The position numbers and the translations under genes are program-made. Shown here in pieces: positions 1-33,064 of a stretch of 33,064 nt of DNA. The DNA comes from Spirochaetae bacterium HGW-Spirochaetae-5. Lineage in GTDB: Bacteria > Spirochaetota > UBA4802 > UBA5550. Each line of letters opens with the position of its first letter. Position 1 is the first letter of the stretch. The notes beneath the pieces are model-generated. The model was given only the letters and a program-made list of their open reading frames with translations, had not been told where the DNA came from and did not search any database. The DNA is taken from contig PGXT01000017.1 in the NCBI GenBank assembly GCA_002839285.1, forward strand, positions 957 through 34,020, written 5' to 3'.

Positions 1-95
1 AAAAGAAAAATCTGTTTTCTATTACAAAAAGTTCAACCCAATCTTTGCGCGCATTCCGGCTGGCCATGTAACGTCGGCCGAAGCATTGCAGATAA
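1..95 (-). mobile_element. Partial ORF-less cassette at left edge (cassette A)
   Basis: This is the start (minus strand) of a further cassette beyond attC1, cut off by the window edge. Positions 3-87 match 2241-2325 at a constant offset of 2238. From 23 to 87 there is a single mismatch (position 34). The copy therefore has the same first 85 bases as the ORF-less cassette next to the attI-like site, while the outermost boundary bases differ (GCAGATAAC here, TCGTACAAC there). No coding region is supported. Cassette identity is inferred from the repeat and from attC1 ending at this boundary. Confidence 0.7.
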
Positions 96-189
96 CGTCG
101 TGCTTACCCGAAGTTGCGCGGTCTTTTGCGCAATTTGCCGCAGGCCAAGCGAGGTACTCCGAGCGCAGCGGGTAAGCTTTGTTATATGC
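88..189 (-). repeat. attC-like recombination site 1
   Basis: On the minus strand the site opens with GCATATAACAAAGCTTACCCG and closes with CGGGTAAGCACGACGTTATC, which pair as inverted arms with a short bulge. AAC and GTT cores in this arrangement are the hallmark of integron attC sites, with G^TT exchange expected between plus positions 95 and 96. The interior carries a TTGCGC/GCGCAA hairpin and the block GGTACTCCG shared with the other two sites. It lies 3' of the 914-324 gene, where a cassette's attC belongs. The assignment rests on structure and position, not on a covariance-model search. Confidence 0.85.
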
Positions 190-992
190 TGAAAGCTCAT
201 TTACAAAAAGTTTTGTACAAGCGGAGCAAGGACGCGTAGCTTGAAACTTTAAGTAATATTTCACAAACCTATTAAAATAAAGTTTGGATTACATATAACA
301 GATGCTGATTTTGTAATAATTGTTTATCTCTTCATCCACTTATTCGTAGAAGGATTATAGACTAACCCCTTACCTTTAATGTATTTGTTGATAAAATAAT
401 ACAATTTTTGATTTCTAAAGCTATATTTCCCGGAACCATAAGAAACAATAAAAAGACTAAAAAAAACTTTACTGTTAATAACAGATTTACTGTATAAATC
501 AAAAATATCTATATCTTTAACTCCATAGAGGGTTACTTCAACTGAATCACTTTTGATACTATCATTAAATGTATCACTACTTAATTTTATCAAATCACTG
601 TTAGCTTTGCTATGTAATGTTATTACATATTTACTACCATATTGGCCTGTTGATGGATTTGGAATATATGTATCTTTTTTTAAGATATCCATAAATTCTT
701 TTATTATTTTTTTATCATAAATTGCTAAATATGAGTAATTGTTATTTTCGTATATTACAATTGAAATTTTATCTATCTCTCTATTTATAACATTTTGAAG
801 CATAGCTATTTGATTTTTATACCTCTCTTCCCATGAGGGCATTGTTAGATGAAAGTAAGCAAAAAGCGAAAGAATTACGATCGTTATAGCAATAAATAAA
901 TTAATAATTTTCATAATCCTCATTTATAAGTTAAATTGTCTAATGAGCCCACGGATGGGCGATTAAAAAGTTTTTGAGCTTTTTGCATATAA
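96..992 (-). mobile_element. Integron-like cassette B (196-aa protein)
   Basis: The unit runs between two predicted G^TT exchange points and holds one minus-strand gene followed by attC1. The two ends of this cassette are inverted copies of each other: plus strand from 181 reads GTTATATGCTGAAAGCTCA, and minus strand from 993 reads GTTATATGCAAAAAGCTCA. The body is AT-rich, in contrast with the GC-rich attC. Positions 190-323 between the gene's stop and attC1 hold no gene. Confidence 0.75.
324..914 (-). CDS. Cassette-borne hypothetical protein with N-terminal membrane anchor
   Basis: I do not recognise this protein. It has about 196 residues. A hydrophobic segment over the first 25 residues suggests a signal anchor or uncleaved signal peptide, and the rest is hydrophilic, lysine- and serine-rich and predicted to lie outside the cytoplasm. 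I chose the ATG at 914 rather than the one at 923, because GAGG then sits five bases upstream; starting at 923 would place that motif inside the gene. The gene is AT-rich, as cassette genes of uncertain origin often are. It stops 135 bases before attC1, and no other gene lies in the cassette. Function cannot be inferred. Confidence 0.7.
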   Translation of the reverse strand: MKIINLFIAITIVILSLFAYFHLTMPSWEERYKNQIAMLQNVINREIDKISIVIYENNNYSYLAIYDKKIIKEFMDILKKDTYIPNPSTGQYGSKYVITLHSKANSDLIKLSSDTFNDSIKSDSVEVTLYGVKDIDIFDLYSKSVINSKVFFSLFIVSYGSGKYSFRNQKLYYFINKYIKGKGLVYNPSTNKWMKR

Positions 993-1142
993 CGTCTTGC
1001 TTATACGACGCTTGCCAAGTTTACTGAAAATTTTATATTCTATAAGTTTACACAGTTCAAGAAGTTTTTTGCCACTAAGAGTGGCAAGTGTGCCGAAGGC
1101 CAAGCGAGGTACTCCGAGCGCAGCGTATAAGCTTTGTTAGCT
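985..1142 (-). repeat. attC-like recombination site 2
   Basis: The minus strand opens with AGCTAACAAAGCTTATACG and closes with CGTATAAGCAAGACGTTATATGC, which pair apart from a short bulge. The inner part includes TTGCCACT...AGTGGCAAG-type complementarity and the conserved GGCCAAGCGAGGTACTCCG block shared almost exactly with attC1. At about 158 bases it is longer than attC1 (about 100), a normal kind of attC length variation. It lies 3' of the 1807-1337 gene. Confidence 0.85.
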
Positions 1143-1336
1143 GAAGTGCTGAGCAACATTTTCAAAGAAAGCGAACACATGGACGTGTGAGCGATGAGGT
1201 TAATTTACCTCATTATTAATGAAATAATTTTTTTTATTGGCTGTAAGAACTTCTTTCAATGTTTATGGCTGTTTATATCGTATTATATTCATTAACTTTT
1301 AAAATCATTATATATGATTATAAATAGAAAATGAAC

Positions 1337-1807
1337 CTAGACACTTGAAAGTCCTATAAACAATAGAATTATACCTATAATACAAATAATAAATGGTAAC
1401 CATGCAAAGAAACTCATTGGATCATCATTTTTAAATATTTTTTCTTGTAATATTCTTGAACTTACTGTAATTATAAAACCAGCGATAAACATAATAAACG
1501 AATGGACTTTCGAAATAGATTGAAAACCGAATGGTTTTTCACTATTACTAAAATAAATCATATATGTGAATAATAAAATAAATAGAATAATTAAAAACAT
1601 TGCTAATGCTACTATAATCCATATAATTAATGAATTTATAACTGACCAATCTACGTGAGATAAGAAAAATATATAAATAATACAACCTGTCACCATAATT
1701 AGACATAATATTAATATTTGTATAATAACTGGAAAAGTGGCAAACAAATCAAATACACATTTAAAAATTGATATATTGATAATATGCAAAAAAATATTTT
1801 CTAACAT
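1337..1807 (-). CDS. Cassette-borne four-helix membrane protein
   Basis: I do not recognise this 156-residue protein. It has about four hydrophobic segments (roughly residues 25-50, 55-88, 100-118 and 133-155) separated by short loops, with a charged loop EKIFKNDD before the last helix. The ATG at 1807 has only a weak GAG upstream. Base composition is very AT-rich, well below the neighbouring chromosome, which fits a transferred cassette. It is the only gene in cassette C and ends about 195 bases before attC2. Small polytopic membrane proteins are common among integron cassettes, but nothing here points to a defined role. Confidence 0.65.
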   Translation of the reverse strand: MLENIFLHIINISIFKCVFDLFATFPVIIQILILCLIMVTGCIIYIFFLSHVDWSVINSLIIWIIVALAMFLIILFILLFTYMIYFSNSEKPFGFQSISKVHSFIMFIAGFIITVSSRILQEKIFKNDDPMSFFAWLPFIICIIGIILLFIGLSSV

Positions 1808-1873
1808 TATCTCAAACTCTTAATTTAAAATTTTAGAAGCTTTAGTTTTCTTTTTTTTGTTTTCTTATAGTAG

Positions 1874-1894
1874 CCGGCAGGACGCCGGTTTTTT
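1874..1894 (+). terminator. Hairpin with T-run, plus orientation, inside cassette C
   Basis: CCGGC and GCCGG arms separated by five bases are followed directly by six T on the plus strand. It lies in the leader between the cassette boundary and the start of the 156-residue membrane protein, in antisense orientation to that gene. It could stop antisense transcription, but the stem is only five base pairs. Confidence 0.35.
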
Positions 1895-1918
1895 AATCAA
1901 ATAGTTAGCTCAGCATTT

Positions 1919-2079
1919 CAGCTAACGTCTTGGCTAACTGACGTTAGCGAGTTTTACAACTTATTTTTTTTAAAATCTTTTTGCCAGGTACTAAAAATAT
2001 TCAGCCACATTAGGTTGCTAATGTGGCCCTTAAGGCCCAAGCCGGTACTCCGGCGCCGCTGTTAGCCTTTGTTGTACGA
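1919..2079 (-). repeat. attC-like recombination site 3
   Basis: The minus strand opens with CGTACAACAAAGGCTAACAGCG and closes with AGACGTTAGC, preceded by the pairing arm GTTAGCC; GACGTTAGC is very like classical attC 3' ends. The inner arms CCACATTAG/CTAATGTGG form a second hairpin. The conserved block appears as GCCGGTACTCCGGCGCCGC. The site is about 157 bases long and follows the ORF-less cassette D. Confidence 0.85.
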
Positions 2080-2333
2080 AGTGCGTAGGCCATCTTTTAG
2101 TGGAATGGACAGCCGGAATGCGCGCCCCTCAAACAAAACTTCGAAAGCCGAAAAAACGTCGATCGCTTGCCAACCAGCTGTATTGCAATTAACCGAAAAG
2201 CCAAATGAATCTTGTTTTCAACTTTTTACAAATATGAAATAAGAAAAATCCTTTTTCATTTACAAAAAGTTTAACCCAATCTTTGCGCGCATTCCGGCTG
2301 GCCATGTAACGTCGGCCGAAGCATTTCGTACAA
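1926..2333 (-). mobile_element. ORF-less integron-like cassette D
   Basis: This is the first cassette after the attI-like site, ending in attC3. No ORF of meaningful length is present; the longest minus-strand reading from the boundary stops after 17 codons. The ends form an imperfect inverted repeat of about 50 bases: plus strand from 2071 (GTTGTACGAAGTGCGTAGGCC) and minus strand from 2334 (GTTGTACGAAATGCTTCGGCC), followed on both sides by CAGCCGGAATGCGCGC (2110-2125 and 2285-2300). The right part is repeated at 3-87. It resembles a MITE held as a cassette and could also carry a promoter or a small RNA. Confidence 0.7.
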
Positions 2334-2404
2334 CTTTCTCTTATGCGACTTATGTCGTAAAAGAAGAAAAGAGAGAGAAAAATGCGTATTGTGTCGTGTA
2401 AGAA
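2334..2404 (-). other. attI-like primary insertion site with two direct repeats
   Basis: The segment lies between the recombinase stop codon and the first cassette boundary (G^TT at 2333/2334). It holds two 16-base direct repeats, ATGCGACTTATGTCGT at 2343-2358 and ATGCGTATTGTGTCGT at 2382-2397, identical at 13 of 16 positions and 39 bases apart. The proximal copy contains a CGAC/GTCG inverted repeat. Classical attI sites also carry two direct repeats that bind the integrase strongly next to the exchange point. Calling it attI is inference from position and architecture. Confidence 0.6.
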
Positions 2405-3475
2405 TCATAAATCTAGGGGAGACTTAATATTCTTAATTTTTCCTGTGCTTACGTGAGTATAGATCATTGTTGTATTTGGGCTGCTGTGTCCAAGCAATTC
2501 CTGTATATATCTTACATCTACCCCTTGTTCAAGCAGATGTGTGGCAAAGCTATGGCGCAGCGTATGGACAGATACTCTTCTGGTAATACCGGCTTTAACC
2601 ACGGCCCGTTCAAAAACATGCTGAACTGAACGGGAGTGTATGGGATATCTTCTCTCCTGGCCTTCGAATAGCCAGTCATCAGGTCGGTATTGTAATAAGT
2701 ATTCTTCCAGGAGTGATTTGAATTTTTCAGACAGTATTGTAGTGCGGTCTTTTCTCCCTTTAGCGGAACGGATATTGATCATCCCCCGTTCGAGATCGAT
2801 ATCTTTTATTTTCATTGTCACAGCTTCATTAAGACGGAGACCAGCGGAATAAATAAGCATTATGATTGTTTTATGTTTAACATTGGAAATATTGTCAATT
2901 ATTCTCAGCACTTCATTCTTACTCATGACAACCGGGAGTTTTTTATCTTTTTTTGGTGATTTAATCTCATAAATAAAGTCTTTACCCAGCATTTCACCAT
3001 AAGAAAACTTAACAGCATTAATTATTATCTGTACAGTAGAAGTGCTTATTTCGTCTTCACCGATTTTATTGAAGATAAACTCGGTTATATCCTCCTGCTT
3101 AATCTCCTCCGGTGTTTTGCCTGATTTTTTCAGCAGTTCGCTGTTGTAGTGGATATAGCTGTTTATGGTATTTCGACTGTATCTTCTAACTGTCATTATC
3201 TTTGCAAGATTGATAAGAAATCTTTCATTTTTAAGCAAAGTTGAACTGGCGTATTCATCACTACCCATATGTACATCAGCACCGGTTTTCAGTGCAGACT
3301 CAAGTATAGCATCAAGATGCTCTTTTCTGTCGGAGATAAACCATGTTTTGGATATGTGATCCCATTTTCTCCCCGGGATCCCTCTTACAGCTTTGAGCAG
3401 ATCTTCATTATATGGTATTTTGACCGCCAGCAGACCTGATTTACAGGATGTAATATTTACTTTATCATTACTCAT
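2405..3475 (-). CDS. Tyrosine recombinase of the integron-like array (XerD-like spacing)
   Basis: A tyrosine site-specific recombinase, probably the enzyme acting on the attC-like and attI-like sites. I prefer the ATG at 3475 (356 residues) because AAGG lies eight bases upstream; the reading frame extends in-frame to an ATG at 3562, whose upstream sequence shows no ribosome-binding site. In the 356-residue numbering the catalytic set is R214 (SAGLRLNE), K239 (SAKGRKDR), H304 and R307 (HTLRHSFATHLL), H330 (LLGHS) and Y339 (MIYTHV). The C-terminus SPLDL resembles IntI. R214 to H304 is 90 residues, close to XerD (about 96) and far from IntI1 (about 131), so the IntI-specific insertion is absent. 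Residues 8-50 form an extra N-terminal module (VKIPYNE...GRKWD...KTWFI) reminiscent of HARP-type domains. The gene reads towards the cassettes. Confidence 0.9.
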   Translation of the reverse strand: MSNDKVNITSCKSGLLAVKIPYNEDLLKAVRGIPGRKWDHISKTWFISDRKEHLDAILESALKTGADVHMGSDEYASSTLLKNERFLINLAKIMTVRRYSRNTINSYIHYNSELLKKSGKTPEEIKQEDITEFIFNKIGEDEISTSTVQIIINAVKFSYGEMLGKDFIYEIKSPKKDKKLPVVMSKNEVLRIIDNISNVKHKTIIMLIYSAGLRLNEAVTMKIKDIDLERGMINIRSAKGRKDRTTILSEKFKSLLEEYLLQYRPDDWLFEGQERRYPIHSRSVQHVFERAVVKAGITRRVSVHTLRHSFATHLLEQGVDVRYIQELLGHSSPNTTMIYTHVSTGKIKNIKSPLDL

Positions 3476-3892
3476 GAATATAACCTTGAATGAAGGTAAA
3501 GAGGGGTTAAAAAGAAATTCAACTCTTTTTTGAAACATGTAAAATTTTATACCATGGGACATTATTGATCATGCAGAGCTTTGCAGCGGGTTATGTGTTA
3601 ATCTCTCACTGAAAATGAGGGGATTCGGGTTGATTTTACTTTTTTTTGGGAGCGGATTATGTTTTAGGCTCTTTTTTATGGTTATCAGATGCCGTGACAG
3701 AACAGGGGCGGTTATATTATTGTTTTATCTGCTCCTGTTCAAATCTGGCGGGATAGTGGTTTGCCTTTAAATTAATATTGACAAAAAATTCGCTAATTTT
3801 AGGGTAATCCTTTAAAATATTTGCATTGCTATTTTCGAAAAATCTGTGAAATAAATATAAACAGTAAATTAATTGTAAGAGAGGTATTTCAG
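3476..3892. other. Gap between recombinase and rpmH, with large hairpin and promoter
   Basis: No gene is supported here. An inverted repeat (GAACAGGGGC near 3699, GCTCCTGTTC near 3731) could form a long-loop hairpin. I looked for DnaA boxes and an origin, because rpmH often lies near oriC, and found none. The right part carries the rpmH promoter. The gap marks the border between the accessory array and the housekeeping operon. Confidence 0.5.
3778..3805 (+). promoter_or_regulatory. Putative sigma-70-type promoter for rpmH
   Basis: A perfect TTGACA lies at 3778-3783. With 16-base spacing the -10 would be TAGGGT (3800-3805); a GGTAAT a few bases on is an alternative. The -10 is poor, so only the -35 is convincing. 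The leader to rpmH would be about 80 bases. Confidence 0.4.
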
Positions 3893-4051
3893 ATGAAAAG
3901 AACATTCCAGCCGAGTAAGATTAAGCGGGTTAGAAAACATGGATTCATGGCTCGTATGGCAGATGCTGCGGGTAAAAAAGTTCTTATGAGAAGAAGAAGA
4001 AAGGGAAGATTAAAACTGACTGTTTCTGATGAAAAAAGAAGTCCTAAATAA
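3893..4051 (+). CDS. rpmH: Ribosomal protein L34
   Basis: A 52-residue basic protein of the large ribosomal subunit. The sequence [18 protein letters not shown] at the start and the arginine run RRRRKGR near the C-terminus are diagnostic. The start at 3893 is chosen because GAGAGG lies ten bases upstream and L34 always begins MKRT[FY]QP; the longer in-frame reading from 3821 is not needed. It is the first gene of the conserved rpmH-rnpA-yidD-yidC cluster and begins 22 bases before rnpA. Confidence 0.97.
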
Positions 4052-4073
4052 GTAATTATATAATATTGAAGAT

Positions 4074-4448
4074 GTGAAAAGGGTATATTCATTAAAAAGC
4101 AGGGAATCGTATAAGTTTATTTTTTTTAAAGGGAAGAAGATAAAAGGCAGGGGTAATATCATTTTTGTTTTAAAGAACAGCGCCATTGATAATTATAAAA
4201 ATGAATCAGCTTTCAGTGATATTAAGATCGGGATTGCCGTTGGCAAGAGATTAGGGAAAGCTAATAAAAGGAACTGGATAAAGAGACGTATCAGGGCTGT
4301 CTGCAGCGAGTTAATAGTACAGATGAATGATGGATTTTCAATAATAATAAAACCCGGCCAGGGAAATGAAATGATGAGTTTTGAAGAACTCAAAAGTGAT
4401 CTTGTTACACTTTTCAGGAATGCTGGAGTGCTGAATGGGAGCAGTTAA
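4074..4448 (+). CDS. rnpA: Ribonuclease P protein component
   Basis: Protein subunit of RNase P, which helps the RNA subunit bind and trim the 5' leader of precursor tRNAs. It has 124 residues, normal for the family. The signature [11 protein letters not shown] (family RNxxKRxxRE) is present around residues 64-74, and the N-terminal [16 protein letters not shown] matches the usual start. The start is GTG at 4074, since the ATG two bases earlier runs straight into a stop; the ribosome-binding site is weak. The 3' end overlaps yidD by 14 bases, which suggests translational coupling. Confidence 0.95.
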
Positions 4449-4716
4449 AATAATAATGGATTTTATCGGGGCGGCTCTCTCCGGTTTTGCTGTATATATA
4501 ATTAAGTTTTATAAATTTTTTATTTCTCCTTTATTGCCGGCAGCGTGCAGATATTACCCTACATGCTCCGTTTACTCGATTGAGGCGATTAAAAAGTTTG
4601 GTTTAATTAAGGGCGGATTTCTCTCCATTAAAAGGATTATAACGTGTAATCCTTTGTGTGAGGGGGGATTTGATCCTGTTCCCGAAGTTTTTAGTTTAAA
4701 AAAAATAGTTTCATAA
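4435..4716 (+). CDS. yidD: Membrane protein insertion efficiency factor YidD
   Basis: A 93-residue YidD-family protein. It assists YidC-dependent insertion of inner-membrane proteins and associates with the membrane through an N-terminal amphipathic or hydrophobic helix. The family signature is clear: [11 protein letters not shown], then [15 protein letters not shown] with paired cysteines, and [13 protein letters not shown]. The ATG at 4435 has GGAG six bases upstream; an ATG at 4456 is a possible shorter start. It overlaps rnpA and lies 98 bases before yidC, the usual order in this cluster. Confidence 0.95.
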
Positions 4717-4814
4717 ACTTTTCTGAATACCTGCCTTAACAAACCCCTCTGTTTCACATCTGAGAATATTAGTCTATTAATTGTATAAATAATTTCGCAC
4801 ATAAGGAATAACAA

Positions 4815-6479
4815 ATGGAAAAAAGAACACTACTTGCAGTTCTGCTAACCATGGTGGTATGGATCGGCTGGTTCTGGTTTTTCGAACCTAAACAGCCTGT
4901 ACAGAATATCCAGAATCCGATAGTTCAGGAGACTAATGCCGCTGATACCGTAAATAAGGTTCAGGCAGATAGTAATACGACTCAGACTGCTGATGTTAAA
5001 AGACTCACAGCAGGTTTAAACAAAAATGTTAAAGAAGAGACAGTAAGTTTAAAAACAGAAAAATTCTCATTTGAACTTTCCAATAAAGGCGCTTCAGTTT
5101 CAAAGGCAAATTACACAGATAGAAATATTGATCTTACTCTTAATGAAAAGCTCTTCGGCGCGAGCGGTAATCTCGATTTTTCAGTTCACTTTTCTGAAAA
5201 TGAGTTTTTTAAGGGGAATAGTCTTAATTCCGACTTATGGAATGTTGTAAAAGTTGATGAGAGAACGGTTAGATTTTTTACCGATGTTCTTGTCGAGGGT
5301 AACCCTCTGAGACTGGAGAAAATTTTTAAATTCACAGAGAAGGGTTATGACTTCGCCGTTGAATACAGATTTATAAATACAGGAAAAAAACCTGTTAAAT
5401 TCAGAGATGGGAAAGCGATATTTTCTCCTTCTGATACTCTCGGTCCTAAACTCGATTATTCAAACAGATACAATCATATGGTGGGGATTTATTCCATTGA
5501 TGATGACTATACTCAGAATCTTAAGGGCGGCGGATTCTTTTCTAAAGCCGGTGATACTAAAAAAGAACCGGGGAAGGTTGATTATACCGGTATAATGAGC
5601 AGATATTTTCTTCTTATTATGATTCCCGAGCAGTTTAACGGAACTGAAATGATTTTTGATAACAGAGCTGATACCGGCTTTCGAACCGGTATGACTGTTG
5701 ATATGGCCGAAATTACCCCCGGTAAAGAGCTTGTTAAATCCTTTAAAATTTATCTTGGTGAAAAAGATAAAACAATGCTCAAGAGTGTTGATTCAAGAAT
5801 TGTTAAAGCATCCGATGTAAGTACAATTATTGAGCCTATCAGATATTTTGTTGTATGGTGTTTAATGGGAATAAATAAACTCTTCGGCAATGTGGGCTGG
5901 TCTCTTGTGGCCTTTTCAATTCTTGCAAAAATTGTTTTTATGCCTCTGACCAAGAAATCTACAGATTCTATGAAGAAGATGCAGGAGCTTACTCCTCAGA
6001 TAACTAAAATTAAAGAAAAATATAAAGATAAACCTGATGTTCTTCAGAAAGAGACTATGAAGCTTTATAAGGATAATAAAGTTAATCCTCTTGGCGGATG
6101 TCTCCCTCTGCTTCTGCAGATGCCTTTTTTCTTCGGGCTTTACAGTGCGCTTATCAACTCTATAGATCTTTGGAATGTGCCGTTTATATTCTGGATTAAA
6201 GATCTATCGATGCCTGATACTGTATTTGCAATATCCGGTTTTAATATCAACATACTCCCTCTTCTGATGACTGTTACAACAATCATTCAGCAGAAACAGA
6301 CAATGGTTGATACCGGGAATCAGCAGCAGAAAATTATGATGTATATGATGCCTTTTATTCTGCTTTTTGTTTTCTGGACTATGCCTTCAGGTCTTGTTCT
6401 TTTCTGGTTCCTTCAGAATTTATTCCAGATTGTTAATCAGGAAGTAGTCAATCATATGGGCAGGAGAGCAAAGGCTTAA
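4815..6479 (+). CDS. yidC: Membrane protein insertase YidC
   Basis: An inner-membrane insertase of the YidC/Oxa1/Alb3 family, acting alone or with SecYEG. It has 554 residues, as in Gram-negative bacteria: a first transmembrane helix (about 5-21), a large periplasmic domain (about 60-325) and the conserved C-terminal insertase core from about 335 with five membrane segments. The core shows WSLVAFSILAKIVFMPLT, a cytoplasmic coiled loop (MKKMQELTPQITKIKEKYKD) and NPLGGCLPLLLQMPFFFGLY. The periplasmic domain supports a diderm cell plan. The ATG at 4815 is preceded by AAGGA at good spacing. The cluster order rnpA-yidD-yidC-jag is standard. Confidence 0.97.
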   Translation: MEKRTLLAVLLTMVVWIGWFWFFEPKQPVQNIQNPIVQETNAADTVNKVQADSNTTQTADVKRLTAGLNKNVKEETVSLKTEKFSFELSNKGASVSKANYTDRNIDLTLNEKLFGASGNLDFSVHFSENEFFKGNSLNSDLWNVVKVDERTVRFFTDVLVEGNPLRLEKIFKFTEKGYDFAVEYRFINTGKKPVKFRDGKAIFSPSDTLGPKLDYSNRYNHMVGIYSIDDDYTQNLKGGGFFSKAGDTKKEPGKVDYTGIMSRYFLLIMIPEQFNGTEMIFDNRADTGFRTGMTVDMAEITPGKELVKSFKIYLGEKDKTMLKSVDSRIVKASDVSTIIEPIRYFVVWCLMGINKLFGNVGWSLVAFSILAKIVFMPLTKKSTDSMKKMQELTPQITKIKEKYKDKPDVLQKETMKLYKDNKVNPLGGCLPLLLQMPFFFGLYSALINSIDLWNVPFIFWIKDLSMPDTVFAISGFNINILPLLMTVTTIIQQKQTMVDTGNQQQKIMMYMMPFILLFVFWTMPSGLVLFWFLQNLFQIVNQEVVNHMGRRAKA

Positions 6480-6681
6480 AAATAGAACAGAATTCTGATA
6501 ATATGAATGATACTATATGTCATTCCTCTGATGAAGGGATCTGCTTTCAGTAATGAAGCGGATTTCTTCGCCTGCACTGAGTTTATTGAAGTGTTCGCAG
6601 GAGTGACTTTGTAATTCTGAATTATATCTTAAATGGAAATAGTGGAAAGTTTAAATATCATTAAGTCGGGAGGCTTGCTAG

Positions 6682-7326
6682 ATGAAAGTTATTGAAGTAG
6701 AAGGACGAACTCCGGATGATGCGACTAAAAGAGCCATGGCAGAACTTGGTATCAGAGATACCTCTAAAGTTACAGTTGAAATTATAGACCCGGGTAAGAG
6801 CGGGATTTTCGGATTCGGTGTTTCAAGACCGGCCAAGGTAAGAATTTATTATAATGAAAGTACAGAAAATGTCGGTGCTAAAGTAAAAGAGCTTCTTCTT
6901 GCTCTTCTCTCAAGAATGGATATTGAGGGTGGAGTTAAGGATCTTAAAGAGAGTGAAAGTAAAGTTTATGTTGAGCTTGAGAGCAAAACCAGTTCAGGTC
7001 TTCTGATAGGGAAGAAGGGAAAGACTCTTGAAGCGCTTCAGTTTATGATCAATCTTATGATCAACAACAGCACGGGAAGCGAAAAAAAGATTATCCTGGA
7101 TATCGAATCTTATAGAGATAAGAGAGAAAAAGCTCTGAAGAAGATGTCAAGAGACATCGCTTTTAAAGTTATCAAAACGGGAAGACCGATGATTCTTGAA
7201 CCGATGAATCCTTTTGAGAGAAGACTGATACACCTTACTCTGCAGAATGACAAGAGAGTTACAACCAAGAGTGAAGGGCAGGGGATATACAGAAAGATAA
7301 AAATTTCTCCGGCTGTCAGAAAATAA
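6682..7326 (+). CDS. jag: Jag/KhpB RNA-binding protein (Jag-N, KH, R3H)
   Basis: A 214-residue protein with the three family domains in order: Jag-N (about 1-55, with VEGRTPDDATKRAMAELGI and GKSGIFGFGVSRPAKV), a KH domain with the GKKG loop (about 75-150) and an R3H domain (about 155-214, with MNPFERRLIHL). Jag/KhpB proteins bind RNA, and in Gram-positives they affect cell-wall synthesis and division; the role in diderms is less clear. It is usually encoded after yidC, as here, although a 202-base gap separates the two. GGGAGG lies nine bases before the ATG. It ends one base before mnmE, so the two genes are probably cotranscribed. Confidence 0.95.
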   Translation: MKVIEVEGRTPDDATKRAMAELGIRDTSKVTVEIIDPGKSGIFGFGVSRPAKVRIYYNESTENVGAKVKELLLALLSRMDIEGGVKDLKESESKVYVELESKTSSGLLIGKKGKTLEALQFMINLMINNSTGSEKKIILDIESYRDKREKALKKMSRDIAFKVIKTGRPMILEPMNPFERRLIHLTLQNDKRVTTKSEGQGIYRKIKISPAVRK

Positions 7327-7327
7327 G

Positions 7328-8683
7328 ATGTTTAATGATACAATCTGCGCGCCGGCAAGTGCGCCGGTTAATTCATCACTTGCAATAATACGGATAAGCG
7401 GCCCTGACTCATACGGGGCCGCTTGTTCTTTCTTCTCAGCTCCTAAAAATATAAAACATAGAAACGCTGCATACGGTTCGATAATTGAAAATGGTTCTAT
7501 TATCGATGATGTAATTCTTATATACTACAAGTCACCGTCGAGTTTTACAGGTGAGGATATGGTGGAGATATTCTGTCACGGTAATCATCTTGTTGTTGGC
7601 CATATTCTCCGTATGCTTTATAGACTTAATATCAGAATTGCCGAACCGGGCGAATTTTCAAAGAGAGCTTTTCTTAATGGGAAGATGGATCTTACCGAGG
7701 CCGAGGCTATAAACACGCTTATCAACGCACGGAGCGACTGGGAGATAAAAGCCTCTATCGCGCAGATGCACGGTTCGCTTAAGTCTGTTGTGGATAAACT
7801 GCGCGATGATGTTATTCTGCTTAAGGCGGATATTGAAGCGGGGATAGATTTTTCCGATCAGGATATTGAGTTTGTCTCCAATGAGGCGAGTCTTAAAATT
7901 GTCGGGAAGATTGCATCTTCTCTGAGTGATCTTCGCGGAAGATGTGCAATGGGGAACAGGACTGCCCGGGGTATTGACGTCACTCTGGCCGGGCGCCCGA
8001 ATGTGGGTAAATCGAGCCTTCTTAATCTGATACTCAACGAAGAGCGCGCAATAGTCTCGGATATTCCGGGTACTACCCGTGACCTTATTAAAGAGAGTGT
8101 GCAGATAGGAGGGGTCCGGATCAATTTAACCGATACTGCCGGTCTCGGTACACCGGGTGATGATATCGAACGGATGGGGATTGAACTCTCACGCAAAAAC
8201 ATCGGGTCTGCTTCTCTTGTGCTTATGGTTATCGACGCCGCTGCAGGGGTAACCGGTGAAGATAAGGAGATCATTGCAGGACTTGACGGAAAAAAAGTAA
8301 TTTATGTTCTTAATAAAACTGACTTAACCGGAACTGACCGGAAAGATATTATTTCATCTGAAACAGGTCTTACCTTTATTCCTGTATCTGCAAAACTCGG
8401 TACAGGATTTAAAGATCTGGAGAGAGAGATTGCATCTGTAATTGCAGAGGAGTTTGTTAATTTTGATAATTCATTTCTTGCCGATGAACGGATAATTTCC
8501 ATTATCGATTCATCAATTGAAATTGTAGAAAGAACAACGGGACTCCTTACCCGGAAAGAGCCGGGAGAGATTGTAGCATTCGAACTTGATGAACTGATTC
8601 AGAAGCTCTCCGATGTTACCGGCGAGATTACCACAGAGGATGTGCTAGGATCGATCTTCAGCAGGTTCTGTATAGGTAAGTAG
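7328..8683 (+). CDS. mnmE: tRNA modification GTPase MnmE
   Basis: A 451-residue GTPase. With MnmG it builds the (carboxymethyl)aminomethyl group on U34 of tRNAs reading two-codon boxes. It has an N-terminal tetrahydrofolate-binding domain (1-120, beginning FNDTICAPASAPVNSSLAIIR), a helical domain and an inserted G domain with G1 GRPNVGKSS (about 222), the IPGTTRD segment, DTAG and NKTD. The C-terminal FCIGK motif holds the catalytic cysteine. Length is normal and nothing essential is missing. Start at 7328 follows the jag stop by one base, consistent with coupling. No mnmG follows. Confidence 0.97.
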   Translation: MFNDTICAPASAPVNSSLAIIRISGPDSYGAACSFFSAPKNIKHRNAAYGSIIENGSIIDDVILIYYKSPSSFTGEDMVEIFCHGNHLVVGHILRMLYRLNIRIAEPGEFSKRAFLNGKMDLTEAEAINTLINARSDWEIKASIAQMHGSLKSVVDKLRDDVILLKADIEAGIDFSDQDIEFVSNEASLKIVGKIASSLSDLRGRCAMGNRTARGIDVTLAGRPNVGKSSLLNLILNEERAIVSDIPGTTRDLIKESVQIGGVRINLTDTAGLGTPGDDIERMGIELSRKNIGSASLVLMVIDAAAGVTGEDKEIIAGLDGKKVIYVLNKTDLTGTDRKDIISSETGLTFIPVSAKLGTGFKDLEREIASVIAEEFVNFDNSFLADERIISIIDSSIEIVERTTGLLTRKEPGEIVAFELDELIQKLSDVTGEITTEDVLGSIFSRFCIGK

Positions 8684-8940
8684 GATATTATCCTGCTTCT
8701 TTTAAGCCCCCCTCCGGGGCAATGCCATTAAGTTAAGAGATTCTAAATTTTTCATGCATAATTCTGCAGCACCAAATGCCCGGCCCCCTAAATCCCCGGT
8801 CGTTGGACTTTCAAACAATAGCGTAAAATTCATTTATTTTAACGTAATTTTTTCATAACAAATGTCTTTTAAAGCCCCCCTCCGGGGGGTTGGGGGGCTG
8901 TTAACTTAATGATATTGTTTTGCGGGCTAATGACTTCTTT
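8684..8940. repeat. GC-rich palindromic repeat region between mnmE and the PurF-like gene
   Basis: Two copies of AAGCCCCCCTCCGGGG (near 8704 and 8873) occur here, and the second continues into a GGGGTTGGGGGG run. CATTAAGTTAA near 8727 and TTAACTTAATG near 8909 form an inverted repeat about 180 bases apart. The layout resembles a small non-autonomous repeat element. It lies between convergent genes and may also end transcription. No ORF is supported. Confidence 0.5.
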
Positions 8941-10344
8941 TCAAAAATAACTCGTACCGTCCCAGCAGTGTGTACACAGCTGTTCTTTCGGGAGTCCTAT
9001 CGCTTCAACAAGATCATCCAGTGTCTGATAACGGAGACTGGTGAGTTTAAGCCGTTTACAGATCAGATCTACCATAGCCTTGTGCCGGTCTGAACCGTCT
9101 TGTGCATAATCTGACAGCGCAGTTGTTTCGGCCCCTTCAATCTCCAGTATAGCCTTTCTCCCCGCAAGATCAAGTGTTGAACGTGATGTTGAAAAATTTA
9201 AGAATTCGCATGGATGAATAAGACATGGGCAGGCAATCCTCATGTGAATTTCACGGGCTCCGTATTCGTGAAGAATTTCCACATTGTCCTGAAGCTGTGT
9301 TCCCCGGACGACTGAATCGTCACAGAAAATAATTTTTTTCCCGTTTATAATTTCTTTGATCGGGATAAGTTTCATCCTTGCCACAAGGTCACGCATCTTC
9401 TGGTTCTGGGGCATAAAGCTTCTCGGCCAGGTGGGGGTGTATTTCACATATGGCCGCATGTATGGAATTCCCGATTCATGGGCAAACCCAAGGGCATGTC
9501 CGATACCTGAGTCAGGGATTCCCCCGACGAAATCCGCTTCGGCATCTTCGCGGCGCGCAAGTGCCGCACCGCATCTGTAGCGGACCTGTTCGGTATTAAT
9601 ACCTTCATAACTTGAAGCTGGATATCCGTAGTAGACCCAGAGAAATGAGCATACCTGCATCTTCTCTCCCGGTTTCTGAATCTGTTCAACCCCTTCAGCT
9701 GTCATCAGAAGAATTTCTCCAGGACCGGCAGTTCGTTCAACTTCAAATCCCAGGTTGGGGAAAGCGCTGGACTCTGAACTGGCTGCGTATGCATCCTCTC
9801 TTTTACCTATTATCAGCGGTGTTCTGCCGAGTTTATCACGTGCTGCATAGACACCTTTTTCAGTAAGCAGCAGCATTGAACATGATCCCTTAATCCGGCT
9901 CTGGGCATATTTTATACCCTCTTCAAAACTGCTTTTAAGACTTATCAGTGTCCCTGCAATTTCCGTCGGGCTTGGCCCGCCGCTGTTTGTTTCGGACAGA
10001 TGGATATTCTGTGAAAATATCTCTTTAACCAGTTCATCTGCGTTGGTGATTTTTCCCACCATTACCAGGGCAAACCGTCCCAGGTGTGAGAAGAGAACAA
10101 TAGGCTGAGCGTCAGTATCGCTGATTACACCTATACCCATATTCCCCTTAAGGTCCCCCAGGTCAGGTTCGAATTTGTTTCTGAAGTATGCATTTTCGAG
10201 ATTGTGTATTGATCGATGAATACCATCACGGCTTATTGTTGCTATCCCCCCTCTTCTGGTTCCAAGGTGAGACAGATAATCTGTTCCGTAAAATAGCTCG
10301 TTTATGCACTCTGTTTTGGAAGTGCAGGCAAATATACCACCCAT
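8941..10344 (-). CDS. PurF-like amidophosphoribosyltransferase with degenerate glutaminase domain
   Basis: A 467-residue protein with the two-domain plan of glutamine PRPP amidotransferase, the first enzyme of purine synthesis. The C-terminal phosphoribosyltransferase half looks intact: the PRPP loop IIFCDDSVVRGTQ and GGIPDSGIGHALGFA are present. The N-terminal Ntn-hydrolase half is altered. The family starts with a nucleophilic cysteine (MCGI...), but here the start is MGGIFAC, with glycine in that place. The usual RYST and HNGNxxN segments read GVISD and MVGKITN. The start is certain, because AGGAG precedes the ATG by six bases. I infer no glutamine hydrolysis, with ammonia used instead or a different role. 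It is probably the last gene of the liv-like operon, 27 bases after the IMPase-family gene. Confidence 0.85.
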   Translation of the reverse strand: MGGIFACTSKTECINELFYGTDYLSHLGTRRGGIATISRDGIHRSIHNLENAYFRNKFEPDLGDLKGNMGIGVISDTDAQPIVLFSHLGRFALVMVGKITNADELVKEIFSQNIHLSETNSGGPSPTEIAGTLISLKSSFEEGIKYAQSRIKGSCSMLLLTEKGVYAARDKLGRTPLIIGKREDAYAASSESSAFPNLGFEVERTAGPGEILLMTAEGVEQIQKPGEKMQVCSFLWVYYGYPASSYEGINTEQVRYRCGAALARREDAEADFVGGIPDSGIGHALGFAHESGIPYMRPYVKYTPTWPRSFMPQNQKMRDLVARMKLIPIKEIINGKKIIFCDDSVVRGTQLQDNVEILHEYGAREIHMRIACPCLIHPCEFLNFSTSRSTLDLAGRKAILEIEGAETTALSDYAQDGSDRHKAMVDLICKRLKLTSLRYQTLDDLVEAIGLPKEQLCTHCWDGTSYF

Positions 10345-10371
10345 GGTGACTCCTATGTTTATTGGATAATG

Positions 10372-11184
10372 TTATCGGTGAAAGATGTTTTTTATAATTT
10401 CGAAATCTCCCGAATTATATGCTACTGCATAATCTTCAAGCTCGAATTTATTTTCAATTATTGCTTTAAAGTCAAGATCGCGGCCGTTAAGATATTTAAG
10501 GCTTACGCCGGCTTTCAGTAAAACCGGTATCGCTCCGGCCCAGTCCCACAGGTATGATTTCCCGATAAAGGCAAGAAGACGGTTTCTTGCATTGTCAGCG
10601 GTAAGGCATGCGTGGAGTGCCGTTGATCCCAGGTTCCGTACCTTCCCGGGGAAGCCGGTTATAGTGACATCCTTGATTTCAGATGAATAAAAAATATTGG
10701 TCTCTTTTTCGATTTCAATATCGGGATCGGATATAAGTCTCTTTCCGTTGAGGTAAGAGCTTTCATCATCGTTGTAGAAGAGCAGATCAGAACCGGGAGA
10801 GAAGACAAATCCGTATAACGGTGTGTATCCTCTGAATATTCCAACTGATATGCACCATATGGGGAGATGCATGCTGAACATGGCGGTTCCGTCTATGGGA
10901 TCGATAATGACTGAAATTTTATCTCCGGAAAAATCTGTTATCCTGTGGGTCTCCTCTTCGGAGATAAATTGAAAATTGCTGAACCGTCCGGATATCTTTT
11001 CTGTAAGGTAGTTCTGTACCCATATGTCGGCCTGAGTAACGATGGAACTGTCCTCTTTTCTTGTTACATCGAGTTTGCCCCGCTGCATCTGCAGAGCGGT
11101 TGAGCCTGCAATATTTATTATATTCAGAATGAATGTAATATCATTTTGTGTAAGAAGAGTCGGATTAACAGAAGCCGGTATCAG
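10372..11184 (-). CDS. Inositol monophosphatase family protein, probable CTG start
   Basis: A Mg2+-dependent phosphatase of the IMPase/FBPase/CysQ superfamily. The metal-binding motifs are present: EEET, DPIDGT and WDWAGA. The substrate cannot be told from sequence; inositol phosphate, PAP and histidinol phosphate are all possible. From the first ATG (11088) the protein would have 238 residues and lack the usual N-terminal helix. The frame is open upstream without ATG, GTG or TTG, and a CTG at 11184 has GGGAG seven bases before it. That gives 270 residues, the normal family length, and a helix (LLTQNDITFILNIINIAG) as expected. I infer this start; it begins two bases after the LivF stop codon. 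Confidence 0.85.
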   Translation of the reverse strand: MIPASVNPTLLTQNDITFILNIINIAGSTALQMQRGKLDVTRKEDSSIVTQADIWVQNYLTEKISGRFSNFQFISEEETHRITDFSGDKISVIIDPIDGTAMFSMHLPIWCISVGIFRGYTPLYGFVFSPGSDLLFYNDDESSYLNGKRLISDPDIEIEKETNIFYSSEIKDVTITGFPGKVRNLGSTALHACLTADNARNRLLAFIGKSYLWDWAGAIPVLLKAGVSLKYLNGRDLDFKAIIENKFELEDYAVAYNSGDFEIIKNIFHR

Positions 11185-11186
11185 GG

Positions 11187-11930
11187 TTATTCTCCCAGAT
11201 ACGCGGCTTTTACTTTAGGATTCTCAAGAAGATTTGAACTTAAATCCTCGAGAATTATATTTCCGGTTTCCATGACATAACCTTTGTCAGAAATACTGAG
11301 AGCCATTTTTGCGTTCTGCTCAACAAGAAATATTGTAACCTTTTCCTCTCTGCTGATTTTTGAAATTGTCGCAAAGATATTCTGTATGATTAAGGGGGCT
11401 AGTCCAAGGGCTGGTTCATCGAGAAGAAGAAGTTTTGGAGAACTCATCAGTGCCCGTGCTATTGCAAGCATCTGCTGCTCTCCGCCGGATAAAGATCCTG
11501 CAAGCTGTTTTCTTCTGTCGCGCAGTATCCCGAACATTTCGTATTTCTCTTCTATGCGGCGTTTTTTTTCAGCTTTGTCTCTCAGGAGATATGCGCCCAT
11601 TTCAAGATTTTCAAGTACTGTCATTTCAGGGAAAACCCCTCTCCCTTCGGGGACCAGAGATATGCCTGATGCAATAATTTTATCAGTGGGAAGGTTAAGT
11701 TTTCTGTTCTTACCCGCATCCCGTATAGAGCTTCCGTTAAATGTTATATTTCCATTAGTGAGGGATTCAAGCCCCACTATTGATTTCAGAAGGGTGGATT
11801 TTCCTGCACCGTTTGCACCGATAAGTGAAACAATTTCACCCTCTGCAACATTGAGATTTACCCCTTTTAATGCCTGAATATTACCGTAGTTTACACGGAC
11901 ATCTTTAAGTTCCAGTATTTTATTAGTCAT
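11187..11930 (-). CDS. livF: Branched-chain amino acid-type ABC transporter ATPase LivF
   Basis: A 247-residue ATPase of the hydrophobic amino acid uptake (HAAT) family. It has Walker A GANGAGKST (about 36-44), signature LSGGEQQMLAIARAL and Walker B LLLLDEP. The phrases SLVPEGRGVFPEMTVLENLEMGAY and FLVEQNAKMAL are typical of LivF. It works on the cytoplasmic face with LivG to drive LivHM. It overlaps livG by eight bases, so translation is likely coupled. The true substrate may be branched-chain amino acids, other amino acids, urea or a short amide; the sequence does not decide. Confidence 0.95.
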   Translation of the reverse strand: MTNKILELKDVRVNYGNIQALKGVNLNVAEGEIVSLIGANGAGKSTLLKSIVGLESLTNGNITFNGSSIRDAGKNRKLNLPTDKIIASGISLVPEGRGVFPEMTVLENLEMGAYLLRDKAEKKRRIEEKYEMFGILRDRRKQLAGSLSGGEQQMLAIARALMSSPKLLLLDEPALGLAPLIIQNIFATISKISREEKVTIFLVEQNAKMALSISDKGYVMETGNIILEDLSSNLLENPKVKAAYLGE

Positions 11931-12705
11931 CGGTTTTTCCTAAGTAGGCTTCTATAACGTCTTTATTGTTCTGTACCTGTGAGGGGGTACCCTCTGCGAT
12001 TTTTTTCCCGTAGTTTAAAACTATAATTTTATCGCAGATATTCATGACAAGTTTCATATCGTGTTCAATGAGAACCACAGTTATACCAAGATCACGAATC
12101 CGTTTTATTGTTTTCATAAGGCTGTCAGTTTCCTGAGGATTCATCCCTGCAGCAGGCTCATCAAGAAAAAGAATCTCAGGTTCTGTGGCAAGCGCTCTTG
12201 CTATTTCAAGTTCTCTCTGTTTTCCGTAGGGGAGGTTTTTAGCATACTCATCACGCATATCAAGGAGGTTGAAAAAATTAAGCCATTTAATAGAGTTTTC
12301 ATAAATGTCCTTCTCTTCTTTCTTTACGTAAATCCTTCCAAGAATGAAATTCAGAAATTTGTTTTTTACAATTTTCGGGTTGTTCCCTCGGAAATGTCTT
12401 CCAATCATAACATTTTCAAAAACTGTCATATCTTTAAAGAGGCGTATATTCTGAAATGTCCGGGCTATTCCGCTTCGTGTAATTTTATATGCCGGGAGTT
12501 CGGTTATATCCTCCCCCTTGAAAAAAACGTGTCCGCTTGTGGGGAAGTCGAGTCCTGTAATTGTATTAAACAGAGTCGTCTTCCCGGCTCCGTTAGGTCC
12601 GATGAGTCCTGTGATTGAATCTTTGAATATCTCAATATCAACATCGGCAACAGCTATTACTCCGCCGAACTCTCTTCTTAAATTTTGTGTATATAGTAAA
12701 GGCAC
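11923..12705 (-). CDS. livG: Branched-chain amino acid-type ABC transporter ATPase LivG
   Basis: A 260-residue ATPase of the HAAT family, partner of LivF. Walker A is GPNGAGKTT, the signature is PYGKQRELEIARAL (the LivG form, lacking the canonical LSGGQ), and Walker B is ILFLDEPAAGMNP. The ARTFQNIRLFKDMTVFENVMIG segment and the C-terminal GTPSQVQNNKDVIEAYLG also mark LivG. It starts one base after the LivM stop codon, in the operon order binding protein-H-M-G-F. Confidence 0.95.
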   Translation of the reverse strand: MPLLYTQNLRREFGGVIAVADVDIEIFKDSITGLIGPNGAGKTTLFNTITGLDFPTSGHVFFKGEDITELPAYKITRSGIARTFQNIRLFKDMTVFENVMIGRHFRGNNPKIVKNKFLNFILGRIYVKKEEKDIYENSIKWLNFFNLLDMRDEYAKNLPYGKQRELEIARALATEPEILFLDEPAAGMNPQETDSLMKTIKRIRDLGITVVLIEHDMKLVMNICDKIIVLNYGKKIAEGTPSQVQNNKDVIEAYLGKTDD

Positions 12706-12706
12706 T

Positions 12707-13627
12707 TTACTTCTCCAGGTCTGATATTTCTTCTTTTACGATTTTAGCATAATTAAGTTTTATTCGCCCGATTATACCCTGCGGTCTGTAGATCATCATC
12801 AGAACAAGTATCAGTCCGAAGAGTATCTGGTTAAGCTGCGGCGGTATAATATGTGAAATCCCCATAAGTCTGGGGAGCTCCGATGCAAGAACAATTATAA
12901 CAGCTCCGACTATTGTGGCGAAGCTGTTCCCCAGTCCTCCGAGAACCGCCATGCAGAGTATCATTATAGACATCATGAAATCGAAGGTGAGGGGAGCAAC
13001 AGACTGATTGAATGCCGCAAATAAACTCCCGGCAATTCCCGCAAGAAACGCGCCGGTGGTGAAGGCGCCGATCTTGTATTTCGCAGTATTTATCCCCATA
13101 GAAGAAGCGGCAATTTCATCCTCTCTTATTGCTTCAAGGGCGCGTCCCACACGTGATCTTATAATGCGTCTGATGAAATAGTAAGTCGCCGCAACAAATA
13201 TCCAGATTATTACTATCCAGGCCGGTTTGTCCATTGATGATAATGTTGTTCCGAATATTGACGGACCCGGAATTCCGTTGATTCCCATGGGGCCTTTTGT
13301 AACGCTGTCCCAGTTAAGAATAACATTCCGTACTATTTCTCCGAAGCCCAGCGTTGCGATTGCGAGATAGTCCCCCTTCAGTCTCAGTGTGGGAATACCT
13401 ATGAGAATGCCGAAGAGCGAGGCGATAAATCCCGAGATGATCATAGACTCCCAGAACCCCATATGGAATGTGGTCATGAGTACAGCAGTTGTGTAGGCGC
13501 CTATTGCAAGAAATCCCGCCTGACATAGAGAAAGCAGCCCGGTGTATCCTACGATAAGGTTAAGTCCCATTGCCGCAATGGCGTAGATTCCTATATAGAT
13601 AAAGATCAGTAATATAAAATTGAGCAT
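12707..13627 (-). CDS. livM: Branched-chain amino acid-type ABC transporter permease LivM
   Basis: A 306-residue inner-membrane permease with about eight to ten hydrophobic segments. Typical LivM features are the start MGLNLIVGYTGLLSLCQAGFLAIGAYTTAVL, GDYLAIATLGFGEIVRNV and GRALEAIREDEIAASSMGIN (the coupling loop to the ATPases). It ends one base before livG and starts two bases after livH, so the four core transporter genes form a tight operon. Confidence 0.94.
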   Translation of the reverse strand: MLNFILLIFIYIGIYAIAAMGLNLIVGYTGLLSLCQAGFLAIGAYTTAVLMTTFHMGFWESMIISGFIASLFGILIGIPTLRLKGDYLAIATLGFGEIVRNVILNWDSVTKGPMGINGIPGPSIFGTTLSSMDKPAWIVIIWIFVAATYYFIRRIIRSRVGRALEAIREDEIAASSMGINTAKYKIGAFTTGAFLAGIAGSLFAAFNQSVAPLTFDFMMSIMILCMAVLGGLGNSFATIVGAVIIVLASELPRLMGISHIIPPQLNQILFGLILVLMMIYRPQGIIGRIKLNYAKIVKEEISDLEK

Positions 13628-13629
13628 CT

Positions 13630-14562
13630 CTAAACCTTTTCCCTGATATTCTTCATTAAAATTCCGCTTGGTCTGAGAAGGAGTATCAGAATAAGTACCG
13701 AAAATGCAATGGTGTCTTTCAGTCCCTGCGGTATGCCGAGTATTACAACTCCGAATGTTTCAAGAAGTCCCAGAATTATTCCTCCAAGCATTGCGCCGCT
13801 GATGTTTCCTATACCGCCCACAACTGCGGCGATAAAAGCTTTTAAGCCCGCCATTGTTCCCATTGTTGGGTAGACTTTGTATTCAAGCGCTATTAAAACA
13901 CCGGCTACAGCGGCAAGAGCTGATCCGATGGCAAATGTCAGTGATATGATGAGGTTTACGTTTATTCCCATAAGAGCCGCAACGGGCTGGTTCTGACTGG
14001 TGGCCCTCATTGCCTTTCCGAGTCTTGTTCTGTCTACAAAAAGTTTAAGTCCTGCCATCATAATAAGACCTACGGCAAGTATCATAAGCTGGTTCGGGGT
14101 AATGCTTGATCCTCCGATATCCATTGAGGAGTTGTTGAACGGGTATTCAAATTTTTTGGATTTTGTTCCGAAAAACAATGCTGCCAGATTTGCAAGGATA
14201 ATAGAAACTCCAATTGCGCTGAGGAGAGGAGCAAGTCTTGGGGCTTTCCGGAGCGGCTTGTATGCGACCTTTTCAATCACCACTCCGAGTATTGCGCTTG
14301 CAATCATTGCTATGACAAGAGCAGCGATAAATATTCCAATTGTATATGCGGCCCCTTTTGACGGGTCGTAGAGGAAATAGTAGAAATAGTATCCGGCATA
14401 TGTACCGGCCATGAGAATTTCACCGTGAGCAAAATTTATAAATTTAAGAATACCGTATACCATTGTGTAGCCCAGGGCTATCAGCGAGTATATGGCGCCC
14501 AGGGTCAGTCCGTTTATCAGGTGCTGCAGCAGCTCATTCGATGGTATGTTGAAAAGATTCAT
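13630..14562 (-). CDS. livH: Branched-chain amino acid-type ABC transporter permease LivH
   Basis: A 310-residue inner-membrane permease. LivH features include LQHLINGLTLGAIYSLIALGYTMVYGILKFINFAHGE near the N-terminus, the coupling loop LGKAMRATSQNQPVAALMGIN and VVGGIGNISGAMLGGIILGLLE. It has about eight membrane helices and pairs with LivM as the translocation channel. It is separated from the binding-protein gene by about 190 bases carrying a palindromic repeat, so the transporter core may be transcribed both by read-through and at a different level. Confidence 0.94.
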   Translation of the reverse strand: MNLFNIPSNELLQHLINGLTLGAIYSLIALGYTMVYGILKFINFAHGEILMAGTYAGYYFYYFLYDPSKGAAYTIGIFIAALVIAMIASAILGVVIEKVAYKPLRKAPRLAPLLSAIGVSIILANLAALFFGTKSKKFEYPFNNSSMDIGGSSITPNQLMILAVGLIMMAGLKLFVDRTRLGKAMRATSQNQPVAALMGINVNLIISLTFAIGSALAAVAGVLIALEYKVYPTMGTMAGLKAFIAAVVGGIGNISGAMLGGIILGLLETFGVVILGIPQGLKDTIAFSVLILILLLRPSGILMKNIREKV

Positions 14563-14752
14563 CCGTTTACTTCCTTAGATCTATGAATAAAAAGGGGTTG
14601 TCTTAATAATCCGGAAATTCCTCCCCCTCCATGGGGGAGGCTAGGAGGGGGTGAAATAGTTGATGTCAACATCTTTCAATCACCCTCCCCGGCCCCTCCC
14701 ATCAAGGGATGAGAGAAATCCGGCGTTTAGCTCAACCCTTTTTTAAGTATGA
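14563..14752. repeat. Palindromic repeat between binding-protein and livH genes
   Basis: An imperfect inverted repeat covers about 14610-14725. CCTCCCCCTCCATGGGGGAGG forms a local hairpin, and GGAGGGGGTGA near 14651 pairs with TCACCCTCCCC near 14679. A small palindrome GTTGATGTCAAC lies at the centre. Placed between the abundant binding protein and the permease genes, it may dampen downstream expression or protect the upstream mRNA end. That role is inferred from position; no ORF is present. Confidence 0.5.
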
Positions 14753-15940
14753 TTATTTTATTTCTGCCAGTTTTTCGCCGTCAAGTTTAAACATTTTAAG
14801 CTGCTTAAACTGTTTATTCTCTACAGTATAGATACCGATGTTTGCAACAAGGTCTCCATCAGCTGTAAAAGTGATTTTTCCGGAAGCACCGTCATAATCT
14901 TTTGTTTTAGCAACAAAATCTCTCACCTTGTCTCTGTCTACTTTAAGAACTCCGCTCATACCTTTGCTTGAAGTTTCTTTAATAGCGTTAAGGATGATTT
15001 TTGCTCCGTCATATGCATTTAGGCTGAATGCATCGGGTTTTTCGCCCCATTTAGCCTGGTATTTAGCTTCGAAATTTATTTTGTTCTGGCTTGCAGGCTG
15101 CTCAGCTGCCTGTGTGTAAATTACACCGTTAGAAAGATCCCCTGCGAGTTCGAAAATCTGAGGATTTGAGAATCCGTCTGCGCTGTAGATTTTTGTTTTA
15201 AGACCAAGCTGTTTTGCCTGCTCAAGAATCTGTGCAATTTCAGCAACATAGTTCGGTACATAAAGAGCTTCAGGATTTGCGCCTTTTATCTTTGTCAGCT
15301 GGGTTTTGAAATCCTTGTCCCCCTGAAGAGCAGTTTCAACAGCAACAACTTTTCCGCCCTCTTTTTCATACTGGGCTTTGAAATCCATTGCAAGACCCTG
15401 GCTGTAATCGTTCTTAACATAAAGAATAGCAACAGTTTTTACATTATCAACTTTAGCAAGATATTTACCGAAAACGACTGCCTGAAGAGCATCACTCATA
15501 ACATCTCTGAATATGAATTTTCCTTTCCCGGGGAGATCTTTGTGAGTTGATGATGGTGAAATCATAACTATTTTTGCAGCTTCAGCTTTCGGTGCAACAG
15601 CAAGAGATACAGAACTGAAAACTGCTCCCACTATTCCGAATACCTTGTCAACGCCTGCGAGCTTTTCTATAGCAGGGTTTCCTTTCTCAACTTTTCCTTC
15701 TGTGTCTTCAACAATCAGTTCAGCATTGAAACCTTCAGCTCCGCCTGCTGCATTGAATTCTTCAATTGCAATTTTCACAGACTGGCTCATAAGCTTACCG
15801 TAGTTGCCTGCATCACCGGTCATAGGTCCTAGAAAACCGATTTTGATGGTTTTTCCTGACTCGATAACGTCAGAATCTTTTCCGCATGCAACAAAGGAAA
15901 GAAGCATGAGAGAAAAGAGAACCGCGAGTAACTTTTTCAT
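14753..15940 (-). CDS. HAAT-family substrate-binding lipoprotein (LivJ/LivK-like)
   Basis: A 395-residue periplasmic binding protein of the Leu/Ile/Val type. The N-terminus is a lipoprotein signal with lipobox SFVAC and cysteine at residue 19. The mature part begins TIKIGFLGPMTGDAGNYGK, the classic opening of type I periplasmic-binding proteins, and has KTVAILYVKNDYSQGLAMDF and AYDGAKIILNAI further on. It delivers the ligand to LivHM. AAGGAG lies eight bases before the ATG. It is the first gene of the minus-strand operon and is probably transcribed from a promoter in 15950-16080. Confidence 0.94.
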   Translation of the reverse strand: MKKLLAVLFSLMLLSFVACGKDSDVIESGKTIKIGFLGPMTGDAGNYGKLMSQSVKIAIEEFNAAGGAEGFNAELIVEDTEGKVEKGNPAIEKLAGVDKVFGIVGAVFSSVSLAVAPKAEAAKIVMISPSSTHKDLPGKGKFIFRDVMSDALQAVVFGKYLAKVDNVKTVAILYVKNDYSQGLAMDFKAQYEKEGGKVVAVETALQGDKDFKTQLTKIKGANPEALYVPNYVAEIAQILEQAKQLGLKTKIYSADGFSNPQIFELAGDLSNGVIYTQAAEQPASQNKINFEAKYQAKWGEKPDAFSLNAYDGAKIILNAIKETSSKGMSGVLKVDRDKVRDFVAKTKDYDGASGKITFTADGDLVANIGIYTVENKQFKQLKMFKLDGEKLAEIK

Positions 15941-16290
15941 AATAAACGCTCCTTACATAAAATTAATTGGTTATATTATTCGGCGCGAACGCCTGAAATA
16001 TACAGAGGTTGTACTTAATGCTTATAGCAACCGTTTATTGTCAGAAAGTACAGCACCGGAAATGTCAGAATGAAACAAGTTACAGGGTTAGGATAAGAAT
16101 CTATCATTTTCAGGGTATTTCCAGTACTTTTTCGTGACTTACCTTTTTGCGGCGTTTAGGTGAATATGTCAATTATATAATGGGGAACAGGCTCATTTTT
16201 AAGGCATTTTAACCATGGATAAACCGGTATGATGAGCATTTTACATCTGTGAAATATGATAAATATATTTGACACATTAAGCTCTGAATT
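15941..16290. other. Divergent intergenic region between the liv-like operon and dus
   Basis: About 350 bases hold no supportable gene. It must contain the promoters of the minus-strand transporter operon and of dus. TATAAG-like and TTGCTA-like words occur near 16015-16030 on the minus strand, but I cannot place a confident -35/-10 pair. A small GC-rich inverted repeat (GGCGCGAACGCC) is at 15981-15992. Confidence 0.4.
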
Positions 16291-17286
16291 ATGTTTTTAC
16301 CCATGATAAAATTTAACTCTAAAACCCTGTTTATGGCTCCAATGGCAGAGATAACCACCCCCTCTCTCAGGCGATGTGTAAGAAAATTCGATAAAGAGAC
16401 CGTTCTTTATTCAGAGATGCTGAGCGGTGCCGCAATTTCATTCGGTTCCAGTCACAATGAGCCTCTGACTATTATTAATGAAAATGATGAGCCCTTTGTA
16501 TTTCAGCTTCTGGGTGGTGATCCCGGTACAATGGCCGAAGCATGCCGGATACTTGCAGAGAAGAAATGTTCGGGAATTGATATAAATATGGGATGTTCAG
16601 CTCCCGATATCGTTAAAAAATTCCAGGGGTCCAGACTCCTTTCCGATATGGCTGCAACACGGGAGATTGTAAAGCAGTGCAGAAAGGTTTTCAGCGGAAC
16701 TCTATCTGTTAAAATGAGAAGCGGTTTTGAGGAGAGCGATAATAAGTATCTGGTAGATTTTGCAAAGATGCTTGAGGCGGAGGGTGTCAATTACATTACA
16801 CTGCATCCCCGTCACGGGAAACTCTCGTTCAGAAGAACCGCTGACTGGAGTCTTGTTAAACTCCTTAAAGAGAAGATACAGATACCGGTTGTAGGTAACG
16901 GCGATATCGCTTCTCCCGATGATGTAAAGAGAAGGTTCGGTGAAACCGGTTGCGACGGGATTATGATCGGGAGAAATGCCGTTGCCGCCCCATGGATATT
17001 TGCACTTGCAAGGGGGCTTCTGAATGACGGAAGTTATAAACTGGAGGTTAATCTTCCGGATGTCTTCAGTGATGTTCTTCTAGGGATAAAAAAAGATCTT
17101 CCGGAGCATCTGCATAAAAGCAGAGGGCATAGATTCGCGTTCTATTTCTGTAAAAATTTTATTTTCGCTCACGACATTTTTAAAAAGATCAGAAATGTCG
17201 ATGAGTTAGATTTAATGATTGAAATTATCAATGAATATGTTATAAGGAATCCCGAAGAGAGAGTAAAGGTTTTTGAACAGGAGTAA
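16291..17286 (+). CDS. dus: tRNA-dihydrouridine synthase family protein
   Basis: A 331-residue flavoenzyme of the Dus family, which reduces specific uridines in the tRNA D-loop using FMN. It has the TIM-barrel opening LFMAPMAEITTPSLRR, the active-site cysteine in INMGCSAPDIVKKFQGSRLL, VKMRSGF, TLHPRHGKLSFRRTADW and the phosphate-binding GNGDIASPDDV...GCDGIMIGRNA. The active-site segment reads GCSAP where most members have GCP, a mild deviation. Two starts are possible, 16291 or 16303; neither has a good ribosome-binding site. Which uridine it modifies cannot be told. Confidence 0.93.
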   Translation: MFLPMIKFNSKTLFMAPMAEITTPSLRRCVRKFDKETVLYSEMLSGAAISFGSSHNEPLTIINENDEPFVFQLLGGDPGTMAEACRILAEKKCSGIDINMGCSAPDIVKKFQGSRLLSDMAATREIVKQCRKVFSGTLSVKMRSGFEESDNKYLVDFAKMLEAEGVNYITLHPRHGKLSFRRTADWSLVKLLKEKIQIPVVGNGDIASPDDVKRRFGETGCDGIMIGRNAVAAPWIFALARGLLNDGSYKLEVNLPDVFSDVLLGIKKDLPEHLHKSRGHRFAFYFCKNFIFAHDIFKKIRNVDELDLMIEIINEYVIRNPEERVKVFEQE

Positions 17287-17648
17287 TCTTAACAATAGAT
17301 TTTAAATTGAATTTATCGGGATACTGATTAAAATCCCCCGGCCTTGCGGCCACCCCCGACAGACATGGATGTATTAGTGTCGGCGGGTGCATGGATGCAC
17401 ATTAGCCGACCTTTAATAAAGAGGGTTTTGACTTTTAGTGCCTGGAGGGGGATGCGCAATTCTGTAACTGTTCATCTCTGTTAAACCCCCTTTAATAAAG
17501 GGGGGCAGGGGGGATTTTTAAGTAGTTTGCATTTTCTGGGGTTTAAGGGGCGGCCGCCCCTTAAATAGCCCCGCAGGGCCCTGCGCTGACACATCGCCCC
17601 CGCAGGGGGCGATGTGTCAGCGAATACATTTTCAGGAGGACTTAACGG
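17287..17648. repeat. Cluster of GC-rich palindromes upstream of the zinc-ribbon gene
   Basis: Several perfect or near-perfect palindromes are packed here: GTGCATGGATGCAC near 17388, CCCCCTTTAATAAAGGGGG near 17486, a 24-base palindrome at 17542-17565 (TTTAAGGGGCGG and its complement), GCAGGGCCCTGC at 17573-17584 and a 17-base-pair stem with a three-base loop at 17585-17621. The last stem ends 14 bases before the GGAGG of the next gene, so it would be in that gene's leader. Position suggests insertion of repeat elements, or mRNA structure controlling translation. No ORF is supported. Confidence 0.65.
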
Positions 17649-17954
17649 ATGGAATATTTAAGAGTCTGGAAAGAGATTGATATTGAAGAAGTTAAAAATC
17701 ATATAATAATGGTTGAGGACAAGTACGGCCATTGCCCTGGCTGTAAACAGATAGGGATAGAGCTTAAAGATGTTAAAAAGTGTCCCGGCTGCGGAAGAGT
17801 TTTTAAATATGCAACTTCAAAGGATGCGCGGGGCGGAAAATCTGATGTGGTTGTAAGAACCAGAAAGAAACTCCCCGAACTTGTCTTTGTGGATTATGAT
17901 GATTATGAAAGAGTAACAGGGAAAAAGAAAGCGGAGAGTCTGTTTAATATTTAA
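17649..17954 (+). CDS. Small zinc-ribbon protein of unknown function
   Basis: A 101-residue protein I cannot name. Two CPGC knuckles (C29/C32 and C45/C48) make a four-cysteine zinc ribbon, suggesting a nucleic-acid or protein-binding role. After it comes a basic stretch (KYATSKDARGGKSD, RTRKK) and an acidic, tyrosine-rich tail (VFVDYDDYERVTGKKK). GGAGG sits nine bases before the ATG, and a strong hairpin lies just upstream in the leader. A terminator follows. It appears to be transcribed alone. Confidence 0.75.
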   Translation: MEYLRVWKEIDIEEVKNHIIMVEDKYGHCPGCKQIGIELKDVKKCPGCGRVFKYATSKDARGGKSDVVVRTRKKLPELVFVDYDDYERVTGKKKAESLFNI

Positions 17955-18013
17955 TTTCAGAACAGTAATTATTCCTGAATATAATTTTTTTGAGTAAAAA
18001 AAAGAATATGTAT

Positions 18014-18058
18014 ATCCCCTTCGCCTTCGGCGGCGGGGATAATAGCTTTTTTTTATTT
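18014..18058. terminator. Bidirectional terminator between zinc-ribbon and TPR genes
   Basis: ATCCCC and GGGGAT outer arms enclose CGCC-TTCG-GGCG, giving a stable stem. It is followed on the plus side by a run of T (from 18047) and preceded by a run of A (17996-18003). Both converging genes can use it. Confidence 0.75.
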
Positions 18059-18098
18059 TTGAAAAGTTAAGGAATAAATAATTATTTCAGAATTAAAA

Positions 18099-18596
18099 TT
18101 AAAGGAAGTCGTCACTTTCACCCTTAGCTTTTCTGTAGTAAAGACGGTAGTATGTGAATGCAGTATAATCATCTCCAAGCAGGTCATATACTACACCCAT
18201 ATTGTAAAGCGCTTCTATAAAGGTTTTATCTCTTTCATAGGCCTGCTTGAAAGACTGCAGTGATTCAAGATATTTTCCTGAAATCAGTTCAGCCAGTCCA
18301 AGTTTAAACCACCCCTTGACGAAACCCGGATCGAGTGAAACCGAGAGTTTGAGATGCTTTATTGCATCGGGGGCTTTACCCTTCTTTAGAATGTATATCC
18401 TTCCCAGTCCGTAGTGCCCCAGAGTGTATGAAGGATTTACTTTAACCGCTTCTTTGAAATTTACTTCAGCTTCGGTATAATTACCCGATTTAAATGATTC
18501 TACACCCTTGTTATAGTAGAACGTTGAATTTTCGGCGTATAAACTGCACCGGGCAATAATAAAGATAATAATAAAAAAAACAGCGCTTTGATTCAA
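18099..18596 (-). CDS. Exported TPR-repeat protein
   Basis: A 165-residue protein with a signal peptide (about residues 1-21, ending SLYA) followed by about four tetratricopeptide repeats. Typical spacing is visible, for example YYNKGVESFKSGNYTEAEVNFKEAVKVNP and ALYNMGVVYDLLGDDYTAFTYY. TPRs form helical scaffolds for protein contacts, here probably in the periplasm. The start is TTG at 18596, four bases after the stop codon of the upstream membrane-protein gene, with GGATGAG just before it. The two genes form an operon. The partner is unknown. Confidence 0.8.
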   Translation of the reverse strand: MNQSAVFFIIIFIIARCSLYAENSTFYYNKGVESFKSGNYTEAEVNFKEAVKVNPSYTLGHYGLGRIYILKKGKAPDAIKHLKLSVSLDPGFVKGWFKLGLAELISGKYLESLQSFKQAYERDKTFIEALYNMGVVYDLLGDDYTAFTYYRLYYRKAKGESDDFL

Positions 18597-18600
18597 CTTC

Positions 18601-19047
18601 TCATCCAGCTTTTGGTATCATTTTCTTTAAATTTTCATAAAAGAATTTTTCGATCCCCTGATTGAAAAAAAAGTAAATAATGAAAATAATCCATAGAGTG
18701 ATAGTCAGAAGGCAGAGAAACCGCAGCATCTTCTCGGCTCCCGTATCGTTGGCTTTATAAAAAATAATTATCAGCGCAAGGGGCCAGATAACAAACATCC
18801 CGGCAAAAGCTATAATCAGCAGTTCTTTGAAAAACTCAACGAATGAAATATACCATCCTGCTTTAAACGATGTAAAAGCGGCTGTTAATTCATTAAAGAA
18901 AAACCACACATAAAATATGAAGATGAGAGTGGCAATGAGTTTCCAGAATAACTCAATTCGCGGTCGGAACCAGAGCAGCAGTATTGTTATTCCCCAAACT
19001 GAAAAAAATAAAAATATCGATTTAATCATTAAAACTTCATTTGTCAT
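18601..19047 (-). CDS. Polytopic membrane protein of unknown function
   Basis: I do not recognise this protein of about 148 residues. It has four hydrophobic segments (near residues 8-25, 33-50, 65-95 and 108-130) and a charged C-terminus (EKFFYENLKKMIPKAG). The ATG at 19047 is preferred to the one at 19107 because AAGGTG lies six bases upstream; the longer version would read through a hairpin repeat. It sits just upstream of the exported TPR protein gene, so the two may act together at the inner membrane. Confidence 0.65.
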   Translation of the reverse strand: MTNEVLMIKSIFLFFSVWGITILLLWFRPRIELFWKLIATLIFIFYVWFFFNELTAAFTSFKAGWYISFVEFFKELLIIAFAGMFVIWPLALIIIFYKANDTGAEKMLRFLCLLTITLWIIFIIYFFFNQGIEKFFYENLKKMIPKAG

Positions 19048-19059
19048 GAGGTTCACCTT

Positions 19060-19100
19060 GTATTCTTTCTCCGCCGCGCCTTTGGGCGGAGAGCAATTTG
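19060..19100. repeat. Hairpin repeat, copy 1
   Basis: TATTCTTTCTCCGCC...GGGCGGAGAGCAATTT forms a stem CTCCGCC/GGCGGAG. It lies in the leader of the minus-strand membrane-protein gene, starting 13 bases upstream of its ATG. A second copy is at 19221-19265. Confidence 0.6.
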
Positions 19101-19220
19101 CCGACAATTTATGAGTACTTTCGTACAGTGCTGTTTTTATTATCGAATTATTATTGCATTATTACAATAAAAATATTATACAATTCGTTGATTAGAATGT
19201 AATTGCGTATAAACCGTCTG

Positions 19221-19265
19221 CATTCTATCTCCGTCGCGCTTATGGTGCGGCGGAGAGCAATTTTA
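19221..19265. repeat. Hairpin repeat, copy 2
   Basis: CATTCTATCTCCGTCGCGC...GCGGCGGAGAGCAATTTT repeats the block at 19060-19100. The stem CTCCGTCGC/GCGGCGGAG is kept although both arms and the loop differ from copy 1, with a G-T pair replacing one G-C. Confidence 0.6.
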
Positions 19266-19379
19266 CAACCAGTTTCTGAGTAAGTCCCAGGAACACAGTC
19301 TTTACAGGGTCAAAGGGGCGGCGGTTGGTGAGCATAGTCGAACCATAGCCCCTTTAGAAGCCCCGCAGGGCTCCCTGCG

Positions 19380-19411
19380 GTCCCGAAAAAGGAGTTTTTG
19401 GGACTTTTTTG
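19380..19411 (+). terminator. Rho-independent terminator upstream of the lipoprotein gene
   Basis: Arms GTCCCGAAAAA and TTTTTGGGAC with a GGAG loop are followed at once by TTTTTT. It lies 25 bases before the GTG start of the lipoprotein gene in the same orientation, so it would end upstream transcription or act as an attenuator. Confidence 0.7.
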
Positions 19412-19436
19412 CATTCTGGTTATTTGAAGGGTTATA

Positions 19437-19847
19437 GTGAATTATTTAAAGATAAATGTTTTATTACTCATGTTTACATCAATTTTTCTGCTTTCATGCA
19501 GGGAATCACCAGTTGCCTTTAATAGAATTGAATATGTAATACCCGGTCATATAAATATAAAAATTGATGATCTGAGCAGTAGATTCGCGGAAATTAAAAC
19601 TGATCCTGAAAGCTCAATTTATATTGTGATTGTGCTTTACAGTTATTCATCAGGGGCTGAAACAATAAGTTTTTCCGGCGGTGATGATATGACAACTGTA
19701 ACAGCAGGGGGGAGACTGAAAGCGCTTGTCAAGGTGATGGACGGAAAAAAAATTCTAAGAGCTGAATTTGCAGAGGGGAGGGGTAACAGCAGAGAGGATA
19801 TGCTCTCCTCTTTACTGCAAGAGATTAAACTCAGACTTGTTCAGTAA
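19437..19847 (+). CDS. Small lipoprotein of unknown function
   Basis: A 136-residue protein with a lipoprotein signal (MNYLKINVLLLMFTSIFLLSC, lipobox FLLSC, cysteine 21). The mature domain is a mixed alpha/beta fold I cannot assign, ending with a helix (REDMLSSLLQEIKLRLVQ). The start is GTG at 19437 with GAAGGG six bases upstream. A terminator lies just before the gene, so its promoter must be very close or it is expressed by read-through. It converges on the bactofilin gene. Confidence 0.75.
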   Translation: MNYLKINVLLLMFTSIFLLSCRESPVAFNRIEYVIPGHINIKIDDLSSRFAEIKTDPESSIYIVIVLYSYSSGAETISFSGGDDMTTVTAGGRLKALVKVMDGKKILRAEFAEGRGNSREDMLSSLLQEIKLRLVQ

Positions 19848-19859
19848 AAGTTTAATCTC
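19821..19859. terminator. Inverted repeat between convergent lipoprotein and bactofilin genes
   Basis: GAGATTAAACT (19821-19831) and AGTTTAATCTC (19849-19859) are perfect inverted arms spanning the end of the lipoprotein gene. There is no clear T-run, so terminator function is only inferred from its place between converging genes. Confidence 0.4.
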
Positions 19860-19874
19860 CTTTCCTGTATTTTA

Positions 19875-20312
19875 TCAGTTCTTTTTCTCGATATTTTTAA
19901 AAATATCTTCAGGAATGATCTTGTTCTTCTCATATTCAGCTTTTATTACATCCCCGGCTGATGTTCGAAGGTCATTTGCAATTGTGCATCTCCCTTCAAG
20001 AAGTACGCCATTTTGTATAATAAGCTCGGGTGTTCTTATATCACCGAATACTTTTGCGGTGGGCATGAGCAGAACCCGGCTTGTGGCATTTATGTTCCCC
20101 ATAATAAGCCCTTCAACAATTACAGAGACAGCTTCTATATTTGTTTTAACTTTCCCTTCATGTCCGATGTAGAGCTGGTCTGCTTTCAGGGATTTCCCTT
20201 CAAAGCGCCCGTCTATTCTTAGAGAACCGTTTATGCTGAAATTACCGGTGAAATATGATTTTTCACCTATTACATTGGTTGACTGATCCCCTGTAGATTT
20301 AACTAATGCCAT
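19875..20312 (-). CDS. Bactofilin family cytoskeletal protein
   Basis: A 145-residue polymer-forming cytoskeletal protein. Bactofilins form nucleotide-independent filaments through a central beta-helix of short repeats. These are visible here: SYFTGNFSINGSLRIDGRFEGKSLKADQLYIGHEGKV, then NIEAVSVIVEGLIMGNINATSRVLLMPTAKVFGDIRTPELIIQNGVLLEGRC. The flexible N- and C-terminal tails are typical. Bactofilins help with cell shape, periplasmic flagella or localisation in several spirochaetes and proteobacteria. TAAGGAG lies eight bases before the ATG. A TTGACA is at 20368-20363 on the minus strand upstream. Confidence 0.92.
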   Translation of the reverse strand: MALVKSTGDQSTNVIGEKSYFTGNFSINGSLRIDGRFEGKSLKADQLYIGHEGKVKTNIEAVSVIVEGLIMGNINATSRVLLMPTAKVFGDIRTPELIIQNGVLLEGRCTIANDLRTSAGDVIKAEYEKNKIIPEDIFKNIEKKN

Positions 20313-20655
20313 GATTTAATCTCCTTAATTCAACATATACAATTTTTATTTTTTTTTAATAATGTCAACTTCAATTTATTGTCATTTTTCATTCAATAAT
20401 CAAAAAGGCAACTGTTTTAAAACCGGACGGCAGATATCCGCTGTGTGAATCTGACATTCTCCCCTCATCTTTATGTGAGGTACATATCATCCGGAGAAGG
20501 CCCCTGGTTAAGGGGTTGTCTGAAATTTGTTTATAATAGTGTGAAAATAGCAGATTTTATTATATTAAAACACTAATTTAACATTTTTTTACGACATAAT
20601 AAAATTTTTCTCGACAATTTTTTTTAATTGCTCAATGTTTATTTAGAGTTAATTA
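20313..20655. other. Divergent intergenic region between bactofilin and STAS genes
   Basis: AT-rich and without a supportable gene. On the minus strand TTGACA (20368-20363) followed by a long A/T tract is a plausible bactofilin promoter. A small hairpin (CTCATCTTTATGTGAG, near 20465) lies in a more GC-rich block at 20420-20520. The STAS promoter should lie in 20530-20640, but I cannot place it with confidence. Confidence 0.4.
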
Positions 20656-21003
20656 ATGAACTTAAACTACGAAAAGAAAAATGATATCATCATTGTTTAT
20701 GTCAACTCCCCTCTTGATATAGGGAATTCCCCATTAATTCAGCGGGATATAAGCACACTTATAAGTCAGTTTCCTGATTATAATTTTGTTCTCAACATGG
20801 AATCTGTCGAGTTTATGAACAGCGCCGGACTTGGTGTACTGATTATTTCTACAAAAAGACTTGAATCTAATAACAGATGTCTCAAAATAAGTAATCTTAA
20901 TGATGCAGTTAAGAAAGTAATTCAGATATTGGATGCCCATGAAATTATTAATGTTTATGATACTGAAGATGAAGCGGTTAAGTCTTTTGAACTCCGCGGG
21001 TAG
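20656..21003 (+). CDS. STAS-domain anti-sigma factor antagonist
   Basis: A 115-residue single STAS domain of the SpoIIAA/RsbV type. These proteins bind an anti-sigma kinase and release its target when unphosphorylated. The phosphorylatable serine is S56 in EFMNSAGLGVLI, the canonical motif. No partner kinase or sigma factor lies nearby, so the regulated target is elsewhere. It overlaps the next gene (lipoprotein, start 20969) by 35 bases, which suggests coupled expression, unusual for this class of regulator. Confidence 0.9.
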   Translation: MNLNYEKKNDIIIVYVNSPLDIGNSPLIQRDISTLISQFPDYNFVLNMESVEFMNSAGLGVLIISTKRLESNNRCLKISNLNDAVKKVIQILDAHEIINVYDTEDEAVKSFELRG

Positions 21004-21280
21004 AATTGCGCTTTTCGGGTCAGTTCTTCTATTTTTACCTCTTTTTATTTCTCTTTCCTGCAAAGGTATGCAGCAGAGTGAGATTTCTAAATGCGAAGAA
21101 AACTGTGAATATTCAAAACGGGACTGTGTTGAGAATTGCGGCGGATACAATACCTTCGGATTTTCTATTGATTTCAGTAAATCCGGTTTCAGCTCACCCT
21201 ACGCATGCACCGGCAGATGTGAAGCTGCTTCTGAAAGATGTCTTAAATTGTGTGAAGATCAAACAAAAGCTGATGAATAA
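20969..21280 (+). CDS. Lipoprotein with twin CX3C motifs
   Basis: A 103-residue protein from the ATG at 20969, preceded by GAAG. The signal ends in a lipobox-like FISLSC. The mature part carries two matching motifs, CEENCEYSKRDCVENC and CTGRCEAASERCLKLC, each C-x3-C-x6-C-x3-C. In an exported protein these should form two disulfide-clamped helical hairpins, as in CHCH-type proteins. I do not know the family. It overlaps the STAS gene upstream and the radical SAM gene downstream (eight bases). The longer frame start at 20933 lies deep in the STAS gene and is not needed. Confidence 0.75.
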   Translation: MKRLSLLNSAGRIALFGSVLLFLPLFISLSCKGMQQSEISKCEENCEYSKRDCVENCGGYNTFGFSIDFSKSGFSSPYACTGRCEAASERCLKLCEDQTKADE

Positions 21281-22937
21281 AATTCTTCTGCTGGGAATAA
21301 ACGCCCGGTACTCTCATTCCAATCCTGCGCTGTTCTATCTTAAAAGCAGTATAAAAGATCTTGATATCCAGACCATCATAACTGAATTTACAATCAGCGA
21401 GAGTGCTGATAAAATTATCAGTGATCTGAAAAGTATCAAACCGGACTTTCTTGCAGTCTCTGTCTACATCTGGAACTCCGCTCTTGTAAAAGAGATTCTT
21501 GAAAATATTAAGCTATCACTCCCGGAATTGAAAATAGTTCTCGGCGGTCCTGAGGTCAGTTATAACAGCATCGAGTGGCTCTCCACGTTTAATGGAATTG
21601 ATTATATTATAACAGGGGGAGGCGAGGCGGCTTTCCGGGAGCTTGTAATCTCACGGTTCACCACGGAGAGAAAAGTTGTCACAGGTTGTAACTCTCATTT
21701 CAGTTCAGTCATTTTTCCGTACAGTGATGAAGATATGAGATCGCTCAAGGGGCGGTATATATATTATGAAAGCAGCCGCGGGTGTCCCTTTAACTGTTCA
21801 TATTGTCTCTCCTCTGTGAAGAGTCAGAATGTTGAGTTCCGGAATACCGGTCAGGTTATTGAGGAACTGGATTTTTTTGCGCGTTATAATCCCCCTCTGA
21901 TTAAATTCGTTGATAGAACTTTTAATTTAAAAAAAGAACATTACATCCCGGTGTGGGAACACATCGTAAAAAGATTCAGCGGGAGCGGAACCTGTTTTCA
22001 CTTCGAAATTTTTCCCGAGCTTCTGGATAATGATGATCTGAAATTTTTATCAGGCGTTCCATCGGGGCTTTTCCAGTTTGAGATGGGGATTCAGTCGACC
22101 AAAGAAGAGACATTGAAAGAGATACATCGTGCGGGCTCCTGGGTGAAGGCGGAGAAGAATATAAGAAAGCTTGTTGATATGGGTAATATTCATCTGCATA
22201 CGGATCTGATTGCCGGTCTCCCTTATGAGACCGCGGCTGAATATGGTGAATCGTTTAATAAAGTGTACTCACTTGGTGCTGAACATTTTCAAGGGGGATT
22301 TCTTAAAGTTCTTCCGGGAACAGAGATGTATCGCAGAAGCGGAGAGTACGGTATTGAGTATAATCCTTTCCCCCCTTATGAAATTATCAGTAACAGATGG
22401 ATTGCACCGGGTGAGATGGAGAGGCTTAAACTTGTGAGTGAGCTTGTTGATCTGCTTCATAATGCGGAGAAGTTTACCGCAACGGAAAAGTTTATGATTT
22501 CACTCTATGGAAATCCCTTCGATTTTTATAACAGGATGGCCGGATATTTGAAACGTGAAGACGATGGCTCACACCGGAAATGGGAGCGTCAATGTGAAAT
22601 TTTAATTCAGATGGTGAGAGCTGATCATTCCAAGTCGATTGAAGCATTGATCGATTATCTCAGGTGGGACTGGTGTTCGGTTATGAAGCATCACCATTTT
22701 CCGGAGATCCTAAAATCTGAATCAACTGTCGAGGCGAAGAGGATAGGGTACCGCTATTTCGTAAATCAGTCTGCCGGCGGGGAATACAGATTCCGCGGTT
22801 CTGTTTTTTCAAAGGGGGACCTGAGGAGATCGATTTTTTTTGTGGCGGAAAGTGAAGATTTCAGTAAAATTTATATGAAAGATAAGATGGCCATGTTTCT
22901 TCCTGATAAAAGAATCATTTTTTTTAATCCCGATTGA
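21273..22937 (+). CDS. B12-binding domain radical SAM protein
   Basis: A 554-residue enzyme. Residues 1-130 form a cobalamin-binding-type Rossmann domain (LLLGINARYSHSNPALFYL, LAVSVYIWN, VLGGPEVSY). The radical SAM core follows with the 4Fe-4S motif C171-x3-C175-x2-C178 (RGCPFNCSYC). A long C-terminal domain has several H/W/C residues (DYLRWDWCSVMKHHHFPE), resembling the DUF4080-type architecture. The substrate is unknown. The ATG at 21273 overlaps the lipoprotein gene stop; a longer in-frame reading from 21006 would run through that whole gene and is rejected. Class B radical SAM enzymes often act as methylases or on unactivated carbons. Confidence 0.9.
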   Translation: MNKILLLGINARYSHSNPALFYLKSSIKDLDIQTIITEFTISESADKIISDLKSIKPDFLAVSVYIWNSALVKEILENIKLSLPELKIVLGGPEVSYNSIEWLSTFNGIDYIITGGGEAAFRELVISRFTTERKVVTGCNSHFSSVIFPYSDEDMRSLKGRYIYYESSRGCPFNCSYCLSSVKSQNVEFRNTGQVIEELDFFARYNPPLIKFVDRTFNLKKEHYIPVWEHIVKRFSGSGTCFHFEIFPELLDNDDLKFLSGVPSGLFQFEMGIQSTKEETLKEIHRAGSWVKAEKNIRKLVDMGNIHLHTDLIAGLPYETAAEYGESFNKVYSLGAEHFQGGFLKVLPGTEMYRRSGEYGIEYNPFPPYEIISNRWIAPGEMERLKLVSELVDLLHNAEKFTATEKFMISLYGNPFDFYNRMAGYLKREDDGSHRKWERQCEILIQMVRADHSKSIEALIDYLRWDWCSVMKHHHFPEILKSESTVEAKRIGYRYFVNQSAGGEYRFRGSVFSKGDLRRSIFFVAESEDFSKIYMKDKMAMFLPDKRIIFFNPD

Positions 22938-23194
22938 CGGAGCCGGTATTTATTCAATTGACATTATCACGGTTATGGCATGTCGTAATTTTTATTGAGT
23001 CAGTTCAGCCGCATTATGATAATACATCGGGTAGAGGTTTATTTTTTGGGGCACAGCGCTTCGCGCTGCGCCTGAAATGGGGGATTACGGGGGCATCGCC
23101 CCCGTAATCCCCCATTTCCAGCGTATGCGGAGCATACGCATCCCCGAAAATAATTTGCTACCGATACATCGAAGAAATTAAAGGAAAATAGACA
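22938..23194. repeat. Cloverleaf-like palindromic element 1, left of tetR
   Basis: Within 23042-23150 an outer pair (TTTTTTGGGG at 23042 and CCCCGAAAA at 23142) encloses three hairpins: CAGCG/CGCTG (23054-23068), a perfect 20-base-pair stem with a five-base loop (23074-23093 and 23099-23118) and GCGTATGC/GCATACGC (23121-23139). A related element is at 23808-23925. The remainder of the gap holds no gene; the tetR ribosome-binding site AAGGAAA lies at its right end. Confidence 0.75.
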
Positions 23195-23809
23195 ATGGAC
23201 GCAGAGCAGAGGAAAAAACAGATACTTCAGTGCGCGAAAAAACTTTTTGCATCTAAAGGGTATTATCAGACACAGATTTCGGATATACAGCATGCAGCAG
23301 GTGTGGCGCGCGGAACCATATATCAGTACTTTAAAAATAAGGATGATATTTTTGAGACCATCCTGGAAAACCTGTTTATTGAATGGAAAAATGCTCTCGA
23401 TAAAAAACCTGATGCTGATTCTGATGATTTCAAAAACGGATTTAAATTTTTCAGATTTAAAATTAAAAGTATTTTTGAATTTTTTGACGAGGACCCCGAT
23501 TACTGCAATATTCTGCTTAGAATAGGTCTTGGGCTTGGTGAAAATTTTGATAAGATAATAAGACGCTTTGACATTCAAATGGTAGACCTGGCTAATAATT
23601 ATCTGAAAGCCGGAATTAAACAGAAGCGGATAAAGTCCGATGTAGACCTTGAACTACTGTCGAATCTCCTGGGGGGTGCGATTATGAGAACAGCTTATTA
23701 TTACGGGGTAACAAAAAAAAGTAAAGATGCGATAGATATAGATCTACTCACAGAAAGATTTGTGAACACATTCTGCTACGGAATTTTTGTCGAACAGAAG
23801 ATCAGCTGA
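23195..23809 (+). CDS. TetR/AcrR family transcriptional regulator
   Basis: A 204-residue regulator. The N-terminal helix-turn-helix (about 8-55) is clear: ILQCAKKLFASKGYYQTQISDI followed by AAGVARGTIYQYFKNKDDIFETIL. The C-terminal ligand domain is typical of the family in size and has no recognisable effector site. It is bracketed by two related cloverleaf-like palindromes; the right one overlaps its stop codon region. The neighbours in the same orientation (24160 onwards) could be its targets, but no operator is evident, so targets are unknown. Confidence 0.92.
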   Translation: MDAEQRKKQILQCAKKLFASKGYYQTQISDIQHAAGVARGTIYQYFKNKDDIFETILENLFIEWKNALDKKPDADSDDFKNGFKFFRFKIKSIFEFFDEDPDYCNILLRIGLGLGENFDKIIRRFDIQMVDLANNYLKAGIKQKRIKSDVDLELLSNLLGGAIMRTAYYYGVTKKSKDAIDIDLLTERFVNTFCYGIFVEQKIS

Positions 23810-23925
23810 TTTTTCGTTTAAGGCACAGCGCTTCGCGCTGTACTTTAAACATGGGATTACGGGGGTGTAGCCCCCGTAATCCCATGTTTAAAGAGTATGT
23901 AAAGCATAGGCACATCTGAAAAACC
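23808..23925. repeat. Cloverleaf-like palindromic element 2, right of tetR
   Basis: It shares CACAGCGCTTCGCGCTG (23824-23840) and the core GGGATTACGGGGG with element 1. The central stem has 22 perfect base pairs (23844-23865 and 23871-23892). Its outer half differs in sequence from element 1 but still pairs perfectly. The third hairpin (TATG/CATA, near 23897) is degenerate. TTTTTC (23810) and GAAAAA (23918) form the outer pair. Confidence 0.75.
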
Positions 23926-24159
23926 ACTCTTTTCGGCAGTGGTGAGAATAAAGCTTTTTTTGAAAAAACTCTTTTAAATTTTTTACTTATCATGATATGC
24001 ATTATATTGAAAGTGGCAGTAATTCCTGAATATATGTTTTAGTGAAGAATAGAGGGCTTTGTCTCCACTCCATTGAAAGTTGTGAATTTATAAGAATTAT
24101 TTTTTTATAAATGGAGGGGGCGTTTTAAGAAAAATAGATTTTTGTTAAGGATAGCATTT
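23926..24159. other. Leader region of the coiled-coil/MotA/vWA locus
   Basis: AT-rich, no gene supported. It should hold the promoter of the three-gene locus. TTTTTTATAAATGG (about 24100-24114) contains a possible -10, but I cannot pair it with a good -35. AAGGA lies 12 bases before the ATG at 24160. Confidence 0.35.
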
Positions 24160-25581
24160 ATGAAAAATATACTTCTACAGTTAACTCTCACCATGCTGCT
24201 TTTTTCCGCAGCTGTACTGCTCTTTGCCGATGAAACAGATAAGAGTGCGGTATCGGAGACCTCTTCAAGTACATATTCATCCAATCTCACGGGCTTTGAA
24301 GTGGGGGGTCTTCTTGGTGTGCCGAGCGGATTTACCATGAGATACTGGTTTACCGACCGGTACGGGCTGGAGTTTATAACGGGTTTCAGTCTTGATACTG
24401 AACCGCTTATGGGTGTTGATTTCATTTATAAACCCTTCGGCATGTTCCACGCGGCAACATGGAATCTCTATTTTACTATTGGCGCGGGTTTTATGGCGTC
24501 ATATGCCGGCGGTGAATCGGAGTACATTGCCCGCATGCCGTTAGGTTTTACCATCCCCCTTGATAACTATCCTGTGCAGTTTACACTTTATGGCGCTCCC
24601 GCAGTTCAGATGAATCACCCAGACAATAAGGAGATTCAGTGGGGGGCAGCTGTCACCTACAGTTTCTCCCGTGGCGAATACCTTTTTGAGAAGAGACAGC
24701 AGGCTTTGTATAAAAACTGGAAGCTTGAAAGCGAAGTGAAAGGTTTGAAGAGCGGACTTGATGAAACGAAGGGACAGTTGTCAAAAACAGAAAGCGATCT
24801 GGAGAAGACCCGCGGAAAACTGTCTGATACCGAGAGTGAGCTGAACAGCATCAGAAGTGAACTGGGGACAACAAAGAAGGAGATATCGCAGCTTCAGGGC
24901 AGTCTGTCCAGCACACAGGGTGAGCTGGAGAGTACAAAGACCACACTTGGAGATTTTAAGATCCGTCTTGACGGAGCAAAGGAGGAGCTTAACCGGACCC
25001 GGCAGAAGCTCGATGAAAAGGATAGAGAGTTAAAACAGAATCAGGCCGACCTTGATAAAGCTAAAGAGATTATGAATACGGCACTTGACGGAGCGGAGCT
25101 GGAAGAGGAGAAGGCGCGTATCGCAGAGAAGCAGCGTCAGCTTGACAGGGAGCTTAAACGGCTGGCAGAGGAGAAGATATCCCTGAAAAAGGGTAACGAA
25201 CAGGAGTCGGAAACGCGCTCTCTCTGGGAAGAGAAGTGTAGTATACGGAGAGGTGTTGTTAACAGTGATGGAGAGTGTGTCTGCCGTGTGGGTGAAACAT
25301 GGAATCCGGATAAAAGCGCATGTGTATGTATTGCCGGATATACTTTCAATAAAAAGAGCGACCGCTGTGAACCCTGTCCGATTATAAATTATAACGGGGC
25401 CTGTGTTTCCCGATGTGATGATGATGAAAATCAGGTCTCGATGAAGAAGGGGCCGCATAAATTTGTCTGTGTAAAAAAATGCAGAGGTAAAAATGAGATA
25501 TGGATTAAAGGCAGCGGCAGATGCGGCTGTATTGACGGTTATAACTATGATAATAGCGGTAAATGTGTTCCGCGTCGTTAA
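24160..25581 (+). CDS. Exported protein: outer-membrane-barrel-like domain, long coiled coil, cysteine-rich tail
   Basis: A 473-residue protein with three parts. Residues 1-23 are a signal peptide (LLFA before DETDK). Residues 40-172 alternate hydrophobic and polar residues with many aromatics and glycines (GLEFITGFSLD, WNLYFTIGAGFMASY, WGAAVTYSFSR), like an outer-membrane beta-barrel. Residues 178-345 are a long coiled coil with heptad-like repeats (TKGQLSKTESDLEKTRGKLSD). Residues 350-473 have about 18 cysteines in EGF-like spacing (CVCIAGYTFNKKSDRCEPC). The ATG at 24160 is chosen over an in-frame TTG at 24142. It probably spans from the outer membrane into the periplasm and touches the products of the next two genes. 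I know no family with this architecture. Confidence 0.8.
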   Translation: MKNILLQLTLTMLLFSAAVLLFADETDKSAVSETSSSTYSSNLTGFEVGGLLGVPSGFTMRYWFTDRYGLEFITGFSLDTEPLMGVDFIYKPFGMFHAATWNLYFTIGAGFMASYAGGESEYIARMPLGFTIPLDNYPVQFTLYGAPAVQMNHPDNKEIQWGAAVTYSFSRGEYLFEKRQQALYKNWKLESEVKGLKSGLDETKGQLSKTESDLEKTRGKLSDTESELNSIRSELGTTKKEISQLQGSLSSTQGELESTKTTLGDFKIRLDGAKEELNRTRQKLDEKDRELKQNQADLDKAKEIMNTALDGAELEEEKARIAEKQRQLDRELKRLAEEKISLKKGNEQESETRSLWEEKCSIRRGVVNSDGECVCRVGETWNPDKSACVCIAGYTFNKKSDRCEPCPIINYNGACVSRCDDDENQVSMKKGPHKFVCVKKCRGKNEIWIKGSGRCGCIDGYNYDNSGKCVPRR

Positions 25582-25604
25582 AAAACAGATGGAGGCTTTA
25601 TAAG

Positions 25605-26384
25605 ATGAATTATTCTAAAAGGAATCTGCTTGCGCTGATTATTGCGCTGCTCTCTTCCTCATTTATTATTACTATATTTTCTGTATTTGCCGGAAATACC
25701 CCTCTGGGTGAGCTCATGACCGGTTATCAGAGCGCGGCTCATTATCCGTTTTCGCTTCAGAATTTAATGAATCTTTTCTTTTTTATAGGCCTTGGGCAGA
25801 TATGGGTCAGATGGCTCAGCAGTCACGAGGAGAATGTATTTCTGAATATGTCGGGATTTCTGCCGGAGGATGAAACCACCGTTTTGTCAACAGATAGCGA
25901 GATTGACGCGATCCGTTCCAATGTTAATAACATTACCATCCGTGCAGATGCCTTTCTTCCCGATCTGATCAATACATGTTCCATTCAGTATCTGAAGTCA
26001 CATACTGTGAGCGATACAATATCTGTTCTTAACAGTGCCCTTGATCTGCATATTCACAGGCTTGAGCTCCGTTATTCGCTGCTCAGGTATATTATCTGGG
26101 CTATCCCGACATTCGGATTTATCGGTACTGTTATAGGTATATCCGATGCATTGAGCAAACTCGATATAATCAAGTTCATGGGGGCTCACCTGGACAAGGT
26201 CGCCCAGTTCAGGGCGCTTACAATGGATCTGGGCTTTGCATTCGGTACAACAATTGTAGCCCTGGTTCATACTGCAATTCTTGTCTTTCTGATTCACCTT
26301 GTTCAGAAGCAGGAGGAGGAGGCGCTTAACAATAGTGCCCGTTATGTTCTTAATAATTTTATTAACAGGCTCTCTTCAAAATAA
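25605..26384 (+). CDS. MotA/TolQ/ExbB-type proton channel protein
   Basis: A 259-residue inner-membrane protein with four hydrophobic segments (about 9-29, 55-71, 161-181 and 209-232). The last two carry the family signature: WAIPTFGFIGTVIGISDALSKL and AFGTTIVALVHTAILVFL. In MotA, TolQ and ExbB the corresponding helices form the pentameric ion channel around two B-subunit helices. Helix 2 lies before a cytoplasmic region of about 85 residues. GGAGG lies nine bases before the ATG at 25605; the frame extends upstream into the previous gene but is not needed. Together with the vWA protein downstream it forms a likely 5:2 motor unit. Confidence 0.87.
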   Translation: MNYSKRNLLALIIALLSSSFIITIFSVFAGNTPLGELMTGYQSAAHYPFSLQNLMNLFFFIGLGQIWVRWLSSHEENVFLNMSGFLPEDETTVLSTDSEIDAIRSNVNNITIRADAFLPDLINTCSIQYLKSHTVSDTISVLNSALDLHIHRLELRYSLLRYIIWAIPTFGFIGTVIGISDALSKLDIIKFMGAHLDKVAQFRALTMDLGFAFGTTIVALVHTAILVFLIHLVQKQEEEALNNSARYVLNNFINRLSSK

Positions 26385-26410
26385 AATCCGGACTGACGGT
26401 GATGAAATAA

Positions 26411-27457
26411 ATGAGAAGGATAGACAGAAATTTTAATATTTTTAATTTATCAATGCTCGATGTAATGACCGGGGCACTTGGAGCTGTCATGGCAATTATG
26501 GTGGTTCTGCTCACTCAGAAAATCGGTGTTGAAAATGAATCGTGTCAGGACTTGAAGTCCGAACTGATGACCACGACCTCTGAACTTGTAAATACCAGGG
26601 ATGAACTTGTTAAAACACGGGAGGAGCTCCAGAAGGAGGCTCCGGATAAACCCACAACTTATGAGAAGATTGTTTCAGTTGCGACACTTATACGCCAGAA
26701 TATCAGTGATATAAATAATACTATAGAATCGATAAAAAAAGTAAAGATAGATTTTTCCTCTTCACCTGAAGAGAAGGGTGTAATGGCTTTTAAGATCCCT
26801 AAAAATGTAGTAATGCTTGTAGATCTTTCCGGAAGTATGGCCCCGGATAAAAATGATGACAAAGAGGACCGTCTGTCCCAGGTAAAAGCTGCGATTAAGA
26901 TGTATATCGCATCTATGGATGAGGATTACAAGATCGATATTGTGTTTTTTCCGGCATTCAAAGAGAATGTCGATTCGGCAGTGTGCAGAGATTTTACAAT
27001 AAAACCGGACCTGGATCAGGCATGCTTGAAATACGGGAGAAGGGATGATGCCTATGACAATGAATCCCTCTCGTGCTATAAATACGGTTTTTTTGAAGGG
27101 GCTCTTAAACCTCTGTTAAACGAAAACGATAAGTATTATTTTTATCAGAAAGTTTCATGCTTAAAGCCGTATCATGACACTCCGACAAAGCAGGCTCTGG
27201 AGTTTGTACTCACCTCCAGCCGTTATGCTTCGGCAGAAGGTGTAATTCTTTTCAGTGACGGTGAACCTGATGTGCTGAGGAAAAAGATTCTGACCCTTGA
27301 TCAGTTTCTTTCGAGTATTAAAAAAATGAACAGCAGCGGGAAAAAAATATTTACAGTGGGTGTCGGGAGCGAATTCCGGAATAAAGCCGATACAACAGCT
27401 GTAAAATTTCTGCGCGATGTCGCTGCCCAGAACAGCGGATTTTTTCTCGGATTCTGA
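26411..27457 (+). CDS. MotB-like membrane protein with von Willebrand factor A domain
   Basis: A 348-residue protein. One N-terminal helix (about 13-36) reads FNLSMLDVMTGALGAVMAIM; D17 stands where MotB, TolR, ExbD and ZorB have the ion-carrying aspartate. A linker with coiled-coil character (40-75) follows. Residues 133-348 are a vWA domain with a metal-ion-dependent adhesion site: DLSGS (D138, S140, S142), the T in HDTPTKQAL and FSDGEPD. Extra cysteines (near 195-250) may form disulfides in the periplasm. It starts 26 bases after the channel gene. I infer that the vWA domain replaces the peptidoglycan-binding domain of MotB. Confidence 0.87.
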   Translation: MRRIDRNFNIFNLSMLDVMTGALGAVMAIMVVLLTQKIGVENESCQDLKSELMTTTSELVNTRDELVKTREELQKEAPDKPTTYEKIVSVATLIRQNISDINNTIESIKKVKIDFSSSPEEKGVMAFKIPKNVVMLVDLSGSMAPDKNDDKEDRLSQVKAAIKMYIASMDEDYKIDIVFFPAFKENVDSAVCRDFTIKPDLDQACLKYGRRDDAYDNESLSCYKYGFFEGALKPLLNENDKYYFYQKVSCLKPYHDTPTKQALEFVLTSSRYASAEGVILFSDGEPDVLRKKILTLDQFLSSIKKMNSSGKKIFTVGVGSEFRNKADTTAVKFLRDVAAQNSGFFLGF

Positions 27458-27506
27458 AAAATCAGAATATTGTTCAAAAAAATGATCAGTGATTTGGAGT
27501 AGTTCT

Positions 27507-28004
27507 ATGAAAAAAATGAATACCGGTCAGATGCGTGTTCTGAAAATCATTCATATATTTCTCTTTGTATTATGGGTCGGCGGCGGGCTGGGGCTCGTTG
27601 CTGTAATGTTTCTGGCAGTTCCTGCTCATCCGGATGATATATATATGAAGTTCCGTGCAATGCAGGTGATTGATGACTTTATTATTATACCGGGTGCCAT
27701 GGGTTCTTTCTTTGCAGGGCTTGTTTACGGCATATGGACCGGATGGGGTTTCTTTAAACATAACTGGGTAACTGTAAAATGGGTCATGACAACAGCACAG
27801 ATTCTTTTCGGAACTTTTGCACTCGGTCCGTGGCTGAATCAGAATGTTGACATTGCACATGAACTTCGCGGTGCTGCGTTAGTGAATCCTGATTTTATCA
27901 ATAATGTATCACAAATTCAGATCTGGGGGACAGTACAGGTTCTTCTGCTTATATTTATGGTTATAATTTCAGTAATTAAACCGTGGAGAAAGATCCGGGA
28001 GTAG
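27507..28004 (+). CDS. Four-helix membrane protein, possibly DUF2269-like
   Basis: A 165-residue inner-membrane protein starting at the ATG 27507, with GGAG seven bases upstream. Four hydrophobic segments are evident. HIFLFVLWVGGGLGLVAVMF near the N-terminus, with its histidine, and a histidine at DIAHELR resemble small heme- or copper-linked membrane proteins of the CopD/DUF2269 type. That link is tentative. It follows the vWA gene by about 50 bases in the same direction and could be in the same transcript. Confidence 0.65.
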   Translation: MKKMNTGQMRVLKIIHIFLFVLWVGGGLGLVAVMFLAVPAHPDDIYMKFRAMQVIDDFIIIPGAMGSFFAGLVYGIWTGWGFFKHNWVTVKWVMTTAQILFGTFALGPWLNQNVDIAHELRGAALVNPDFINNVSQIQIWGTVQVLLLIFMVIISVIKPWRKIRE

Positions 28005-28103
28005 TATTATTTCTTCGTAAGTATCTTAATTCATAAATTTAAAAATATCTTCTTGAGCAGATAGTCATTCTCTGCATATTATAATGATTTTCATGGAGTT
28101 ACT

Positions 28104-29339
28104 ATGGCACATTTTACTACAAAATCAGGTTATGAAAAATTTGCCGAAAGACTTAATAAATTCCCTTTGGGAGTCGTTGAGTCCGATACTCTTTATGAAA
28201 TATTGAAAACTCTTGTGACAGAGAAAGAGGCTTCGATGCTTTCTGTCCTTCCTCTAAAACCATTTAATGCAGAAAAAGCCGCGAAAATATGGAAACTCAA
28301 AGTAAATGAAGCTGAGGTAATACTGAACGAATTCTGTCACAAGACAATGCTTGTCGATATGGAAACCGGAGGAGAACCGAAGTATGTAATCCCCCCTCCA
28401 ATGGCCGGCTTTATAGAATTTTCCATGATGCGACTCGGGAACGACAGGAATCAGAAACATCTTGCTGAACTTTATTACCAGTATATGAATGTGGAGGAGG
28501 ATTTTGTTAAAACTCTTTTCACTACGGGAGATACTAAATTAGGCCGTGCATTTGTTAATGAAAAAGTTCTGGCAAATGACAATTCACTTACAGTACTAGA
28601 TTATGAACGTGCCAGTGAGGTTATCAACAGTGCAACTCATATGGCGATAAGTACATGTTACTGCCGTCATAAAATGATGCACGCGGCTAAGGCGTGTGAT
28701 GCTCCCCTTGACATCTGCATGACATTTAACGCAAGTGCTTACACTCTTGTTAAGCATGGTTCCGCAAGGAGAGTGGATAAGGCTGAGATGTTTTCACTTC
28801 TTGAAAAAGCTTACGAACATAACCTTGTGCAGTTTGGCGAGAATCAGCAGAAAAATGTAAATTTTATATGCAACTGCTGCGGCTGCTGCTGCGAGGCCAT
28901 GCAGGCACAGAAACGTTTTGCTATTTTGAACTCGATTAACACTACAAATTTTATACCTCAGGTTGTTGAAGATAAATGTACCGGCTGCGGAAAGTGTGTG
29001 GAAGTCTGTCCTGTTGAATCTCTTTCTCTGGTTTCTGCAGGTGATCCAGAACATAAAAAAAAGAAAAAGGCCAGGCTGATAGAGCAGCATTGTCTTGGAT
29101 GCGGTGTCTGTGTCCGGGCGTGTCCTCACGATGCTGTTAAACTTGTGGAGAGACAAGTAAAAGTTATCACACCAGTCGATTCTGTTCATAAAGCAGTTAT
29201 GATGGCAATCGAACGTGGAACTCTTCAGCATCTGATATTTGACAATCAGGTGATGTGGAATCATCGCGCTCTGGCTGCAATTAACGAGCAGGTTAAATCG
29301 AAATATCTTGCTGCATTGCTGGCGAAAATCAAAGTTTAG
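28104..29339 (+). CDS. Ferredoxin-type protein with two 4Fe-4S clusters and cysteine-rich segment
   Basis: A 411-residue protein, probably cytoplasmic. The N-terminal part (1-110) looks like a helical or winged-helix domain. A CYCRHKM motif lies near residue 187. A dense cysteine segment CNCCGCCC lies near 255, and two bacterial ferredoxin 4Fe-4S motifs follow: CTGCGKCVEVCP (near 294) and CLGCGVCVRACP (near 334). The extra cysteines could hold further clusters. It probably passes electrons, but its partner is unknown. The ATG at 28104 has GGAG upstream. It precedes the thiolase remnant by about 300 bases. Confidence 0.85.
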   Translation: MAHFTTKSGYEKFAERLNKFPLGVVESDTLYEILKTLVTEKEASMLSVLPLKPFNAEKAAKIWKLKVNEAEVILNEFCHKTMLVDMETGGEPKYVIPPPMAGFIEFSMMRLGNDRNQKHLAELYYQYMNVEEDFVKTLFTTGDTKLGRAFVNEKVLANDNSLTVLDYERASEVINSATHMAISTCYCRHKMMHAAKACDAPLDICMTFNASAYTLVKHGSARRVDKAEMFSLLEKAYEHNLVQFGENQQKNVNFICNCCGCCCEAMQAQKRFAILNSINTTNFIPQVVEDKCTGCGKCVEVCPVESLSLVSAGDPEHKKKKKARLIEQHCLGCGVCVRACPHDAVKLVERQVKVITPVDSVHKAVMMAIERGTLQHLIFDNQVMWNHRALAAINEQVKSKYLAALLAKIKV

Positions 29340-29646
29340 AAAGAAGATTTCTGTTAAATCTCTTTATGGCTGATGAGAGTAATTCACTGTTTAAAAACTC
29401 TATTATGCTGGACGTGAAAGTCTGAGTGGGGAGTTTTTTATTTAAATTGAAGCTGGAAAATATCAAACGGAGCTTGACAAAAATTAATTTGATTGTAGTA
29501 TCCGCCGAAGCAAAAAATTTTTATTCGAAATATAAAAAACTTTTCACTTGTAAATCCGGTATTCCGGCCGGGGAAAACTGTATACAGCAGCAGATTTAAA
29601 TACGGATTAGTAAATGTATAACAATAAAAATGGGGGAATGTTTTTT
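29340..29646. other. Intergenic region upstream of the thiolase gene
   Basis: About 300 bases without a supportable gene. It contains a good promoter candidate at 29474-29501 (listed separately) and a small ATTCCGGCCGGGG palindrome near 29561. The leader to the thiolase start is about 140 bases. Confidence 0.45.
29474..29501 (+). promoter_or_regulatory. Putative sigma-70-type promoter for the thiolase gene
   Basis: TTGACA at 29474-29479, a 16-base spacer, then TAGTAT at 29496-29501. The -35 is perfect and the -10 matches four of six positions. Confidence 0.5.
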
Positions 29647-29766
29647 ATGAAAGAAGCAGTAATACTCGGAGCAAGCCGTACTCCAATAGGTGACTATATG
29701 GGATCTTTGAGCTCGCTCACAGCCGTTGAATTGGGAATTGTGGCGGCAAAATCTGCGCCTCTATGA
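29647..29766 (+). pseudogene. Thiolase, N-terminal fragment before deletion and frameshift
   Basis: The 39-codon frame reads MKEAVILGASRTPIGDYMGS, the standard N-terminus of an acetyl-CoA C-acetyltransferase, to about residue 35 of the family. It then meets a stop at 29764. The next segment of homology is in another frame. GGGGG-type sequence upstream (TGGGGGAATG, near 29631) may be the ribosome-binding site. The two parts together form one broken gene. Confidence 0.85.
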
Positions 29767-30671
29767 GAGCAACAGAAATTGCATCACATCAGATTATGCT
29801 TGGTAAACATGACATTCAGCTTGTTGCAGGTTACGAGAGCATGAGCAACGCTCCATACATGTCTCTCAAGGCTCGTCAGGGTCTTCGCATGGGGGATCAG
29901 CCTTTTGTTGACCATATGCTTCATGATGGACTTGTAGATGCATTCAACAACTACCACATGGGAATTACTGCCGAGAATCTTGCTGAACAGTATAATGTCA
30001 GCAGAGAGGAGCAGGATGAGTGGGCTTACATGAGTCATCAGAGAGCGGTTGCTGCAATCAATGCGGGAAAATTTAAAGATGAAATTGTTCCTGTTACAGT
30101 TAAGACCCGTAAAGGTGAAGAGATAGTTGATCGTGATGAGCATCCCCGTGCGGACCTTACACTGGAAGCTCTGGCTAAACAGAAAGCTGCATTTAAAAAA
30201 GACGGAACAGTAACTGCAGGAAACGCATCTTCACTTAATGACGGCGGTGCATCACTGGTACTGTCAAGTGCGGATAAAGCTAAGGAACTTGGCCTTAAAC
30301 CTCTTGCAAGAATAGTTACAACAGCTTCTGCAGGTGTTGATCCTAAAGTAATGGGCTTCGGAGTTGTCCCAGCTGTTTATAAAGCTCTGAAATTCGCCGG
30401 CCTTTCCATGAGCGATATAGGTCTATGGGAGCTTAATGAGGCATTTGCGGCACAGGTTATTGCATGTAACAGAGAACTGAAGATAGATAAAGAGATTGTT
30501 AATGTAAACGGTTCGGGTATATCCCTGGGACATCCCGTAGGACAGACCGGCTGCAGAATTATAGTTACACTGCTTCATGAAATGCAGAAGAGAGATGTCA
30601 GATACGGTGTGGCATCACTTTGTGCAGGGGGCGGACCCGGAGTTGCGACTATTATTGAGCTTATTAAGTAG
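29763..30671 (+). pseudogene. Thiolase, C-terminal part of a broken acetyl-CoA acetyltransferase gene
   Basis: The frame encodes the rest of a thiolase, which condenses or splits acetyl-CoA units in fatty-acid or ketone metabolism. The nucleophilic cysteine codon lies just before this start (ATC TGC GCC TCT ATG, reading ICASM). GYESMSNAPYM, NGSGISLGHPVGQTG (active-site histidine) and SLCAGGGPG (second active-site cysteine) are all present. Against the family about 50 residues are missing between the N-terminal fragment and this cysteine, and the frame changes. As it stands the first ATG starts after the cysteine, so a product would be inactive. It could also be an assembly error. Confidence 0.85.
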
Positions 30672-30709
30672 TATGATGATTAACTGACCGGATTGGTTAG
30701 CTAAGTTGT

Positions 30710-30755
30710 AATTAAAATTAATGGCGTCCTTCGGGGCGCCGTTTTAATTTTAAAA
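30710..30755 (+). terminator. Rho-independent terminator after the thiolase gene
   Basis: AATTAAAATTAATGGCG arms pair with CGCCGTTTTAATTTT around a CTTCGGGG-type loop, and the distal arm supplies the T-rich run. It is about 40 bases after the stop codon. Confidence 0.7.
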
Positions 30756-31165
30756 TTTGCAGGTATAGCATTTAACGAAATGAAATAATATATACTTCAG
30801 GCTTCGACTCCGCTCAGCCAGCGTATAAAGCATTCCTGAATGATATACAACTTATTCCTAAGTGAATATAATATTGTTACCCTAGTACTTTGAACGAATA
30901 GATTTTCATTAAATAGTTTTTTATATAATACCGAAAAATCTCCCGGCCTATGGTTACCCTCTTTAATAAAGAGGGTCCAGACTTAAGGGATTTCATAACC
31001 CCCTTTATCAAAGGGGGATGTTGAGCGAAGCGAAACAGGGGATTTCAAGTTTATGGCTGATAAATTTTTTACAACACAAATAAAACTACTCCCTGAGAGG
31101 AATCGAAGGGCTATTCAATCATAAGCCGTTATAATTTTTCATACGGCTCTGATAACAATTATCCT
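30756..31165. repeat. Intergenic region with GC-rich palindromic repeats
   Basis: No gene is supported. It holds CCCTCTTTAATAAAGAGGG (near 30957) and CCCCCTTTATCAAAGGGGG (near 31000), both of the same family as the palindrome near 17486. GCTTCGACTCCGCTCAGC (near 30802) and GAGCGAAGCGAAAC (near 31024) are degenerate forms of another dispersed repeat. They lie between the convergent thiolase and U32 genes. Confidence 0.5.
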
Positions 31166-31864
31166 TCACTCCTTAAATATAAGCATAAAACAGTTTTTAC
31201 AATCAAATTCAACTCTGAATCTGATATTGCCGTCTGTGAGATAATACGGTTCGGTGAATTTTTTATTATTGCTGTTCTGTTTATGGCAGAGATTATTCTC
31301 ATGTTTAAGGCAGAGTTTTGTTGTCATTAGCGGTCCTGTTATGCGTCTGGTTGAGTTTTCAATCTCTTCGACTCCGTGCCGATGGTAGAATTTTTCTGCA
31401 AGGTGATTGCTTATGTTCTGGCGATAGTCTGCTTTTTTATAAGGGTATGGAATCTCTGTTTTATCTATTGTCAACGGTTCTATCTTATATCCGGTGATTC
31501 TTGTCTGCAGGAGTTTATCTATTACTTTTCGTCTGAGATCATTGAGTATGCTCACGGGAATAAAATAGTTTTCGACCGGATTGATTTTAATATCGGATGC
31601 AGTGAATATTGTTCCGCCGAGTTTTGCAAGTTGTTTCCTTATCTGGCTGTTGTCCGCAGAATTTGAAATCTCTTTAGCGATCAGTATCTCTTCAGATGCG
31701 GTGAAGTTATCTTCATCTGTCACCGAGAGTTTGAATCCGGTTTCAGTTTCAGAGAAATCCATTGTGATTTCAATTTTTCGTTCAGTTCTGTCGGCAGATA
31801 ATGTTTTTTCAAACATGATATCGTGGTTGCGGTAAACTACTGCATCTTTATATATTCCGTTCAT
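31166..31864 (-). pseudogene. U32 peptidase-family protein, C-terminal part of a split gene
   Basis: This 232-codon frame is the C-terminal domain that in long U32-family proteins follows the catalytic domain. It begins MNGIYKDAVVYRNHD and ends GPLMTTKLCLKHENNLCHK and FDCKNCFMLIFKE, whose cysteines are typical. The frame is open upstream and gives KIFPLTMNGI across the junction, which is the expected continuation of the gene. It is therefore half of one gene, not a separate protein. It begins two bases after the N-terminal part stops. Confidence 0.75.
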
Positions 31865-31866
31865 TG

Positions 31867-32904
31867 TCAGCGGGAAGATTTTAGTATCCTCTTGTTAATT
31901 TTTTCAAGTGCCTTAAGTCTGAACCAGTTGCTCCCGATTTCGGCAACTCTGCCGATCTCTTTCCCAAGTGACTTCGGAGTGTGAGGGGATGTGATAGATC
32001 CGGTTCTTCCATTCATAAAGTATTCCGTATAACCGCGGTTGAATGTCTTCATAATATCGGGAGTAAAATCAAAGTATACTTTTCCTGAAGATGCTTTAGT
32101 TATATCGGATCTCTCTTCAAGTATGTCATCAAGAGCTTTCCTGTAGTGTGCAGTAATATTCTTTACGTAATCTATATCCTTGAGGCGACCCTCTATCTTC
32201 AGAGAATCAATTCCCGCGTCGATGATGTCTTTGAGATTGGCAGTCTGGTTCATATCTTTAAGCGACAGGGGATATCTGCTCTTTGAAATAATTTCTCCAT
32301 TTGCATCTGTGAGAGTATAACTCTTTCTGCATGGCTGGGCGCATTCACCGCGGTTTGCGCTTCTCCCCCCCATTGCTGCGCTCATGTAGCATCTTCCGCT
32401 GAGGCTTACACATAACGCTCCGTGGATGAAAAATTCAAGTTCACACTTCGTCTCTTTTCTTATCTCTTTTATCTGCTGAAGTGAAAGCTCCCGGGCAAGT
32501 ACGATTCTGGGAAATCCTATTTTGTCGAGAAATTTTACTCTTTCAATATCATAGTTGTCGGTCTGAGTACTGGCGTGCAGGTGTACAGGCGGGAGATTCA
32601 TCTCAAGTATCCCCATATCCTGAATTATTATAGCGTCAATTCCTCTGTTGTAAAGATCCGTAATGAGTTTCTCCGCCTGTTCAACTTCGCTGTCATAGAG
32701 TATGGTGTTTATAGTCGCGTATACTTTTGCATTATATATATGGGCGTGTCTGATCAGTTTTTCAATATCATCAAGTGAGTTCGCCGCCGCAGCACGGGCG
32801 CTGAATTTTTCAGGACCGATATATACAGCATCGGCACCGGAATTAATCGCGGCAATTCCCGTTTCAAGATTTTTTGCAGGAGCAAGGAGTTCAATTTTAC
32901 GCAT
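31867..32904 (-). pseudogene. U32 peptidase-family protein, N-terminal part of a split gene
   Basis: A 345-codon frame for the catalytic domain of the U32 family (relatives RlhA and TrhP hydroxylate rRNA or tRNA; older names call them peptidases). It starts MRKIELLAPAKNLETGIAAI and has the core ELEFFIHGALCVSLSGRCYMS and NRGECAQPCR with the cluster-binding cysteines. The C-terminus WFRLKALEKINKRILKSSR departs from the family just where a segment of about 20-25 residues is expected. The next frame resumes the homology, so a small deletion with frameshift has split the gene. The N-terminal part may still be translated. Confidence 0.8.
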
Positions 32905-33064
32905 GTTTATATTCTTCTCAGTTTTATTACAAAAGTATTAATCGTCAGAAAACACCATAGCTGATTAGTTTCAACTGATTTTTATTAAAAACAGGATTGA
33001 AAGCTTGACCTTGAGTGAAATTTTGTATAATTTATTCATAACAGGTAGAATATAATAAATGAAA
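32905..33064. other. Right-edge intergenic segment
   Basis: AT-rich sequence upstream of the U32-family gene. TTGACC (33004) and TATAAT (33026-33031) on the plus strand are 16 bases apart and look like a promoter for a gene beyond the edge, whose ATG may be at 33060. No gene is contained. Confidence 0.45.

Follow-up and report, generated by a model that had tools for sequence, protein, structure and literature searches.

The locus studied here raises the question of whether gene cassettes can be captured by a tyrosine recombinase that lacks the insertion specific to integron integrases (IntI). Within this insertion, the I2 helix is held to be the element that allowed a recombinase of double strands to accept folded single strands. 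The window, by which we mean the whole stretch of 33,064 nucleotides analyzed (C286:957-34020), belongs to a spirochaete genome of 4.7 Mb in 309 contigs. A preliminary description of its sequence left two possibilities, a separate solution to cassette capture or an IntI relative that had lost the insertion. According to our in silico analysis, the window probably carries, as we conclude with good confidence, a chromosomal integron-like gene-capture system with its own I2-less integrase, presumably active in recombination.

A minus-strand cassette array with three attC sites and an attI-like site occupies window positions 1-2407. The integrase gene (2405-3475, minus strand; 356 aa), recognized from sequence, profiles, alignment and an AlphaFold model, abuts the attI-like site with its 3′ end, and the array follows in the reading direction of the gene. 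On its other side lie what we take, by eye, to be rpmH-rnpA-yidD-yidC-like neighbours. The attI-like site (2332-2407, minus strand), which separates the stop codon of the integrase gene from cassette 1, contains two ACGACA(C/T)AA motifs and a G/TT cleavage point at 2332-2334. This region of about 75 bp is conserved with the relative in G003, and a similar region is found in most relatives; its identity as attI was assigned by position and conservation, and it would presumably function as such.

All cassettes lie on the minus strand and span G/TT to G/TT. Cassette 1 (1926-2333), delimited by its G/TT bounds and by a start that pairs with its own R″ over 21 nt, has no convincing ORF; its attC lies at 1924-2073. 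Cassette 2 (993-1925; attC at 991-1138) has an ORF at 1337-1807 encoding a hydrophobic protein of 156 aa, and cassette 3 (96-992; attC at 94-183) has one at 324-923 encoding 199 aa, both without a family match. The three attC sites were located by arm alignment and folding, and that of cassette 3 also by a covariance model. Only the start of cassette 4 (1-95) falls inside the window; beyond its first 9 nt it shares about 90% identity with the corresponding part of cassette 1. Cassette ORFs have a GC content of 22-25% vs 41% for the flanking chromosome. The attC-like and attI-like sites and AT-rich minus-strand cassettes of the preliminary description are thus confirmed by end pairing over 19-21 nt, by folding scores and by homologous arrays elsewhere. 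We also observed that most differences between the two ORF-less cassette starts (3-96 and 2241-2334) fall in the first 9 nt, which coincide exactly with the R box; this would not be expected if all sequence beyond G/TT moved together with the cassette.

The array continues outside the window. To its left the contig runs on for 956 bases. A scaffold gap in this part interrupts one of two additional attC sites, and the other site is truncated. The leftmost site (L014, ~40-190) has a 13-nt deletion in the right arm that removes the L′ stem, and is either a decayed site or an assembly fault. Covariance-model searches with window-type sites (E <= 0.01) detected nine further attC sites on C179, C181, C80 and C277, and the attC models gave 12 matches in fragments of this genome; as these counts rest on such searches, at least nine sites lie beyond the window contig. 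The array is therefore long and broken by assembly. Its off-window fragments carry toxin-antitoxin-like cassettes, a content typical of chromosomal integrons. By eye rather than by profile, we noted HigBA-, RelE/HigA-, HicAB- and VapBC-like pairs in cassettes of L214 (2924-3520 and 6958-7657), L215 (872-1355 and 2680-3078), L216 (2758-3386) and L217 (1565-2235). Another cassette-borne protein, of 140 aa (L014 reverse complement, 4316-4738), is TIR-like by eye. Rfam searches returned nothing at gathering thresholds.

The recombinase is catalytically complete and reads towards the array, as had been proposed: it matches PF00589 with 154 bits, and the six active-site residues R214, K239, H304, R307, H330 and Y339 align. 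It comprises a SAM-like core-binding domain (aa 90-166) and a catalytic domain (aa 183-343), preceded by a HARP-like stretch (aa 17-46; 21 bits, under Pfam's 25), and visual inspection shows a similar stretch in many relatives as well as in an Elusimicrobia IntI (L035). Since DNA structures are what HARP domains bind, this N-terminal stretch may matter for folded sites. The distance from R214 to H304 is 90 residues, as first reported, and in the final alignment the distance from the catalytic arginine to HxxR is 130-131 in 28 of 28 IntIs and 89-96 in each of the 64 other proteins, which are Xer or I2-less relatives. The 41 absent residues form two blocks of 31 and 10, which the alignment identifies as the I2 and beta4-5 regions. 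The extrahelical bases touched by the I2 helix and the beta4-5 block of VchIntIA are G20″ and T12″ (PMC3053210). In the alignment the window enzyme also lacks the His-His that makes the second of these contacts, and neither the catalytic domain alignment nor the AlphaFold model (pLDDT 82, pTM 0.56) places an I2 insertion elsewhere; the model has no extra helix at the I2 position. As cited in PMC7790495, Messier and Roy found that IntI1 lost its function when the additional domain was deleted, so that an I2-less enzyme acting on attC must differ in detail.

The loss of the insertion from a true IntI, the second of the two possibilities, would fit the structural resemblance: among solved structures, IntI4 (2a3v, Z 22.5) is the nearest to the recombinase in fold and sequence, with XerA as the next PDB match of the model. 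The window enzyme shares with IntI the catalytic residues, the fold, the C-terminal SPLD motif and the genetic setting, but lacks the I2 helix and the beta4-5 block and scores under the cut-off of the family profile TIGR02249 (208 bits vs 265 in NCBIfam; relatives 187-216, one Treponema-type IntI 493). A tree built without the insertion columns argues against such a loss. In this tree IntI forms a 100/100 clade that excludes the window enzyme, Xer proteins form a 100/99 clade, and the I2-less proteins fall between. Grouping the window clade with inverted Treponema-type IntI, the one such placement tested, was rejected (AU p = 1e-7), and we regard a secondary loss as highly improbable. The likeness to Treponema denticola noted beforehand thus holds for the layout and not for the enzyme. 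The Treponema reverse integron (PMC3607928) shares with the window the phylum, an integrase reading towards attI and co-directional cassettes; however, the Treponema-type IntIs examined have the insertion (131 residues), belong to a different clade, and are accompanied by attC sites with paired bulges.

When the tree is rooted on Xer, IntI is nested among the I2-less enzymes, which are united in 0% of 200 bootstrap trees, although the AU test does not reject a tree that unites them all (p = 0.47). One tentative reading, to which we give rather less than an even chance, is that the I2-less integrons are a surviving ancestral grade: capture on bulge-free folded sites would have come first, in a Xer-like recombinase, and IntI would have arisen within this grade, gaining I2 and the extrahelical bases of attC together.

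The attC sites themselves are atypical, a feature absent from the preliminary description. Those of I2-less arrays have the R″, L″, L′ and R′ arms, the AAC/GTT cores and the G/TT boundary. Two or more left-arm extrahelical bases were found in none of 27 such sites vs 41 of 65 sites from IntI arrays, and one or more left-arm bulges in 4/27 vs 61/65; these counts come from our own scanner and sites within one array are related, not independent, so that Fisher values overstate the evidence. All arrays that were classified follow this split between sites with and without bulges. The L stem of I2-less arrays is uninterrupted and mostly 9-11 bp long, and the R-L spacers are asymmetric (2-3 nt vs 5-6 nt; 1 and 5 in a few). 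IntI arrays, of the Treponema type and others, show two single-base bulges about six bases apart and symmetric spacers of 3/3 or 4/4. Two covariance models were used in place of a mixed one (R1), in which misalignment between sites with 3/5 and with 2/6 spacers left no more than 5 base pairs. Searches were run with default filters, since a search with filters off missed even training sites, apparently by losing matches with long insertions. The models of I2-less type gave no match in 322 kb of IntI-array DNA.

Cassette ends of this array type are also complementary beyond the R box. In the window, 19-21 nt at each cassette start can pair with the R″ end of the attC of that cassette, and in 12 cassettes of this type the median pairing was 18.5 nt, compared with 4 for mismatched pairs. 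The pattern is 9 bp, a 2-nt mismatch and 8 or more bp, whereas IntI arrays pair over 7-9 nt. Ten cassettes of a second set, in which some neighbours may not be true neighbours, gave a median score of 7.5 vs 5 for mismatched pairs; this set is more variable, which indicates that long pairing is common without being universal. When reconstituted as in a circular cassette, the sites fold much better than shuffled sequences (z -4.8 to -6.7), and the L stems covary.

These properties bear on how the sites are used. The same system could act on double-stranded or cruciform sites by ordinary two-strand exchange: stems free of bulges are reminiscent of double-stranded recombinase sites, palindromes such as TATACGCCATATGGCGTATA occur in attI-like regions, and the enzyme, besides lacking I2, is close to XerA. 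We consider this unlikely, because the end complementarity is specific to each cassette, extends beyond the R box with little shared sequence, and is accompanied by covarying stems. Complementarity and covariation together indicate selection for folding, whether into a cruciform or as a single strand. In the single-strand reading, which we prefer, the enzyme would join attI and a folded cassette site by exchanging one strand at G/TT, as in an integron. As the bulge-reading parts are gone from the enzyme and the corresponding bases from its sites, the strand would probably be chosen through the lopsided R-L loop; polarity would then be set by this asymmetric internal loop (1-3 vs 5-6 nt) and not by extrahelical bases, although the choice of strand is a guess. 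The longer, bipartite outer stem would hold the site of a circular cassette together. XerCD acting on CTX phage DNA sets a precedent: there, too, an I2-less enzyme works on a folded site that lacks extrahelical bases (PMC4792948). In the phage case, however, the recombinase is borrowed from the host and no cassette array is present, whereas here the gene is tied to attI and an array.

An array whose adjacent, dedicated recombinase is not IntI could be called a CALIN, a cluster of attC sites lacking an integrase, under the usual definition by IntI profile (PMC9668308). In a rival reading, the recombinase would be an ordinary Xer-like neighbour and the cassettes a CALIN once moved by an IntI in trans. 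The window protein does exceed the cut-off of the XerA profile NF040815 (231.5 vs 220; relatives 192.7-218.6) while remaining under that for integron integrases, and like XerA, XerC and XerD, in which the R-to-H distance is mostly 92-96, it has no insertion; but Xer proteins form their separate clade and the window recombinase adjoins an attC array. Relatives of the recombinase were detected in 78 of 374 spirochaete genomes (E <= 1e-45), a count of hits not individually aligned, a few of which could be other recombinases. The gap is shared by close relatives (56-66% identity) in G003, G009, G014 and G016. Following the earlier suggestion to look for the gene and array together in related genomes, we saw arrays of this type next to about 18 relatives. 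Most are inverted, downstream on the same strand (G000, G002, G005, G010, G021, G022, G028, G066, G164, G216 and G358; in G037 beside a broken integrase gene). Others are divergent, upstream on the opposite strand (G004, G006, G017, G095 and G059, and, by covariance-model hits, G012 and G049); recombinases with 91-95 residues between R and H have their arrays in this position. Inverted and ordinary divergent layouts thus both occur among I2-less systems.

Some family members have no visible array; in particular none was detectable beside the long-flank relatives G020, G042, G136, G342 and G107. The contig end was nearer the array side in 19 of 21 genes of the inverted group (3′ of the gene) and in 10 of 10 of the divergent group (5′), as expected if repeated attC sites break assembly. 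Since G216 is on one contig, and G164 and G095 on two or three, the association is not an artefact of fragmentation. True IntI is also present in G028 and G059, which would suit mobilization in trans. However, no IntI above the NCBIfam cut-off was found in the window's genome and none is listed in the near-complete array-bearing genomes G216, G164, G095 and G049, the sites lack the bases that IntI reads, and the association recurs across many families with consistent geometry. An origin of these arrays as CALINs is, in our view, improbable. The I2-less integron-like system, a separate solution to cassette capture as originally suggested, is supported by the phylum-wide association with arrays, the absence of IntI from the genome and the altered sites, and appears to be a second and perhaps older route to what integrons do.

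In the literature searched, which left preprints and most subscription papers outside, we found no earlier description of such a system; a prior description is possible. Treponema was named in 2013 as the only integron-bearing spirochaetes (PMC3607928), and IntegronFinder calls an integrase only on a match to an IntI-specific profile (PMC9668308), so that I2-less systems would be missed or called CALIN. I2-less arrays occur in many spirochaetes that are uncultured and also in some whose genomes are completely sequenced. A family that is widespread and has attI, cassettes and attC, and that has neither I2 nor the bases that I2 reads, offers natural material on the role of I2 and the origin of integrons.

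Among relatives in Bacteroidota, Planctomycetota and Acidobacteriota (L026-L034), no site passed a strict bulge-free scan, and three weaker hits near L032 were rejected as not attC-like in appearance. In G162 (L258), a bulge-free attC array lies downstream of an I2-less recombinase in the opposite orientation. One genome, G028 (L139 and L156), combines a true IntI with an I2-less integrase that has its own bulge-free array. Finally, the contigs of several relatives (L110, L113, L102 and L151) end at the G/TT of attI or attC or no more than about 20 nt from it, as though that point were followed by several different sequences in the population.
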